Shown here in pieces: positions 1-64,000 of a stretch of 64,000 bases of DNA. The stretch comes from Picosynechococcus sp. PCC 7003 (GTDB taxonomy: Bacteria > Cyanobacteriota > Cyanobacteriia > Cyanobacteriales > MRBY01). Below the pieces are notes generated by a model that did no database searches, was not told the origin of the DNA, and saw nothing but the letters and a program-made list of their open reading frames with translations. The stretch is from assembly GCF_001693255.1 (NCBI RefSeq), contig NZ_CP016474.1, positions 1,320,661-1,384,660 of the forward strand, written 5' to 3'. A program made the position numbers and the translations under genes. How positions within the stretch are numbered: the stretch's first letter is position 1; every line of letters begins with the position of its first letter.

Positions 1-984
1 GTGGGCCGCTCCATGTTAAATGTCATTTCCCATGCCCGCAATTTGGGCTACATGAAATGTTTAGATGAGCTGTTCATTCCCCTGCGGCAACTCAAAAGCA
101 TGAAGGATGAGGATGTCTTGATCCTGACAACGGGCTCCCAAGGTGAGACGTTATCGGCCATGACCCGGATCTCCCATGATGCCCATCGCCACATCAAAAT
201 TAAGGAAGGGGATACGGTGGTCTTTTCGGCCAACCCGATCCCTGGGAATACGATCGCCGTGGTAAATACCATTGATCGGCTAATGATGCGCGGCGCCAAA
301 GTCGTCTACGGCAAAGGGGAAGGGATTCACGTTTCTGGTCACGGCGCCCAAGATGATCACAAGTTGATGTTAGCTTTGACGAAGCCGAAGTTCTTTATTC
401 CCTTCCACGGGGAGCACCGGATGCTGGTGAAGCACGCCCAAACGGCTCAATCGATGGGTGTACCGGAGGAAAATATTGTGATTATCGACAATGGTGACAT
501 TGTTGAACTCACGGAAGATTCCATTGGTGTTACTGGCAAAGTGCCCTCAGGCATTGAATTAGTGGATCGTTCTGGCATTGTCCATGATTCGGTACTCCAG
601 GAACGGCAACAGTTGGCTGAGGAAGGGGTGATTACGGTGGCCGTGGCGATCGCCCAGGACGGTAATTTGATTGCACCGCCAGAAATTCATCTCCGGGGTG
701 TGGTCACCGCAGCAAACAATAAATTGCTCCACCAGTTAATCCAGCGGAATGTCGAAAATGTCCTAGAGGATCGCCTTGCAGAGTACAAAGAGCATGGCAA
801 ACGCAGCAATGAAGATATTGACTGGACTGACATCCGCCTAGAGATTGAAGCCTCCCTACAACGCCTCGCCCGTCGGGAATTGCAAGGGGAACCCCTTGTG
901 GTCTTTTTAATGCAGGTCAGTGAACAGACCGCCGTTAGAGCCCAACGCCGTCGTCGTCGCCCTACGGCATCCCTTGCTTCCTAA
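1..984 (+). CDS. rnj: Ribonuclease J, C-terminal part (5' end outside window)
   Basis: This is the distal part of a metallo-beta-lactamase/beta-CASP ribonuclease J, which degrades and processes RNA as an endo- and 5'-3' exonuclease. The 327 visible residues include the beta-CASP stretch TTGSQGE, the conserved HVSGHG motif (about residue 110) and HGEHRM (about 136), followed by the RNase J C-terminal domain. The reading frame is open to the first base, so the GTG there is probably internal; full-length family members exceed 550 residues, so the N-terminal zinc-binding HxHxDH part lies upstream. A basic RRRRRR tail ends the protein. An intrinsic terminator follows about 60 bp downstream. Confidence 0.93.
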   Translation: MGRSMLNVISHARNLGYMKCLDELFIPLRQLKSMKDEDVLILTTGSQGETLSAMTRISHDAHRHIKIKEGDTVVFSANPIPGNTIAVVNTIDRLMMRGAKVVYGKGEGIHVSGHGAQDDHKLMLALTKPKFFIPFHGEHRMLVKHAQTAQSMGVPEENIVIIDNGDIVELTEDSIGVTGKVPSGIELVDRSGIVHDSVLQERQQLAEEGVITVAVAIAQDGNLIAPPEIHLRGVVTAANNKLLHQLIQRNVENVLEDRLAEYKEHGKRSNEDIDWTDIRLEIEASLQRLARRELQGEPLVVFLMQVSEQTAVRAQRRRRRPTASLAS

Positions 985-1043
985 GTAAGAGTAAGAGGAT
1001 TTGGCATTTGCGCTAAGTCTCTTATGAGCATCTGAATATTACG

Positions 1044-1072
1044 AAAGGGAGCCATAATGACTCCCTTTTTTG
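1044..1072 (+). terminator. Intrinsic terminator of rnj
   Basis: An 8-bp perfect stem (AAAGGGAG at 1044-1051 with CTCCCTTT at 1061-1068) with a 9-nt loop runs into a T tract ending at 1071. It lies about 60 bp after the rnj stop codon on the same strand. Confidence 0.85.
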
Positions 1073-1127
1073 TTTACTGAAAGGATTTGAAAAAATCTGC
1101 TGGCCGATGGCCAAGTTCCCAGGGAAA

Positions 1128-1550
1128 TTAATTTTCGCTGTTTTGAGCTTGAGCCGGATCCACCCAGATAATGCGCCGTTGCTTGGGATCGACTTTAATG
1201 GTGTACTCCTGCATTAACTGATGACTCCCATAGGCATCAAAGTGGCGGTTAAATTCTTGTCGTAGTTTGGCGACCCGTTGTTCTGCCTCGGTGACTTCGC
1301 CCTTAAGAACGGACAATTGCTGCCGTTGGGAGAGTTGGGCCGGTAACAGTTGGGCAATGGAGACGATCGCCACCCCGCCGAGTAAACAGTTCACAGAAAT
1401 CTGCGCCGCTAATTCCCAACAGGCTAACCGATGGTGTTTTGTCGCCGCCGTCGATTGGCCAGAATTTTTTTGGCCTTTGTTATGGCGACGTTTCTGGAGG
1501 GGAACGGGGGTCTGTTTCTGGGGTGATTGTGGGGGAGAGAAGCCGTACAT
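1128..1550 (-). CDS. Conserved cyanobacterial membrane protein with coiled coil (Slr0552-like)
   Basis: Function unknown. The 140-residue protein has a basic, Pro/Gln-rich N-terminus (about 1-45), one hydrophobic segment (about 55-72, around VNCLLGGVAIVSIAQLL), a heptad-like stretch (about 78-105, SQRQQLSVLKGEVTEAEQRV) and a short C-terminal domain ending PAQAQNSEN. The basic N-terminus before a single membrane span and periplasmic coiled coil gives an FtsL-like topology, but I see no sequence proof of a division role. I chose the ATG at 1550 over a TTG 18 bp upstream. It converges with rnj; from memory, Synechocystis also pairs slr0551 (rnj) with slr0552. Confidence 0.75.
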   Translation of the reverse strand: MYGFSPPQSPQKQTPVPLQKRRHNKGQKNSGQSTAATKHHRLACWELAAQISVNCLLGGVAIVSIAQLLPAQLSQRQQLSVLKGEVTEAEQRVAKLRQEFNRHFDAYGSHQLMQEYTIKVDPKQRRIIWVDPAQAQNSEN

Positions 1551-1952
1551 GAACACTGGATCCAACAACTAAACAAACAAGAAATCGCGTAACCTGAAGT
1601 TATCGAAGCATTTTTCTTTGATTGAGAATGCTTGTAACAAGCCTTTTTAGAAAAAAACGATCGATAGTTTTGCCGATGTTTAAAGGCGTTTAAATAACAG
1701 TAGATGCGCTCAAAATGGATCAAGGCGATCGCCCAAATCATGGAGATTTAAATGCATTTAAGCTCGAAATTAGCAACAATTTTTGGAGAAACCTTGATCA
1801 AATTCTGGCCTTGATGCTAGCAGCATCTTAGCATTTACATTTTAAAAAATTAGGATCTCTTCAAAAAGCAGCCCGGATCCCCCAAAAACCAGGCAGATGT
1901 AATTTCTATTGATAAATAAAACAAATCACAGCCACACAAATTTTGTCAGATT
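1551..1952. other. AT-rich intergenic region between dnaB and the Slr0552-like gene
   Basis: About 400 bp with no convincing gene. It carries the upstream region of the minus-strand gene ending at 1550 and the 3' flank of dnaB. A small dyad, GCTTGTAACAAGC (1625-1637), is followed by CTTTTT on the plus strand. Overlapping open frames here are low-complexity shadows. Confidence 0.5.
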
Positions 1953-3329
1953 TTAATAGGTTTCTGCATAGGGGCTGGGACTCTGGGCCAGATTTAAAAA
2001 CTTCGTTAGCTCCGGCTGGAAAATCAGCTTGACCGTTCCTGTGGGGCCATTACGGTGCTTCGCAATAATCACCTCGGCAATATCTCGCTCCGGGGAATCC
2101 GGGTTGTAATAACTGTCGCGGTAGAGCATCAAAACCAGGTCGGCATCCTGCTCGATGGAACCTGATTCCCGCAGGTCAGACATCATCGGGCGTTTGCTGT
2201 TGCGGGCCTCAACGCCTCGACTTAACTGGGATAGGGCAAAAATAGGTACATCTAATTCCCGGGCAAGTCCTTTGAGCGATCGCGTAATTTTTGAGAGTTC
2301 TTGGACGCGATTATCGCCACCGCCCTCCATAAGTTGCAGGTAGTCAATGAGAATCAGCCCTAACTTTCCCCCCTGTTCTGCCTGGAGTTTCCGGGCCTGC
2401 GATCGCATCTGACTGACGGTAATGTTCGCCGTATCATCGATAAATAAAGGCACATCCGACAAAAATTCCACCGCCTTGATGAGGGGACGCATATCAACTT
2501 CATCGAGGCGTCCAGCCCGGAGACGATTACTTTCAATCTGCGCCTCCCCAGCCAAAAGACGCTGCACCAATTGCTCCTTAGACATTTCCAAACTAAAAAT
2601 CGCCACGGGGAGCCGTTCTTTTTTCGCAATATTGGTGGCCACGTTCAGCGAAAAACTGGTTTTCCCCATGGCGGGGCGTCCGGCAATAATCACAAGATCC
2701 GAACGCTGGAAGCCGTTGGTCATCGCGTCGAGATCATAGAAGCCACTCGAAAGCCCCGACAGCATCTCTTTTTCCTGCTGCTTGGTCTGGCGTTCTTCGA
2801 TATTGCTAAAGGCTTCGGCAATGGTTTCGGCAATGGCGGTTAGGCCATCCTGGGGACGGGTCTGGGTGAGGCGGAAGATTTTTTGCTCTGATTCATCCAG
2901 GACATCGGGTAAGGTTTTAACGGTGTCATAGCCGAGATCAATAATTTCATGGCCCCCGGCAATGAGCTGTCGCCGGACGTATTTATCCATGACCAGCTCC
3001 GCGTAGTGGTCAATATTCACAGCAGAGATGGTGCGATCAACCAATTGGGAAAGCTTGGGAATACCACCGACTTTTTCGAGACGCTCGTTGTCCTGGAGCC
3101 AAGTGCTCAGGGCTAATAAATCGGTCGGTTTGCCCTGATTGTGGAGTACCAATAAACCTTGATAAATATCCCGGTGGGCTTGGACATAAAAGGCATTGAT
3201 CACCAGGACATCCACCACCCGGCCCATGGCCTCTGGGTCCATTAAAATTCCCCCCAGAATAAATTCTTCGGCTTCGATGTTTTGAGGAGGGAGGGCGTTA
3301 CCGGGAAAAGCAGGAGTCGAATCGGCCAT
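1953..3329 (-). CDS. dnaB: Replicative DNA helicase DnaB
   Basis: Hexameric 5'-3' helicase that unwinds the chromosome at the replication fork. The 458-residue protein shows the N-terminal DnaB domain (about 15-120, starting PPQNIEAEEFILG), a linker, and the RecA-like C-terminal domain with Walker A GRPAMGKTS (about residue 218), the Walker B region LILIDYLQLM and the H4-type motif SQLSRGVE. Length is normal and no intein interrupts the P-loop domain, unlike the well-known Synechocystis DnaB. Start is the ATG at 3329. It is divergent from ruvA, with about 150 bp between the starts. Confidence 0.97.
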   Translation of the reverse strand: MADSTPAFPGNALPPQNIEAEEFILGGILMDPEAMGRVVDVLVINAFYVQAHRDIYQGLLVLHNQGKPTDLLALSTWLQDNERLEKVGGIPKLSQLVDRTISAVNIDHYAELVMDKYVRRQLIAGGHEIIDLGYDTVKTLPDVLDESEQKIFRLTQTRPQDGLTAIAETIAEAFSNIEERQTKQQEKEMLSGLSSGFYDLDAMTNGFQRSDLVIIAGRPAMGKTSFSLNVATNIAKKERLPVAIFSLEMSKEQLVQRLLAGEAQIESNRLRAGRLDEVDMRPLIKAVEFLSDVPLFIDDTANITVSQMRSQARKLQAEQGGKLGLILIDYLQLMEGGGDNRVQELSKITRSLKGLARELDVPIFALSQLSRGVEARNSKRPMMSDLRESGSIEQDADLVLMLYRDSYYNPDSPERDIAEVIIAKHRNGPTGTVKLIFQPELTKFLNLAQSPSPYAETY

Positions 3330-3481
3330 GGTGGGGGAGGTAGTGGGGCGTAAGGAAACGCTTTCTTGATACTTAATAGTCTAAACGTACTGATTGAAAA
3401 TGGAAATAGCGATCGCCACCGGGACTTGCTGGAATGCCAGGGGCAATGGGAAGATCGCAGGCATTAGGCAGAGGGGATTTC

Positions 3482-4111
3482 ATGTTTAGTTATCTTAAGG
3501 GAGAGGCGATCGCCATCCACCGGAATTTGCAGGGGCGTTCTTTTCTCATTCTTGAAGTGAGGGACATTGGCTATGAGATCCAAGTGCCAGGACGCCTCGC
3601 CCAGGAACTAGAAGCGGCAATCGGTCAGCCTCAACATATTTTCGTCCACAGCCAACAGCGGGAAGACGGCACCTATCTCTACGGTTTTGCCAGCGGTGCC
3701 GCCCGGGATTTATTTCGGCAGCTGATCAGTGTCAGTGGCATTGGTGCCCAGGGGGCGATCGCCCTCCTCGATACCCTAACCTTACCGGAACTGGTGCAGG
3801 CCATTGTCACCGCCGACCATCGCCAGTTAGCAAAAGCGCCCGGCATTGGCAAAAAAACCGCAGAACGACTCGCCCTCGAACTCCGTAGCAAACTCAGCCA
3901 ATGGCGAGATCAATTTTCGCTCCCTGACACAACCAGTCAGCCTAATGCTGCCGTTCACGAGGACTTGGACTTAACCTTGCTGGCCTTGGGATATCAAGAA
4001 ACCGAAATCCGTGGGGCGATCGCCACCCTGAGCCAAGACCCACTGCTGCTGCAAAATACCAATGCCGACGAATGGATCCGACGGGCGATTACCCTCTTGA
4101 GCCAGGCATAA
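3482..4111 (+). CDS. ruvA: Holliday junction branch migration protein RuvA
   Basis: RuvA binds four-way DNA junctions and loads the RuvB motor during recombinational repair. The 209-residue product starts MFSYLKGEAIAI, matching the family's usual M(I/F)xYLxG start, so I placed the start at ATG 3482 rather than an in-frame codon 48 bp upstream. Domain I (OB fold) covers about 1-65; the helix-hairpin-helix region includes ISVSGIGAQGAIALL and KAPGIGKKTAERLALEL (about 70-140); a flexible linker and the C-terminal RuvB-binding three-helix domain (about 160-209) follow. ruvB and ruvC are not adjacent, as is common in cyanobacteria. Confidence 0.95.
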   Translation: MFSYLKGEAIAIHRNLQGRSFLILEVRDIGYEIQVPGRLAQELEAAIGQPQHIFVHSQQREDGTYLYGFASGAARDLFRQLISVSGIGAQGAIALLDTLTLPELVQAIVTADHRQLAKAPGIGKKTAERLALELRSKLSQWRDQFSLPDTTSQPNAAVHEDLDLTLLALGYQETEIRGAIATLSQDPLLLQNTNADEWIRRAITLLSQA

Positions 4112-4172
4112 CAAGACAAAAACCCCCTGCAACGAGGAGGCCCAGGTTCACCTGTTCGATTGAGAAAAAACG

Positions 4173-4874
4173 CTACTGAATTTCCCGGACACGGGGTTGT
4201 CCGTCGATAATTTCACCGACCAAAATCACATCCGCAACCCCGACAAACAAGCCATTTTCCAAGACGCCAGGAATATTATTAATCTTTTGTTCTAATGTTG
4301 CCGGGTCGTCGATACCAGTAAATTTGAGATCCACAACTAAATTTCCCTCATCGGTGACGACGGGGCCAGCCTTTTTGACTCCCATCCGGAGTTCTGGCTT
4401 ACCTCCCAACGCTTCTAGTTGACGCATCACCGGCGTAATCGCCATGGGAATGACTTCCACGGGCAATAAAAAGGTCGAACCCAAGCGATCAACCAGTTTG
4501 CCGCTATCGACCACGACGACAAATTTGTTGGCGAGGGCATCCACCACTTTCTCCCGGGTGTGGGCCGCGCCGCCCCCTTTAATTAAATTTTTCTGGGGAT
4601 CGACCTCATCGGCCCCATCAATGGCCACATCGATATGATCGACGGCATCCAAACTGGTGAGGGGAATTTTGTACTGTTTTGCGAGAACTTCCGCCTGGAA
4701 CGAAGTGGGAATGCCCACAATATTCTCCAGTTCACCTGCGGCTAAACGCTCACCAATGTATTGAATCGCATAGGCAGTTGTTGACCCAGTCCCTAGACCG
4801 ACCACTGAGTTGGACTGGACTAGGGCCGCGGCGGCTTTCCCTACTTCCTGTTTCATGACCGTGACGGCATCCAT
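4173..4874 (-). CDS. rpiA: Ribose-5-phosphate isomerase A
   Basis: Interconverts ribose-5-phosphate and ribulose-5-phosphate in the Calvin cycle and oxidative pentose phosphate pathway, in the cytosol. The 233-residue protein has the RpiA signatures: GLGTGSTT (about 26-33), the active-site loop DGADEVD followed by [13 protein letters not shown] (about 85-105), and [16 protein letters not shown]. Length matches the family. Start is ATG 4874; an internal ATG six codons later is possible. It converges with ruvA and lies about 120 bp downstream of the RRM protein gene on the same strand. Confidence 0.96.
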
Positions 4875-4991
4875 TGTGTATCCCTCCGAGAAAAAAGTTT
4901 GAATAAAAAAATCAATGATGAAAAAATTTTTGGCGCAAACAAAACAAATCCTGCCACACGATCTGCAGCAGGAAAGTCAATGGCCCAAGGC

Positions 4992-5435
4992 CTAAACGTT
5001 AGCGGTTTGCTGTTGGAGCATGTCTTTGAGCTTTTCGAGTTCGCTGGCCCAGCGGGGATCGGGTTGAGCTGAGCTGGCATCGCCATAGCTCGATTGTTTT
5101 TTGCTGCTGCCACTGCCACCACTGCGCTTGCGCTTGCTGCCGCCTTTGGCGCTGCTGGCTTCGGCGGGCTTGTCGTCGCCTTTGGTGCGGGGGAGAGCCT
5201 TCTCAATTTTGAGGGGGCTGTCCATGAAGGATTGGCCATTGTACTTTTCGATGAAAGCATCGGCTTCTTCATCGGTGGGCACGGTAACAAAGGCGAAACC
5301 ACGACATTTGCCTGTTTTCCGGTCTTTGATCACTTTGGTAGTTGCGCTTTCACCTGCTTCAACAAAGAAATCAATCAGGGCTTGCTTTTCGACGACGTCT
5401 TTGGGCAAATTGCCGACATACAAACGTACGGACAT
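4992..5435 (-). CDS. RRM-type RNA-binding protein (cyanobacterial Rbp family)
   Basis: Single RNA-recognition-motif protein of the cyanobacterial Rbp family, whose members bind mRNA and are often cold-responsive or involved in thylakoid mRNA localisation. Residues 2-78 form the RRM, with RNP2 (LYVGNLP, 5-11) and RNP1 (CRGFAFVTV, about 44-52). The C-terminal tail is Lys/Ser/Gly-rich and ends in a short helix, ELEKLKDMLQQQ, rather than the pure Gly-rich tail of RbpA types. A strong Shine-Dalgarno sequence AGGAGG lies 5-10 bp upstream of ATG 5435. Which paralogue it corresponds to cannot be decided here. Confidence 0.9.
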   Translation of the reverse strand: MSVRLYVGNLPKDVVEKQALIDFFVEAGESATTKVIKDRKTGKCRGFAFVTVPTDEEADAFIEKYNGQSFMDSPLKIEKALPRTKGDDKPAEASSAKGGSKRKRSGGSGSSKKQSSYGDASSAQPDPRWASELEKLKDMLQQQTANV

Positions 5436-6029
5436 AGGGAACCTCCTAGATGTTGGTTGGGTTAGATGAAAAACTGGCTGGGGGACAAACTCGTCCAGGG
5501 ATCAAGTGCTGATAATGTGGCGATCGCCTTTGACCTTGAATACAAAAAAATTTAGCTGTAAAAAGACTGATCATCCAGTATTGTTGTGCCCTAGGGTCTT
5601 CAGTGAAAACTGATCGGTTTGTCTGTCACAGGAGCAGTGGTGGCATACTTCACATCGTGCGGTTGCTCTGGAATTTTTACTTTACCGTGAACGTTACAGA
5701 ATGTATAGCACCATCGAGTGACCAATTATCGGGTAAATGGTGCGGAAAGACAAGTCATTTAACGTTTTTTTTCGTTTTCCCAAGGGAATTTATGCTATGG
5801 CGATCGCCTGGAAAATTCTGGCTGTCCTGGTTTTGCTAAGTGATTATCTATCGTAGACCTTAGGCGAAAAAATTTCCTCCGGTAGTAACAAGGGTGACGG
5901 CACCACACAACGGAATGTGAAAGATCGATCAGAAAAGTCGGTAGGATTTGCTAGAGTGGATCACCGATTTTCCAAAACATCTATGGAAAACGAATTGTGT
6001 TTTAAGTTCGGGAGAGTGAGGCAGGTTCC
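5436..6029. other. Divergent regulatory region between the RRM gene and lysC
   Basis: About 590 bp between two diverging genes, so it should hold both promoters. The 160 bp next to the RRM gene would be an unusually long 5' leader if transcription starts far upstream, as in cold-shock mRNAs, but no start site can be read. A 78-codon open frame at 5603-5839 looks non-coding. I see no lysine riboswitch architecture in front of lysC. Confidence 0.45.
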
Positions 6030-7844
6030 ATGGCAATGATCGTTCAAAAATATGGCGGTACCTCCGTCGGCTCCGTAGAAAGAATCCAAGCGGTGGCTAA
6101 ACGGGTACAGCAACGGGCCCAGGCGGGCAATCAAATTGTCGTGGTGGTCTCTGCCATGGGAAAAACTACCGATGGCTTGGTGAAATTAGCCCACGAAATT
6201 AGTGCGAATCCCAACCGACGGGAAATGGATATGCTCCTTTCTACGGGGGAACAGGTCTCTATTTCTCTGCTCAGTATGGCGCTCCAGGAACTGGGACAAC
6301 CGGCGATTTCCCTCACCGGTGCCCAAGTGGGAATTGTTACCGAAGCGGAACACAGCCGCGCCCGCATCCTCGAAATTAAAACCGACCGTCTCCAACGGCA
6401 CCTGCAAAGGGGAGAGGTGATCGTTGTGGCGGGATTCCAGGGGATTTCCAAAACTGAAGATCTAGAAATTACCACCCTCGGTCGGGGCGGATCCGATACC
6501 TCTGCGGTGGCGATCGCCGCCGCCCTCAAGGCCTCCTGTTGTGAAATCTATACCGACGTGCCAGGCATTTTAACCACTGACCCGCGCATTGTCCCCGAAG
6601 CCCAACTGATGGCGGAAGTCACATCGGATGAAATGCTAGAACTCGCCAGTTTAGGGGCAAAGGTACTCCATCCCCGTGCCGTTGAAATTGCGAAAAATTA
6701 TGGGGTGCCCTTAGTGGTACGTTCCAGTTGGACTGACGATCCAGGGACTTGGGTAACGTCTGCGCCGGTGAGCGATCGCCCCTTGATTAACCTCGAAATT
6801 GCCAAGGCCGTCGATGCGGTGGAGTTTGATACCGACCAGGCCCGCATTGCGATGCTGCATATCCCCGATCGCCCCGGCGTCGCCGCCAAATTATTTGGGG
6901 AAATCGCTACCCATAATGTCGATGTGGACTTAATTATCCAGTCGATCCATGATGGCAACAGTAATGATATTGCTTTTACCGTCACCGAAAATGCCGCGAC
7001 CCAAGCCCAGGCGATCGCCGAAGCCATTGCTCCCACCCTCTGCGCGGGCACAGACCAAGATTTAAGTAACGTAGCGGTGATGAGCGCCAATGACGTTGCC
7101 AAAATTACCATCTCTGGGGCTGGAATGATTGGCCGCCCCGGGATTGCCGCCACTATGTTCCAAAGTCTGGCCGATGCGGGCATTAATATCGAGATGATTT
7201 CCACCTCGGAAGTGAAGGTGAGCTGCGTCATCCAACAGACCGATTGTGACCGGGCGATCGCCACCCTCTGCGACGTCTTTGACATTGCCTCTTCCCCGAT
7301 GAATGCGGCCCCTGCTTCCTTAAATCCTGAAGATCATCCCCCTGTCCGGGGTGTCGCCCTTGACCTCAAACAAGCCCAACTCGCCATTCGTCATGTCCCG
7401 GATAGCCCCGGCATGGCTGCCCAGATTTTTTCGCTGCTGGCCCACCAAAACATCAGCGTCGATATGATTATCCAGTCCCAACGCTGCCGTGTGCTCAATG
7501 GCCTAAAGACCCGTGACATTGCCTTTACCGTTGCCCAGGGGGATGCTGAAGCGGCCCGCCTCGCCCTCTCTGGCATGGCAGAACAGCTAAACTTTGGCGA
7601 AATCGAAGTCGATCCGGCGATCGCCAAAGTCAGTATTGTCGGTTCTGGGATGATTGGGGCACCAGGAGTTGCGGCCCGCTTCTTCCAGGCTCTGGCCACG
7701 GCAAAAATCAATATTCAGATGATCACCACCTCTGAAATCAAAATTAGCTGCGTTGTCCCCGAAACCCAAGGCCAAGCCGCCCTCAAACTCGTCCATGAAG
7801 CCTTTGCCCTCGGTGGTGAAGCAAAGGTCGAGGTGCCAGCCTAA
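6030..7844 (+). CDS. lysC: Aspartate kinase with four C-terminal ACT domains
   Basis: Phosphorylates aspartate, the first step toward lysine, threonine, methionine and diaminopimelate. The 604-residue protein has the kinase domain (about 1-245; KYGGTSVGS at 7-15, [23 protein letters not shown] split over about 135-157) followed by two tandem ACT pairs (about 270-420 and 445-600). Most bacterial enzymes have one pair; the doubled set is typical of cyanobacteria and implies allosteric feedback, probably by lysine and threonine. Repeated ACT signatures [27 protein letters not shown] and PGVAARFFQ show the duplication directly. Start ATG 6030 is preceded by GAGGCAGG. Its stop overlaps that of a small reverse-strand ORF. 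Confidence 0.96.
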
Positions 7845-7918
7845 TCGTTTCCCAAACCCAGGATTAGCCCGCCTATAAGAATTAGGAGCAAAATCCCCAG
7901 GATCATTAACACGCCCAT
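7841..7918 (-). CDS. Candidate 25-residue single-span membrane peptide
   Basis: A 26-codon frame encodes a peptide that is almost entirely hydrophobic: it begins [17 protein letters not shown] and ends LGLGND. A Shine-Dalgarno-like AGGGAA sits 9-10 bp upstream of the ATG at 7918. Its stop overlaps the lysC stop in the tetranucleotide CTAA (7841-7844). It resembles in size the tiny thylakoid subunits (Pet and Psb small proteins), but I do not recognise it as any of them. No function is assigned. Confidence 0.45.
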
Positions 7919-7949
7919 ACGAATTCCCTAAAAATACGATCTGCATTCA

Positions 7950-7978
7950 AACCCAGCCTAGCCCGGTTGGGTTTCTTT
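7950..7978 (+). terminator. Intrinsic terminator downstream of lysC
   Basis: Stem AACCCAGCC (7950-7958) pairs with GGTTGGGTT (7965-7973) with one mismatch, followed by TCTTTGT. It lies about 105 bp after the lysC stop and would leave the small opposing ORF inside the lysC transcript as antisense. Confidence 0.65.
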
Positions 7979-8019
7979 GTGACGAAAATGACTCGATTTT
8001 CAAAAATCCCTCGCAAACG

Positions 8020-8045
8020 AAAAAGAGCCCACCGGAGTGAACTCT
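8020..8045 (-). terminator. Terminator of tRNA-Phe
   Basis: On the minus strand AGAG-TT-CAC, loop TCCG, GTG-GG-CTCT forms an interrupted stem that runs into five T residues (the A run at 8020-8024). It ends about 11 nt after the tRNA 3' end. Confidence 0.65.
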
Positions 8046-8055
8046 CTTTATGCAG

Positions 8056-8128
<73 letters not shown>

Positions 8129-8226
8129 GTTTTGCGCACAAGTTCTAATTTAGCAAAGCAATTTTAAATTGGCAACCCCTAGGCCCAGATTTTTCTAAAA
8201 AAAAGTTTTTTACAGCGGTTTTTCCC

Positions 8227-8820
8227 TCATTCTTCGATGGCAATGCGCCCCTGACGCCCCAAACGGAACAATAGAAACGTCAGCAAATACACGACATAAA
8301 TCACCAGGCCGACAATTCCTAAAAAGCCGAGAAAACCGGGGGCTGAGTTGGCATGCAAAATTTGTTGGTAACGACTGGGTGCTTCTAGCCACACTTGGCA
8401 ATAGGCCCCTTGGCGCATTGCTGCCGAGAAAGCACAGCCCACAAACGGTAAATTGGCGATCGCCCCAAGCGCACAGTAGACCGTTACCGCCCAACGCCAA
8501 GCTGTGAACGCGAGTTTCAGACGACTGCCCGGTTGATCGCGAATTTCTTCATTGAGATCAATCCAAAACCACAACCCAATGGGGATCAAAATCCGTGACA
8601 ACAGCCCCGTCAGGTAACCCACCGACCAACTCGGAATCAACAAATAGACTGTCACCATTAACAAACTGGCTACTTTCCAGTAAATGCCCAGGAGCCGCTG
8701 CATCGATTCCACCTTCGCGACGAAACTCCAGATCAACAGTGCAATCGGCACCATCACCGTAAAAATCACGGCCAAACGGTAGTCCATCCAGGCCAATTGC
8801 TGTAGTAACGTTTCATCCAT
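8227..8820 (-). CDS. DUF3177 family membrane protein
   Basis: A conserved protein of cyanobacteria and plastid lineages with no known function. The 197 residues contain about four hydrophobic spans: about 13-33, 48-70, 72-90 and a C-terminal one at about 160-183 (GFLGFLGIVGLVIYVVYLL). The loop between spans 3 and 4 carries three cysteines (CALGA, GCAFSA, YCQVW). The family assignment comes from overall sequence recognition, not from a catalytic motif. It lies downstream of cp12 on the same strand, separated by about 200 bp that includes a strong hairpin. Confidence 0.75.
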   Translation of the reverse strand: MDETLLQQLAWMDYRLAVIFTVMVPIALLIWSFVAKVESMQRLLGIYWKVASLLMVTVYLLIPSWSVGYLTGLLSRILIPIGLWFWIDLNEEIRDQPGSRLKLAFTAWRWAVTVYCALGAIANLPFVGCAFSAAMRQGAYCQVWLEAPSRYQQILHANSAPGFLGFLGIVGLVIYVVYLLTFLLFRLGRQGRIAIEE

Positions 8821-8854
8821 GGTTTATACGCGGTTTGAGACAAATTAAGATTGA

Positions 8855-8872
8855 TTTTCCACAGTATACACA
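8855..8872 (-). promoter_or_regulatory. Two abutting DnaA-box-like 9-mers
   Basis: TTTTCCACA (8855-8863) is the DnaA box form reported for cyanobacterial origins, and the next nine bases, GTATACACA (8864-8872), match TTWTNCACA at eight of nine positions. They lie about 720 bp upstream of dnaN; in Synechococcus elongatus oriC is next to dnaN. Two boxes alone do not define an origin. Confidence 0.35.
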
Positions 8873-8875
8873 AGT

Positions 8876-8912
8876 CAAAGCAGTGGCACTACGGAGAGAA
8901 ACCACTGCTTTG
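8876..8912. terminator. Strong 11-bp hairpin between cp12 and the DUF3177 gene
   Basis: CAAAGCAGTGG (8876-8886) pairs perfectly with CCACTGCTTTG (8902-8912) around a 15-nt loop. There is no T run on either side, so it may be a transcript-end stabiliser or attenuator for cp12 (minus strand) rather than a classic terminator. Confidence 0.5.
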
Positions 8913-9019
8913 GGGGATTGGCATTTAGCACATTTTTTGACCTTACCGGAGCCAAGATCAATGGCTAAAAGCAGATCAACTCATTTTTTGAACGGAAATG
9001 GCCGCGATCGCCGACAGAA

Positions 9020-9241
9020 TTAGTCTTCGTAGAGACGGCATTCATCCGCGTCGGGGTTATCATCACAAAACTTTTCTAGGGGACTTTTTTCCGGCTCTTT
9101 TTCCCGTTGGTGGGCGGCTTCAGCCTGGAGTTCTTCAACGGCATCCCAAGCGGCTGCACATTCAGCGGAAGTGGAGTCAGTACTACAAGCTTCCCGAGCC
9201 GCATCACGTTCTTGTTCAATTTTTTGATGAATATTTGTCAT
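9020..9241 (-). CDS. cp12: CP12, redox switch of the Calvin cycle
   Basis: Small, intrinsically disordered protein that, when oxidised in the dark, ties GAPDH and phosphoribulokinase into an inactive complex. The 73-residue product has both redox cysteine pairs, C..DSTSAEC (N-terminal) and CDDNPDADEC (C-terminal), the core AAAWDAVEEL and the GAPDH-binding end DADECRLYED. I placed the start at ATG 9241 (MTNIHQKIEQ); the open frame extends 30 codons upstream but that part does not resemble CP12. It is monocistronic or followed by the DUF3177 gene, and divergent from dnaN. Confidence 0.95.
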   Translation of the reverse strand: MTNIHQKIEQERDAAREACSTDSTSAECAAAWDAVEELQAEAAHQREKEPEKSPLEKFCDDNPDADECRLYED

Positions 9242-9583
9242 GAATCCTCGTTTTATCTTGCTATTTTTTATTAAGGGCTCCAGTGACGAATGTTGCAATG
9301 TTTGCTTAAGCTCAGCAGAGAACAAGGGCAACAGCCACTGGCGTAGGAACGAAACTCTTTGCTTTCCTTAGCAGTGATTGGCATTCACCGATGGAGATTA
9401 GCGCAGGCTGAAATTCAAAAAATAGAAAGTCCCTACTGTTCCCCATTGTACCGTAGGAAACCTGGTGGGTCGGTTTATTTTAGATCGGGTATTGCGCCAC
9501 ATCCGCACTAGAAAAAATCCCGCCAGCCAGGGAATGTTGTAGTAGAATCTATCTGCTCTGCTTGGAGATCTCCGGAAAAAGCC
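9242..9583. other. Divergent intergenic region cp12/dnaN
   Basis: About 340 bp with no gene that I can support. A -10-like TAGAAT at 9543-9548 lies 35 bp upstream of the dnaN start without a clear -35. No DnaA boxes were seen in this stretch. Confidence 0.4.
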
Positions 9584-10768
9584 ATGAAGTTTGTTTGCAG
9601 TCAAAGTGATCTAAATAGCCAACTCTCCCTTGTTGGTCGGGCGGTGCCTTCGCGGCCTACCCACCCTATTTTGGGAAATGTGCTGTTGACTGCGGATGCG
9701 AGCCGCCATCAGATTCAACTCACCGCCTTTGATCTCAGCCTGGGCATTCGCACGAGCTTTCCGGCCCAAGTCATTGAAGGAGGTACCCTAACCCTGCCGG
9801 CAAAGTTGCTTAATGATATTGTGTCGCGTCTGCCTGAGGGGGAAGTGACCTTGAGTTGTCCGTCGGAAACTTTGATGAAAGGCGATGCCCAAGCGACCCT
9901 AACTGCGGCCACGGGACGGTTTCAAATTCGAGGTATGGGAGCAGACGAGTTTCCTGAATTACCGACGATCCAGGATGGCAAAAAATTAATGTTGCCGGCG
10001 ATCGCCTTAAGCGAAGGCCTGGGAGGGGTACTGTTTGCCGCTAGCCCTGATGAAACCAAGCAAGTTTTAACGGGGGTCCATGTCACTCACCACCAAGATT
10101 GCCTTGAGTTTGCCGCGACCGATGGCCACCGCCTTGCCCTCGTTGAAACCAGTGACCAGGTTAGCCCAGAGCCAGAATCCAGCGACGCCGGAAAACTCCC
10201 CACCTCAACCCTGGAAGATTTTGCCCTAACCATCCCCGCCCGGGCGCTTCGAGAATTAGAACGCATGTTAACCACCGCCAATGAAGCGGATTTGATTGCC
10301 CTACATTTAGACGATAGCCAAGTTATTTTTGAGGTCAATCACCAGCGCCTCACCAGCCGCAAACTAGACGGTGCCTACCCCGCTTACCATCAGTTAATCC
10401 CCCGGCAGTTTAGCCGCGATGTCACCCTAGAGCGACGAGCTTTGATTAGCAGCATTGAACGGGTGGCGGTTCTGGCCGATCAAAAAAATAATATTGTGAA
10501 ATTCCGCCTCAACAGCGCCGAACAAAAACTTCACCTCGCTGTGGAAGCCCAGGATGTGGGCAGTGGTGAAGAAGCTTTGCCCGCCCAGGTTTCGGGGACA
10601 GATTTAGAGATTGCCTTTAATGTGAGGTATCTCATCGACGGTCTGAAGGCCTTACCAAGTAATGAGATTAAGATGCAGCTGAATGAAAATAATCAGCCGG
10701 TTATTTTTACGCCCCTGGGTGCGGTGCAGATGACTTATTTGATTATGCCAGTGCAGATCCGCAGCTAG
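9584..10768 (+). CDS. dnaN: DNA polymerase III beta subunit (sliding clamp)
   Basis: Ring-shaped clamp that tethers DNA polymerase III to the template. The 394 residues form three clamp domains (about 1-125, 135-275, 280-394), starting MKFVCSQSDLNSQLSLVGRAV and ending with the conserved YLIMPVQIRS. The segment RPTHPILGNVLL (about 24-35) and the ATDGHRLAL motif (about 179-187) are typical. Length is normal. The stop codon overlaps that of the convergent beta-lactamase-like gene in CTAG at 10765-10768. Confidence 0.97.
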   Translation: MKFVCSQSDLNSQLSLVGRAVPSRPTHPILGNVLLTADASRHQIQLTAFDLSLGIRTSFPAQVIEGGTLTLPAKLLNDIVSRLPEGEVTLSCPSETLMKGDAQATLTAATGRFQIRGMGADEFPELPTIQDGKKLMLPAIALSEGLGGVLFAASPDETKQVLTGVHVTHHQDCLEFAATDGHRLALVETSDQVSPEPESSDAGKLPTSTLEDFALTIPARALRELERMLTTANEADLIALHLDDSQVIFEVNHQRLTSRKLDGAYPAYHQLIPRQFSRDVTLERRALISSIERVAVLADQKNNIVKFRLNSAEQKLHLAVEAQDVGSGEEALPAQVSGTDLEIAFNVRYLIDGLKALPSNEIKMQLNENNQPVIFTPLGAVQMTYLIMPVQIRS

Positions 10769-11997
10769 GGAGTGACGGCTGGGGTCGCCGCTGGGGCTGA
10801 TGGGCTAGGGGCTTGGATAATGTCCTTTTTAGCCATGTGGTCGTAGAATTGGCGGCTAATTTTGTGGAGTAGCTCTTTGCCCTTGGGGTCGTTGTAGGGA
10901 CGCTCGACAAAAATTGCAGCGACGTAACGCTTGCCATTGGGCAGATCCACAATCCCTGCATCGCCGATGATACTGCCGATATCTCCAGTTTTATGGACGA
11001 TGTCGGCTCCCTGACCCAAACTCTGGGGTAAGAGGCGGTCGTTACTCGTGGCTCCCATGATCCGAAAGAGGCGATCGCGGGACCGGACAGACAGAATTTC
11101 ACCTTGGTTAATGCGGGCAAGGAGATGGGCGAGATCCTTGGCACTGGTGAGGTTTGTGCCTTCGAGATCTGGCAAAGGATTATTCAACTGGGTTTGGGTC
11201 ATGCCCCACTGCTGAAATTTCGCGTTGAGGACGGCATTCCCTCCCAACAACTCGGTAATCATGTTGGTGGCGGTGTTGTCACTATTGACGCTCATTTCCC
11301 TCGCGGTGTAGAGGGCAGTGTAGGTGCTGCCGGGGGTTTGGTACTGCATGCTGCCAGACCCACCCCCGATGACTTCTTTAGTGAGGGTGAGGGAATCATC
11401 TAGTTGAACTTTGCCACTGTCAACGGCTTCTAGGAAGGCTACGAGAATGGGAATTTTGATCGTACTGGCGGCGGATAGGGGGCGATCGCCAGCCACGTCT
11501 AAATATTCCCCAGTGTCTAAATCCACAAAAAGCAAAGACGCATCGAGGTTTGGGTCAGCGGCGATCGCCGCTTGGGTCGTTTCTGCCAGTTGGGTGAGGG
11601 GCGTTTTCAGGGGGAGTGGCTCTGGGGCTGGGGACAGCTGCCCAGAGAGTAGCTGTTGGCTGGTTATATTTTCAGGGGGATTAACGGTGGGGGCAGAGCG
11701 TAAATTCGCGGCACTGAGAATGGTGCCAATACAAGCGCTAACGCCAACGCCCACAATTAGTAAACGGAGAGGATACAGGAGCGGCCGGGGTAATTTGAGG
11801 CGGGCTGGGCGGCGGGAGCGTCGATTCGTCTTTGGGGAGTTAGGGGGAACCATGGTGGCGATCGCCTGGGGGGAATTCCCTTGCCGGTGACGGGCCCCAA
11901 AAGCGACCACTTTAGTATCGGTCGCAGCGTTCAATGCATTCAATGATCGTGGTGCTGGGGATTTTCTGCGTTTAGGACGACGGGACTTACCAACCAC
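10765..11997 (-). CDS. Membrane-anchored class A beta-lactamase-like serine hydrolase
   Basis: A penicillin-recognising serine hydrolase. The 410-residue protein has a long basic N-terminus, one membrane anchor (about 77-95, LRLLIVGVGVSACIGTIL), a Pro-rich linker, then a class A fold: SxxK as STIK (about 178), SDN as NSDN (about 240), an omega-loop-like region with NPLPDLEG, and KTG in VHKTGDIGS (about 345). All catalytic motifs look intact. Anchoring and the widespread presence of such proteins in cyanobacteria suggest a peptidoglycan-related role as much as drug resistance. The start is a GTG at 11997; a later ATG (residue 49) would still keep the anchor. Confidence 0.85.
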   Translation of the reverse strand: MVGKSRRPKRRKSPAPRSLNALNAATDTKVVAFGARHRQGNSPQAIATMVPPNSPKTNRRSRRPARLKLPRPLLYPLRLLIVGVGVSACIGTILSAANLRSAPTVNPPENITSQQLLSGQLSPAPEPLPLKTPLTQLAETTQAAIAADPNLDASLLFVDLDTGEYLDVAGDRPLSAASTIKIPILVAFLEAVDSGKVQLDDSLTLTKEVIGGGSGSMQYQTPGSTYTALYTAREMSVNSDNTATNMITELLGGNAVLNAKFQQWGMTQTQLNNPLPDLEGTNLTSAKDLAHLLARINQGEILSVRSRDRLFRIMGATSNDRLLPQSLGQGADIVHKTGDIGSIIGDAGIVDLPNGKRYVAAIFVERPYNDPKGKELLHKISRQFYDHMAKKDIIQAPSPSAPAATPAVTP

Positions 11998-12448
11998 TGA
12001 CGACTCCTACCTTGACTTTGGGGTAACTGAAATAGATTTTTTTCATTATGCCCGAAGACCTTGGCGATCGCTCCCCCTTTCTCAAAATTTTGTCGGCTGG
12101 TTGCCTTGCATCTTGGACAAAACTGTTGCCATCAAATCTTTCAGATCTATGTCACATTCCTCTGCCGGGATGGGCTTTTGAACTCTGGAGAGAATCTAAA
12201 TTTAGCATTCCTAAAGCCCCGTTGATTAGGTGATTTGGCGATCGATTCCTCTTCCATAAAAATTTGCCTTTGTGCTTAAAAATTCAAGTTAGAGGCTAAT
12301 CCTCCTCGGCCGAATCTCACCTTAGACTCGTAAAAGAACTGTTAAAATTTGCTTAAATACTCAAGCCAATTTAGGGGAAACAATCAAGACAATTCTCCCC
12401 TGCAAAATAACTGACAGCAATACTAAAAAATAATTCGGGGTGTTGTGT
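11998..12448. other. Divergent intergenic region upstream of the hybrid kinase
   Basis: About 450 bp between two diverging genes. It contains HIP1 sites and AT-rich promoter-like sequence (for example CTGTTAAAATTTGCTTAAAT around 12339-12358). A 61-codon open frame at 12048-12233 shows no protein-like features. Confidence 0.4.
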
Positions 12449-15400
12449 ATGGCCGTTTTTTCTGTTGCGTTGATCGGGGAGAGTCTACGAGATTTTTTAA
12501 CAGGGCGGATGTACATGCCCCACGGGAGTTGCTATCTCTGGCAGACTCCTTTAGTCAGCTTACATCTGGTCGCGAATCTTCTCACGGCGATCGCCTATTT
12601 TTCGATCCCGATTATGCTGGTTTATTTTGTCAGAAAGCGACAAGATATGCCTTTTTCACGGGTGTTTATCCTGTTTGGTTTTTTTATTACTGCCTGTGGC
12701 ATTGGTCACTTTTTAGATGTCCTGACCCTCTGGTTTCCCATTTATTGGATTGATGGAGTGGAAAGCAGTTTTACAGCATTGATTTCCTGCTATACCGCCA
12801 TAGAACTTTATACGCTTCTACCGAAATTTTTAGCCCTCAAAAGCCCAGAAGAATTAGCGGCCATCAATCAAAAGCTGCAGATCGAAGTGCAAGAACGAAA
12901 AAAAGTTGAAGACATTTTAAGTCGCATTTTGGCGGGCACTGCTGCTGTCACGGGCCGTGATTTCTTTTCTGCCCTGGCCGAAAATTTGGCGATCGCCCTT
13001 GATGTCTGGTACGTCGCCATTAGTGAAATCTTCGAAAATAGCACAGATCCTCCCCAAACCCTCGCCACCTGGGAAAACCCTAAATTTCCCTCGATTCCAG
13101 CTGCGGCGATCGCCTCTTCCCCGGAAGGAGCCAACACCAATCAATTCCTCCAGTTTCCGATCCAAGACCGCAATTCCCGCCCCATCGGCACCCTCCATGT
13201 ACAGCACCATCAACCCACCATTGATCAAGAGCTCGCCACAAAATTAACCAGTATTTTTGCCTCCCGGGCCGCCGCAGAAATTGAGCGAAAACGCGCCCTA
13301 GACGAACTGGCCTGGGCCAACAGTCAGCTCGCAACCATGAATAACCGCCTAGAAGAAAAGGTCGCCGAACGCACCCAAGCGCTAAAAACCGTTAACGAAA
13401 CCCTCCGGAGCAGTGAAGCCCGTTACCGCAGTTTGGTGCTCAATATCCCTGGGGCTGTGTACTGCTGTCTCCCCGACGCACAATGGACAATGCAGTTTCT
13501 TTCCCATGGCATTGAACCGATTACCGGCTACCCCGCCACGGATTTTTTACATAATCAAATTCGCGCCTTTAGGGACATTGTTCACCCCGAAGATTACCCA
13601 CGGATTTTCGCCTCTTTGGCAATGCTTACCCCCGATAATCCCACCTATACCGATGAATATCGTCTTGTTCGCGTTGATCAAAATATTTGTTGGGTCTTTG
13701 AACAAGGACGGGGAATTTTCGACGAAACAGGTCATTTAATTCGCCTTGAGGGGGTGATCATCGAAGTCACTGACCGTAAACTTGCCAGCCAAGCCCTAGA
13801 CCAAGAACGGCGGCAACTGCGGCAACTGATCCAAAATATGCCTGTAGCGATGGCGATGTTAGACAAGAAGCTACGCTATGTGGCCCATAGTCGTCAATGG
13901 CTCGTCGACTATCAGCTTGGGGAAGAAACCCTCGTTGGGCGATCGCACCATGAGGTCTTTGTGAATCTCCGGGAAGACTACCGACAGCATCTCCAAACAG
14001 CCCTAAGCGGTCAGGTGATCACCTGTGAAGAAGATTGCTACGTCCAACATGATGGCAAAAAACAATATCTCAAATGGACAGTCCAGCCTTGGTATCACCG
14101 GGAAAATCAAGTGGGTGGCGTGGTCATTGTCACCCAAAATATTAACGATCTTGTGGAAGGTCGTGAGGCGGCCCTCGCTGCGTCCCGCCTCAAATCGAGC
14201 TTTTTGGCGAATATGAGCCACGAAATCCGTACCCCCATGAACGGCATTCTCGGCATTGCGGAGCTTTTGCAGACGACCCAACTTAACCCCCAGCAACAGG
14301 ATTTTGTCAAAACCCTCAGCCAAAGTGCGAACCATTTACTCTATGTGATCAACGATATTCTCGACTTTTCTAAGTTAGAAGCCGGGGAGATGCGCCTCGA
14401 ATCTGTGCCTTTACAGATTATTGACTGTGTGGAGTCAGTGGCGGAGTTGCTGGCGATCCAGGCCCAAACGAAACAGGTGGAATTGATCACTATTATTGAT
14501 CCACAACTGGGAGGGACAGTCACGGGGGATTCGATGCGGCTGCGGCAAGTGCTAACAAATTTGGTCGGTAATGCAATTAAATTTACCCATCGCGGTTCTG
14601 TGGTGATTCGCGCTTTGCCCGTGGCAGAAGATGAGGCATCTGTTTTGGTGAAGTTTGAGGTCATTGATACTGGCATTGGCATTGACAAAGCAGATCAAGC
14701 AAAATTATTCCGGTCTTTTTCCCAGGTTGATCCGTCTACGACAAGGGAATATGGGGGAACAGGTCTTGGTTTGGCGATTGCCAAATATCTGGTCAGTCTC
14801 ATGGCCGGGGACATTGGTTTAGAAAGTAGCCCTGGTCAAGGTTCAACCTTTTGGTTTACGGCCCGTTTCCAACGGCTCGAAGCGCCGCCCCCGCTGCCCC
14901 AATTGGCCCCCTACCGCGTCCTCCTCATTGACTCCCAGCCTTTGTCCCTAGAGGCGATTCGTCGGCAGCTTAGTCACTATGGGGTCAGTGTGATTGCCTA
15001 TGGTGATTTTATGGGGGGAATCCTCGCCCTCGAACAGCAGGATAGTTTTGATCTAGTGCTGTTGGCTTTACCCATTTTTGGCAACCAGGCGGGCATCGAA
15101 ACAGTTTTAGATAAAGTAAAAACGCTTCTCCCCCGGGAAAATTTGGTGCTGCTGCTAGCGGCGGTGGATTATCCTCGGCTAAAAAATTGGCTGCAGCCCC
15201 AAGGACTCCGCTATCTTCTGCGGCCCCTCCAACAGGAAGCACTGCTGCGCTGTCTACAAGCAGAAATAAGTCCAGATCAAACAATGGCGGATATTGCGGA
15301 TGAGGCTGGCCTTGATCTGACTTTGGCGGAAATTTTGGGAGATCAAGGGGGGCGATCGCCAAATATCCGGATCCTGGTCGTCGAAGATACGCCCATTAAC

Positions 15401-16138
15401 CAAACGGTCATTCTCAATCAACTTGAAATTATTGGGTTTAACACCATTGATTGTGTGAGTAATGGCCGCGAAGCCCTCGCCCAGCTCCAACAGCGGACCT
15501 ATGACCTGATTTTGATGGATTGTCTGATGCCAGAGCTAGATGGCTATACGACCACTGAAATGATTCGCCAACGGGAACAGGAGGATACCCACCAATTGAT
15601 TATCGCCATGACGGCCAATGCAATGAAAGGCGATCGCGAAAAATGTTTAGCGGCGGGGATGGACGGTTACATTGCCAAACCCACCAGTATTAAGACTCTC
15701 CGTCAGGTCATCGATCAGTGTTTACAAAAGTCAGAAAAAAAACGATCTGTCGTAGCGATCGCCTCCCCAATCCTAGAAACAGCCACAGATCCGGACGTCC
15801 CCGTAGATTTGACGCAATTAGTGCATTTCTATGGCAACAATCCCAGTTTCCACCGGGAAGTGTTCGTACAATTCCTCGAATTTGCGCCCGGTTATCTACA
15901 AGCACTCCAAGGGGCGATCGCCAATCAAGATGCCGCAAAAATCTCCTACGAAGCCCATCGTCTCAAGGGAGCCGCCAGCAGTGTGAGTGTGCGTAAAATT
16001 CCAGATTGGTGCATTGCTATCGAAGTCGCCCTCGCTAACGAAAACTATGCCACCATCCAGACGCTTTCCCTGCAGATCGAAACCCATTTCCAGGTGGCCC
16101 ACGAGTTTATCCAGGCTTACCTCGAATCCCCTAGATGA
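12449..16138 (+). CDS. Hybrid histidine kinase with ethylene-receptor-like sensor, GAF, PAS, two REC and HPt domains
   Basis: A complete phosphorelay in one protein (1229 residues). Order, counted from the GTG three codons upstream: three membrane helices resembling the plant ETR1 ethylene-binding domain (about 5-125; AYFSIP at 52-57, CGIGH at 86-90), GAF (about 165-290), a coiled coil, two PAS domains (about 330-450, 465-575), HisKA with SHEIRTPMNG, HATPase (DTGIGI and GGTGLGLAI motifs), a degenerate receiver (DS in place of DD, acceptor Asp replaced within VLLALP), a canonical receiver (VVEDTP, LMDCLMPELDG, KP) and a C-terminal HPt with AHRLKGAA. The Asp that precedes AYFSIP in ethylene receptors is Asn46. 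GGGG 8 bp upstream favours ATG 12449 over GTG 12440. Confidence 0.9.
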   Translation: MAVFSVALIGESLRDFLTGRMYMPHGSCYLWQTPLVSLHLVANLLTAIAYFSIPIMLVYFVRKRQDMPFSRVFILFGFFITACGIGHFLDVLTLWFPIYWIDGVESSFTALISCYTAIELYTLLPKFLALKSPEELAAINQKLQIEVQERKKVEDILSRILAGTAAVTGRDFFSALAENLAIALDVWYVAISEIFENSTDPPQTLATWENPKFPSIPAAAIASSPEGANTNQFLQFPIQDRNSRPIGTLHVQHHQPTIDQELATKLTSIFASRAAAEIERKRALDELAWANSQLATMNNRLEEKVAERTQALKTVNETLRSSEARYRSLVLNIPGAVYCCLPDAQWTMQFLSHGIEPITGYPATDFLHNQIRAFRDIVHPEDYPRIFASLAMLTPDNPTYTDEYRLVRVDQNICWVFEQGRGIFDETGHLIRLEGVIIEVTDRKLASQALDQERRQLRQLIQNMPVAMAMLDKKLRYVAHSRQWLVDYQLGEETLVGRSHHEVFVNLREDYRQHLQTALSGQVITCEEDCYVQHDGKKQYLKWTVQPWYHRENQVGGVVIVTQNINDLVEGREAALAASRLKSSFLANMSHEIRTPMNGILGIAELLQTTQLNPQQQDFVKTLSQSANHLLYVINDILDFSKLEAGEMRLESVPLQIIDCVESVAELLAIQAQTKQVELITIIDPQLGGTVTGDSMRLRQVLTNLVGNAIKFTHRGSVVIRALPVAEDEASVLVKFEVIDTGIGIDKADQAKLFRSFSQVDPSTTREYGGTGLGLAIAKYLVSLMAGDIGLESSPGQGSTFWFTARFQRLEAPPPLPQLAPYRVLLIDSQPLSLEAIRRQLSHYGVSVIAYGDFMGGILALEQQDSFDLVLLALPIFGNQAGIETVLDKVKTLLPRENLVLLLAAVDYPRLKNWLQPQGLRYLLRPLQQEALLRCLQAEISPDQTMADIADEAGLDLTLAEILGDQGGRSPNIRILVVEDTPINQTVILNQLEIIGFNTIDCVSNGREALAQLQQRTYDLILMDCLMPELDGYTTTEMIRQREQEDTHQLIIAMTANAMKGDREKCLAAGMDGYIAKPTSIKTLRQVIDQCLQKSEKKRSVVAIASPILETATDPDVPVDLTQLVHFYGNNPSFHREVFVQFLEFAPGYLQALQGAIANQDAAKISYEAHRLKGAASSVSVRKIPDWCIAIEVALANENYATIQTLSLQIETHFQVAHEFIQAYLESPR

Positions 16139-16161
16139 TGGCATTAAAACTCCCCTTTCTC

Positions 16162-16473
16162 TCAGAGTTCTGAGCGACGAATATCCTGCTCGGCCTGCTT
16201 TCTCAAGAGGCGATCGCGGCGGCCATGGTAGAGCTTGGTTTCCTCTAGGGTCATCTGGGTTGGATCGAGGATAATCAACCCATGGAAATTTAACGCCGGA
16301 TAAACCTTTAGATGGGGTAAACATTCCTCCAGGGCCTGCAACACAAGCCCATAGACATCCGCTAAAAAATAGTCAAAGGCCTCTGGCTGATCCCGTTGTC
16401 GATAGCCCACTGCCTGTTCCAGGTCTTTTTGGGAAATAATATAGCCCGCCTCAAATTGTGAAAACTCCAACAT
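16162..16473 (-). CDS. Conserved hypothetical protein
   Basis: A soluble 103-residue protein that I do not recognise. It begins MLEFSQFEAGYIISQ, is mixed alpha/beta in appearance and ends in a highly charged helix (RRDRLLRKQAEQDIRRSEL). It has no cysteines in a metal-binding arrangement, no signal peptide and no membrane span. It follows secA on the same strand, but the secA terminator lies between them, so it is probably transcribed separately. It converges with the hybrid kinase gene, leaving only 23 bp between stops. Confidence 0.6.
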   Translation of the reverse strand: MLEFSQFEAGYIISQKDLEQAVGYRQRDQPEAFDYFLADVYGLVLQALEECLPHLKVYPALNFHGLIILDPTQMTLEETKLYHGRRDRLLRKQAEQDIRRSEL

Positions 16474-16503
16474 TGCTGCTAATGCTTAAAAGGAAAATCG
16501 AAC

Positions 16504-16527
16504 AAAAAATCCCCCAGAGAGGGGGAT
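16504..16527 (-). terminator. Intrinsic terminator of secA
   Basis: On the minus strand ATCCCCC (complement of 16521-16527), loop TCTCT, GGGGGAT (complement of 16509-16515), then a T run from the A tract at 16504-16509. It lies 25 bp after the secA stop. Confidence 0.9.
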
Positions 16528-16551
16528 ACATTCAGTTTTTCAAAAAGATTG

Positions 16552-19368
16552 CTACACCGCTTGGGGTTGTTGGGGTTGCCGTTGGGGCTGGAATTGGAAC
16601 AGAGAATACACCACATTCCGGCGGATGTCGATCATCATTTCCAGGAACATCTCGTAGCCCTCTTGCTTGTATTCGATCAAAGGATCTTTTTGACCATAGC
16701 CCCGTAGCCCGACAGATTCACGCAGGGCATCAATAGCCTGGAGGTGCTCCCGCCAGAGGGTATCGATCTGCTGGAGGATAAAGAAGCGTTCTGCCTGGCG
16801 CATTAAACCGGGTTGACTTTTCTCCACCTGAGCTTCCTTAAGGTCATAGGCTTTGCGCACTTCTTCATGGAGGAAGGTTTTGATTTCTGGAACCGTCATA
16901 TCCTCAATATCCTTGGGTTCTAGATCTTCGAGGAGGTAGATAAATTCCTTCGCTTTATCGAGGAGTTTGTCTAGTTTCCATTCTTCGGGGGGGAGTTCTG
17001 GGTTGACATAGGCCTCGACAATCTCGCTCATGGTCTTTTCGGCGTATTGGATGACCTGCTCTTTGAGATCTTGACCTTCTAAAACCCGACGGCGTTCGGC
17101 GTAGATGGCACGCCGTTGATTGTTCATCACTTCGTCGTACTCGAATACCTGTTTCCGGGCGTCGTAGTAAAAGGTTTCTACTTTCTTCTGGGCGCCTTCG
17201 AGGGAGTTGGTGAGCATTTTTGATTCGATGGGCATATCTTCTTCGACCCGGAAGGCATTCATCAAACCGGCCACGCGATCGCCCCCGAAAATACGCAGGA
17301 GATTATCTTCGAGGCTGAGGAAAAATCGCGTCGAACCAGGGTCCCCTTGACGACCAGCCCGGCCCCGCAGTTGGTTATCAATCCGGCGGGATTCGTGGCG
17401 TTCTGTCCCAATGACATGGAGACCGCCATTTTGAATCACTTCGTCGTGCTCCACGCTGGTGAGGTCATGGTAGGTTTTTTCGATGGCATGGTACACCGTC
17501 CGCAACTTCTGCACCACGGGATCAGCGGTGGGGGCATTTTCCGAGGCGATCGCCAATTTTTCCTCTGCCTCTAGTTCCGTCAAACTCTGGTTGCCATACT
17601 GATCGACGGCAAACTTTACCGCGTCCTTCAGTTGCTGTTCCAGGTCTGTGGGCAGTTCCGTCGGGTAAATATCGAGGGTGGTTTTCCAGGTTTTTTTCTT
17701 CTGTTTGTTGTTGGTATCAAAGCCCTGACCGCCACTATTCTTTCCACTACCGGCGATCGCAAAACTCCCCTCATCCTCTGGTTTAACGATCTGGGGCATG
17801 AAATATTCACGCATCTTCAGGCGAGCCATATATTCCGAGTTTCCGCCGAGGATAATATCCGTACCCCGACCCGCCATATTGGTGGCGATCGTCACGGCTC
17901 CTTTACGACCAGCCTGGGCGACGATTTCTGATTCCTTTTCGACATTTTCCGGTCGCGCATTCAATAGGTTATGGGGAATACCCAACTCATGGAGATAGGC
18001 CGAAATAATCTCCGACTTTTCCACGCTGGTGGTACCGACCAGCACCGGTCGTCCCGTTTCGTGCATCTGGGCACATTCTTCAGCGACGGCCCGCCACTTT
18101 GCTTTTTCGTTTTTGTAGACTACGTCTGCTAGATCTTGCCGCTTAGTGGGACGATTGGTGGGGATAATCGTCACCTCAAGGTTGTAGACCTTTTCAAATT
18201 CTGTTTCTTCGGTTTTGGCTGTCCCCGTCATCCCAGAAAGTTTCGGGTAAAGCAAGAAAAAGTTTTGGTAGGTGATATTTGCGAGGGTTTGGGTTTCTTT
18301 TTGGATCGTGACCCCTTCTTGGGCTTCGATCGCCTGGTGGAGGCCATCGCTCCAGCGCCGTCCCGGCATAATCCGGCCAGTAAATTCATCGACGATTACT
18401 ACCTCATCGCCGCGCACAATGTAGTTCACATCTTTTTTAAACAGTTCCTTGGCTTTGACGGCATTGAAAATATAGTGGGCCCAAGGATTTTGCTCGTCGT
18501 ATAGATCCGTAACCCCCAGTAATTGTTCTGCTTTGGCAAACCCTTCGTCGGTCATCAAAACATTGCGAGCTTTTTCATCGACTTCGTAGTCACCGGGGCC
18601 GTCTTCTTCGACTTGGGGAACCAACTGTTGCGCAATTTCAGCCGCTTGGAGATATTTTTCGGTGGGGCGTTCGATCTGGCCAGAAATAATCAGAGGCGTT
18701 CTGGCTTCATCAACGAGGATCGAATCCACTTCGTCAATGATGCAGTAGTTAAAGGGACGCTGCACCACCTCTTGGATCGTGGTAGCCATATTGTCCCGCA
18801 GATAATCAAACCCCAGTTCGGAGTTGGTAGTGTAGGTAATATCGCAGCGGTAGTTTTCAATTTTTTCGGCAGGCCCCATGCTGGACTGGATTAGCCCCAC
18901 AGTTAGGCCCAAAAAGCGGTGCACTTGCCCCATCCATTCGGCGTCCCGGCGGGCCAGGTAGTCGTTCACGGTGACCACATGAACTCCTTTCCCCGTTAGA
19001 CCATTGAGGTAGGCGGGCAGGGTGGCGACGAGGGTTTTTCCTTCCCCGGTTCTCATCTCGGCGATTTGCCCTTTATGGAGCACAATCCCCCCCAAAAGTT
19101 GGACATCGTAGTGACGCATTTGAAGCACTCGCCACGCGGCTTCACGGACGACGGCAAAGGCTTCGGGGAGGATTTCGTCTAAAATTTCTTCGGTTTCTTC
19201 GTCGCTGTTGGCTTTGTCGAGCTTGGCGCGAAATTCTACGGTTTTCTGGGCTAGGGCTTCGTCTGTAAGGTTAGCAAAATCCTCTGCGAGCAGGTTGATT
19301 TCAGCGACGAGGGGCTGGAATCTTTTGAGTTTGCGGGCGTTGGGGTCACCAAATAGCTTCTTAAACAT
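16552..19368 (-). CDS. secA: Preprotein translocase ATPase SecA
   Basis: Motor that pushes unfolded preproteins through SecYEG in the plasma and thylakoid membranes. The 938-residue protein has Walker A in MRTGEGKT (about 105), [19 protein letters not shown] (about 213-231), the preprotein cross-linking domain, the second nucleotide-binding domain ([21 protein letters not shown]) and the helical scaffold/wing. The C-terminus ends in a Gln/Pro-rich stretch ([12 protein letters not shown]) without the Cys-rich zinc-binding tail of proteobacterial SecA, as usual for cyanobacteria. A Gly/Lys-rich insertion ([11 protein letters not shown], about residue 560) is a lineage-specific loop. Confidence 0.98.
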
Positions 19369-19713
19369 AGGATTTTGATTACAAACGGAGGATTAGGGGA
19401 GAAAAATATGCATTGCGCTGGCACTAACTGAACGCTATTTCTCCAATTTTGGGTCTGGCGTTCGGCGATCGCAAGGATGAGTTTAATAACTTTTTTTAAT
19501 TATGGTATCACTCCCATTTTCGGTGAGAGAGTGGGGAAAATACGCCAGGCCCCAGAACTTCAGGGGCAACAAAAAGGCGATCGCCCCTGGCATTTGGCTA
19601 GTCAAGACTGAAGCAAGCCACAATTTAGCGCATCATGGTTTGCCCAATAGTGACAGGCAATTTTGTTGGCAAAAGCAACCGCATACCAAGGACGGAAAGA
19701 TGTTGAGCTGAGC
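19369..19713. other. Intergenic region between secA and psb28
   Basis: About 345 bp containing the secA promoter side and the psb28 3' flank. A hairpin CAGGGGC (19561-19567) with GCCCCTG (19583-19589) spans a HIP1 site. A 69-codon plus-strand frame at 19502-19711 is probably non-coding. Confidence 0.4.
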
Positions 19714-20049
19714 CTAGGCTTTGGTGAATTCGAGGCCATTTTCCGCCGCATAACGTTCCATGAAGCGCATAAAACGATCCCATTCAGCGGTCGAACGCAT
19801 CACCAAACGCGCTTCAATGATGCGGGGTTTCCCGTCATAAAATTTTGCTTTTACTTCGCGGGTCACAATTTCGCCTTCTTCGTCGATGAGGTACATCCCA
19901 GTGATTTCATCGGTACTTTCTTGGGCGAGGGCGGCGGGATCTTCAAAGGAAAATACGGCGGTGCCGGTATTGCCATCAGGGGAACGGGTCAAGCGAATAC
20001 CGGGAACTTCCGGCTCATTGACACCCTGGGAAAACTGAATAACTGCCAT
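19714..20049 (-). CDS. psb28: Photosystem II assembly factor Psb28
   Basis: Cytosolic-side factor that binds photosystem II assembly intermediates (RC47) and protects them during biogenesis and repair. The 111-residue protein matches the family along its whole length: [23 protein letters not shown] split as start and core, [10 protein letters not shown] (about 29-38), [12 protein letters not shown] (about 49-60) and the C-terminal [14 protein letters not shown]. There is no signal peptide or transmembrane segment, as expected. It sits alone between secA and an unknown 115-residue protein, on the same strand as both. Confidence 0.95.
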
Positions 20050-20172
20050 AATAATTTAATGTTTCTTCATATACTTGTGCCCTTATCTTCTCATATTCCC
20101 ATCGGTTTATCGATGACCCCCAGGGAGGAAAGCAGGAAATTTTCCTGGGCATTAAGGGGCCATAAAATAAGA

Positions 20173-20520
20173 CTAATCGGCAGTGTCAGTTTCCAGTTGC
20201 CAAGGTTGTTGGGCACTGACTTTTTTTTGGATCATGTCAAAAACAGCGCGGCAGTGGTTGTCGATATGGAGGGGTAATTCTTCGTTCTTGGCCACAAAGT
20301 CGACTTGGAGTTTGCCGTCTTGGATTTTGTTGCGATCAAACAAGACTTCGAGTTCCACGAGTTTGGTGAAAGAGACATTGCCGGGTTTTTCTTTGGCCAT
20401 GATGTATCCCCCCGTTTCATAGGCGAGGTTAAGGTCGCACTCCTGAATAATCTCTTTCAGAGAGGCAAGCATATCTGCTTCGGGGAGTCCAACGAAATAG
20501 GAGCAAGTGTAACGCGCCAT
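20173..20520 (-). CDS. Conserved cyanobacterial hypothetical protein
   Basis: A 115-residue soluble protein of unknown function, starting MARYTCSYFVGLP. It has predicted alternating helix/strand character, two cysteines near the N-terminus (C5, C28) and one at IDNHCRAV (about 89), and an acidic C-terminus. No signal peptide or membrane span is visible. It lies upstream of psb28 on the same strand (about 120 bp apart) and is divergent from holB, so a shared transcript with psb28 is possible but not shown. Confidence 0.65.
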   Translation of the reverse strand: MARYTCSYFVGLPEADMLASLKEIIQECDLNLAYETGGYIMAKEKPGNVSFTKLVELEVLFDRNKIQDGKLQVDFVAKNEELPLHIDNHCRAVFDMIQKKVSAQQPWQLETDTAD

Positions 20521-20588
20521 AAAAAAAATTAGCTTTCAACCATGCTGAGGCATTCTTTTTTATATTACCGAACGGAAGGACTTTCCTT

Positions 20589-21542
20589 ATGATTTCACTA
20601 GATCAGATTGTGGGTCAGCCCCAGGCCGTTTCTCTTTTGCGTCAGGCGATCGCCCAGGATCGTCTTGCTCCTGCTTACCTATTTGCGGGGCCAGAGGGGA
20701 TTGGTCGCAGTCTGACAGCCAGGGGGTTTACGACGGCCCTCATGACCCAAGGGGTACCTGAAGCGGCACAACGTTTGATTCGCTATAAACTCCTCAAAAA
20801 TAATCACCCCGATTTACTGTGGGTTGAACCCACCTACCAGCACCAAGGCAAACTCTATACTCCCGCCCAGGCCGAGGAAGCCGGCTTAAAACGGAAGGCC
20901 CCACCCCAGATTCGCATTGAACAGATCCGTCAATTGGGGGAATTTCTCAGTCGTCCCGCCCTAGAAGCGCCCCGTTGTGTGGTGGTGATCGAAGCGGCCC
21001 AAACCATGGCAGAAGCCCCGGCTAATGCCCTTTTAAAAACCTTAGAGGAACCTGGTAACGCGACCTTAATTCTGCTGGCCCCCAGTGGCGATAGTTTGTT
21101 ACCGACCCTTGTTTCCCGCTGCCAAAAGATTCCTTTTTATCGCCTTGCCCAGGACGATGTGGCGCAAATTTTAACGGCCCAGGGTTATCAACACATTTTG
21201 GCCGATGCAACGATTTTGGCGATCGCCCAGGGGAGTCCCGGCGCCGCGATCCAAATTTATGAATTGCTGAGTAATGTCCCCCAAGATTTATTACAAAGCC
21301 TCCAGCAGCTCCCCCAAAATCCCCTTGGGGCCTTTCGCCTGGCGAAGGAAATTCACAATGCCCTTGATACGGAGGTGCAATTGCAACTCATCGACTACCT
21401 GCAGTACCAATATTGGCAAGGATTCCGCAATGACCAACTGATTCAGCGCCTCGAAACCACCCGCAAACATCTTCGCAATTACGTCCAGCCCCGTCTCGTG
21501 TGGGAAACTTTTTTCTTAGAATGTTGCCAAACTAACCCTTAA
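20589..21542 (+). CDS. holB: DNA polymerase III delta' subunit
   Basis: Clamp-loader stator subunit (AAA+ fold) that helps place the beta clamp on DNA. The 317 residues include a P-loop-like GPEGIGRS (about 34-41) in which the usual Lys is Arg, in keeping with delta' not hydrolysing ATP, and the SRC motif (VSRCQ, about residue 176) that supplies the arginine finger. The PANALLKTLEEPG segment (about 145) is a strong family signature. Its SD (AAGGA) lies upstream of ATG 20589. Its last 11 bases overlap the convergent ABC permease gene. Confidence 0.92.
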   Translation: MISLDQIVGQPQAVSLLRQAIAQDRLAPAYLFAGPEGIGRSLTARGFTTALMTQGVPEAAQRLIRYKLLKNNHPDLLWVEPTYQHQGKLYTPAQAEEAGLKRKAPPQIRIEQIRQLGEFLSRPALEAPRCVVVIEAAQTMAEAPANALLKTLEEPGNATLILLAPSGDSLLPTLVSRCQKIPFYRLAQDDVAQILTAQGYQHILADATILAIAQGSPGAAIQIYELLSNVPQDLLQSLQQLPQNPLGAFRLAKEIHNALDTEVQLQLIDYLQYQYWQGFRNDQLIQRLETTRKHLRNYVQPRLVWETFFLECCQTNP

Positions 21543-22353
21543 CACCACTGCTGCTGTCGCTGGGAATGATGTAACGCTGGAGGAAAACAAACAGGATCAT
21601 CACCGGCAGAATCGAAATAATCGAACCCGCGGCGATCAAGCGCCAATCGAGGGAAAACTGGCCGGCCAAGGTCGCCACTCCCAGGGGTAAAGTGTAAAAT
21701 TCCGGACGGTCAATGACGATCAGCGGCCAGAGAAAATCGCTCCAGGCACCAATAAACACAAAAATTGCCAGGGTAATCAAGGCTGGACGTACGGCAGGAA
21801 TCATGATGTGCCACCAAATACCCAGTTCCGAACAGCCATCAATGCGGCCTGCTTCTTCTAATTCCTTGGGTACCCCTTGAAACGCCTGTCGGAGCAGGAA
21901 AATTCCAAAGGCAGAGGCCAGACTGGGAAAAATAATCCCCAAATAGGTATTCCGCAACCCTAGCTGCACCGTTAGGACATACAGGGGGATCATCACAATT
22001 TGAAAGGGAATCATGATCGTCGAAACGATGGTGGCAAAAATCGCATCCCGGCCCCGGAAGTCCAGACGCGCCAAAGGGTAGGCCGCCAGGGCACAAAATA
22101 AGAGATTAAAGCCCATGGTGAGAACCGCAACGAGGGTGCTATTGAAGAGGTAGCGGCCAAAGGGATGTTGTTGCCAGACGGTGACGAAATTGCTGAGGGT
22201 CGGCGCCTGGGGAATCAGTTGGGGCGGGAAACTAAAGACGTTCTCGGTGGGGGATTTGAGGGCGGTGCTCAACAACCAGAGCAGGGGAAAAAGCATGACG
22301 AGGGCGATCGCCCCCAGGAGCAGATAAGTGGCAGCGGTTTTCAGGCGGTTCAT
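21532..22353 (-). CDS. ABC transporter permease, carbohydrate type (MalG/UgpE-like)
   Basis: Inner-membrane permease of a CUT1-type sugar ABC importer. From ATG 22353 the protein has 273 residues, the family length, and about six hydrophobic spans: an N-terminal one (YLLLGAIALVMLFPLLWLL) and others ending at about residue 258. The EAA loop that contacts the ATPase reads EEAGRIDGCSELGIWWHIM (about 168-186). A TTG 63 bp upstream is also in frame but would add an untypical tail. No binding protein, ATPase or partner permease is adjacent, so the other subunits must be elsewhere; the substrate cannot be told. Confidence 0.9.
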   Translation of the reverse strand: MNRLKTAATYLLLGAIALVMLFPLLWLLSTALKSPTENVFSFPPQLIPQAPTLSNFVTVWQQHPFGRYLFNSTLVAVLTMGFNLLFCALAAYPLARLDFRGRDAIFATIVSTIMIPFQIVMIPLYVLTVQLGLRNTYLGIIFPSLASAFGIFLLRQAFQGVPKELEEAGRIDGCSELGIWWHIMIPAVRPALITLAIFVFIGAWSDFLWPLIVIDRPEFYTLPLGVATLAGQFSLDWRLIAAGSIISILPVMILFVFLQRYIIPSDSSSGVKG

Positions 22354-22424
22354 GGAGGGCTGAAATGGAGAAGATTGCAGCCTTATTTTGTCATATTCGG
22401 CTGGATATCTCGGCAAGGAAAACG

Positions 22425-23417
22425 TTAGGCAAAGTGCTGAAAGGTTTGGGTTTGGCTCAAGGGTATGGTTTCACCTGCCGCATTGGCGATCGCCACCGTT
22501 TGTTCTGCGGTAATTTGGCCGATAATCGCCCCCTGACCTGGAAGCTCGGCCAGTAGACCTTCCGCTGCTACCGGGGGGAGACAAAGCACCAGTTCAAAAT
22601 CTTCGCCACCATACAAGGCCCACCGTAAAGCTGTTTCTGGATCTTGATAGCGCCGGAGGGCAGGGGATAAGGGAATTTTCTCTGCTTCAATCACGGCGCC
22701 GACACCACTGCGCTGACAAATTTGCAGCACGGCATCGGCTAAACCGTCGCTACTGTCCATCCCGGCTGGGGGCGAATTTAAAGATATCAAATGGGGCAGC
22801 ACATCCAGACGAGGGCAGGGGGTTTGGTGGGCGCGGATCAAGGCTTGGCGATCGCCAATGGATAAAGTTTGGGAGCAAGCATCGTCATGGAGCAGCAGTT
22901 CCAGGCCCGCACGGGAATCCCCATGGCAACCCGTAACGAGAATCACATCGCCCACTTTCGCGGTACTGCGTTGAATTGCTCGGTGCGGCGATACCACCCC
23001 AAAGGCCGTAATGCCAATGGTTTTCACCGGTGATCGCGTTAGATCCCCACCGACTAAAGGCGTACCATAACGACCTAAACAGGCAGCTAACCCTTGATAA
23101 AGCTGATCGAGCCACAGAATCGGTGTTTCAGGTGGCAGAGATAAACCCACGGTAATGCCGATTGGTGTGGCCCCCATCGCTGCTAAATCCGATAAATTTG
23201 CCGCCACTGCTCGCCAGCCTACTTTCTCTGGAGGCATCGTGCGATCGCCAAAATGCACCCCATCCACCAGCACATCCGTCGTCACCACCAAATTTTGGCC
23301 AGGGGGGAACGCTAAAACTGCCCCATCATCACCGATAATTTCTGCCGGACAAAACCGCTGTAACCGTTGGAGAATCTCCGCTTCCCCAAAATCCTTGAGA
23401 CATTTCCCTGCCGTCAT
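22425..23417 (-). CDS. thiL: Thiamine-monophosphate kinase
   Basis: Phosphorylates thiamine monophosphate to the active cofactor thiamine diphosphate. The 330-residue protein matches ThiL throughout: the N-terminal DDGAVL stretch (about 29-34) and TTDVLVDGVHF (about 46-56), the AM synthase-type core with AANLSDLAAMGATP (about 73-86), VGGDLTRS (about 121-128), and MDSSDGLADAVLQI (about 219-232), which holds Mg/ATP-binding aspartates. Start is ATG 23417. It lies about 70 bp upstream of the permease gene on the same strand, but the functions are unrelated. Confidence 0.95.
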   Translation of the reverse strand: MTAGKCLKDFGEAEILQRLQRFCPAEIIGDDGAVLAFPPGQNLVVTTDVLVDGVHFGDRTMPPEKVGWRAVAANLSDLAAMGATPIGITVGLSLPPETPILWLDQLYQGLAACLGRYGTPLVGGDLTRSPVKTIGITAFGVVSPHRAIQRSTAKVGDVILVTGCHGDSRAGLELLLHDDACSQTLSIGDRQALIRAHQTPCPRLDVLPHLISLNSPPAGMDSSDGLADAVLQICQRSGVGAVIEAEKIPLSPALRRYQDPETALRWALYGGEDFELVLCLPPVAAEGLLAELPGQGAIIGQITAEQTVAIANAAGETIPLSQTQTFQHFA

Positions 23418-23469
23418 CGTTTTCTTGCCAAGCCCTCCATGATGAATTGTTTATGCTCTGAAAAAGTAT

Positions 23470-23522
23470 AGTAATTGACTAAATCCATTACTTTTTTTGT
23501 AAAATCGAGGAAATAGTAATGG
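23470..23522 (+). promoter_or_regulatory. Promoter with three AGTAAT half-sites
   Basis: TTGACT (23475-23480) and TAAAAT (23500-23505; spacer 19, or 17 to TGTAAA) form a plausible sigma-70 promoter. AGTAAT occurs at 23470-23475 and 23515-23520 and inverted (ATTACT) at 23487-23492; the second and third copies extend to an 8-bp inverted repeat CCATTACT/AGTAATGG. GAGG at 23507-23510 is the likely ribosome site. The arrangement suggests autoregulation by the gene that follows. Confidence 0.5.
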
Positions 23523-24091
23523 ACTATGACAACATGGGTACCAAAAATAAAGCCGTCACCGCCTATCTCCCCGAGGAAATTGAAGCACGTCTGACTGCTT
23601 TTTGTTTGGAAAATGGTCTGTCTCGCCAAGGCAAAAAAAGCGGCAAAGAGAAGCCCGCCTTAGGCACAGGCATTATCGAAGTGCTGCGGATCTTTTTTAG
23701 TGCTGACCTTAATGGCAACACCCCCACTCCCGTTTTAGACAAAGATGAGCTCCAGGCCATTGTCTCTGAAACTCTACCCAGTAATGTACCAACCCAGGAA
23801 TGGGTACAAACAGAAATTCAACAGGCGATCGCCCAGCTCAAATCTGAGTTAGACAGCCCGGCCCAAACCACCGAAATACCACCCAACCCCGAAAAAAAAA
23901 GTCCCCTCATCCTGAAGCAAGCTGACCTCGCCCGCCGCCTCCGTTCCAACCCCTCGACCCTCAGTCGCCATAATCAAAAAGGGGGCCAACATTTTGCCCA
24001 GTGGTCGAAAGCCAAAGATCCCGAATCTGTCGCCTGGCAATACCGTGGCGTCGAGGACAATAGCAAAATGTATGAAACGATTGAGCTTTAA
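23519..24091 (+). CDS. Probable DNA-binding protein with RHH-like N-terminus and HTH-like C-terminus
   Basis: A 190-residue protein of no assigned family. Residues about 10-35 (KAVTAYLPEEIEARLTAF) read like the strand-helix of a ribbon-helix-helix (CopG/Arc-type) DNA-binding domain, continued by GTGIIEVLRIFF (about 60-71). A Pro-rich linker (about 110-130) leads to a second module, LKQADLARRLRSNPSTLSRH (about 134-153), that looks like a helix-turn-helix, followed by FAQWSKAKDPESVAWQYRG. The start ATG 23519 has GAGG eight bases upstream; an alternative ATG lies at 23534. The AGTAAT repeats flanking its promoter are candidate operators. Confidence 0.65.
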   Translation: MDYDNMGTKNKAVTAYLPEEIEARLTAFCLENGLSRQGKKSGKEKPALGTGIIEVLRIFFSADLNGNTPTPVLDKDELQAIVSETLPSNVPTQEWVQTEIQQAIAQLKSELDSPAQTTEIPPNPEKKSPLILKQADLARRLRSNPSTLSRHNQKGGQHFAQWSKAKDPESVAWQYRGVEDNSKMYETIEL

Positions 24092-24114
24092 AATCAAACA
24101 TCATTCGTCATGTT

Positions 24115-27100
24115 TTAATGTTTCTCTAATCGATAACTCTGGATTTTCCAAGGGTGAATCTGGGTGTCAATTGCTTGTGAAATAGTATCCTCTAAACCAT
24201 TTACTTGTTCTGTGATGGTTAATCCCAAAGTATTACGATCATTTAATTTAGTTGCTTGGCCACAGGCTTCATAGAAACGGAGGATATAGCCTTGATTAGA
24301 TTCCGCTTGTTTTAATGCTAATAAAACCAAATTATCTGAACCTAATGTCAGAAAAGAATGGTGGGGCAGTAAATGGTTTTGGTTGGTGGTAATGTCGGGA
24401 ACCACTGCGCGTAAAGGGGAGTTGAAATCCCGCGCTAAATTAACCGTTCTTGCCCGTTGCCATGGGCCGCTGTGGGGATATAGGGCATAGGCTAAGTGAT
24501 GCGTTCCCCGATCTGCTTTAGGGTCAGGCCAGAGAGGACTTTTTAATAATGTTAGGCGCAATTGACCGGATTTTACATCGTAGCCATGGTGATTTTTGGT
24601 GAGAATACTCACGCCATATTTCTCATTATGAAAATCAGCCCAACGTAAGGCTGGTACTTCCCATTTTGCTGGATCGATTTCAGGTTTTCGTTCGATGGCG
24701 CCACAGGGGGTTTCGTAGGTGCAAGTAGCCTCGTCAATGGCAAAAGGAAACGCAACTTTTAAGACAACCTGTTCTGCTTGCCAATCCACGGTGCTATAAA
24801 TCTTCAGCATTTTCCCCTGGCAATCGAGTTGATAATCCTGGATAAACGTGGATTGATTTAATTGTTTTTTCACGCGGATCACTGAACGCACAGCATTTTT
24901 CTCCCGCCAGTGAATTGAAACGACTCCAGCGGGTTGGAGAGGCTTACTTTCGTAATCAGGGGCAATGTCCCAAGCGTCCCAGTATTGACCTTTATCTTCA
25001 AAGGCTTGCAGTTGATTTCCCACACCAGAAAAGATATTTTCCCCGTTGATTTTGTCAAAATATTGGGCAATATCTCCCGTTTTTGGATTAATTTCAATCC
25101 GGAGAAAATCATTCTCTAAAATAAAGTCTGGTTCATTGCATAAATCATCTTCTCTTTGAGTTGGTGCTTGTGGTTCAGGACATAACCAGTAGAGGGAGTA
25201 ACCGACGGATGGCACTGTCGCCAGAAATGATAAATATTTTTTGTGATTTTGATCTGCCTGTAAATCCTCAACAATAATTTGTGACTCGACTTTGTTGCCT
25301 TTCCAGTCGTAAACTGTCACTAAATCTGGAACGCTTAAACTAACAACCTCTGTGCGTTCCCAGTTGAGATCATTAAATAAGAGTAGTGGTTTAGCCGCAG
25401 TTTCTAAGGGACAATCATAGACGATTTGTGTGGCGATCGCCTGTAGATTTTGAGATAACATCGCCTCGCCAACATTAATCACTTCCTGCCATTGTTGATT
25501 CGCTTCTGTAAAGACTTCAGGAATAGAAGTGCCTGGCAAAATATCGTGAAATTGGTTAAATAAAACTTTTTTCCAGAGATCTTTTAGTTGGCTTTGAGCG
25601 TTTTTTAATCTAAAGGGATCTGTATGGGATAAATTGTTGGCGATCGCCGACCAGATTTCGATTTGGCGCAGCAAGGTTTCACAGCGATTGTTAAAGATTT
25701 TTTGATCCCGGTGCACAGTATAGTAGCCACGGTGCAATTCTAAATAAAGTTCGTCCTGCCAAACTGGCAAATTGGGCGTTTCTTTAACGTGGTTGAGATA
25801 GTTTTCTGCGGTGGAAAATTCCAACTTTGGGAAAAATGGCGACTGTTGCCATTTGCGGGCCACCTGCAACATATCCTTGGTGGGGCCACCGCCATGATCA
25901 CCAACGCCCGGTAACCAAAAAATATCTTTTAAATGAGTTTGATCCTCCCATTTTTGGGCATAACTGGCCATCGTTAGCGGATTGGTATCCATAATTCCCG
26001 TGACATTGGGAGGGGTCATTAAGGTTAACAGTTCTGTGCCATCGGGCGATCGCCACCAAAACAAACCATGGGGGAATGGGGCCGTATCATTCCAGTGTAA
26101 TTTTCCGGTACCAAATGCTTTAATGTCACAATGCTCAGCCAGTTGAGGAAATTGATTCGGAAACCCAAAAGAATCCGGTAACCAAGCAATAGTTGAACGT
26201 CGGCCAAATTTTTCTAAAAAATATTGTTGGCCATAGAGAAATTGACGAATAATTGATTCCCCAGAAACTAAATTTACATCGGGCTCAACCCACATCCCCC
26301 CCAACAATTCCCAACAGTTATTATTAACGGCTTGTTGAATTTTCTCCCAAAGATCAGGACGATTTCTCTCAATCCAATCGTAGAGTGCCGGGGTGCTGTG
26401 GCCAAAAATCAGTTCAGGAAATTCCCGTTGGAGATTTAAAACCGATTGAAATGTGCGTTGTCCGACTTCCCACGTTTCAGCAGTTGTCCAGAGCCAAGCC
26501 ATGTCTAGGTGGGCGTGACCCAAAACATGAAATTTTCTGGCTTTAATACAATTGGCAAGGGGAGTTAGTGCTGTCCGTATTTCTGCTAGCGTTTGATTGA
26601 ATTTTTGTGTCTCTGCGACTTGCGCCCAAGGGATATGATTTAAGTGCGATTCTACAAAGTTTATTTTTTCCGGATTGTGACGTGCTAAATAGTCGGTCAG
26701 AATTTGTAATTCTGTGGCAAAACTACCTGCTTCTAAAATATCCAAGGTCGGGGATTCAAAAATCAAACTCGATTTCATCAATGCGCCAATATCATGGCCT
26801 GGACTGACAAGGGCGATCGCCACCTCAAAAGTCTGATTTACTTGGGCATTATCTGTTAATAGCAGCCGTGTTGAAGAATCAAATAAGTCGCCTTCGCAAA
26901 TTAATTGACCATTGACAAAAATTGCGGCAATTTCAGCCCACCAGGTCAAATTTAAGCGAGCATTTAACCCAGAAATATGATAGTGATTAACGCTTTCGGG
27001 GAGCGTAATTTTTTGGTAAAACCAAGCAAGTTTTAATCCCTTTTCAAAAACGAGATAACCATTATTATTCGGTTGAATCGCTTCTAGCTGAGCGGGTTGA

Positions 27101-27234
27101 AAGTGTTCTAAATCTGGCCGGAATGTTTTCGAGACAGTGGTCTCGGTTTGATAAAATTGCCAAGTTGTTTGGGTCGGCAGAGTAACAAAACTTTTTAGGC
27201 GCTCGATGGTCGCTTGGATAACAGGGGATGCCAT
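24115..27234 (-). CDS. Alpha-mannosidase, glycoside hydrolase family 38
   Basis: Hydrolyses alpha-linked mannose from glycans, with zinc in the active site. The 1039-residue protein has the N-terminal GH38 galactose-binding-like domain, then the catalytic domain with GHAHLDMAWLW (zinc ligands, about 238-248), WVEPDVNLVSGES (about 314-326), the nucleophile Asp in AWLPDSFGFP (about 352-361), the VGDHGGGPT motif and the middle and C-terminal beta domains. There is no signal peptide, so it is probably cytosolic and acts on internal or imported mannosides. It is followed upstream by an SGNH hydrolase on the same strand. Base composition is somewhat more AT-rich than its neighbours. Confidence 0.92.
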   Translation of the reverse strand: MASPVIQATIERLKSFVTLPTQTTWQFYQTETTVSKTFRPDLEHFQPAQLEAIQPNNNGYLVFEKGLKLAWFYQKITLPESVNHYHISGLNARLNLTWWAEIAAIFVNGQLICEGDLFDSSTRLLLTDNAQVNQTFEVAIALVSPGHDIGALMKSSLIFESPTLDILEAGSFATELQILTDYLARHNPEKINFVESHLNHIPWAQVAETQKFNQTLAEIRTALTPLANCIKARKFHVLGHAHLDMAWLWTTAETWEVGQRTFQSVLNLQREFPELIFGHSTPALYDWIERNRPDLWEKIQQAVNNNCWELLGGMWVEPDVNLVSGESIIRQFLYGQQYFLEKFGRRSTIAWLPDSFGFPNQFPQLAEHCDIKAFGTGKLHWNDTAPFPHGLFWWRSPDGTELLTLMTPPNVTGIMDTNPLTMASYAQKWEDQTHLKDIFWLPGVGDHGGGPTKDMLQVARKWQQSPFFPKLEFSTAENYLNHVKETPNLPVWQDELYLELHRGYYTVHRDQKIFNNRCETLLRQIEIWSAIANNLSHTDPFRLKNAQSQLKDLWKKVLFNQFHDILPGTSIPEVFTEANQQWQEVINVGEAMLSQNLQAIATQIVYDCPLETAAKPLLLFNDLNWERTEVVSLSVPDLVTVYDWKGNKVESQIIVEDLQADQNHKKYLSFLATVPSVGYSLYWLCPEPQAPTQREDDLCNEPDFILENDFLRIEINPKTGDIAQYFDKINGENIFSGVGNQLQAFEDKGQYWDAWDIAPDYESKPLQPAGVVSIHWREKNAVRSVIRVKKQLNQSTFIQDYQLDCQGKMLKIYSTVDWQAEQVVLKVAFPFAIDEATCTYETPCGAIERKPEIDPAKWEVPALRWADFHNEKYGVSILTKNHHGYDVKSGQLRLTLLKSPLWPDPKADRGTHHLAYALYPHSGPWQRARTVNLARDFNSPLRAVVPDITTNQNHLLPHHSFLTLGSDNLVLLALKQAESNQGYILRFYEACGQATKLNDRNTLGLTITEQVNGLEDTISQAIDTQIHPWKIQSYRLEKH

Positions 27235-27266
27235 GGGGATTTTCAGCCAGAGAACTGACTTTTATC

Positions 27267-28034
27267 TTAAACCCCAAGGGATACCGGTGTTTTCGATGTC
27301 ACGGGGCAGGTATTACTCGCGTCTAGTTGGGCGATCGCCTGCCAGTTGATCACATCTTGAAAGAGCATCGCATAGCCTTCACTGTTGGGATGGAGACCGT
27401 CGGCGCTGAGGTGATCATTTACCCAGTGTGTGCCCCGGCTGAGCCACAAATCAAAAATATCCAGGTACGGAATTTGGCGATCGCCGCACAGTTTTTTCGT
27501 GAATTCTTTGTAGTGATATTGTTCGCTGTGACTGTAATAGAGGCAGTCTAAAAAAGGCATTTTGGCTTCATTAACGGGCACTTGACCGATGAAAATCACC
27601 GGACAAAATTGTTGCGCTTGTTCTAATAAGTTGTCTAATTGGCTTTGGAAAAGAGCAAAATCCGTAAAACTTTTCCCATCGGGACGCCCCAAACGCGGCG
27701 AGTCATTTACCCCGACGGACAACAAAATTAAATCGGGTTGTTTATTGCGTAGCTCACCCCGTTGTTGATATTCCCCCCGGAGGCGATCGCCAACCAATTT
27801 CACCGTATCGCCCCGCACACCGAGGTTATAGAGCACATGACCTTGGGGATTGCCCATCCAATGGAGCCGCAACTGCTCTACCCAGCCACCCCGGACTGGA
27901 TCGCCGAACCCATACACCAGACTGTCCCCGAAAGCGACGACCCGCAGCGGATGACGTTGGGCGTAACTGGGGTTGATGTGGGTCGGACTAAGGGCGGTCA
28001 TGGCGGATGTATTCGCAAAATACGCTTGCTTCAT
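27267..28034 (-). CDS. SGNH/GDSL-family hydrolase
   Basis: Serine esterase or lipase of the SGNH superfamily, acting on an unknown acyl or acetyl ester. The 255-residue protein has block I VVAFGDSLVYGFGD (about 33-46, catalytic Ser), block II with LGVRGDT, block III GVNDS (about 107-111) and block V with the catalytic Asp/His in DGLHPNSEGYA (about 215-225). No signal peptide is evident. It lies 32 bp upstream of the alpha-mannosidase gene on the same strand, so both may be cotranscribed; removing acetyl groups from a glycan substrate is a reasonable guess but is not shown. Confidence 0.85.
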   Translation of the reverse strand: MKQAYFANTSAMTALSPTHINPSYAQRHPLRVVAFGDSLVYGFGDPVRGGWVEQLRLHWMGNPQGHVLYNLGVRGDTVKLVGDRLRGEYQQRGELRNKQPDLILLSVGVNDSPRLGRPDGKSFTDFALFQSQLDNLLEQAQQFCPVIFIGQVPVNEAKMPFLDCLYYSHSEQYHYKEFTKKLCGDRQIPYLDIFDLWLSRGTHWVNDHLSADGLHPNSEGYAMLFQDVINWQAIAQLDASNTCPVTSKTPVSLGV

Positions 28035-28064
28035 AAAGCTACATCAAAAATGTCGCCGCAACGT

Positions 28065-29222
28065 TTACTGATAGTGATTTTCAATCATTTGGCGGAGTTT
28101 GATTCGGTTTAACTTTCCCTGGGCATTGCGCGGTAACTGTTCAACGACAAACCAATATTTTGGCTGTTTGTAACGACTCAATTGCTTGGCGATCGCCATC
28201 TTTACCTTGTCTAAATCGTCTGGATTTTGTAGGCTCACCACAGCAATAACAACTTCTCCCCAGTAAGGATCTGGCAAGCCTAAAACCGCCGCATCTTTGA
28301 CGAATTTCGTCCCCAGAATCGCCGCTTCAATTTCTGCTGGGTAAATGTTTTCACCGCCACTAATAATCTTTTGGCTTTGGCGTCCAAGTAAATGTAAATA
28401 GCCAGCTTGATCAAAGGCACCAACATCATCAGTTTCTAGAGTTTTAGAATAATTAAAATTTGGATAATAACCGAGAAATAGTGATTGAGCCGTAATGGAA
28501 ATCAAGCCCGCTTCTGATAAAGATAAATTGGCATGGGGCAAGACTTGACCTGCACAATTTCTTCCGGCTAAAAAGTCTGCTGGTTTTAGGGCCACCACCT
28601 GGGAAGCGGTTTCTGTCATGCCGTAGGTCAAGGCAATCTGGAGCTTAAATTGCCGGGCTTGATCAAGGAGCGATCGCCAGGGAGGAGCACCACCAAGTAA
28701 GATTAAGCGAAACTGGGCTAACCATTGGGGGCAAACTTGGAGCAACACCTGTAATTGGGTCGGCACTAGGGATAAACAAAAATCACCCAGATCCCCATCC
28801 GGTAAAATGCCGCGTTTTAGAGCTTGATAGTCGCCGAGTTTAAATTCACCCCCACTCAAATGCGAGCGCCACCATTGCATCAAGCCGCTGACATGGTAGA
28901 GGGGCAAAATGCAAAAACAATTTACCCGTGTCAAGGCGAAAAAATTCCGAAAAGCCTGGGCCGAAGCAGACAGAGTTTCAGGGGTATGAATTGCCAATTT
29001 TATCTGTCCTGATGTGCCACCAGTGGGAATTAAAATATGGGATTTTTTTGTCAGAATTTCTGGCCTTTGATCTGGCTCTAAGAAAGAGTTAATTTGTGCT
29101 CGTTCTGAAGTTTGCCAGGTGAAATTGACCAGCAATACCGATTCTTGACGGGCGATCGCCTTTTGAAATTCCGCAGCAAAGAGGACTGGATTTTGTTGAT
29201 CAATGATTTGGAGAGACGACAT
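28065..29222 (-). CDS. menE: O-succinylbenzoate-CoA ligase
   Basis: Adenylate-forming enzyme that activates O-succinylbenzoate in phylloquinone (vitamin K1) synthesis, supplying the photosystem I quinone. The 385-residue protein, from ATG 29222 (MSSLQIIDQQ), shows the acyl-CoA synthetase motif ILIPTGGTSGQIKLAIHT (P-loop-like, about 62-79), LTYGMTETASQV (about 200), and the C-terminal hinge GRQSQKIISGGENIYPAEIE (about 280-300) and GKLNRIKL. It is shorter than generic acyl-CoA synthetases, as MenE usually is. An upstream in-frame start (29261) would overlap the divergent gene region further. It lies just upstream of the SGNH hydrolase. Confidence 0.88.
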   Translation of the reverse strand: MSSLQIIDQQNPVLFAAEFQKAIARQESVLLVNFTWQTSERAQINSFLEPDQRPEILTKKSHILIPTGGTSGQIKLAIHTPETLSASAQAFRNFFALTRVNCFCILPLYHVSGLMQWWRSHLSGGEFKLGDYQALKRGILPDGDLGDFCLSLVPTQLQVLLQVCPQWLAQFRLILLGGAPPWRSLLDQARQFKLQIALTYGMTETASQVVALKPADFLAGRNCAGQVLPHANLSLSEAGLISITAQSLFLGYYPNFNYSKTLETDDVGAFDQAGYLHLLGRQSQKIISGGENIYPAEIEAAILGTKFVKDAAVLGLPDPYWGEVVIAVVSLQNPDDLDKVKMAIAKQLSRYKQPKYWFVVEQLPRNAQGKLNRIKLRQMIENHYQ

Positions 29223-29289
29223 CGGAGCAGATGGGCAGAATCCTTTAGAATACGGAGACAAACGCCCCTTGGTTGCTGATTATTCCACA

Positions 29290-29589
29290 ATGTTCTCCAA
29301 AGAAACCCTGTTTGCTCTGTCTCTTTTTCCCTACCTCGGTTTTCTCTGGTTCCTGACCAAATCCGGGAAAATGCCCAAACTGGCCCTGATTGGCTTCTAT
29401 GTCCTCCTCGTTTTTGTGGCGATCTCCATTCCCGCCGGAATTTATGCCCAGGTGCAATATGGCGAAGAGCTAGCCAATGTGGACTGGCTCCATGGCGGTG
29501 CTGAATCTTTTTTGACCCTATCCAATGTGCTGGTGGTCTTGGGTTTCGTCGGGGCGATCGCCAAACTCAAACAGACAAAATCCGAGTAG
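29290..29589 (+). CDS. DUF3593 family small membrane protein
   Basis: A 99-residue cyanobacterial/plastid-lineage protein of unknown function, with three hydrophobic spans (about 5-22, 30-52 and 77-93). It begins MFSKETLFALSLFPYLGFLW and ends KLKQTKSE. The ATG at 29290 fits the family start; the frame is open further upstream into the divergent menE region but without protein-like sequence. It converges with the Rieske/FAD oxidoreductase gene with a single base between stops. Conservation with chlorophyll-containing lineages suggests a photosynthesis-related role (inference). Confidence 0.78.
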   Translation: MFSKETLFALSLFPYLGFLWFLTKSGKMPKLALIGFYVLLVFVAISIPAGIYAQVQYGEELANVDWLHGGAESFLTLSNVLVVLGFVGAIAKLKQTKSE

Positions 29590-29590
29590 T

Positions 29591-31531
29591 TTAAATTTTA
29601 AAAACCCCCTCCGGATTTACCGAGAGAATGGGCCGCCGCTGCACCCCTTCCCGCTGGAGAATACTATTGGCGGCGAGCAAACCGCTACTGATGGCCCGCT
29701 CCATCAACCCACAGGGGAACGGCATTTTTACCCAATCCCCGGCATACATTAGGTTGCTAATTTCGCTTTCTGTGGTGGGGCGATCGCCATAGCTATTGGG
29801 CGGATAGCCAGAGAAATTCTTTTGGTTCACCAGTTGCCGGTGGATCACCGTCGCCCCCTTGAGTTCCGGCACAATTTCGTACAGTTCCTGCTCAAAGGTA
29901 GCCAATAGCGCCTCTTGGGTAGGAAATTCTTTTTCCTTGTAGCAGTAAGCATGGAGTTCCACCACACTGCCCCCGGTGCGGGCCGCCCAATCCTTAAACT
30001 GGGTCTGGATTTGGTGATACAGGGTAATGCTATCGGTCAAGGCATAACCCGACAACGAAGCAAATTTACTATGCTCCCAGGGGAAGTCCCGATCCAGCCA
30101 GAACCGACCCACCGCAAAGGGATCAGACACCACAAGCTGATCAACCTTACGCTGCGCCTCTGGATCCCGGTCGCCCACTAAGCGGGTAAACAGATGACGA
30201 GTTCCGGGTACATCTGTCGCCAGCACCACATAATCTGCGGCAAGGGTTCCCCGTTGGAGATCATTACTAGGATTTTCGGCCACCAACTGTACTTGATCAG
30301 CCTCGCGGTCTTGGACTTTGAATTGCGGTAAATCCCGTTGGGCCGGGCCACTCAGACGTTTCCCATTGGCATCGTAACGCGCCCCATGGCAGGGACAGAG
30401 GAAAGACCCATCCGGTTGCCGACCAACGGTACAACCCTGGTGGGTACAGGTTAAAGACAGCCCCTCCTCCGTTTCTGGATTGACCGCATACATCGCATCC
30501 CCAGCGCCGTAATATTCCAGACTGTCAGCGGCAATCAACTCATTTTTCTTTGTCCAGAAAGGCACATCCGTTTGTTCGTCCCCCTGTTGGTAGGCGATCG
30601 CCTGAATTTTATTGTCCTGACATTGAATTTCACTGACGGACACATCGGTCAGAATTTGACCTCCGTTAGCGCGGATCGCAGCGGCAATGGGTTGGACGAG
30701 ACTTGTGCCCATGTCATCTACGGTGCCGTTAAATGCTAAGCCTTCTGGGTTCCCGAAAAAGTAAAAGTGAAAAAATTGCAGCAGTTCTCCGGTGCTCAGG
30801 GTATCGGGGGCATTTAAGCTAGATTTGGCAAAGGGCAAAAAGTAGAGATCATAAAGGCCCTGGGGAAACTCACCCCGGACCCAATCCGCCACGGTAATGG
30901 TGTCGTAGGTGTCGTAGGTGCGGGGGATTTTAAAGCCCGTAATCGCGTGAAAAACCTCTAAATGCTTAATTTTTGTGAGGTTAATGCCCCAACGGAGTCG
31001 GTTCGGAGAAGAAATGGCCAGATCAACGATATTCCAAGGAAAAGCGGTATTACTGGGACGAAAGACCTCTGGGCGATAGCGGTCTGGGTCTTTGAAAACG
31101 AGGGAATAAAAATCTAGGGATTGAAAGTTGTCGTTGATGCTCAGTTCACTGACCAAGCTTTTGAGGTTGTAATACTGGGGAAAAAAGCCGTGGAAACCGT
31201 GTTCCATCATGAACTCATCGTCACCGACGTTAATTTTCCAACTGGCGACTTTGCCACCGAGTTGGGGGGCTTTTTCTAAAAGCGTGACCTGAAAACCCCG
31301 TTGGCTTAATTCGTAGGCAGCCGCTAGTCCTGCTAAACCGCCCCCAATGACAACGACTTTTTTTCCTTGGCTATGATAGCGGGGTAAATCCAATGATTCC
31401 TGTTGGTGGATCGTCGGGTGGGGTTTGGCGAAGCGGGTGTACCCGACCATCGATCCGGCGGCTCCCACCCCAAGGAGTTTGAGGGCGCTACGGCGGGAAA
31501 TGGGGGGAAGGGAGGTATTGTCGTCACTCAT
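29591..31531 (-). CDS. FAD-dependent carotenoid desaturase-like oxidoreductase with inserted Rieske [2Fe-2S] domain
   Basis: A 646-residue flavoprotein of the phytoene-desaturase superfamily. The N-terminus has a twin-arginine motif (SRRSALKLLG, about 12-21) before the dinucleotide fold VVVIGGGLAGLAAAYEL (about 59-75) and LLEKAPQLGGK. A Rieske domain is inserted mid-protein, with CTHQGC and CPCHGARYD about 20 residues apart (about 373-400). The C-terminal FAD motif is YAGDWVKMPFPCGLMERAI. It belongs with Synechocystis Sll0254 and the CrtU/CruE group; candidate roles are an aromatic-carotenoid desaturase/methyltransferase (CruE) or the CrtLdiox activity reported for Sll0254. I cannot choose between them from sequence. 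Confidence 0.82.
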   Translation of the reverse strand: MSDDNTSLPPISRRSALKLLGVGAAGSMVGYTRFAKPHPTIHQQESLDLPRYHSQGKKVVVIGGGLAGLAAAYELSQRGFQVTLLEKAPQLGGKVASWKINVGDDEFMMEHGFHGFFPQYYNLKSLVSELSINDNFQSLDFYSLVFKDPDRYRPEVFRPSNTAFPWNIVDLAISSPNRLRWGINLTKIKHLEVFHAITGFKIPRTYDTYDTITVADWVRGEFPQGLYDLYFLPFAKSSLNAPDTLSTGELLQFFHFYFFGNPEGLAFNGTVDDMGTSLVQPIAAAIRANGGQILTDVSVSEIQCQDNKIQAIAYQQGDEQTDVPFWTKKNELIAADSLEYYGAGDAMYAVNPETEEGLSLTCTHQGCTVGRQPDGSFLCPCHGARYDANGKRLSGPAQRDLPQFKVQDREADQVQLVAENPSNDLQRGTLAADYVVLATDVPGTRHLFTRLVGDRDPEAQRKVDQLVVSDPFAVGRFWLDRDFPWEHSKFASLSGYALTDSITLYHQIQTQFKDWAARTGGSVVELHAYCYKEKEFPTQEALLATFEQELYEIVPELKGATVIHRQLVNQKNFSGYPPNSYGDRPTTESEISNLMYAGDWVKMPFPCGLMERAISSGLLAANSILQREGVQRRPILSVNPEGVFKI

Positions 31532-31632
31532 GCCATTCAGTTTAATTGCACATCTAGTGTCAATTATTATGAACTGATTTGCTGGGGGCGGGTTGTTTTT
31601 TTAGGCACTTTGTCACATTTGCGCAAAAAGAC

Positions 31633-32523
31633 TTAGTTTCGGCGGATATTGAAGCAACACCACTCGTCTTTTTTCCAGAGGGCAGCGATCGCCCAGCCAT
31701 TTTGCTCGAGGGTATCGGCGATGGGTTGAATTTGCTCGATCAGAATCCCACTGAGGATGCCCCAGGTGCTCGGTTTGGCGATCGCCGACATCTTGGGGAT
31801 CAGCTCAATAATAATTTCCGCAAGAATATTACAAACAATGCCATCAAAGGGTTCTGGGTACATTTGGGGCAATGTTTCGATGCTGCCCTGGGCGACGACC
31901 ATGCGCTCTGGGTCGATATTATTCAGCGCCCGATTGCTATGGGAGGCAGTCACCGCCAAAATATCGGTATCCACCCCAAAGGTTTGCTTGGCCCCCAAAA
32001 GGAGAGATCCAATCGAGAGAATCCCCGAACCACAGCCAATATCAGCGATCACCTGGGTTTCTGGTCGCTGCCCTAAACGCATTTCTAGGGCTTCGAGGCA
32101 CAGTTGGGTGGTCTGGTGAGCGCCGGTGCCAAAGGCAGAACCCGGATCGAGGCGCAAGAGGAGGCGTTCCGACTGGGTGGGCACTTCTAACCAAGCCGGG
32201 TAAATCAACAGGCGATCGCCAATTTCCTGGGGTTGCCAGTGACTTTTCCAACTACTCGACCAATCTTCCTCATCAATGAGGTGCCACTTGACCACGGGTT
32301 TAGGCAAACGGGCAATTGAAGCATCCTGTTTCAACAGCAGCGCTAAGGCCGCGAGATCCAAATGATCAAACTCCACCTGGGGGCTATAGGCACGGATCAG
32401 GTAGGACTGTCCCTTCTGCTCCCCCGCCATTCCCCGACAGCCAAAATCATCTAAGCGCCAGAAAATCGTTTCTTCTAAACTAGGGTCGCAGAGGATCTGT
32501 AATTCCCACCAAGTTGTTGTCAT
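31633..32523 (-). CDS. prmA: Ribosomal protein L11 methyltransferase
   Basis: SAM-dependent enzyme that trimethylates ribosomal protein L11. The 296-residue protein has the N-terminal L11-binding domain (about 1-110; [18 protein letters not shown]) and the C-terminal methyltransferase domain with [19 protein letters not shown] (about 125-143), the SAM-binding motif [13 protein letters not shown] (about 160-172) and [11 protein letters not shown] (about 231-241). Length is typical. It lies just downstream of serA on the same strand (62 bp apart), a frequent pairing in cyanobacteria. Confidence 0.94.
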
Positions 32524-32585
32524 TTTTTGCCTCTTGTCATTGGACAGGGGAAAGCATCCAGAGACCTTTCCCCCGTAGCTTAACC

Positions 32586-34163
32586 TTACAGCTTAACCGT
32601 GTAGGCATCCCGGATTCCGGTTACCTTCGTAATCTCACTCAGAACGCCTTCTGGCAGCGGATCATCCAGACTCAAAACCATCACAGCATCACCCCGGACA
32701 ATCTTGCGGCCCACCTGCATACTGGCAATGTTCACATTAAAGCTGCCCAGCAGAGAGCCGATCTTGCCGATAATCCCCGGCACATCCCGGTGGAGGGTAA
32801 AGAGCATATAACCCGTCGGCGGCACATTAATTGGAAAACCATTAATGCTGGTAATGCGAATATCCCCATCACTCAACAGCGCCCCATTGACGGAATGTTC
32901 TCCATCAGCGCCGGTGGCTTCTAGGTGAATGGCCCCGGTGTAATCACGCACTGACTCATCACGGGTTTCAATGATCCGGATCCCCCGTTCCTTGGCTTCG
33001 ATTTCTGCGTTCACATAGTTGACCCGTTCCCGCAATGCCGGAGAAAGTAAGCCCTTGAGCGCAGCCACAACCAAAGGCTTGGCTTCTTTTTCGGCCAAAT
33101 CCCCTTGGAGCGTCACATTTAATTTTTCGATGCGGCCTCCGGCTAACTGACCGACCATATTACCCAGGGTTTCTGCCAACTGGAGATAGGGACGGAGTTT
33201 TTCCATAACGTTGGCGTTGAGGCCAGGAATATTGACTGCCGAACGGGCGGGTAAACCCAGAATGACATCCCGAATTTGCTCGGCCACATCAACGGCAACA
33301 TTCACCTGGGCTTCAGCGGTAGACGCGCCCAAGTGGGGAGTCAGGACAACGTTATCCAAGGCCCGGAGTTCAGAGTCACCCAGGGGTTCTTCTTCAAACA
33401 CATCCAACGCGGCCCCACCAAGGCGACCTTCCTGGATCGCTTTGGCAACGGCGGCTTCATCAACCACACCACCGCGAGCACAGTTAACAATGCGGGTGGT
33501 AGGCTTCATCTTAGCGATGGATTCTTCCCCAATTAGGTGGGTAGTTTCGGGGGTTTTGGGGACGTGGAGGGTAATGTAGTCGGCTTCCCGGAACAGGTAA
33601 TCGAGATCAACGAGGCGACAACCTAATTGTCCGGCCCGTTCCTCAGAAATAAAGGGATCGTAGGCGAGGAGCTTCATCCCTAAGGCTTTACCGACGCTGG
33701 CCACATGGGCGCCAATTTTGCCGAGACCGACAACGCCGAGGGTTTTTTTGTAAACTTCTGCGCCGATGAATTTTTTCCGGTTCCATTCCTTGGCTTTGAC
33801 GGACTGGTTGGCATCGGGAATATGGCGGGAGAGGGACAACATCATCGCTAGGGCATGTTCGGCGGCGGCAATGGTGTTTCCTTCGGGGGAGTTGACGACG
33901 ATGATCCCTTGGCGGGTGGCGGCGGGAATATCGACATTATCAACACCGACCCCAGCACGACCGATGATTTTGAGGTTTTTGCCGGCTTCGATCACTTCTT
34001 TGGTGACTTTGGTACCGGAGCGAATCATCAGGGCATCGTATTCGGGAATAATGCTGATGAGTTCTTCGAGGGGTAATCCGACTTTAATGTCTACTTGGGC
34101 GACCTGGGAGAGGATATCGATTCCGGCTTGGTCGATAGAGTCGGAAACAAGAACTTTAGCCAT
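32586..34163 (-). CDS. serA: D-3-phosphoglycerate dehydrogenase
   Basis: First enzyme of phosphorylated serine synthesis, oxidising 3-phosphoglycerate with NAD. The 525-residue long-form enzyme starts at ATG 34163 ([11 protein letters not shown]), not at the upstream in-frame codon, because every family member begins here. It has the substrate domain, the Rossmann domain with [12 protein letters not shown] (about 144-155), catalytic Arg in [10 protein letters not shown], and the Glu and His in EEEPLG and TPHLGAST (about 282-289), then the intervening domain and a C-terminal ACT domain (about 450-525) that senses serine. Cotranscription with prmA is likely. Confidence 0.96.
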
Positions 34164-34382
34164 AACAATTCGATTAAATATAAATGTTTCGTTTGGGTCG
34201 GATGCTGCGGGCCGTGTCACCAGGGGCGTGGCTTGGGGAAAGTTACCGTAGGGACAAGGGCGACAGATCCTTAAGTTTTTGTATAGAACAAAGGATTATT
34301 CTATCCTGACTGCTCACCCTGAACGGATTTTTCCCAGGGGGCGATCGCCTTTTTTCTGGATTTGCAAGCAGAATTTTGGCGC

Positions 34383-34910
34383 TTAAATCTCAAAAAGTCC
34401 GGGAGGTGCGTCTACTTCCAGGCGACTTTCTACCAGATCAACGACGGGGACAATGGCTTTCACGAAGGGGACGAGGTGCTTTTTCTGGTTAGCATCGGTG
34501 ACTTCGAGGACATCTTGGGCGGCTGTATAAAGATCGCTGACAACCCCTAGTTTTTCTTGGGTGTTGCAATCAAAGACCTCAAGGCCAATCAGGTCGCTAA
34601 CATGGTATTCGTCGGCTTCGAGTTCGGGGCGATCGCCAGCCCGCACCAGAACTTTAGCACCCCGAATATTTTCTGCTTGGGTGCGGTCTTGGATATGTTC
34701 AAATTTCACCACAAATAAATTTTTGCCAGGGATTTGCCGGCCCCGTTCGAGTTCTACCGACTGGGGATCTTGATTGGGCAGTTGTAACCACCGTTGACCA
34801 GGCACTTCGAAGCGTTCGGGAAAATCGGTGCTGGGATTAATTCGCACTTCCCCCTTAAGACCCTGGGCGGCCACCACCTGGCCAATGATGATCCAATCCT
34901 GTTCTGCCAT
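34383..34910 (-). CDS. rimM: Ribosome maturation factor RimM
   Basis: Assists assembly of the 30S subunit head by binding protein S19. The 175-residue protein has the N-terminal RimM barrel (about 5-90; IIGQVVAAQGLKGEVRINP at 7-25) and the PRC-barrel domain (about 97-170; DLIGLEVFD, PFVKAIVPVVDL), ending in PPGLFEI. The start is ATG 34910. It stands alone, without the trmD/rpsP operon seen in many bacteria. It is divergent from txlA by about 140 bp. Confidence 0.94.
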   Translation of the reverse strand: MAEQDWIIIGQVVAAQGLKGEVRINPSTDFPERFEVPGQRWLQLPNQDPQSVELERGRQIPGKNLFVVKFEHIQDRTQAENIRGAKVLVRAGDRPELEADEYHVSDLIGLEVFDCNTQEKLGVVSDLYTAAQDVLEVTDANQKKHLVPFVKAIVPVVDLVESRLEVDAPPGLFEI

Positions 34911-35047
34911 GTTGTGCCTCGATGCCTTTTTGGGACGATGTGAAAAATATGGGTTAAAAACTCAGGCTTCTTACTTTATCGGATTTTTCTGACGGAACGC
35001 GCCCTTTACAATACTTATAAGTTTTACTTGGAATCTAGCCCTTAGCG

Positions 35048-35605
35048 ATGAATGACACAAATTCTGGACAAAATAAACTCAAAGGTCTCGTAATTGGTTT
35101 GGTGGCGATCGCCTTGGCGGTATCCCTCGCCCTGGGGATCAAATTCCAGCCCCCCGCCGCCACCCTCGAAGCCCAAGCGGCCGAAGCCGTGCCCCTCACC
35201 GTTGCTCTCGACAATGGTCGCCCGACTTTGATGGAATTTTATGCAGATTGGTGTACCAGTTGTCAGGCCATGGCCCCGGATCTCCGCCAAATCAAACAAA
35301 CCTATGGCGATCGCCTCAATTTTGTGATGCTCAATGTCGATAACGGCAAATGGCTCCCGGAAGTGCTGAAATACCGTGTTGATGGGATTCCCCACTTTGT
35401 TTTCTTAGATGAAGCCGGCCAGGCGATCGCCGAAACCATCGGTGAACAACCCCGCAGCATCCTGGAAGCCGACCTCGATGCGCTCCTCGCCCATAACGAC
35501 TTACCCTACACCTACGACCAAGGCCAGGTTTCTAAACTAGATCGGCCCAATCAACAACCCCGCCAGAGCGATCCCCGGAGCCATGGCGCCCAGGTCAAGT
35601 CCTAG
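35048..35605 (+). CDS. txlA: Membrane-anchored thioredoxin-like protein TxlA (HCF164-like)
   Basis: Thylakoid thiol-disulfide protein that transfers reducing power to the lumen, needed for cytochrome b6f and redox homeostasis. The 185 residues comprise an N-terminal membrane anchor (about 12-32, LKGLVIGLVAIALAVSLAL), a thioredoxin fold (about 45-155) with active site WCTSC (about 73-77), the cis-Pro region GIPHFVF (about 116-122) and a disordered Asn/Gln/Pro-rich tail. This order matches plant HCF164 and Synechococcus TxlA. The start ATG 35048 is preceded by an AT-rich promoter region shared with rimM. Confidence 0.9.
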   Translation: MNDTNSGQNKLKGLVIGLVAIALAVSLALGIKFQPPAATLEAQAAEAVPLTVALDNGRPTLMEFYADWCTSCQAMAPDLRQIKQTYGDRLNFVMLNVDNGKWLPEVLKYRVDGIPHFVFLDEAGQAIAETIGEQPRSILEADLDALLAHNDLPYTYDQGQVSKLDRPNQQPRQSDPRSHGAQVKS

Positions 35606-35754
35606 GTTCTGGGTCAAAAACTTGCTCCGTAAATTTCCCAAAAAGGTTGGCTATAATTGAAGCCAATTTTAAGGCCCTGGCCGGTTTATGCTGGTGCCTC
35701 AGATTTTTCCCAATTCCCTAGGTTTCAGGTTACGCCCTGTTTCAGTCAGTATCT

Positions 35755-36228
35755 ATGAATATCAAGTCTCTCCTCACCACCATCACCTGTTTGTCCATCG
35801 GCTGTCTGGCTCCCAAAGCCGCCCTGGCCCACGCCATTGAAACGAACTTCCAGGTGCGCTTCGATAATTTTGAGATCCAAAGCACCTTTGGCGATGGCGA
35901 AGTGTTCCCCAATGCTCCCGTGACGGTTTATTCCCCTGACAATCCAGACCAACCAATCATGATTGGCCGCACCGACGAAAATGGGAAATTTAGCTTCAAG
36001 GCTGACACAACAAAGGCCGGAGATTGGGCCGTCGAAATTGGTTCCGCCGACGATAGCCACTGGGATCGCCTCATTGTGCCCGTCCAAGCAGAGGGGATCG
36101 ATGCCAACGCCATTAGCGAAGTGCCCCAACCGGAACACAGCCATGATTACTTTGCCTATTCTTTCTTGGCCGGGATCGTGGGCTTGGGCCTCGTCTTTGG
36201 GCTACGCCAGGGGCAAGACCAAGCCTAA
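35755..36228 (+). CDS. Exported protein with C-terminal membrane anchor, carboxypeptidase-regulatory-like fold (possible metal uptake)
   Basis: A 157-residue exported protein. It has a signal peptide ending at about ALA/HAIETNF (residue 25), a beta-rich domain with TVYSPDNPDQP and GRTDENGKFSFKADTTKAGDW (about 60-100) of carboxypeptidase-regulatory/PEGA-like type, a His-containing linker PEHSHDYF (about 125-132) and a C-terminal membrane span (AYSFLAGIVGLGLVFGL). The mature N-terminal His and the His linker recall accessory components of Ni/Co transporters (NikL/CbiL-like) or CopC-type proteins. No transporter gene is next to it, so the role is a guess. It follows txlA by 150 bp on the same strand. 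Confidence 0.65.
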   Translation: MNIKSLLTTITCLSIGCLAPKAALAHAIETNFQVRFDNFEIQSTFGDGEVFPNAPVTVYSPDNPDQPIMIGRTDENGKFSFKADTTKAGDWAVEIGSADDSHWDRLIVPVQAEGIDANAISEVPQPEHSHDYFAYSFLAGIVGLGLVFGLRQGQDQA

Positions 36229-36289
36229 ACTGATGATTTCAATCACAACATCTAGGATGATCTAGAACAAAGCAATGGCATTTGAACTT

Positions 36290-36570
36290 TAGCGCGGCAG
36301 TCCCTATCTCTCTTTAGGGTAGGGAAGGATAGCGCGGTGATGTAGCAAAGCGGAATCACCAACCAGTGTGGAAATAATATGCTATAACGGTAGCCACATT
36401 GATCACTTAAAGAGAATCAATGTAGCTCAGGTTAATTTAGCCTGGGCAAGGGGTCAGGAACTGGCCTCTTTAGACGCAGAGCTGCCTAGCTCTACCGATT
36501 GCGGAAGCATGAGGCAACTAGGAGCGATGAAGCGTCGGAAACTCCATGCCTCTTAGGCTGGAGTAGTTCA
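36290..36570 (+). mobile_element. Decayed IS200/IS605-family element (tnpB tail plus right end)
   Basis: The clearest part is the right end: the hairpin CTCCA-T-GCC, loop TCTTA, GGC-TGGAG (36542-36563), then GTAGTTCA (36563-36570), after which the sequence becomes a VOC-family gene. The same terminal octamer, inverted, starts the element at 43320. The left part holds a hairpin TCCCTA/TAGGGA (36301-36325), direct TAGCGCGG repeats and GGTGAT/ATCACC (36336-36360), but the exact left boundary cannot be fixed. Most of the transposon genes are deleted. Confidence 0.6.
36368..36556 (+). pseudogene. Remnant of TnpB C-terminus
   Basis: A 62-codon frame whose last part reads SSTDCGSMRQLGAMKRRK and ends LHAS. 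I recall this type of tail (a Cys after SST(D/N), then GSMxQLGAxKR) at the C-terminus of many cyanobacterial TnpB/IS1341-type nucleases. The zinc finger and RuvC-like catalytic domain upstream are missing, so no active nuclease is made. The GTG at 36368 is merely the first possible start. The stop codon lies inside the right-end hairpin, as in intact elements where tnpB overlaps the omega-RNA region. Confidence 0.5.
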
Positions 36571-37228
36571 TTTCGACCATCTCTTTATCTGTGTCGATGT
36601 CGGTGCAGAGATTGCTAATGATCTCATTGCCCTTGGCTTAAGAGAAGGAACAGCAAATATTCATCCCGGACAGGGCACCAGCAATCGCCGCTTCTTTTTC
36701 CATAACGCCATGCTGGAATTACTGTGGGTACATGATCCAGAGGAAGCGATTGCCGACCTCACCCGTCCAACCCATCTTTGGGAGCGGTGGCAAAATCGCC
36801 AGTCAGAGTGTCCTTTCGGGATTTGTCTACGGCCTACAGCCAGTGGTTCTAACTCTATGGCTTTTCCCCATTGGACTTACCAGCCGGTCTACTTACCAGA
36901 ACCCCTAAGTATTGCTATGGGTACAAATAGTGACATCCTCAGCGAACCGCTGCTGTTTCAAACACCCTTTGGCCAACGCTCCGACCAATATTCTCCCGAT
37001 AAAGCACAGCCTATCAAACACCCCATTGGCTGGCGAGAAGTCACTCGTGTGGAATTGATTCAGCCGATGACTAATTCACCTTCGCCAGCACTACAAGCTG
37101 TCTTAGGAACGGCACAAGTGAGTCGAAGAATCGGTAATCATCACGGAATTGCACTGGGTTTTGATGGAGAACAGTCTGGGCAACACATCGATTGTCGGCC
37201 CGGTTTACCATTGATTTTTAGTTGGTAA
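36557..37228 (+). pseudogene. 5'-truncated VOC/glyoxalase-like protein gene
   Basis: The frame is open from immediately after the tnpB stop and encodes FDHLFICVDVGAEIAND, the start of a glyoxalase-like (VOC, Glyoxalase_3-type) domain, continuing through GTSNRRFFFHNAMLELLWV to SW at 37228. Only the first few residues and the start codon are missing: no ATG, GTG or TTG occurs in frame before the ATG at 36710, which would delete the first metal-binding-type strand. The IS element inserted just after the original start. The remaining 220 codons have no other stop or visible frameshift, so the damage may be recent, or translation may use a non-canonical start. Confidence 0.7.
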
Positions 37229-37234
37229 AAATTG

Positions 37235-37828
37235 CTAAACATTCAGGCTGACAGTCCCCTGACGGAGAATGCGCCAGCCGGAGCCTGTCCACTGGGCCAC
37301 CGTCGAGGGCTGCCCACTGCCTATCTTGCCCATTTGTTCCTGGGTTGTGCAATCGAGCACCGGGATCTCTGGAAATTCTGTGGCGATCGCCGTCATCCAT
37401 TCGAGGGGGTCGCTACCGGAACGGTTGGCGCTAGTGGTGGCGAGGGGGCCTGTTTCTCGCAAAATCCCTTGGGCCAAGTCTAAATCGGGGACACGCACGC
37501 CAATGGTGCCGGAATTGGTGGGGTTCATTGCGGCGGAAACCTTTGCAGAAGCGGGTAGAACGAGGGTTAATGCTCCTGGCCAATATTGCTGGGCGATCGC
37601 CTGCCATTGTTCTTTTTCTGTCTCACTACCCACCACATAGTCCCAAATCTCCGGCAGGGAAGCCGTCATCAGGATCAGCGGTTTATCGGGCGATCGCCGT
37701 TTCAATTGATAGATCAGTGGGGCAGCGTCGGGTTTCGCCGCGAGGGCAGGCACCGTATCCGTGGGGAAGCTCACCACTTGGCCATTGTTTGCCTGGTCAA
37801 CCAGGGCAGCAGCAGTAACGAGGGGCAT
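37235..37828 (-). CDS. tsaC: Threonylcarbamoyl-AMP synthase family protein (Sua5/YrdC/YciO)
   Basis: Makes threonylcarbamoyl-AMP, the intermediate for the t6A modification of tRNAs reading ANN codons. The 197-residue protein is a single YrdC domain: VVSFPTDTVPALA (about 19-31), the KRRSPDKPLILM motif (about 42-53) that binds ATP and carbonate, GVRVPD (about 124-129) and TSANRSGSDPLE (about 142-153). It lacks the extra C-terminal Sua5 domain. It converges with the truncated VOC gene, with only 6 bp between them. Assignment to TsaC rather than the YciO side branch is likely but not certain. Confidence 0.85.
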   Translation of the reverse strand: MPLVTAAALVDQANNGQVVSFPTDTVPALAAKPDAAPLIYQLKRRSPDKPLILMTASLPEIWDYVVGSETEKEQWQAIAQQYWPGALTLVLPASAKVSAAMNPTNSGTIGVRVPDLDLAQGILRETGPLATTSANRSGSDPLEWMTAIATEFPEIPVLDCTTQEQMGKIGSGQPSTVAQWTGSGWRILRQGTVSLNV

Positions 37829-37834
37829 TAATTA

Positions 37835-38485
37835 TTAGGTTTGTTTGAGATGGTCAAATACACTTTTATCACCAATATCATCGGCGGGCTTTTGTGTAAA
37901 TTTACGGGCCGCAAAAATCACAAACAAAACGCTCCACAGACTGAACCCAATTTGGGCAACTTCTAAGGGTAAAAGCTGAGTCAAGTGGCCCAAAAGCAGC
38001 AGGGGCACCAGGGGCGTCAACAGCATTGTTTCCAAACGTCGAAAACAAAAGCCTTCTTTAAAGAAAATTCCCGTTAAGGCCGCAAAAAGAAAACCAATGC
38101 CCCAGAGAGTTTGAGGTTGATCTAAAACGGTGACGAATAGCGGTTCTGGAAAAATGAGACCAAAGGCGATCGCCGCCCCACAGCCCACGAGCCAAAAGCC
38201 CTGGAGTAGTCGGTGTAGGGGAATTAGATAAATATGAATCTTTGCCAAACTGAGACCCAGACCACCACAAAACCCGACAAATAGTCCAGAAATCAGCCCC
38301 GGCGCCCAACCCTGATCCCCAAAAGTAAGGGCGAAAGCAGTGCCGAGGCTGAATGTCCCAGCGGCGATCGCCAACCCCAAACGATAGAGAAAAACCTCCT
38401 GGCGATCAGCATCAGTGATCGTAAATTCGCCGTAGTAACCCGTGTAAACTTCTGGGGTTTGGGGTGATAAAGAAGCATCAGACAT
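37835..38485 (-). CDS. DUF2301 family integral membrane protein
   Basis: A cyanobacterial and plant-plastid membrane protein of unknown function. The 216 residues contain about six hydrophobic spans (about 33-52, 60-80, 84-108, 125-143, 153-170, 175-195) and a soluble N-terminus with VYTGYYGEFTITDADR. The C-terminus (KPADDIGDKSVFDHLKQT) is polar. It lies 6 bp upstream of the tsaC-like gene and just downstream of the phasin-like gene on the same strand, forming a probable three-gene operon of unrelated functions. Confidence 0.78.
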   Translation of the reverse strand: MSDASLSPQTPEVYTGYYGEFTITDADRQEVFLYRLGLAIAAGTFSLGTAFALTFGDQGWAPGLISGLFVGFCGGLGLSLAKIHIYLIPLHRLLQGFWLVGCGAAIAFGLIFPEPLFVTVLDQPQTLWGIGFLFAALTGIFFKEGFCFRRLETMLLTPLVPLLLLGHLTQLLPLEVAQIGFSLWSVLFVIFAARKFTQKPADDIGDKSVFDHLKQT

Positions 38486-38522
38486 CGTTATTTCCAGTTA
38501 TCTATTTCCAAAACAGCTACGT

Positions 38523-38900
38523 TTATCGTTTCAAATTATTCAGCTCTGCTTGGAGAGATTCCACTTCCCGCCGGAGCCGTTCCGCTTCGTCCATGGCGTC
38601 AGTGTTTTCGGGTTCGTCATCGTCCAGGATTTCAATGCGCCGCGGCTCTTTGGTCTCGCTGTTCGAGTCTGTTGTTTCTGGGCTTTGGGGCACCCGCTGT
38701 TGGGCCTGCTTGACCATTTCATTGACAAACTTTTTGGCCTCCTCGGCGTTCATCTCCCCTTTTTGCACCATTTCATCGGCGATGACCTGGGCCTGTTCGC
38801 GTAGATCATGGATCGTTGCCCCTGCTTTTTCGGCGGCGAGGGAAGCGGCCCCGACCCCAAGGTAAAAAGCCTTTTGTACTAAATCACTGAAGCCTGCCAT
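38523..38900 (-). CDS. Phasin-like / coiled-coil conserved protein
   Basis: A 125-residue, strongly helical protein. Residues about 1-60 (starting MAGFSDLVQKAFYLGVGAAS) resemble the phasin/polyhydroxyalkanoate granule-associated family: an amphipathic helix, then AEKAGATIHDLREQAQVIAD and EEAKKFVNEMVKQA. A low-complexity acidic linker (about 70-95) precedes a C-terminal leucine-zipper-like coil (EAERLRREVESLQAELNNLK). No PHA synthase is nearby, so granule binding is not supported by context; it may be a structural or scaffold protein. Confidence 0.65.
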   Translation of the reverse strand: MAGFSDLVQKAFYLGVGAASLAAEKAGATIHDLREQAQVIADEMVQKGEMNAEEAKKFVNEMVKQAQQRVPQSPETTDSNSETKEPRRIEILDDDEPENTDAMDEAERLRREVESLQAELNNLKR

Positions 38901-39104
38901 AGTCTAAAGTCCTGTGTCATCAAGCGTGCTGTTTTAAGCATAGTCGATAAATTTGAGGCTTGGGCTGGGGGCGATCGCCTGTCCCCCCAGAGAAGGACGA
39001 TATTCCAGACCATTCTTTAGGAAGGAGTAGCGAAACGTTGATCTTCTTGCAAGGAATCGGTTACAAACAATAACAACAAGCAGTACATCTTTGAGGAAAA
39101 ACCC

Positions 39105-39329
39105 TTGCCCCATTCCATTGTGACTGACGTTTGCGAAGGCATCGCGGACTGTGTCGAAGCTTGCCCTGTGGCTTGTATCCACGATGGCCCCGGCAAAAAC
39201 GCCAAAGGTACCGATTGGTACTGGATTGACTTTGATGTGTGCATTGATTGCGGCATCTGTATTCAGGTTTGTCCCGTCGAAGGGGCGATTATCCCGGAAG
39301 AAAATTCCACGTTACAGCGTACTCCCTAA
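39105..39329 (+). CDS. Bacterial-type ferredoxin with two Fe-S cluster motifs
   Basis: A 74-residue ferredoxin carrying two cluster-binding motifs: C-x5-C-x3-C-x3-C (in CEGIADCVEACPVAC) and C-x2-C-x2-C-x3-CP (in CIDCGICIQVCP). It is unlike the plant-type [2Fe-2S] photosynthetic ferredoxin. The insertion HDGPGKNAKGTDWYWID between clusters is typical of a cyanobacterial subgroup. The start is most likely a TTG at 39105: homologues begin PHSIVTD after Met, and GAGGA at 39093-39097 is well placed; the next possible start is GTG 39120. A terminator follows. Confidence 0.9.
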   Translation: MPHSIVTDVCEGIADCVEACPVACIHDGPGKNAKGTDWYWIDFDVCIDCGICIQVCPVEGAIIPEENSTLQRTP

Positions 39330-39366
39330 TTTTGGGGACTTGGCTTAGATAATTTTGATAGGTGAC

Positions 39367-39391
39367 AAATCCCCGCAGCAGGGGATTTTTA
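39367..39391 (+). terminator. Intrinsic terminator of the ferredoxin gene
   Basis: AAATCCCC (39367-39374) pairs with GGGGATTT (39381-39388) around GCAGCA, followed by TT and A. It lies about 40 bp after the ferredoxin stop. Confidence 0.88.
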
Positions 39392-39408
39392 TTAGCAGCG
39401 TAAACCCT

Positions 39409-40473
39409 TTACTGTTCCGGGTTGAGGGTCTGGATAAAGCGTTGAATATCGGCAGGGTCTAACCCATCGAGGTGAATTGTTTGTTGGGGTTGGCGAAAGT
39501 GGCGGGGCAGCGATCGCCGATAGGTGGGGTCATAATGTTCTTCGAGAATCGCTTCAACAAATTCTGGCCATTGTTGGGCATCAATTAAGGCATACCAAGC
39601 TTGGATTTTGCGCTTGCCATATTTGGGAACAAGGTGACTGAGCAATTGTTTTAGGGTCGCGGGATGTTCGATGAGGTGAGGATATTCCGCGATAAGCAGC
39701 TTGACCCGTTCGGCCATCGGTAAGACCACTTCCACCACCGGCGATCGCCCCATGTTTTCCCAGAGGGGTTTCGGCACATGGATTTTGCCAATGGTTTTAC
39801 TTTCTGACTCGACCCAAATCGGTCGCCCTGGATCAAAGGTTTTGAGCTGGGCCACCAGTTGCGACTCAAACCACTTTTGCGCAGGCTGTTGCTGGGGCGT
39901 TGTTTGCCACATTTGTCCCAGCAGAGATCCCCGGTGGGCGGCGAGGGCTTCTAAATCTAAAACTTGAAACTGTTCTGCCTGTAACGCCTGGAGTAATTTA
40001 GTTTTGGCGCTACCCGTATAGCCACAGAGCACCCGTAAAGACAGGGTTGCCCCGAACTGGGCAAGGGCTTGGCGCACGTACTGACGATAGGTTTTGTAAC
40101 CCCCGCTCAGTAGGGTGGTCTGCCAACCGATTTGGCTGAGTACCGTCGCGAAACTGTGGGAACGCTGGCCGCCGCGCCAACAGTAGATGAGGGGATGAAA
40201 CTCCTTGGGCTTTTCTAAAAAATGCGTTTCTAAGTGACGGCCAATATTTTTAGACACGAGGGCGGCCCCAATTTTACGGGCTTCAAAGGGCGATCGCTGG
40301 GTATAGATGGTGCCCACCAAGGCCCGCTCTTCATTGCTGAGTACCGGAAAGTTGACGGCACCGGGAATATGATCCTCGGCAAATTCCGCTGGCGATCGCA
40401 CATCAATAATGGTTGTGTAGGGTTGAAAATCCTGATCCCAAGGATTTGTCGTGCTGTGAATCGGAGGAGCCAT
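39409..40473 (-). CDS. mnmH: tRNA 2-selenouridine synthase
   Basis: Converts 2-thiouridine to 2-selenouridine (via geranyl-thiouridine) at the wobble position of some tRNAs. The 354-residue protein has an N-terminal rhodanese domain with the catalytic Cys in IYCWRGGQRSHS (about 96-107) and a C-terminal P-loop domain with GYTGSAKTKLL (about 152-162). I chose ATG 40473, which has AGG 5 bp upstream, over a GTG two codons earlier. No selenophosphate synthetase gene is in the window. Confidence 0.92.
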   Translation of the reverse strand: MAPPIHSTTNPWDQDFQPYTTIIDVRSPAEFAEDHIPGAVNFPVLSNEERALVGTIYTQRSPFEARKIGAALVSKNIGRHLETHFLEKPKEFHPLIYCWRGGQRSHSFATVLSQIGWQTTLLSGGYKTYRQYVRQALAQFGATLSLRVLCGYTGSAKTKLLQALQAEQFQVLDLEALAAHRGSLLGQMWQTTPQQQPAQKWFESQLVAQLKTFDPGRPIWVESESKTIGKIHVPKPLWENMGRSPVVEVVLPMAERVKLLIAEYPHLIEHPATLKQLLSHLVPKYGKRKIQAWYALIDAQQWPEFVEAILEEHYDPTYRRSLPRHFRQPQQTIHLDGLDPADIQRFIQTLNPEQ

Positions 40474-40514
40474 CGCCACCTAACTTTGCGTTTTGAATCA
40501 GGCTTTTACCATAA

Positions 40515-40538
40515 CAAAAAGACAGCCACGGGGCTGCC
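40515..40538 (-). terminator. Intrinsic terminator of the 82-residue membrane protein gene
   Basis: On the minus strand CAGCC, loop CCGT, GGCTG forms a stem followed by TC and five T residues (the A run at 40516-40520). It lies about 35 bp after the stop of the gene ending at 40575. Confidence 0.7.
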
Positions 40539-40574
40539 TTCGGGGTTTAGGTTTTAGCACAAGTCCAGCGAGAC

Positions 40575-40823
40575 CTAGAACAGAGGAGACAAAGGAGCAC
40601 TAAAGAAGATTGCGGCGAGGGCAAAGGCGACACCACCGGCTAACAACACGTTGTTGTAAAACCAACCGATTTCTTTTTCTTGGCCAAAGAGGTTTTCTTC
40701 TTGACCCGCAGAGAAGAAGAGGGACCAAGCTTGGGTAGCAGAAATGGTCGCGTCACTGAAGTCCTTACGGAAAATAACGGGGGTGAAAAGATTTTCGGGT
40801 TTGTAGTTGAAGTCAGTAACCAT
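40575..40823 (-). CDS. Small single-span membrane protein, unrecognised
   Basis: An 82-residue protein I do not recognise. A hydrophilic, aromatic-rich N-terminal half (YKPENLFTPVIFRKDF, QAWSLFFSAGQEENLFGQE) is followed by one membrane span (about 56-74, VLLAGGVAFALAAIFF) and SAPLSPLF. The size and layout suggest a small thylakoid protein. It has its own promoter (TTGCAA at 40880-40885, TTAAGA at 40857-40862, spacer 17) and terminator. An RpaB-box-like sequence overlaps the -35, suggesting light control (inference). Confidence 0.65.
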   Translation of the reverse strand: MVTDFNYKPENLFTPVIFRKDFSDATISATQAWSLFFSAGQEENLFGQEKEIGWFYNNVLLAGGVAFALAAIFFSAPLSPLF

Positions 40824-40856
40824 AAAATTGCCTGTTTTGTTTGTCTACACGGACAA

Positions 40857-40897
40857 TCTTAACATATTTTTACGAAATATTGCAAATTGTTACAAGA
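40857..40897 (-). promoter_or_regulatory. Promoter with HLR1-like element
   Basis: Minus-strand -35 TTGCAA (40880-40885) and -10 TTAAGA (40857-40862) are 17 bp apart. On the plus strand ATTGCAAA-TT-GTTACAAG (40879-40896) fits the HLR1 direct repeat (G/T)TTACA(T/A)(T/A) at 6/8 and 7/8 positions with the expected 2-bp gap. HLR1 is the binding site of the light regulator RpaB. Confidence 0.4.
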
Positions 40898-40931
40898 GTG
40901 TTGACTTTTGCCTTGGTATTCAAAAAAAAAG

Positions 40932-42452
40932 TCAACTTCCCAGCCAGTTGGGTTCGAGATAATTACACACAGAACAGGGCTGGAGGGCATCTAGGATCTG
41001 TTGACCATAGGCGCGGTGGTTGATGCGATTGTCGAGAATGGCGATCACGCTTTGCTCTTGGTGGAGGGGATAAGTGGCCCGTTGCATTTCTTGGAGGGCT
41101 GTGGGTAATAGGTACAGGCGAAACCAATCTTGGCGTTTTTGTTTGTATTGGGCGACGCGGGCTGCCACCAGGGGATTTTCTAAGGATGGGAGGGGGAGGG
41201 TGGCGATCGCCATCAGTTGAGGTAACGGGAAGCCCACAGATTGACCATAAAATAAGGGATCCGTGAGCCGTCGCCAAAAGGCCCAACCGCAGATCAAAAT
41301 ACTGTCGGCCTGGGGATTAGTTGTTTCGACCTTGACCCGCGACCCAAACTCAGCGGCCAGGGCGGCCCCCATCTGCGCCTGGAGGGGCACATCATTAATT
41401 AACAAAACAATGGGGCGATTGTGGTGGGGGTGGCGGCGGATCAAATGACGCAGTTGGTGTAACAATTCCTCTTGAAATTCTGGGGTATTGGGTAAAGGAA
41501 GACGTTGCTCCGGCAGATAAACGCGCACTTGATGCTGTTGGCGGGGAGGCGCAAAATCTACACAGGTGAGCTGGTCGGGGTTGAGGCCAATTTGCGCACA
41601 AAAGTTTGGGGCCTCTCGTTGGGGTTCGAGAAAACTCCCAATCAGTAAAGTCGGCTGCCTTTGCCAGAGGGGCGCCAGGCTGTGGTTAAGGGCTTGGGGG
41701 GCCACTTGGAGAGAAAATCGGCCATCCCGTTGGTGGAGCTGCGCCCAACAGAGGGGGGACTGGTGGCGATGCTGCCAGGTATCCGTAAAGGTGCGCCAAG
41801 CTGCGGGTAAGCGGGGAAGTTGAAAACAGGCAGCCAGGCGACGTTGATTGTCTGGGTCGAGGGGATAGCAATGGTAGGGATTGGGCGATCGCCGCAGCAA
41901 TTGCGCTTTCAGTTGGTCGTACTGGCTCTGAATGAAGTCCTGCTGGGCAGGGTTTTGTTGCTTGAGGGCTTCCCAATCTGCGAGTTGCAGTTGGCAACGG
42001 TAAAAATCTTGGGCCCACTGCCACAGTTCATCGACAGGATTAAGAATTGTTGTCACCGGGGCCGGGGGGCGATCGCCAGTCATTCTATTTAACCACTGGG
42101 TAGAGGTCAGGAGCGTGACAGCGCTGGGATGGGGCTGACCTCCAGATTCAGCGGTGACAATGGGGCGCTTGGTTGCCAGTAAGCGTTGCAGTCGCGGAAT
42201 TTCCTCCGTCTGGAGCCAAGTCAACAATAGCTGGGGGACGACAATGACGACAGGCTCTGGGGTCAAGAGAGCAGGGGTTAGATAGCTCAAGGCATAGTCT
42301 TCGATGCCGGTTCTGGTTTGAATCAGGGCAGAACGGCCTAGGCGTAATCCCCGCGCCACCAACCGCGCCAGGGTTAAATGATGGGGCCAGGGGCTAATAT
42401 CTTGCTCACGGGCGATCGCCACCAGGATTTGGTGTACTTGCGCTTCCATCAT
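40932..42452 (-). CDS. DinG-like helicase-family protein lacking ATPase motifs
   Basis: A 506-residue relative of DinG/XPD-type superfamily 2 helicases. The C-terminal helicase region is recognisable (LPLPSLENPLVAARV, FRLYLLPTAL, and ILDNRINHRAYGQQIL, which corresponds to the motif VI neighbourhood). The Walker A position reads QTRTGIEDYALSYLTP, where DinG has AGTGxGKT, so the P-loop Lys is absent; no DEAH box is clear, and the QGxGRxIR motif is replaced by EMQRATYP. The Fe-S cysteines are missing. It is probably a non-hydrolysing paralogue. Length is well below active DinG (about 700). Confidence 0.7.
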   Translation of the reverse strand: MMEAQVHQILVAIAREQDISPWPHHLTLARLVARGLRLGRSALIQTRTGIEDYALSYLTPALLTPEPVVIVVPQLLLTWLQTEEIPRLQRLLATKRPIVTAESGGQPHPSAVTLLTSTQWLNRMTGDRPPAPVTTILNPVDELWQWAQDFYRCQLQLADWEALKQQNPAQQDFIQSQYDQLKAQLLRRSPNPYHCYPLDPDNQRRLAACFQLPRLPAAWRTFTDTWQHRHQSPLCWAQLHQRDGRFSLQVAPQALNHSLAPLWQRQPTLLIGSFLEPQREAPNFCAQIGLNPDQLTCVDFAPPRQQHQVRVYLPEQRLPLPNTPEFQEELLHQLRHLIRRHPHHNRPIVLLINDVPLQAQMGAALAAEFGSRVKVETTNPQADSILICGWAFWRRLTDPLFYGQSVGFPLPQLMAIATLPLPSLENPLVAARVAQYKQKRQDWFRLYLLPTALQEMQRATYPLHQEQSVIAILDNRINHRAYGQQILDALQPCSVCNYLEPNWLGS

Positions 42453-42605
42453 CGCGTCACTTTTCCCATCAACACAACGACCCAGAATTTCCTAAATAAA
42501 AATCGATCAGTCATACGCACCCGCGAAAACGTTTTCTAGCCTATCAGAAACGTTTAGACTCAAAGCTGCCCCCATTGCCGGGGCGGTGATGGGTCTGGTA
42601 TATCC

Positions 42606-43178
42606 ATGGATATGGATCAAAAAACGCACTTACGGCAAACTTTTAAGCAACGGCGGCGATCGCTACCGGAATCGACTTGGCACCAGGCCAATGCCGCCAT
42701 CTGTCAGCATCTCCGGGACAGTCAGCTCTGGCAGGATTCCATCACGATTTTGAGCTACCTATCCCATCACCGAGAGCCTTGTTTACAGACTTTGCTAAAT
42801 GCCCCTAAAACTTGGGGATTACCCCGTTGTGTGGGGGCCGATCTCGCTTGGCACCATTATCAAAGGGGCGATCGCCTTGTGCCTGGTAAATTTGGGATCC
42901 GTGAACCGGAAGCCACGACTCCTTTAATTGATCTGGCGACCATCGATTTGGTGTTAGTACCCGCCCTTGCCTGTAGTCAAAGGGGCGATCGCCTCGGCTA
43001 CGGCGCTGGATTTTATGACCGATTTTTTGCCACCCTACCCCAGCCCGTCACCACAGTGGGTATTGTGTTTGAATGCTGCTTTGTGCCGACCCTGCCCAAC
43101 GATCCCTGGGACGTGCCCTTAGACTATGTTTGTACAGAAAAACGACTGATTAAAATCGCCCAGGAGCTTTCCCAATGA
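42606..43178 (+). CDS. 5-formyltetrahydrofolate cyclo-ligase
   Basis: Converts 5-formyl-THF to 5,10-methenyl-THF with ATP, recycling folate. The 190-residue protein has the family features: KQRRRSLPESTWHQ at the N-terminus (about 14-27), LSYLSHHREP (about 49-58), FGIREP (about 97-102) and the nucleotide-binding GDRLGYGAGFYDRFFA (about 125-140), ending DYVCTEKRLI. The start ATG 42606 may instead be the ATG two codons on. Its stop overlaps the start of a ynfA-like remnant in ATGA. Confidence 0.9.
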   Translation: MDMDQKTHLRQTFKQRRRSLPESTWHQANAAICQHLRDSQLWQDSITILSYLSHHREPCLQTLLNAPKTWGLPRCVGADLAWHHYQRGDRLVPGKFGIREPEATTPLIDLATIDLVLVPALACSQRGDRLGYGAGFYDRFFATLPQPVTTVGIVFECCFVPTLPNDPWDVPLDYVCTEKRLIKIAQELSQ

Positions 43179-43312
43179 CCTGTGTCATCCTCAAATCTTT
43201 GCTGTATTTTGTATTGGCGGGGTTGTTTGAAATTGGTGGCGGTTATCTCGTGTGGCTCCCAGGGAAGAGAAAAGTTGAGCCGTCACCCTTCTGGGCTGGC
43301 TGCTGCTATTGA
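43175..43312 (+). pseudogene. ynfA: Truncated YnfA (UPF0060) family membrane protein gene
   Basis: The first 28 codons encode a typical YnfA start: LKSLLYFVLAGLFEIGGGYLVWL. The frame then shifts: a different frame continues with family-like REEKS and LLGWLLLL, interrupted by a TGA, while the original frame stops at 43310-43312. Downstream, the sequence runs into the IS605-like element at about 43320. An intact YnfA is about 108 residues with four spans; here only about half remains, with a frameshift and a nonsense change. Translational coupling through ATGA with the upstream gene shows it was once the second gene of an operon. Confidence 0.75.
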
Positions 43313-43319
43313 AGCGAAG

Positions 43320-43547
43320 TGAACTACCCCGCCGCAAGCAGCGGGGCTTCCTACCCAAAGAAAAGCTTTCTATTCCGAGGAATAGCGAGTCTTATATTCT
43401 GGCGATAGGCGGACTCCCCGGTTCCCGAGGACAAAAATCACGGTCACAAAAAATACTTTGTATGTTCTAGCTTGGTTTTCGCTATCCGTTGCCGTGTCAA
43501 CGATATGATTATAGAGCATTACGCCCCAAGGGGCGGGGATTTCAACC
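43320..43547 (-). mobile_element. Non-autonomous IS200/IS605-like element (about 230 bp)
   Basis: One end has TGAACTAC (43320-43327), the inverse of the GTAGTTCA that ends the element at 36570, with a subterminal hairpin CCCCGC/GCGGGG (43327-43332 and 43341-43346). The other end has the palindrome CGCCCC-AA-GGGGCG (43522-43535) followed by GGGATTTCAACCC, a form common at left ends of cyanobacterial tnpB elements. By analogy the element points left (right end at 43320). Inside there is no transposase; a short minus-strand frame with GNRGVRLSPEY could be a vestigial tnpB tail. It interrupts ynfA. Confidence 0.6.
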
Positions 43548-43556
43548 CTTTGCCGT

Positions 43557-43591
43557 TAAAAAGCTCCCCAACCCGCTAAGAGTTGAGGAGC
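43557..43591 (-). terminator. Terminator of the acidic lipoprotein gene
   Basis: GCTCC-CC-AAC (43563-43572) pairs with GTT-GA-GGAGC (43582-43591), and the A run at 43557-43562 gives a T tract on the minus strand. It is 26 bp past the lipoprotein stop. Confidence 0.75.
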
Positions 43592-43616
43592 CAAGCACGA
43601 GGCGATCGCCAAATAA

Positions 43617-43886
43617 TTAGTTAGCGGTTTCTTCGCCTTCAGCAGGTGCTTCTTCGGTGGCTTCACCGTCAACGGGGGCTTCTTCAGTAACTTCGCCTTC
43701 AGCGGGAACTTCTTCTTCAGTTACTTCACCGTCAACGGGGGCTTCTTCGGTAACTTCACCTTCAGCGGGAACTTCTTCCGTGGTTGTTTCATCGGTGGGA
43801 GCAGTTGTCTCAGGGCCGCAAGCACCTAAGAAACCAAGGCTCATAACAGAGGCGATCGCCACCAACAGAAAACGTTTGATGTACAT
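43617..43886 (-). CDS. Small acidic repeat lipoprotein
   Basis: An 89-residue lipoprotein of unknown function. The signal peptide ends in a lipobox, FLGAC (Cys about residue 23). The mature part is low-complexity and very acidic: a module of about 20 residues (EVPAEGEVTEEAPVDGEVTE) is repeated about twice, with further partial copies. There are no basic residues after the signal peptide and no recognised domain. The repeat is also seen at DNA level, so copy number may vary by slippage. It has its own terminator and lies between the IS-like element and a long AT-rich spacer. Confidence 0.7.
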   Translation of the reverse strand: MYIKRFLLVAIASVMSLGFLGACGPETTAPTDETTTEEVPAEGEVTEEAPVDGEVTEEEVPAEGEVTEEAPVDGEATEEAPAEGEETAN

Positions 43887-44408
43887 AGTATAAATACTCC
43901 TTAATCTAAGTTAAGACCAAGTTAAAACGGCTATTAATTATAGCGATGAAAAATTGTCCTTGAGTAGCCGTCAAGGCAAGAACCATAAAGGTTTGAACAA
44001 AAGCAAAGCCGATCATCAGAAAGGCTAATCAAAACACTATTGCTTTTCTTGTTTTTTCCGCCTAAAGGATCATGGTCTTTTGAGGCAACTTAAGTTAGGG
44101 CTTTATAGCCAATGTTTGAGTGCATCAAATCCAAGCTTTTGCTATAAATTCTCAACAAAGACTATAATAAGTAACGCTACTTACTGCACCTAGTCCAGAA
44201 GTTCCCAAATGGGGCTTTATGGCCAAAACAGCTTGGTACTCTTGAGCAAAGATTATTTAAACCTGAAAAATTGTTCCTAGTATCACCAATATTTTGATCG
44301 CAATTTTAAGGGCAATGAGAGGAGTCAAAACACAGCTATTTTCACAAAATTAGTGATGTTCAATTTTAAATAATTATGACTTTTTTCTAAAGCAAAAGGT
44401 CGAGAAAA
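43887..44408. promoter_or_regulatory. AT-rich spacer with a dyad-containing promoter
   Basis: About 520 bp without a protein gene. TTGCTA (44139-44144) and TATAAT (44163-44168), spacer 18, form a good plus-strand promoter; the dyad TAAGTA-ACGC-TACTTA (44168-44183) covers the expected start point, like an operator. Two near-identical 15-mers GGGCTTTAT(A/G)GCCAA lie at 44098-44112 and 44212-44226. Transcription from here would give the 57-residue protein gene a leader of about 230 nt. Confidence 0.5.
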
Positions 44409-44582
44409 ATGATTGCATTATTAGTGGGACTCAGTGCCTTCTTCTTGATTACAACCTATATCACAACTCAGTGCGGCGTGATTTTTGCCAATTGGGGGTT
44501 CAGCTCCCTTGTTCAGATCAGTCAACAAATTATATTTTGGCTAGGGGTTCTCTTCGTGGTTTGGTGCTTTGCAGAGGATTAA
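44409..44582 (+). CDS. Small two-span membrane protein (57 aa)
   Basis: A 57-codon frame with ATG at 44409 and a GGTCGAG-type ribosome site just upstream. It encodes two hydrophobic segments, about 1-18 (MIALLVGLSAFFLITTYI) and about 40-54 (IIFWLGVLFVVWCF), joined by a polar loop with CGVIFANWGF. Codon use looks coding and there is no overlap with another gene. No family recognised. The CRP-type regulator gene starts 132 bp downstream on the same strand. Confidence 0.55.
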   Translation: MIALLVGLSAFFLITTYITTQCGVIFANWGFSSLVQISQQIIFWLGVLFVVWCFAED

Positions 44583-44714
44583 CCTTAAACTCACGATTAC
44601 ATTTTATTTAACTATTGCCTTTATCCTAAGCGAAGTTTCAGTTATTTTTTAACCAAAATCATCTTTGTCAGCAACTATTATTTATTTGCCCAACGCTTTG
44701 AGTCGTGTAAGCCC

Positions 44715-45311
44715 ATGGACGCTGCGGAAAAAGTTTGCCATTCCTTCCTACGGGGCCAGGTCATTCCCCGCTATTCTCAGGATATTTGGCAGGTGGAACG
44801 GGGTGTTTTGCAGCTCCGGAGCCATACCACCGACGGGACAGTGACAGTGTTAGGTTGGCTGCAAAAAGGCAGTTTTTGGGGGTCATTTATGACTAAGCTG
44901 GAAGGAATTGAGGCGATCGCCCTTGTGGACAGTCGTCTGGTGCGCCATTCTGCCAAGGCAGTGAAACAGTCCCCTAGCCTGCAACAAGAATTGCTCCAAC
45001 AGACTCTCCAGCGCCTCCGTCAAGCCGAATATCTTCTGGCGATCGCCGGTCTCAAACGCATTGAAGACCGCTTAATTTCTTTGTTGCTGCTCCTGAAGGA
45101 TGAAATGGGCAAACCAGAAGCGACCATCACCCGACTTCGTTATCGTTTTACGCACCAGCATCTCGCCGATGCCATCGGCACCACCCGTGTCACTGTCACC
45201 CGACTCTTTAAAGAATTTCAACAGCAAGGCTGGCTCAAAATTGATGGCGATCGCCACATTTTATTATTAGATGATCCCCAAGGCGATCGCCTTCCTCTGC
45301 CCAGACTCTAA
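44715..45311 (+). CDS. CRP/FNR-family transcriptional regulator
   Basis: A 198-residue regulator with an N-terminal cyclic-nucleotide-binding-like beta barrel (about 10-85; YSQDIWQVERGVLQLRS, GWLQKGSFWG), a dimerisation helix (about 90-125) and a C-terminal winged helix with the recognition segment ADAIGTTRVTVTRLFKEF (about 151-168). The barrel is short and lacks a clear cAMP phosphate-binding RTAxV motif, so it probably senses something other than cAMP. It is of the NtcA/CRP general type but does not match NtcA itself. Likely target genes are not evident, though the dyad at 44168-44183 is nearby. Confidence 0.88.
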   Translation: MDAAEKVCHSFLRGQVIPRYSQDIWQVERGVLQLRSHTTDGTVTVLGWLQKGSFWGSFMTKLEGIEAIALVDSRLVRHSAKAVKQSPSLQQELLQQTLQRLRQAEYLLAIAGLKRIEDRLISLLLLLKDEMGKPEATITRLRYRFTHQHLADAIGTTRVTVTRLFKEFQQQGWLKIDGDRHILLLDDPQGDRLPLPRL

Positions 45312-45320
45312 GGGTTTGCT

Positions 45321-46406
45321 CTAGCCCGAACATTGTTGACGCCACATCACATCACCAATTTCGCCGCCCCCTGTGCGAGAACCGCCTTCGACATTGAAGT
45401 AATGATCATAGGCACCAAAACCGGAGATCATCGCATACTCCGATTTCACATCCCCATAAGTCGGCATTAAGCGACCATCAAAAAAGTAGATGGGAAAGCT
45501 GGGCGGATCCGTCGGGGTTGTGCTGTTTTGCAAAATGAGATTGGCCCTAGGATAGCCCACTGAAATTGAATACTCAAACCGGGCCACTTCTCCCCGTTGT
45601 TGATGGGTGATAATGCCAATATAGGGAACCGTCACAAATCCCTGGGCTGGCTCAAAGCGCAATGATACTTGGGGATTCCCAATTGCTTGGAAAGTCACAT
45701 TCCCGTTGCGACAAGCTTGGGAGCCGTTACTCGATTGGATCGTATTTTCTGGCTCAGGATTAAACAAATCAGGCCGGTTTACAGGAGGTACTCGCATTGG
45801 TTCCGGCGGTGCTGCCACAGAGCCAATGGCTCCAATCGCATCAATATCTGGGCCACCGTAGGGACTACCACTCGTTCGCCAGTCGGGATAATCACGTAAT
45901 CGCACGAAGCGATATTGAGCACCAGTTGGCAAATTATTGAATTTCGCTAAATCCACAGAACGAGTAGAACCTTGAATACGTCCCAACTCATACCATTGCT
46001 GCCCATCTATAGAAATCGACACGTTGGTGGCTTCCACCGCTGGCCCCACTTCAAAAATGTAAAGATCTGGCCCTGGCGCATCCACCAGGCGATTATTCAC
46101 AAACTCCACAATCAACGCAGAGGAATTCGTGAGATCTGAGGTATTACCGAGGGATACGTGGTTACCATCTGGAATTCCTAGGGCGCGGGAGCTATCACGA
46201 TATTCGCCACTGACATCGGTGGCCCCATTGTATTCTAGGCTCACTACCCGATCTGCAAAAGAGCTGGCCCCCTGGGGAAAATCAATTCCTTGATAAACTT
46301 CGGCCTTCACTGAAACTGCGAAAGATGCGCTAAAAAACAAAGTGCTGCTGAAGAGAAGATGCAAAGGCGAGGGCATCAGATTTTGATCTCTAATCGCAAT
46401 ATTCAT
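45321..46406 (-). CDS. Secreted protein with PEP/OOP-porin-associated beta domain
   Basis: A 361-residue exported protein. After a signal peptide (hydrophobic core LLFSSTLFFSASFAVSVKA, cleavage near residue 35) come a domain with VVSLEYNGATDV, IVEFVNNRLVDAPGPDLYIFEVG and GGPDIDAIGAIGS (about 50-195), seen in other bacteria joined to OmpA-type proteins, and a C-terminal beta-rich region (about 225-361) with two cysteines (CRNGN and the terminal CSG). The usual OmpA domain is absent. The real start may be the second Met (ATG 46376). It converges with the CRP-type regulator gene, 9 bp apart. Confidence 0.7.
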   Translation of the reverse strand: MNIAIRDQNLMPSPLHLLFSSTLFFSASFAVSVKAEVYQGIDFPQGASSFADRVVSLEYNGATDVSGEYRDSSRALGIPDGNHVSLGNTSDLTNSSALIVEFVNNRLVDAPGPDLYIFEVGPAVEATNVSISIDGQQWYELGRIQGSTRSVDLAKFNNLPTGAQYRFVRLRDYPDWRTSGSPYGGPDIDAIGAIGSVAAPPEPMRVPPVNRPDLFNPEPENTIQSSNGSQACRNGNVTFQAIGNPQVSLRFEPAQGFVTVPYIGIITHQQRGEVARFEYSISVGYPRANLILQNSTTPTDPPSFPIYFFDGRLMPTYGDVKSEYAMISGFGAYDHYFNVEGGSRTGGGEIGDVMWRQQCSG

Positions 46407-46596
46407 GATGACAATGATTTAAGAAGCATTGTTTCGATTATAGTGGGGCAGTTAACTGTAAAAATCGGCCATAATAAGGAAAATCGTTGCTTCTAGAATT
46501 TAAAAAAGATATTGATAGCCTTAAGATAGAGTGGATTGCCAGAAGTATTTAATGCAAAAATAAATAGTTTTTTGATTTGCTTTAAAGTAGTGTAAA

Positions 46597-46785
46597 TCAA
46601 TAGGTGATATCGGTTTCAATGGTCACTTCTAGGGTCTCTTCATCAATGGTGATAAACAGACGATTGGGCTGACAACAGACTTGGCAATCTTCGATGTAAC
46701 TCTGGGAAAAACCACCACTGAGATCAACAAAAGTAATGCTTTCTTCTCCACAATAGGCACAAAAATAGGTCGCTGTATTTTCCAT
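46597..46785 (-). CDS. CPXCG-motif cysteine-rich small protein
   Basis: A 62-residue protein of the family described as CPXCG-motif containing. It has two Cys pairs, CAYCGEE (about 9-15) and CQVCCQPNR (about 36-44), that should bind one zinc, and an acidic C-terminal strand region (ITIDEETLEVTIETDITY). I chose ATG 46785 over a GTG four codons upstream. Function is unknown. It stands alone, divergent from the TetR-type regulator. Confidence 0.85.
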   Translation of the reverse strand: MENTATYFCAYCGEESITFVDLSGGFSQSYIEDCQVCCQPNRLFITIDEETLEVTIETDITY

Positions 46786-46939
46786 AATGAATTGCACGCT
46801 TAGTTTGTTGTTCTGTCACTAAATGTTTCTCAATATTTTCTGGGGGAGCACCTCAAGTTTTATGAAGGCTAAGGGAGGGGATTTCGTCTCCTAAGACACA
46901 ATAAAAGTAGTTAGATACTGTATATGGGACGTAGGAAAG

Positions 46940-47572
46940 ATGGTCATGTTTCAGCAGCGATCGCCAAAGACAGGATTAGCAGAGAACTGCGCGGCAGACC
47001 AGCCCCGGGACCGAATTTTGAAGGCGGCGCTACAGTTATTCGCCCAAAAGGGATATGAAAAAACCACAACAAAGGAATTAGCCGCCAAGGCCCAAGTGGC
47101 AGAGGGCACCTTGTTTCGTCACTTTAGCAACAAAAAGACCATCCTTGTGGAAGTGGCGACCCTCGGCTGGATGGATCTCCTCACGGACTTTTTAACGGAA
47201 ATGAGTGAGATGGGCAGCTACAAGGCGATCGCCCAGGTGATGCGCCACCGGATGCTAAATATGCACAAAAACAAAAATTTGCTGAAGGTTTGTTTCATTG
47301 AAACCCAAGCCCACCCAGAATTGCAGGAAAAAATCCAGGCAGAAGTGATCGATAAGATGACCGGCATTGCCGAGGCATTTTTCGAGTCAGCCATGGAAAA
47401 GGGCATTTACCGAAAAATGAACCCCCACATCGTCGCCCAGGTCTTTTTAGGGATGTTTGCGATCGCCGGCTTTTCTGATGTGACCATCGCTGACCCCCAT
47501 GCGACCCCAGAGTCGCTCCGGGAGATGGCAGAAGGCATCGCCGACATTTTCCTCCACGGTGTTTTGGCCTAG
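46940..47572 (+). CDS. TetR/AcrR-family transcriptional regulator
   Basis: A 210-residue repressor-type protein. The N-terminal helix-turn-helix (about 24-70) contains RILKAALQLFAQKGYEKTT and VAEGTLFRHFSNKKTILVEV; the C-terminal all-helical ligand/dimer domain (about 80-205) resembles TetR_C domains of lipid or efflux regulators. SD GTAGGAAAG precedes ATG 46940. No efflux pump is next to it, so the regulated genes are unknown. It converges with ppa. Confidence 0.9.
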   Translation: MVMFQQRSPKTGLAENCAADQPRDRILKAALQLFAQKGYEKTTTKELAAKAQVAEGTLFRHFSNKKTILVEVATLGWMDLLTDFLTEMSEMGSYKAIAQVMRHRMLNMHKNKNLLKVCFIETQAHPELQEKIQAEVIDKMTGIAEAFFESAMEKGIYRKMNPHIVAQVFLGMFAIAGFSDVTIADPHATPESLREMAEGIADIFLHGVLA

Positions 47573-47641
47573 AACCCAAAGTAAGGGGCGCATCCCAGCT
47601 AAGGACACGCCCACCTTTAAATAGGGTCAATTGATGGCGCT

Positions 47642-48151
47642 CTATTTGTAAGCTTTTACGCACTCTTCGACGAGGGGCGCAACGGCATCGATATCTTTCC
47701 AGCCAAGGATTTCTACTTCTTTTTTCTCCAGGTTTTTGTAGGAGGCAAAGAATTCGGCAATTTCATCTAGGCGATGCTGGGAGATCTGTTTGATGGATTT
47801 AATGTCGTTGTAACGGGGATCTTCGGCAGGAACACAGAGGATTTTTTCGTCGCGATCGCCACCGTCGATCATTTCTAACATTCCAATGGGGCGGGCGGCG
47901 ATGACACAACCGGGGAAGGTCGGCTCGTCCATAATGACCATCCCATCGAGGGGATCGCCATCATCGGCGAGGGTATTGGGCACAAAGCCGTAGTCGTAGG
48001 GATATTTCACCGAAGAAAAAAGCACCCGGTCGAGGGCAAAGGCATTCATATCCTTATCGAACTCATACTTGTTTTTGCTACCGCCGGGGATTTCGATCAA
48101 AACGTTAATCAAACCAGCTTTCGGTTGGGCAGGAATCCGAGATAAATCCAC
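47642..48151 (-). CDS. ppa: Inorganic pyrophosphatase (soluble, family I)
   Basis: Hydrolyses pyrophosphate, pulling biosynthetic reactions forward. The 169-residue protein starts at GTG 48151 ([11 protein letters not shown]); GGAG nine bases upstream supports this rather than an upstream frame that adds 18 unrelated residues. Family features are [18 protein letters not shown] (about 13-30), the metal-binding [11 protein letters not shown] (about 63-73, D-x-D-P-x-D) and KDYK-like residues near the end. Length is as in other cyanobacteria. Confidence 0.95.
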
Positions 48152-48271
48152 GGGTAATTTCTCCAAATATATCCAGAACAAAAGATTGAGGCGGCCCCAA
48201 AACACGCTAAAAAAGTGCTAGGCGATCGCCCTCAAGCATTCTACACAGAAGCGGTTCCTTTGCCCGCAGGA

Positions 48272-48451
48272 TTATTTCAGTAACACAGAGGAGGTGAGAT
48301 CCGGGGCGAGGTTCTGGACGGGTCGGTCGGAGTAATAACCAATAATCAGCAAGGGAATGGTCAAAGTCAAAAGGGCGATCGCTGTACCAAGCAGATCAGA
48401 CCATCGGGGGGAAGGGTCGGCAGGTTTGCCGGGAGAGCCACTGGAGTCCAT
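48272..48451 (-). CDS. Small conserved single-span protein (59 aa)
   Basis: A 59-codon frame starting ATG 48451 (MDSSGSPGKPADPSPRWSDL) with one membrane span (about 21-40, LLGTAIALLTLTIPLLIIGY) and a short polar tail ending VLLK. A HIP1 site lies within the span codons, as in true genes here. It is between ppa and the DUF815 ATPase gene on the same strand. I do not recognise a family; it has the look of a small photosynthetic-membrane or cytochrome-complex accessory protein. Confidence 0.55.
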   Translation of the reverse strand: MDSSGSPGKPADPSPRWSDLLGTAIALLTLTIPLLIIGYYSDRPVQNLAPDLTSSVLLK

Positions 48452-48629
48452 AGGTGTCAGGGCTTGCTAACACAATTGTTAGGAAGCCAATGTTTTAAAA
48501 AACTAAAAAATTAAGTGGTTAAAGAAGGTGCTGTTATTCTAACGAAGAATTGGCCCAGAACTGTGTTGGGTTTGACGATTTTCTCTACCCTTAAGATTTC
48601 TTTAATCGTTGGGGCCTCGTCACCACAGG

Positions 48630-49946
48630 CTACTGGGGGAAATTTAAGGCTTGTTCTGCCACCAAAAAATCAATAAACTGACGGGCTGTCCTGCCTGAGC
48701 GACCATTGTGACGAGTGGCCCATTGCTTCGCTTGAAAGTCTAAATCAGCCGGAGTCAAATTTAAGCCAGCTTTCTGGGCTAAATGGTGGACGATTTCCAG
48801 ATAGGTCGCCTGATTTGCCGGGGCAAAGGTCAGGGTCAACCCAAAGCGATCGCTAAAGGATAATTTCTCTTGAACCGTATCCCAGTGATGAATTTCCTCT
48901 GCCTGGCTGGGTCGGGACCGTTCCTCGAAAAATTCCCGCACCAAATGGCGACGATTGGAGGTGGCATAGACGACGACATTACTCGCTTTGGCCCGGATAC
49001 TGCCTTCGAGTACCACCTTGAGGGACTTAAACACTTCGTCATCCTCTTCGAAGGACAAATCATCAACAAAAATAATGAACTTTTGGGGTTGCTGCCGGAG
49101 GATCTCCACAATTTGCGGTAAATCTCCCAGGCCCGTTTTGTCCACTTCAATGAGTCTTAAGCCCTGATCGTAGTAGGCCCCTAACAAAGCTTTCACCAGG
49201 GAAGATTTACCAGAACCGCGACTCCCGTACAGGAGAACATTCAACGCCGGTAAACCCTGGAGCAAGGCTTCGGTATTACGAATTAAAGCTGTTTTCGGTT
49301 CTGGATAGCCCACAATATCGTCGAGGGGCAGCCATTCGGGATCAACGACGGGTTGCAAACTGGCTTCGGCCCAACGGAAGGCACCGTATTGGCTAAACTG
49401 ACCCGCCCCGTGGCGATGGTAATAACCGGCCAACTGCTCAAGGGAGTCGGGCCAAGCGTCGTGGGAATGGAGAAAGGCATTATCCATAACAGGCGATCGC
49501 CGCCAAGGGGTAAGGGTGGTGGCGACCTGGGTAGCAACGGTGACCCAATAGCGGACGGTTTCTGGCTCACATAAATACACTTGGTGCAAAATCGTCAGGT
49601 CATGGCGCACCGCCTCTTGCAGCGCATGACTCATTTCCCCTAGGGATTTCACCTGGGCCTGGCGACTAAAGGGATTATCATCCTGGAGAATACGTCCCAC
49701 GAGCCAATCTTGCCAACTCACATCGGCGATCGCCAAAGCTTGAAACCAGCGCCCGTACCGTCGCAAACACTGAATACTGGCCGTTGACCCAGAGGACTGG
49801 GCCGCTTGGTCTGAATATAAACTTTCTAACAGTGCGAGAAAAGTCTGACCAACTGGATCGGCAAACACCCCCTGAAAAATCAGTAAAGACGCAATTTGGG
49901 GATAAAGTAGCCTGGTCGAAATTGTGTTTGAAGCGGGAGCAACCAT
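48630..49946 (-). CDS. DUF815-type AAA+ ATPase
   Basis: A 438-residue ATPase. An N-terminal helical part (about 1-215) is followed by an AAA-type domain with Walker A LLYGSRGSGKSSLVKALLG (about 240-258), Walker B KFIIFVDDLSFEEDDE (about 295-310) and a sensor-like ATSNRRHLVREFF (about 335-347), then a C-terminal lid region (GRSGRTARQFIDFLV). The DUF815 family is widespread but of unknown function. I start at ATG 49946 (MVAPASNTIS); the longer frame adds 22 residues without conservation. It is divergent from the EVE-domain gene. Confidence 0.85.
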   Translation of the reverse strand: MVAPASNTISTRLLYPQIASLLIFQGVFADPVGQTFLALLESLYSDQAAQSSGSTASIQCLRRYGRWFQALAIADVSWQDWLVGRILQDDNPFSRQAQVKSLGEMSHALQEAVRHDLTILHQVYLCEPETVRYWVTVATQVATTLTPWRRSPVMDNAFLHSHDAWPDSLEQLAGYYHRHGAGQFSQYGAFRWAEASLQPVVDPEWLPLDDIVGYPEPKTALIRNTEALLQGLPALNVLLYGSRGSGKSSLVKALLGAYYDQGLRLIEVDKTGLGDLPQIVEILRQQPQKFIIFVDDLSFEEDDEVFKSLKVVLEGSIRAKASNVVVYATSNRRHLVREFFEERSRPSQAEEIHHWDTVQEKLSFSDRFGLTLTFAPANQATYLEIVHHLAQKAGLNLTPADLDFQAKQWATRHNGRSGRTARQFIDFLVAEQALNFPQ

Positions 49947-50092
49947 AAAAAATATCTGCCGATGTAATGGGCTAAAAAATCCAGATGAACCGTATTGGTG
50001 GTGCGATACCATTCTGCTAAGAATTTACCGCATTGGGGAAATGGCGGTATTGTATTTCTCAGCATCCTTTACATTTTCTCAATCCGGATCAG

Positions 50093-50524
50093 ATGGCATA
50101 TTGGCTTTTTCAAGGGAACCCCCGTTACCATCGTGTACTTGATGCCATCCGTGAACAAACGGAAATGCCCTGGCTTGTGACCCGCTACAAAAATAAAATT
50201 CAAGTCGGTGATGGCGTCTTAATTTGGATGGCCGGTGAAGCTGCCGGAATTTATGCGATCGCCGAAATCATTAGTTTGCCCACAGTCATTCCCCCCAAAG
50301 ACATTCAAGACCTCGACTATTGGACGGACCCTAAGCGCCTCCGAGCCGATAAACCCCGCAGTCAAATCCGCTTTATTCGCAAACTCCTCGGTCAACCCCT
50401 ACGCAAGATAGAATTGCGATTTGATGGCATCCTGCGCGATCTCGATGTTATCCATACCCCCAGCAGTACCAACTTCAAAATTACCCCCGAACAATGGCTG
50501 CGGGTACATCAACTAAAAGGCTGA
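50093..50524 (+). CDS. EVE-domain protein
   Basis: A 143-residue protein made of a single EVE domain, a PUA/YTH-like fold that binds modified bases in DNA or RNA. Visible features: MAYWLFQGNPRYHRVLDAI at the start, WLVTRYKNKIQVGDGVLIWMAG (about 32-53), IYAIAEI, and the C-terminal NFKITPEQWLRVHQLKG. In other genomes EVE domains are linked to defence (for example with McrB-like GTPases) or tRNA/rRNA modification; the divergent AAA+ gene next door is the only neighbour that might be related. The ATG at 50093 fits the family start. Confidence 0.85.
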   Translation: MAYWLFQGNPRYHRVLDAIREQTEMPWLVTRYKNKIQVGDGVLIWMAGEAAGIYAIAEIISLPTVIPPKDIQDLDYWTDPKRLRADKPRSQIRFIRKLLGQPLRKIELRFDGILRDLDVIHTPSSTNFKITPEQWLRVHQLKG

Positions 50525-50587
50525 TTCCCCCTAACTTCCCGAAAAACCTCCGTTAAAATAAAACTCTGCTGTGCACCCTTCTTCACC

Positions 50588-51349
50588 ATGACCTCGACCC
50601 AAAGTAAAATGCCCCCAACCGAGTCCCCAGATCCCATGCGGGAGATCCCCGATGAAGTGGAAATGTCCTTTTTCGATCACCTCGAAGAACTCCGCTGGCG
50701 TATTTTTTATTCTCTAATTGCCGTGGTTGTCGGTTGGATCGGCTGTTTCTTTTTTGTCAAACCTATCGTCCAAATCTTAGAAGCACCTGCCGTTGGGGTG
50801 AAATTTATCCAGGTGGCCCCCGGCGAATTTTTCTTTCTGTCATTTAAAGTGGCGGGTTACACCGGCGTTTTATTGGCGAGTCCTTTCATTCTGTACCAAG
50901 TCATTCAGTTTGTTTTACCGGGGCTGACCCGAGGGGAACGGCGTCTCCTTGCTCCCGTTGTGTTGGGGTCTGGTGTGCTGTTTTTTGCGGGCTTGGCCTT
51001 CGCCTACGTTGCCCTAATTCCAGCGGCCTTGAATTTTTTCATTACCTATGGTGCTGATGTCGTAGAGGCGGCCTGGTCCATTGAGCGATATTTTGAGTTG
51101 GTGCTGGGTCTGATGTTCTTTACGGGGCTAGCGTTTCAGGTGCCCGTGGTACAAATGATTTTGTCCTGGCTGGGGATTGTTTCTTCGAGCTTGATGCTTA
51201 AGGGTTGGCGCTTTGTGGTGCTGGGGGCGGTGGTTCTCGGTGCTGTGATTACGCCCTCGACAGATCCGATGACCCAATCGCTCTTGGCTGGGGCAGTGTT
51301 GGGCCTATATTTTGGTGGTATTGGTATTGTGAAACTCTCAGGACGCTAG
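50588..51349 (+). CDS. tatC: Sec-independent (Tat) protein translocase subunit TatC
   Basis: Receptor subunit of the Tat pathway that exports folded proteins carrying twin-Arg signals, in the plasma and thylakoid membranes. The 253 residues contain the conserved [15 protein letters not shown] (about 26-40) and six membrane spans. The Glu of FFDHLEEL and the loop AFxP-like motif contact the signal peptide. tatA/tatB are not adjacent. The window's Rieske/FAD protein carries a candidate Tat signal. The stop overlaps that of the next convergent gene in CTAG (51346-51349). Confidence 0.96.
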
Positions 51350-51720
51350 AAACTTGGAGCCAGGGGCTTGGCGATCGCCTGCAGCACAGCATCCATTAAT
51401 TCGTGGCGACCGAAGGGTTTACGGAGGAAAGAATCGGGCTTGGGCACAGAATATTCTGGCAAAGCATCGGCGCTGATCAAAATAAACGGAATTTTTTCGG
51501 TGGATTGATCATGGCGCAATTGACCAAAAATTTCTCGGCCATCAAGACAGGGCAAGCGAAAATCACAAATAATCACATCTGGCGTCAGCCGTCGCGCCAA
51601 ACTAACCCCAATGGCACCATTCGCTACACCTGTAACGGCATAGCCTTCGACAATTAAGGAAATAACCAAGCTACCTCGCAGATCAGATTCAGCTTCGATC
51701 ACTAAAATTTTGGGGATCAT
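51346..51720 (-). CDS. Single-domain response regulator
   Basis: A 124-residue CheY-like receiver with no output domain. The phosphoacceptor Asp is in [13 protein letters not shown] (about 53), the conserved Thr/Ser is in LISADA and the Lys in FLRKPFG (about 103). The acidic pocket is atypical: the usual D-D pair reads VIEAESD, so Mg binding may differ. It may act as a shuttle or by protein contact. No sensor kinase is adjacent. Confidence 0.85.
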
Positions 51721-52249
51721 GATGCGTCACCAAGGGAAATAATAATTTTTGCGGAGAAAATTCAAGACTCTTTGTGAGCCTGAATCCAGGGAAAATGCGA
51801 CGGATCTAAATAGTAAATAAAGGTCGTGACAAATTTTGTCTTGCCAGGGTTAAACACAATTGGTCAAGAGAAATCTCACAACAACAGCAGCAAAAAAGTA
51901 ATTTCGCAGCATTGACCTAAAATTGCTTACGGTACTGATCATAGAGGTGACTTTGCCTCGAAAAAATAAACCCTAATGAACATTTAAGGTTTCCCGCAAG
52001 CAAGATTGATTAAGTTTGTTTTTCTTAACTTGTCTGTGGTTTTGTAACTAATTTTCTGAAAATTTATTGCGATTTACTGCGACTTGCGTCGAAATCAAAT
52101 TTTATTTTTAGGTATTTTGTCTTACTGGCTGAAATTATCGACTAAAAATTTTTTTAGATTGTTTGATGACCGTGATCAGGCGCTATCTTGAAAGCAAACA
52201 AAATCAATGCTAATTTTCACGTTTATTTTAGCCAGAGGATTTTTACTCT
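51721..52249. other. AT-rich intergenic region
   Basis: About 530 bp, with no gene that I can support. It holds the upstream regions of the minus-strand response regulator and the plus-strand DUF985 gene. A perfect dyad GACAAA-T-TTTGTC (51828-51840) lies about 110 bp upstream of the response-regulator start. The remainder is T-rich with no clear hairpin-plus-T-run. Confidence 0.4.
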
Positions 52250-52750
52250 ATGACTTTGACAGCAGCAGCCGTAATTGAATATTTGGGCCTGGAGCCCCAT
52301 TTGGAAGGGGGCTATTTCCGAGAAACTTACCGATCGGCACTATCCATGGCCACCGAGAGACCGGGAGGCGATCGCCAACTGTTAACTTCGATTTACTATC
52401 TGCTCAGTCAATCCCGGCCCATGGATTATCTGCACCGTAACCAATCGCCAATCATGCACTATTTCCACGGTGGGGCGGCAATCACTTACCACACCCTTTC
52501 TCCGGAAGGCCAGTGGCAGACTACGAAGCTCGGCTTTGACTTGGCGGCGGGGGAAGTGCCCCAACTCCTGGTGCCAGGGGGTTACTGGAAAACAGCCATT
52601 TTAGAAACGGGCGAATTTGGTCTTTTGGGGGAAGCGGTGGCCCCAGGGTTTGATTACCAAGATTTGGAAGTGGCCCAGGGGGCAGTTCTTAAAGATCTGT
52701 ATCCGGAGCATTGGCCGCAACTTAAGGCTTACATTCATCCAAACCATTAA
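52250..52750 (+). CDS. DUF985/cupin_5 family protein
   Basis: A 166-residue cupin-fold protein of the DUF985 family. It shows PHLEGGYFRETYRS (about 16-29), the typical TSIYYLL, MDYLHRNQSPIMHYFHGG (about 57-74) with histidines that could bind a metal, and the C-terminal LGEAVAPGFDYQDLEVAQG. The substrate and reaction are unknown; related proteins are described as epimerase-like or sugar-binding. Start ATG 52250. It lies upstream of the CIA30-domain gene on the same strand with about 80 bp between them. Confidence 0.88.
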   Translation: MTLTAAAVIEYLGLEPHLEGGYFRETYRSALSMATERPGGDRQLLTSIYYLLSQSRPMDYLHRNQSPIMHYFHGGAAITYHTLSPEGQWQTTKLGFDLAAGEVPQLLVPGGYWKTAILETGEFGLLGEAVAPGFDYQDLEVAQGAVLKDLYPEHWPQLKAYIHPNH

Positions 52751-52833
52751 GGGAGATCACTGTCTCACTTTGGCGATCGCCCAGGGAAACCCGTTAAACT
52801 TTGACCAATGGATTGGCAACCGAGGGAAACACA

Positions 52834-53913
52834 ATGGCAATTTGGGATTTCGGTCGCTTCATGCAGACCCTCATTCAGTTTGATGTCATGCCGGGGAGTC
52901 AGCTGATTAAACCTTGGTTGGGTCAAGAAAACATGGCGGCAGATAGTACAGCATTTGGAGGCAGCGCCCAGATGAGAAAAATTTTAGTCGTGGGTGGCGA
53001 TCGCCCAGAAAATCAAACCCTTGTGCAGGCCCTTTTGGAGCGTGGTTATCAAACCCATTGGGCACAAGATGCCGATGAATCTTGCGATGGAGCAGCCATG
53101 CTCATTCTTTGTGCCGATCTCGCCGCCACAACCAGAGAATCCCTCCTCACCCAGGCGAGCCGAGACCCCCAATGGCGATCGCCCCAGTGGGAACTGTTTA
53201 ATTTTCGCCAAGCGACCCCTGCCCTCGCCCAACTGTGGGGGGCCGTGGACGACGTGGTGATGGGGGGCGTCAGCCAAAGTCAATTACGATTAACCCCAGC
53301 CGGGGCGCTATTTACTGGTAATGTCTCCACCGATAACAATGGCGGTTTTGCATCGGTACGGACAAAAAGTTTGGCCAATCCCTGGGATTTATCTAAATAT
53401 GCAGGGTTCCGGCTCCGGGTAAAGGGCGATGGCCAACGCTACAAATTTATTGCCCGCTGTGAAAACCGTTGGGATGGCATTGGCTACAGTTATTCCTTTG
53501 AGACCACCGCAGACCAGTGGCGGACTGTGGATATTCCCTTTAGGGAGCTGGTGCCTGTTTTTCGGGCCAAATCCGTACCGCAAATGGGGCAATTTCAAGC
53601 GGATCGGGTCTATGCACTGCAGTTGATGCTCAGTAAGTTTGAATACGATGGGCAACTCAATCCCAGCTTTAAACCGGGGGGGTTCCAACTGGTCATTGAG
53701 GCGATCGCCGTCTATGGTGGTGAACCTTTCCCTCAAATTATTGCCCTAAGTCAAACCACAGCCCCCCAGGAGGCGCTCCAGGAAACGGGGATTCCCTACT
53801 GTTTAATTCATTGTCCCCAGGGTTTTACCGCAGAAAATCTGCCAACTGTGATCAATGTCATTGGCGATCGCCAAGCCGTTAACCAAATTATTACCTGTAC
53901 GGCGTCCCAATAA
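52834..53913 (+). CDS. CIA30-domain protein with shortened Rossmann-like N-terminus
   Basis: A 359-residue protein. Residues about 45-100 contain a reduced NAD(P)-binding-like segment (KILVVGGDRPENQTLVQALLERGYQTH split; AAMLILCADL), and about 120-290 form the CIA30/NDUFAF1 galactose-binding-like fold (LWGAVDDVVMGGVSQSQL, NNGGFASVRTKS, YKFIARCENRWDG). In chloroplasts and cyanobacteria such fusions are associated with complex assembly or with oxidoreductases. The C-terminal 60 residues resemble the tail of SDR-type homologues. Start ATG 52834 has AGGG upstream; the TTG 33 bp before it is less likely. Confidence 0.8.
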   Translation: MAIWDFGRFMQTLIQFDVMPGSQLIKPWLGQENMAADSTAFGGSAQMRKILVVGGDRPENQTLVQALLERGYQTHWAQDADESCDGAAMLILCADLAATTRESLLTQASRDPQWRSPQWELFNFRQATPALAQLWGAVDDVVMGGVSQSQLRLTPAGALFTGNVSTDNNGGFASVRTKSLANPWDLSKYAGFRLRVKGDGQRYKFIARCENRWDGIGYSYSFETTADQWRTVDIPFRELVPVFRAKSVPQMGQFQADRVYALQLMLSKFEYDGQLNPSFKPGGFQLVIEAIAVYGGEPFPQIIALSQTTAPQEALQETGIPYCLIHCPQGFTAENLPTVINVIGDRQAVNQIITCTASQ

Positions 53914-54061
53914 CCGCTAACGGGTTACCCATGGCAAAGAATTGCGGGGTATCCGGTTAGATATTCAGCATAAACAAGTAAGATCGGAAGCATAAACACT
54001 TTGGTTGCCCTAATCCTGTACCATTAAACGCTGGTTTCCCGTGGGAATTGTTTCTCAACCT

Positions 54062-55330
54062 ATGACTCCCCCCGTCTCTCTCCAAGCCATCATTCGAGAG
54101 TTAGAACAACATCCAGATGCCCAACGCATCAAAAAGTTGTTGATTTATACTGCTGTCAACCGTTGGGAAAGTAACCCCCAGTTACTCCAACGTCTCTCCC
54201 TTGAGCGCATTGTCAAAAAAAACCTTGATCAGTTTTTGAGTTTCAAAGAACTCCAACGAGCCTTTAGCAACTCTGTCAACACCCTCAGTCGGCCTGCCAC
54301 CTATGGTCGCCTTGCCAATGACATCTTGACCCAATTAAGCCCCCTCTACGAAGACCAAGATCTTTCTACGGGGATTGTTGCGCCTGGCCAGAGTAATCAA
54401 CAAAGCATTACAGAGATTCACCTCGAAGTTGCGGTGCAGACCCTTGAGGAACATCGCGAAAATATTCGCATCAAAAAATTGCTCTATGCCCTCTGTTTTA
54501 AGTGCTGGGAAAATAGTTTTCAGGTTTTAGAAGAATACACTTTGGCTAATCTGTTGCGCCAAGTAATCGTTAACTACCCCACCCGTAAACAATTTGAGAC
54601 GATCCTGCGTAAATTAGTTTCCCTACTTAACCGCCAACAAATCTATGGCCAATTAGCCGACGTGATCCTTGGGGCGATCGCCCCCCTATACAAATCTGGT
54701 GATTCTGCCACAGGTTTAACCAAACCCACCGCCGATCCCCCAGCACCAGTCCCCACCCCGGTTGGCCCGCCCCCTGCCCCAACCCCAGAGCCGGAGCCTG
54801 TGAACTATAAGCAGACCATGGCGTTTAATATTGGTGAACTTCCCATTCCCCATCCTGCCCAGTCAAGGGATCTTGATTTCAGCCCAAATCAAACCCTAGC
54901 TCTAGATCCAGAGACCCAGGGGCCCCAAACGATGGTACTCAACACCAGTGCTCCCCAACCAGCGCCGAAGCCCGCTCCAGCCCCAGCCCCGGTGGCGAAA
55001 AAAAAGCATTTTGCGGCTGATCTCAACATCTACGAACTCAAACTGGAGGTGATGAAATATGCTAATCCCCTCCGCACAAAAATTCTGCTGTTTTCCGTCG
55101 TCCATCACCCCTTCGATCTTAGCGGTAAAGATTGGTCAATGTTACGCACCTGTGATTTTGATGAGTTATTATCCGAAGTGCTGTGCGAGGCCTCTAGCCT
55201 CAATGCCCTGACAATCAAAATGTCGGCGATCGCCCGCTCACTCTTTGACGCAAACGAACATCTCCAAGCCGCCGAAGCCATCGTTCAAGCCGTGACGACC
55301 TTCACCAATCCCCCTGTCCATGACCTATGA
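54062..55330 (+). CDS. Protein with three repeated helical domains, unknown function
   Basis: A 422-residue soluble protein. It consists of three similar helical modules: about 1-105 (RIKKLLIYTAVNRWESN, LSLERIVKKNL), about 112-215 (RIKKLLYALCFKCWENS, YTLANLLRQVI) and about 325-415 (LRTKILLFSVVHHPFDL). The second and third are separated by a Pro-rich linker (about 225-320). The pattern RxKKLLxxxxxxxW..  marks each. No catalytic motif is visible; it looks like a scaffold. Its stop overlaps the start of the pentapeptide-repeat gene in ATGA, showing translational coupling. A GTG 21 bp upstream (54041) could also be the start. Confidence 0.7.
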   Translation: MTPPVSLQAIIRELEQHPDAQRIKKLLIYTAVNRWESNPQLLQRLSLERIVKKNLDQFLSFKELQRAFSNSVNTLSRPATYGRLANDILTQLSPLYEDQDLSTGIVAPGQSNQQSITEIHLEVAVQTLEEHRENIRIKKLLYALCFKCWENSFQVLEEYTLANLLRQVIVNYPTRKQFETILRKLVSLLNRQQIYGQLADVILGAIAPLYKSGDSATGLTKPTADPPAPVPTPVGPPPAPTPEPEPVNYKQTMAFNIGELPIPHPAQSRDLDFSPNQTLALDPETQGPQTMVLNTSAPQPAPKPAPAPAPVAKKKHFAADLNIYELKLEVMKYANPLRTKILLFSVVHHPFDLSGKDWSMLRTCDFDELLSEVLCEASSLNALTIKMSAIARSLFDANEHLQAAEAIVQAVTTFTNPPVHDL

Positions 55331-56319
55331 CCCCCCAAGAACTAATTGCTAAATATGCACTGGGAGAAACCCATTTCCCAGGGGCCCAACTCGATGGTGC
55401 GAACTTTTGGGGGGCAGATCTCATCGGCATTAATCTCCAAGATGCCGACCTCCATAATGCAATTTTAATTTTTGCCTATCTCAGCCGGGCTAACCTCAAA
55501 CAGACCAATTTTATTAATGCCAACCTCAGCGGCGCCAATCTTAACCAAGCCAATTTAACCTTGGCCGAACTCCACAACGCCGAACTCCATGGCGCTGTCT
55601 TAATTGGTGCCAACCTAACCAATGCCGACCTGACCCTAGCGAATTTACTCGATGCCAACCTCATGGGGGCAGACCTGCGGGGAGCAGACCTCAGTGGGGC
55701 TAATCTTTCTGGGGTTTGTTTGCGGGAAGCCAATCTGCGGGAAGAAAAGCGAGTTTATAACTCCAGTTTGCGGGGCACCATCCTCCGAAAAGCCGATCTA
55801 CAGGGGGCTAATCTCCAGGGCGCAGACCTCGCCCGGGGCGAATTAAGTGGTGCCAACCTCAAGGGCGTTAATTTCCGACGCGCCGATCTCCACGAAGCTG
55901 ATCTCAGTGGGGCCAACTTAGAAAATGCGATCTTGACCGAAGCGAATTTAATTGGGGCAAACCTTGTCAAAGCCAACCTCAAAAATGCAAAGTTGGAACG
56001 GGCTTTGATGGAAGATGCCGATCTTCGCCTCGCCAATCTCACCTGGGCCAATCTGCCGGGTGCCCGTCTCAATCGCGCCAAACTCAATAAAGCTGACTTG
56101 ACTAATGCCCGTCTCAACCGTGCAGATCTCAGTCGTACGAACCTGTCCCAGGCCAAATTAATTGATGCTGAAATGATTGATGCTTACCTTGCCCGTGCCA
56201 ATCTCATGGGGGCAGATTTAACCCGGGCAAACCTGGTCCGTGCTGAAATTAGCAGCACAAACCTTGCTGGGGTAATTCTGACTGGGGCGATGATGCCCGA
56301 TGGCTCCGAACACCGCTAG
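55327..56319 (+). CDS. Pentapeptide-repeat protein
   Basis: A 330-residue protein made almost entirely of pentapeptide repeats A(D/N)Lxx (for example ANLSGANLNQANLTLAELHN), which fold into a right-handed beta helix. There are roughly 55-60 repeats from about residue 20 to 320, with a short break (REEKRVYNSS) near residue 140. The N-terminus MTPQELIAKYALGETHFPGA is a common cap. Function is unknown; members can mimic DNA or act as scaffolds. Coupling with the upstream three-domain protein suggests the two work together. Confidence 0.93.
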   Translation: MTPQELIAKYALGETHFPGAQLDGANFWGADLIGINLQDADLHNAILIFAYLSRANLKQTNFINANLSGANLNQANLTLAELHNAELHGAVLIGANLTNADLTLANLLDANLMGADLRGADLSGANLSGVCLREANLREEKRVYNSSLRGTILRKADLQGANLQGADLARGELSGANLKGVNFRRADLHEADLSGANLENAILTEANLIGANLVKANLKNAKLERALMEDADLRLANLTWANLPGARLNRAKLNKADLTNARLNRADLSRTNLSQAKLIDAEMIDAYLARANLMGADLTRANLVRAEISSTNLAGVILTGAMMPDGSEHR

Positions 56320-56931
56320 ATCAATGTTGGCCTTTTCTTTAGCGGTATTCGGGGGGCTTCCCCTGCCATCTTTGCGAGAAAAAATTTTTTCAATAAAAAA
56401 ACCAGCCTAAGCTTCAGGGCTGGTCAGTTTGAGCTTGCTGTATGAGAGGAGAAACTCAATGTCAAGACGGCGCATGGTACTTTGCCGACAGATCCACTGG
56501 AATGGAAATCTGTAAAATCTTGGAATGAGCTTTGTTAAAAATTGTAACAAGCGCCATCAGTTTTTGCAATATTTCTTTACAGACGAACTGATACTTGGTT
56601 CGGACCTTGACTTTGAGCTTGGCGATCGCCAGCAAGATTAATCACGGGAAAATAGATTTTCTTGAAAAGGGGTTATTGTATTTTGCTTTAAGAACAGCCA
56701 TCAAAACGATAACGAAGATAAGTAATTATACTCAATTCTTTTATCTAAACTTTTCTTTCTTTGGCGATCGCCTTTGGTTTTTCAGTTGATAGGATAAAAT
56801 TCCATTCTTAAAGGATTTCTGCATTTGGAATTGTCTTTGGGAATGGACAGGGCAAGACACAATCAAATCTTAAATTATTGTTTATTGTTTGCAAGATCAA
56901 TAGACATTACGGAATTAATCAGCAGGAACAA
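56320..56931. other. Intergenic region holding a minus-strand RNA gene
   Basis: About 610 bp. The pentapeptide operon ends at the left; the minus-strand RNA candidate occupies 56393-56570. The rest (56571-56931) is AT-rich and holds a 64-codon frame (56595-56789) that starts with TTG and does not look coding. Confidence 0.45.
56394..56536 (-). ncRNA. psrR1: Candidate small RNA, PsrR1/SyR1-like
   Basis: Minus-strand promoter: -35 TTGCAA (56564-56569), 17-bp spacer, extended -10 TGTTACAAT (TACAAT at 56541-56546), so the start is near 56536. The transcript ends at ACCAGCC/GGCTGGT (56401-56407 and 56418-56424) followed by a T run (A tract 56395-56400), giving about 140 nt. There is no reading frame of note. 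It contains the CU-rich stretch TTTCTCCTCTCAT (56443-56455), suited to pairing with Shine-Dalgarno sequences. GTTACAAT-TT-TTAACAAA over the -10 fits the RpaB HLR1 box at 8/8 and 7/8. PsrR1 is a similar-sized, high-light-induced RNA under RpaB control; identity is inference. Confidence 0.6.
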
Positions 56932-57267
56932 ATGAGTATGAGGCATTATTGCGACGAGTGGATTCAAGAGTGGTGTGATGGTAATGGTTGGACGGATCCA
57001 ACATTAGTCAGTGCAGATTTTTATTGGGCTTTCCCGCCAAATGGAGTCATGCCCGAACCCATTCCTGGAGAAATTCTCCGCCTCATTAAATCGGAAAAAG
57101 GTTTTACCCAAGATGAAAAATGTTGGTTGGCCTTGGCTGCCGGGGTGAGCTTGGTCGCCGGTATTTTTACTTATTATTGGCATTGCCCTTTACCGTTGGT
57201 GATGGCCTTTGCCTTTAGCGCTGTCACAGCGGCACGTTTAGAGGTTGAAATTCCAGCAACGGCTTAG
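56932..57267 (+). CDS. Conserved cyanobacterial protein with two C-terminal spans
   Basis: A 111-residue protein of unknown function. The soluble N-terminal part (MSMRHYCDEWIQEWCDGNGWTDP split; about 1-45) contains two cysteines and many aromatic residues; two hydrophobic segments follow (about 64-80, LALAAGVSLVAGIFTYY, and 84-100, PLPLVMAFAFSAVTAA). The ATG 56932, with AGGA nine bases upstream, is preferred over a codon 54 bp earlier. It lies about 165 bp upstream of ftsW on the same strand. Confidence 0.65.
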   Translation: MSMRHYCDEWIQEWCDGNGWTDPTLVSADFYWAFPPNGVMPEPIPGEILRLIKSEKGFTQDEKCWLALAAGVSLVAGIFTYYWHCPLPLVMAFAFSAVTAARLEVEIPATA

Positions 57268-57433
57268 GAGAAAAAATCGTCATTTCTCTTTAGTAAGTAT
57301 TTACAACTAAGTGACCGACGGTAATCAAGATCAAAAATTCGTCAATAAGTTGGCAAAAAAAAGTCCGGGAGAAGTAACCCTCGGATCGAATATCTTTTGC
57401 GATAATAGGGAAATATTTTTTTACCTTTAAAAC

Positions 57434-58630
57434 GTGTTGGCTAACAGAGATCTCCTACACCATTGTTTAGCGTATTTTACTGAGGTCAAGCATTGGGCCT
57501 TAGAGGCAAGGTTGTTGCGGTGGTTGACGTTGCTCTGGCTTGGGCTTGGATTGGTTACCCTTTTTTCTGCGTCTTATCCGGTGGCAGCCGTCGAGAATGG
57601 GGATGGTTGGTACTACATCAAGCGGCAAATCGTTTGGGCGATCGCCGGTCTGATTTGTGCTGGGGCGATCGCCCGTGTCCCCCTCAAGAAACTTCGCTTG
57701 GTCTCGTTCGGCGGTCTGATGATTTCTTTTGTATTGATTCTACTGACGATTGTCGGTTTTGGTCGAGGTGGCGAAGAATGGGGCGCTTCCCGTTGGATTG
57801 GGATTGCTGGATTTGCCCTGCAACCTTCAGAGTTTGCAAAGCCTTTTTTGGTTTTAGAGGCCGCTAATGTATTTAGCCGTTGGCGTCAGTTGAAAATTTG
57901 GCACCGGGGCGTTTGGCTGAGTTTGTTTGCTGGTATTTTATTGGCAATTTTGAAGCAACCCAACCTGAGTACCACCGGCCTTTGTGGCATGACCATTTGG
58001 TTTATTGCCTTGGCCGCGGGTCTTCCTTGGCTACTGCTGGGGGGAGCCGCTGGTGTCGGGGGATTAGCTGCCTTGGTAAGCGTTAGTATCCATAGTTATC
58101 AACGGGAGCGATTGACGTTTTTCCTTGATCCCTTTCGAGCTGCACGGGATGAAGGTTATCAGTTGGTGCAAAGTCTGTTGGCGGTATCCTCCGGTGGTGG
58201 TTGGGGATTAGGCTTTGGGGAATCCCAGCAAAAGTTATTTTTTCTCCCCATTCAACATACAGACTTTATTTTCGCGATTTTCGCCGAGGAATTTGGTCTG
58301 ATTGGCTCCTTGGGGCTACTGGGGTTACTGTTGGCCTATGCTTCTTTGGGGAGTTATGTGGCTTGGCGATCGCCTGTGCTCCGTCACCGACTCATTGCCA
58401 TTGGGGCCACCTTTATTCTCATTGGTCAATCTTTGCTCAACATTGGCGTAACAACGGGGGTTTTGCCAACGACGGGCTTACCGTTGCCCCTCTTTAGCTA
58501 TGGTGGTAGTTCAATTATTTCGAGCCTGATGCTGACAGGACTTTTGGTGCGGATCGCCAGAGAAAACGGCGAAGCGACGGTCATTTCCCTCGCAGAACGG
58601 CGGCAACAACGACAAGAAAATCCGACATAA
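57434..58630 (+). CDS. ftsW: SEDS-family peptidoglycan glycosyltransferase FtsW
   Basis: Polymerises lipid II at the division site, together with a class B PBP. The 398-residue protein has ten predicted spans and SEDS features: FSASYPVAA (about 44-52), SRWIGIAGFALQPSEFAKP (about 119-137), the long extracellular loop with ERLTFFLDPFRAARDEGYQLVQSL and GFGESQQKLFFLPIQHTDFIFAIFAEEFG (split, about 225-290), which holds the catalytic Asp, and GLPLPLFSYGGSS (about 352-364). The start is a GTG at 57434. FtsW rather than RodA is favoured by overall sequence, not by context; no division genes are adjacent. Confidence 0.9.
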   Translation: MLANRDLLHHCLAYFTEVKHWALEARLLRWLTLLWLGLGLVTLFSASYPVAAVENGDGWYYIKRQIVWAIAGLICAGAIARVPLKKLRLVSFGGLMISFVLILLTIVGFGRGGEEWGASRWIGIAGFALQPSEFAKPFLVLEAANVFSRWRQLKIWHRGVWLSLFAGILLAILKQPNLSTTGLCGMTIWFIALAAGLPWLLLGGAAGVGGLAALVSVSIHSYQRERLTFFLDPFRAARDEGYQLVQSLLAVSSGGGWGLGFGESQQKLFFLPIQHTDFIFAIFAEEFGLIGSLGLLGLLLAYASLGSYVAWRSPVLRHRLIAIGATFILIGQSLLNIGVTTGVLPTTGLPLPLFSYGGSSIISSLMLTGLLVRIARENGEATVISLAERRQQRQENPT

Positions 58631-58655
58631 GTCGCTCAGCAGTTAACTTAACAAA

Positions 58656-59069
58656 TTAAGGGTCAGACAGTTTACGCTCCAGGGCTTCTAGCTGCTCCCT
58701 GCGCACCTCTAGTTCGAGTTGACGACGGGTAAAGTCTTGGCTCTGGGCTGTCATTTCCTGGCGCCAAGTTTCTATTTTCTTTTGCTCTTGCTGGACGAAC
58801 TCCGGGGTAATTTTCCCTGGTACGAAGTAATGGTGCACCACATTCAATAGCCAGTCCGTCGCGTCTTGGATGCTGGCCAATTGTCGCTGTTTATCCAGTT
58901 GAATTAAAACCAGTGCCCCCACAGCAAATTCCGTTTGGGAATAAACCATGGAGGGGCGATCGCCTTGGTCATGGATTAGCCAACTCCCGTCAGGTTGCTC
59001 TTGCGCCACAAACACAAGTTGAGGCTGAGTCGATTGGGGATGACGTTGAATTTGAGCAAGGTGACGCAT
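58656..59069 (-). CDS. Conserved hypothetical protein with C-terminal coiled coil
   Basis: A 137-residue cyanobacterial protein. The N-terminal half (QLVFVAQEQPDGSWLIHDQG, about 17-36) is beta-rich; the C-terminal third (about 98-135, FVQQEQKKIETWRQEMTAQ, RRQLELEVRREQLEALERK) is a charged coiled coil. No membrane span or motif is visible. I start at ATG 59069; a GTG one codon earlier is also possible. It lies 20 bp downstream of valS and is probably cotranscribed with it; it converges with ftsW, 25 bp apart. Confidence 0.7.
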   Translation of the reverse strand: MRHLAQIQRHPQSTQPQLVFVAQEQPDGSWLIHDQGDRPSMVYSQTEFAVGALVLIQLDKQRQLASIQDATDWLLNVVHHYFVPGKITPEFVQQEQKKIETWRQEMTAQSQDFTRRQLELEVRREQLEALERKLSDP

Positions 59070-59088
59070 CACAGGTAAGGAAAACGTA

Positions 59089-61827
59089 TTACTGAAGTCG
59101 CTGTAAACGTTCCGTCAAGATAGATTGTTGTGCTTCAGCTTCGGTAAGGGCAGACCGGGCACCTTCGATCACCTCTGCTGGGGCTTTGTTGACAAAGCCA
59201 GGGTTATTCAAACGAACACTGAGGGATTGAATCTCCTTATTCACTTTTACAAGATTCTTCTCTAATTTTGACCGTAGTGCAGGAATATCGACAAGGCCTT
59301 CAAGGGGAATTAAGACCTGAATCGTCCCAACAACCCCGGCGATCGCCTGTTTGAGGGTGTTATCCACAGTATTGGTCAATTTTAACGTTTCCACCTTGGC
59401 TAATTTAAGAATATAGGCTTCCCCTTTGGCGAGGGTTTCTAATTCCGTTTCGGTTTCACTTTGGAGGATGACGTTCACCGTTGCTCCCGGTTTGATCCCT
59501 GCCTCGGCGCGGAGATTGCGAATCGTGCGAATAGCTTCGATCAACAATGCAAATTCGTTCTCTAGGGCTTCATCCACTAACTGATTATTTTCGGCGGGGA
59601 AAAGCGCTGTCGCCAGGAATTTCTGACCGTTTGCCTGGGTGAGGGTCTGCCAAATCTCCTCGGTGATATGGGGCATAAAGGGGTGGAGCAGTTTCAAAAT
59701 ATCCTCTAGAACCCATGCCAGAACCTGCTGGGCAACGGTACGGGAAGCTTGATCCTGCGCTTCCTTTGCATAGAGACGGGGTTTAACCAGTTCGATATAC
59801 CAGTCGCAGAAATCGCCCCAAATAAATTCGTAAAGGGCTTTTGCGGCCTCTCCTAATCCATACCCTTCGAGGTTTTTGTGGGTGTCGGCAATGACTTGGT
59901 GCAGACGGGAGAGAATCCAGCGATCGCCTAATTCGAGATCTGCCATCGCAGGACGATCCAAATCGGTGGGGGTTTTTCCATCGAGGTTCATCATCACAAA
60001 CCGCGCCGCATTCCAGAGCTTATTGGCGAAATTACGGGAGGCTTCCACCGACTGGGATTCATCGGTTTTGCGGTCGTATTGCAAACTGATATCCTGTCCG
60101 GCTCCAGCCACTTCCCGGATCAGGGTATACCGCAGGGCATCCGTGCCATAGCGATCGCACATCAGCAGCGGATCAATGCCATTATTCGCCGATTTCGACA
60201 TTTTTTTGCCGTTTTCGTCCCGCACTAGCCCGTGAATGTAGACATCCTTAAAGGGAATTTTGCCCGTGAAATGGCTGGACATCATCGTCATCCGCGCCAC
60301 CCAGAAAAAGATAATGTCAAACCCCGTCACTAACACGCTATTGGGGAAATATTTCTGGAAATCATCCGTATTTTCAGGCCAGCCCAACGTGGAGAACGGC
60401 CATAACCCAGAGGAAAACCAAGTATCTAAAACATCAGGGTCTTGTTCTAGTTGGCAGTTTTCTCCGTATTCGGCGATCGCCTTTTGTTTTGCTTCGGTTT
60501 CATCATGGGCAACGATAAACGGGGTGTGGTCTTGGATTTCGCCGTTAGTTTCACTGACCACATACCACGCCGGAATTTGATGTCCCCACCACAACTGCCG
60601 CGAAATACACCAATCATTCAGCTTCACTAACCAATCCCGATAGACCTTACGCCACCGTTCCGGCACATAGTTCGGTTGATTGTCCTCATCTAAAAAGGCA
60701 AGGGTTTTCTGCGCCAGCGGGTCAATTTTTACAAACCATTGGGTGGAAAGGAGTGGTTCCACCGGAACCTTACCGCGATCGCTGTGGGGGACACTGTGGC
60801 GATAATCTTCTGTTTTCACCAGTACGCCGTCTTCTTTTAACTTCGCAACCAGATTTTTCCGCGCCTCAAACCGATCCTGCCCTGCAAACGGCCCCGCATT
60901 TTCGTTCAACGTCCCATCGCGGTTCATGATGTTAATAAATTCGAGATTGTGGCGTTTACCCATCTCGAAATCGTTTGGATCATGGGCGGGCGTAACCTTG
61001 ACACAACCCGTTCCAAATTCGGGATCCACATGGTCATCGGCAAAGACGGGAATTTCCCGCCCGACAATCGGCAAGGTTAATGTTTTTCCAATTAGATCTT
61101 TGTAGCGTTCATCGTTGGGATTCACAGCGACCCCGGTATCACCGAGCATCGTTTCCGGTCGTGTCGTTGCCACTTCCACATAACCACTACCATCGGTCAG
61201 CGGATAACGGAAATGCCACAAATGTCCGTCTACTTCTTTATTTTCTACTTCCAGATCAGAGACGGCGGACTGGGATTCGGGACACCAATTCACCAAATAG
61301 TTGCCGCGATAAATTAAACCTTCTTCGTAGAGGGTAATAAAGGCTTTTTTCACCGCTTCCGACAGATTGTGATCGAGGGTAAACCGTTCCCGCGTCCAGT
61401 CGGCGGACAGTCCCAGGCGTTTGAGCTGGTTCACAATCGCCCCACCGGATTCTGCTTTCCATTCCCAGGCTTTTTCGAGGAATTTTTCCCGACCGAGATC
61501 GTAACGGGTTTTGCCTTCGGCTTTAATTTGTTTTTCGACGAGGGTTTGCACCGCAATACTGGCATGGTCAGTGCCGGGGAGACAGAGGACATTGTCCCCC
61601 TTCATGCGGTGATAACGAACGACAGTATCGATGAGGGAGGTATTGAAGGCGTGGCCCATGTGGAGTTTGCCCGTGACGTTGGGGGGCGGAATCACGATAC
61701 AGAAGGGATCACCTTTTTTCTGGGGATCGGCCCGAAACACTGACCGTTCAAACCAAGTCTGTTGCCACTTATTCTCGGTGTTGTGGGGATCGTACTGACT
61801 GGGAAGATTGGGTATATCGGTAGTCAT
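59089..61827 (-). CDS. valS: Valyl-tRNA synthetase
   Basis: Charges tRNA-Val with valine. The 912-residue class I enzyme has the HIGH signature [14 protein letters not shown] (about 48-61), the editing CP1 domain with [11 protein letters not shown] (about 219-229), the KMSKS motif [12 protein letters not shown] (about 545-556), an anticodon-binding domain with [17 protein letters not shown], and the C-terminal coiled-coil arm (about 845-910, [17 protein letters not shown]). Length and order are typical of bacterial ValRS. Confidence 0.97.
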
Positions 61828-62032
61828 TGGGCCGTCTTAGAGGAATAAAAAACTTGAGAGATGCTTCATTGTAAATCGATCTTCGCCCTAGATTGTGCCA
61901 TGCTGGGCTAGTTCTCCCCAAATTTGGTTGAGGACGGCGATCGCCTAGGACATTAATCGGTAAATTTTGCGCAACACCGAAACGCGGAACAATATGCTAG
62001 AAGGAAGATAAGTTCGCCTATATCTGAGCAAG

Positions 62033-62641
62033 ATGGTAAAGAAAGAGTATTTTTTATATGGTGGTTTATTCTTGGCTGGGGCAGTTCTGACACCGGTGAC
62101 AGTTGGTCTACTCAATAAAGGCGATCGCCCCGCTGAGACAGCAGAAACAGCCGCTAATGAAACCTTTGAAAATGGCGGCTCAGACCCAAGTTTCATGGTC
62201 GACGAACCCAGCACCGCCACCTTTGCCGAAAACGATAGCCGCGAACAGATCCTCCAAGATTACCAAACGGTCTCTCCCGAGGCACTCCGCAACATGCCGA
62301 CGGCGATTCCCCAGTACGCCACCAACCAGCCTTCTGTGCCGCCCTATCCCAACTATTGGGCGAATATCAGGATTCCGAACTTTACCAGTCAGCCCCTCAA
62401 CCCTAATCTCAGTGCAGGTCAACCCAGTGGTCAAACGGCAGGCGATCGCCCCTCTGATACCGTCGCCAGCGTACCAACCCTCGGCTCACAAACGACCCCA
62501 GACTCTTTTCGGCCTGACCCGGCAACATCCCCGCAGGAAAACACCGATTTTCAGGGCCAAGACACGATCCAAGCCCCAAGTTCTGTCAATCTCCGGGATT
62601 TTGTAAACTCGGCCCCGGCCCGGGATCTCAAGCTGCCCTAG
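62033..62641 (+). CDS. Hypothetical membrane-anchored, Pro/Ser/Thr-rich protein
   Basis: A 202-residue protein of unknown function. An N-terminal membrane anchor or uncleaved signal (about 7-26, FLYGGLFLAGAVLTPVTVGL) is followed by a long disordered region rich in Pro, Ser, Thr, Asn and Gln (about 30-190), with PSVPPYPNYWANIRIPNF near the middle. No domain is recognised. The last 14 bases overlap the 3' end of wecB on the other strand. It is divergent from valS, about 205 bp apart. Confidence 0.55.
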   Translation: MVKKEYFLYGGLFLAGAVLTPVTVGLLNKGDRPAETAETAANETFENGGSDPSFMVDEPSTATFAENDSREQILQDYQTVSPEALRNMPTAIPQYATNQPSVPPYPNYWANIRIPNFTSQPLNPNLSAGQPSGQTAGDRPSDTVASVPTLGSQTTPDSFRPDPATSPQENTDFQGQDTIQAPSSVNLRDFVNSAPARDLKLP

Positions 62642-63740
62642 TTTGCAGAAAATCACGCACAATTTGCAGGATTTGCGCGGAGCTAGTGCCGTCCCCAAAG
62701 GGATTGACGGCATTAGCCATTTGCTCATATTTTTCTTGATCTGTGAGCAGTAGTTGAGCGGCTTGGAAAATATTATCCTGGGCAGTGCCAATCAATTGGG
62801 CTGTGCCGGCGGCGATCGCCTCTGGGCGTTCGGTATTTTCCCGCAAAACCAACACTGGCTTACCCAAGCTCGGTGCCTCTTCCTGGAGCCCTCCGGAATC
62901 CGTGAGTACCAGGTAACTCCGCTGCATTGCCCCGACCAACTGGGGATAGTCTAGGGGTTCTGTGAGAAAAATTTGGGGATGTTGGCCCAGGATCTGTTGA
63001 ATCGGCTCCCGGACAGTGGGATTTCGGTGCATGGGTAATAAAATCGCCACATCTGGAAATGTGGTCACAATTTTTAGCAAGCCTTGCAAAATGTCCTGGA
63101 GCGGTTCACCCCAATTTTCCCGACGGTGCACCGTAGACAGGATAACCCGTTGTTTTTCCCAATCTAAACCGGGAATCTCACAAGGAGGGTTAGCCGCCGC
63201 GACGGTTAAGAGAGCGTCAATCACCGTATTACCTGTACAATGGAGTCCCCCTAAAATGTCCGCCTTTTTCAAATTGGCGATCGCCTGGGTCGTCGGCGCA
63301 AAATGTAACTGGGCAATCTGAGAAATCAACCGTCGATTTGCTTCCTCTGGGAAAGGATTCATTAAATTATCCGTCCGCAAACCCGCTTCCACATGGCCCA
63401 CCGGAATCTGCTGATAAAAAGCCGCCAAAGCCGCCGCAAAGGCTGTCGTCGTATCCCCTTGCACCAGGACTATATCCGGAGATAGCTCTTGGTAAATCGC
63501 TTGTAAACCCACCAAGCTCCGGCAAGTAATATCCGATAACGTTTGTCCCGGTTGCATAATTTCGAGGTCATCATCCGCCCGCAGATCAAACCACTGCATC
63601 ACCTGATCCACCATTTCCCGGTGCTGCCCCGTCAAAATCACATGGGTTTTAAAATCAGACTGCTGGCGAAATTGCCGGATCACAGGCGCGAGCTTAATCG
63701 CTTCCGGGCGGGTACCAAGGGTGATACAAACTGAGGGCAT
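62628..63740 (-). CDS. wecB: UDP-N-acetylglucosamine 2-epimerase (non-hydrolysing)
   Basis: Interconverts UDP-GlcNAc and UDP-ManNAc, feeding surface polysaccharide synthesis. The 370-residue protein has the family signatures: GTRPEAIKLAPVI (about 8-20), LTGQHREMVDQV (about 36-47), VQGDTTTAFAAALAAFY (about 93-109), VGHVEAGLRT (about 114-123), the catalytic region with STVHRRENWG (about 210) and LTDSGGLQEEAPSLGKPVLVLRENTERPEA (split, about 280-310), which carries conserved Asp/Glu and His contacts. The start is ATG 63740. No other polysaccharide genes are adjacent. Confidence 0.95.
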   Translation of the reverse strand: MPSVCITLGTRPEAIKLAPVIRQFRQQSDFKTHVILTGQHREMVDQVMQWFDLRADDDLEIMQPGQTLSDITCRSLVGLQAIYQELSPDIVLVQGDTTTAFAAALAAFYQQIPVGHVEAGLRTDNLMNPFPEEANRRLISQIAQLHFAPTTQAIANLKKADILGGLHCTGNTVIDALLTVAAANPPCEIPGLDWEKQRVILSTVHRRENWGEPLQDILQGLLKIVTTFPDVAILLPMHRNPTVREPIQQILGQHPQIFLTEPLDYPQLVGAMQRSYLVLTDSGGLQEEAPSLGKPVLVLRENTERPEAIAAGTAQLIGTAQDNIFQAAQLLLTDQEKYEQMANAVNPFGDGTSSAQILQIVRDFLQTRAA

Positions 63741-63793
63741 AAAACACTCACCAAAAGGTCTTACTCATTTTACAGATTCCCTCGACGGTCACG

Positions 63794-63816
63794 AAAAAAC
63801 CCGGCAAATTACCGGG
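63794..63816 (-). terminator. Intrinsic terminator for the gene at the right edge
   Basis: On the minus strand CCCGG, loop TAATTTG, CCGGG, then six T residues (the A run at 63794-63799). It lies about 85 bp after the stop of the partial gene ending at 63900 and about 50 bp upstream of wecB. Confidence 0.85.
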
Positions 63817-63899
63817 CAGACACAAGCATCTTTTTTTACATCACTTATGAACTTTAGAAAACTCTAATCAACAAGGCAGTGTGCAATGCAAACGCGCCT

Positions 63900-63998
63900 C
63901 TAGCCAACTTCACAGGTTAAAGGACAGGCTGCAAAAACAGAATCCGATGCTACCTCTGCATTTCCATGGAGCCAAGTTAGCCAAGTAACTTCCTGGGG
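63900..63998 (-). CDS. 3' end of an unknown gene (partial, runs off the window)
   Basis: An open frame reading in from the right edge encodes 32 residues, PQEVTWLTWLHGNAEVASDS then VFAACPLTCEVG, and a TAG stop at 63900-63902. The downstream terminator supports a real gene. The two cysteines four apart (CPLTC) near the C-terminus are distinctive, but I cannot name a family from this short stretch. Confidence 0.5.
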   Translation of the reverse strand, partial: PQEVTWLTWLHGNAEVASDSVFAACPLTCEVG

Positions 63999-64000
63999 GT

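Follow-up and report, generated by a model that had tools for sequence, protein, structure and literature searches.

In the window (the whole 64-kb stretch of DNA analysed here), a pentapeptide-repeat gene (55327-56319) and a small plus-strand gene (~56938) adjoining ftsW flank what an earlier note read as the gene for the small RNA (sRNA) PsrR1 or a functional analogue. This raises three questions: whether the locus is an sRNA gene at all, whether its RNA is PsrR1 or a member of some other family, and which mRNAs it might act on. In Synechocystis, a feed-forward loop of PsrR1 and RpaB shields photosystem I under strong light, and PsrR1 (SyR1) of strain PCC 6803 (Voss 2009, PMC2662882) is reportedly also the subject of papers by Georg (2014) and Kadowaki (2016). 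In Rfam, this RNA is family RF02701.

A conserved small RNA gene

The locus had been described as an orphan unit in a gene-free region, and every piece of that description was found on the minus strand (Table 1): a TTGCAA box, a 17-bp spacer, a TACAAT box preceded by TG, ~141 nt from the inferred start, and a hairpin with a T run. The interval from 56319 to ~56938 holds no convincing gene. The T run (56401-56395) lies 3′ of the GACCAGCC...GGCTGGTT hairpin, which a simple terminator scan did not pick up, and the window sRNA folded as a single sequence is of modest stability (z -1.7).

Searches recovered the sRNA in all six genus genomes, with E-values of 1e-29 to 1e-41. Across these genomes ATTGAGTTTCTCCTCTCATACAGCAAGCTC is invariant while the flanking intergenic DNA has diverged, and the promoter, including its HLR1 box, is retained. 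The earlier note had looked to close relatives for conservation of the CU-rich element, and there the element is kept within 30 nt of core that are identical in six of six. The minus-strand unit at 56394-56581 is a real, strongly conserved cyanobacterial small RNA gene, which confirms the original observation. Its surroundings are shared in part: the ftsW side is common to the window genome and four others (G001, G002, G003 and G005), and the pentapeptide gene adjoins the sRNA in Picosynechococcus genomes only. Among the ~85,000 species genomes searched, an exact 22-mer of the core occurs only in Picosynechococcus PCC 7117, of which the window genome is a close relative, and in a Limnothrix metagenome genome (G003). 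Carriage by phage was considered and rejected; the exact matches seen in viral contigs look coincidental and have neither terminator nor promoter. In the genus consensus fold, most of the CU-rich seed sits within a hairpin loop, whereas the window sequence alone folds otherwise; the stem of this seed hairpin is nearly invariant in the genus, so covariation says nothing for or against the fold.

An RpaB-like box over the -10 had also been reported, and our scan agrees. The candidate HLR1 site, GTTACAATTTTTAACAAA, is positioned over the -10 with one mismatch to the consensus, and it is the sole site within one mismatch in the 64 kb, where 0.10 would be expected. RpaB represses from boxes in the zone from -38 to +23 (PMC13421787); the sRNA's box occupies this zone, from which we infer repression by RpaB in low light. 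Upstream of the HLR1 box, TGTAAAGAAATATTGC forms what looks like a second promoter element, which can be followed from the genus to other families (L265, L267, L271 and L279).

Table 1. Features of the sRNA locus, in window coordinates
Feature	Position	Strand	Basis
Small RNA, ~141 nt	56394..56536	-	Conserved in six genus genomes; 5′ end near 56536 inferred from promoter
Intrinsic terminator, GACCAGCC/GGCTGGTT hairpin and T run	56395..56425	-	-12.4 kcal/mol; stem covaries in the wide family
Conserved core TTGACATTGAGTTTCTCCTCTCATACAGCAAGCTC	56431..56465	-	Last 30 nt identical in 6/6 genus genomes; match to PsrR1 motif
Seed CUCCUCUCA	56443..56451	-	Exact complement of TGAGAGGAG in the psaL leader (9 nt)
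HLR1 (RpaB-type) box, candidate, GTTACAAT-TT-TTAACAAA	56531..56548	-	Covers the -10 and the inferred start; kept in genus
-10 box TACAAT with upstream TG	56541..56546	-	Consensus scan; kept in genus
-35 box TTGCAA	56564..56569	-	Consensus scan; 9/12 matches together with the -10 box
Conserved upstream element TGTAAAGAAATATTGC	56566..56581	-	Extends into the -35 box; kept at all genus loci, recognisable in many wide-family loci

PsrR1 and a wider family of HLR1-driven RNAs

Among Rfam families, cmscan placed RF02701 first at the sRNA locus, with 31.4 bits and an E-value of 0.002 in 2 kb. Nowhere else in the whole genome of 3.35 Mb does RF02701 match better (E 8e-4); the score misses the family's gathering score of 42 bits. 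In the alignment, UUGACAUUGAG and then UUCUCCU are matched almost letter for letter, with one extra U. At the relatives' loci RF02701 scores 32.5 bits in G001 and 31.4 bits in G002; in G003 and G005 the sRNA locus is again the top match, but a weak one, and in G004 it is not the top match. Locus L010 is Synechocystis PsrR1 itself: the primer sites published for SyR1 fall within it, and the gene upstream encodes a ketoacyl synthase, in agreement with the description of fabF. The covariance-model comparison proposed in the earlier note bears out the choice of family and of genomic place, and stops short of the gathering score. Its reading as PsrR1 or a functional analogue is supported at sequence level by the best Rfam family, by the position of the HLR1 box and by pairing with psaL and psaA; identity with PsrR1 is not established at 31.4 bits against 42. 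We consider it likely that the sRNA works like PsrR1. It is probably the counterpart of PsrR1 in the Picosynechococcus/Limnothrix group, and we give slightly more than an even chance to its being PsrR1 in a broad sense.

The sRNA also has relatives of another kind. A model built from five genus sequences (R1) detected loci in other families of the order as well, with E-values down to 8e-5, and these loci contain CUCCUCCCAACACAGCAAGCU, share the terminator stem of the genus RNAs and have an almost perfect HLR1 box. A second model (R2), made from 20 such wide-family loci and without promoter sequence, has matches at E<1e-6 throughout the class, in about 150 of the 388 cyanobacterial genomes; at E<=0.1 the number is 237 genomes, the weak ones including noise. 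The wide family shares the motif CUCC..CAACACAGCA, its core also being given as CCUCCCAACACAGCA, and its terminator stem covaries. In the window sRNA, a CUCC..CA(A/U)(C/U)ACAGCAAGC core is followed by a GACCAGCC...GGCUGGUU terminator, and the score with R2 is 67.1 bits, from a training set that includes the window sequence. Membership in the family has independent support because R1, a genus-only model, found the wide-family loci.

The promoters provide a second line of evidence. Outside the genus, an HLR1 box with at most two mismatches lies upstream of 48 of 56 loci, nearly all of them 79-123 nt from the core (~95 nt); the background rates are 1.2% in shuffles and 0/56 in a downstream control. 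In the genus, with the core's TTGAG as reference point, the boxes lie at -86 to -89. Because R2 contains no promoter sequence, this upstream enrichment is independent support for a real, RpaB-controlled family. As judged from sequence, the window sRNA is a member of a cyanobacteria-wide family of HLR1-driven sRNAs. In the wide-family loci searched outside the genus, neither RF02701 nor any other Rfam family matches the core above background, and because of this the family does not appear to be held in Rfam 15. When the core sequences were searched for in the literature text, no paper on cyanobacteria came up.

These relationships allow an alternative that concerns ancestry, not mode of action: the sRNA would be a member of an uncatalogued class-wide family, RpaB-controlled and everywhere driven by an HLR1 promoter, that is distinct from PsrR1, and its Picosynechococcus branch would have converged on a PsrR1-like sequence and on psaL targeting. 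We regard this as plausible, at somewhat less than an even chance. It is favoured by the better fit of the window sRNA to R2 than to RF02701 (67 vs 31 bits), by the aforementioned lack of RF02701 matches outside the genus, and by the failure of a direct test for the PsrR1 motif TTGACATTGAG at the corresponding place in the wide family; because that test failed, common descent of PsrR1 and the wide family is not claimed as established. One genome (G039) carries above-threshold RF02701 matches and a wide-family locus at separate places, which would fit two families, but some of these matches follow psb34 and could therefore be the tails of mRNAs. Moreover, where HLR1-driven genes stand alone in the examined genomes, they are either of one kind or of the other, and the genus RNA is matched by both models. 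RF02701 also lacks a clear match in Synechococcus elongatus, despite the assignment to PsrR1 of a 131-nt, high-light-induced sRNA in strains UTEX 2973 / PCC 7942 (PMC6091082), so the Rfam PsrR1 model may be too narrow. If the RNA does belong to a distinct family, the post-transcriptional arm of RpaB would be nearly class-wide, with this RNA serving in most lineages and PsrR1 in Synechocystis-like ones.

Some RF02701 matches have a different setting. In three families they follow immediately on the psb34 stop codon (L013:1501-1584, L320:501-580, L016:1501-1576 and L021:1501-1581; genomes G039, G020 and G058), and two of these exceed the Rfam threshold. Genome G029 has three above-threshold matches (L331:501-588, L332:501-588 and L012:1279-1361), at least one of them right behind pgr5, a gene reported to be under RpaB control. 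Their positions suggest that the matches behind psb34 and pgr5 could be tails of light-stress mRNAs, not stand-alone genes.

Predicted targets and proposed mode of action

The CU-rich stretch had been thought able to mask ribosome-binding sites, and by computation it does pair with those of psaL and psaA. Five genus genomes have the psaL leader TTTTGAGAGGAG, with GAGAGGAG as the ribosome-binding site, and the sixth has TTTTGAGAGGAA, with GAGAGGAA. We searched for targets by pattern scans, together with the stretches around the matches. Among 51 genome sites of GAGAGGAG, those in ribosome-binding position at genes with an identified product belong to psaL, psaA, psbE, ccmM and ndhJ; in G005, where 57 of 61 sites were examined, psaL, psaA and ccmM appear again, joined by glnB. 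The control word AAGAGGAG yielded no photosystem gene in the 63 of 67 sites examined; its sites include cyanase, glnB and a carboxysome shell gene, named by eye. For glnB (PII), the leader has GAGAGGAG in G005 but AAGAGGAG in the window genome (L152 and L195), so targeting of glnB may be confined to one branch. Counted over all contigs, GAGAGGAG, the complement of the seed, is rarer than the reversed word, the one word used for comparison (51 vs 92 in the window genome, G000, and 61 vs 90 in G005); it looks as if off-target sites were avoided.

The duplex energies of the candidates are -25.7 kcal/mol for psaL, -24.9 for psaA, -23.4 for psbE, -22.9 for ccmM and -21.4 for ndhJ. One of 47 window genes is as strong as psaL, in a null where every gene counts with the most favourable of several start codons (a conservative choice) and RNA structure is ignored on both partners; strong members of the null reach -26.6, -25.5 and -25.3 kcal/mol. 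Of the partners suggested in the earlier note, psaL pairs well, whereas the cpc leaders do not, with cpcB and cpcA duplexes of ~-12 kcal/mol and cpcA mid to low in the 47-gene null. Only 2-3 of 1000 shuffled cores reach the genus psaL values. The psaL match was examined in the genus and in Synechocystis, and when the sRNA and psaL partners were swapped between the genus and Synechocystis PsrR1, the duplex was weaker in both directions and the own-lineage pairs stronger. This lineage specificity speaks for a psaL pairing that has co-evolved, though it does not yet amount to evidence of regulation.

The explanation that best accounts for the whole, and that we hold with fairly high confidence, is a trans-acting sRNA of ~141 nt, similar to PsrR1 in its action and probably its counterpart. 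Because the HLR1 box lies over the promoter, RpaB bound there in low light would block transcription, and its departure in strong light would allow the sRNA to be made. We predict that the RNA then base-pairs through its CUCCUCUCA seed with the Shine-Dalgarno region of psaL, and probably with those of psaA and a few other photosynthesis mRNAs (psbE, ccmM and ndhJ). Such pairing would block translation initiation and perhaps draw in RNase E, whose cleavage of psaL has been reported in Synechocystis (PMC10989914).

The CU-rich stretch might instead resemble an anti-Shine-Dalgarno sequence by chance, the sRNA having some other role without regulation of psaL or psaA. Although CUCCU pairs with any strong Shine-Dalgarno sequence, and comparable duplex energies are seen at a few unrelated genes of the window, an exact 9-nt match is kept with psaL, the psaL pairing is lineage-specific, and the rare GAGAGGAG (51 sites) is found at psaL and psaA in G000 and G005 alike; we consider a chance resemblance unlikely. 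That the stretch encodes a small protein is highly improbable and was rejected: two mechanical open frames of 47 and 57 codons do overlap the sRNA, but both begin upstream of the inferred transcription start and are broken by indels among genus members, while the nucleotide identity of the core is unbroken and the terminator pairs covary.

On the preferred reading, that the sRNA works like PsrR1, the Picosynechococcus group would have a PsrR1 counterpart whose psaL/psaA seed is conserved, and the searches point to an HLR1-driven sRNA family in more than a third of the 388 sampled cyanobacterial genomes. A 2026 review left open how broadly RpaB loops are conserved (PMC13421787); this becomes testable by covariance-model search and strong-light RNA-seq.

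Comparison with known systems

With Yfr10 (RF02362) and Yfr1, the window sRNA has in common a short CUCCUC motif able to bind ribosome-binding sites. Yfr10 was rejected as an identification, its model giving 28.7 bits against a gathering score of 43 (E 0.11) and a poor structural fit. The PsrR1 reported in S. elongatus (557,000-557,130 in PCC 7942) is 131 nt long, compared with ~141 nt here (PMC6091082).

Several features set the window sRNA apart from Synechocystis PsrR1. Specifically, it scores 31.4 bits against the threshold of 42, its seed is lengthened to CUCCUCUCAUACAGCAAGC, other letters are used in the psaL duplex, its neighbours are those of the ftsW side where Synechocystis has fabF-hoxH, cpcA and cpcB are not among its predicted targets, and it fits the wide HLR1-driven family better. 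Despite these differences, both are RNAs of ~130-140 nt from a stand-alone gene with an intrinsic terminator, both contain the core UUGACAUUGAG and UUCUCCU, and both combine an RpaB-type box at the promoter, here predicted, with pairing over the psaL ribosome-binding site, here computed.
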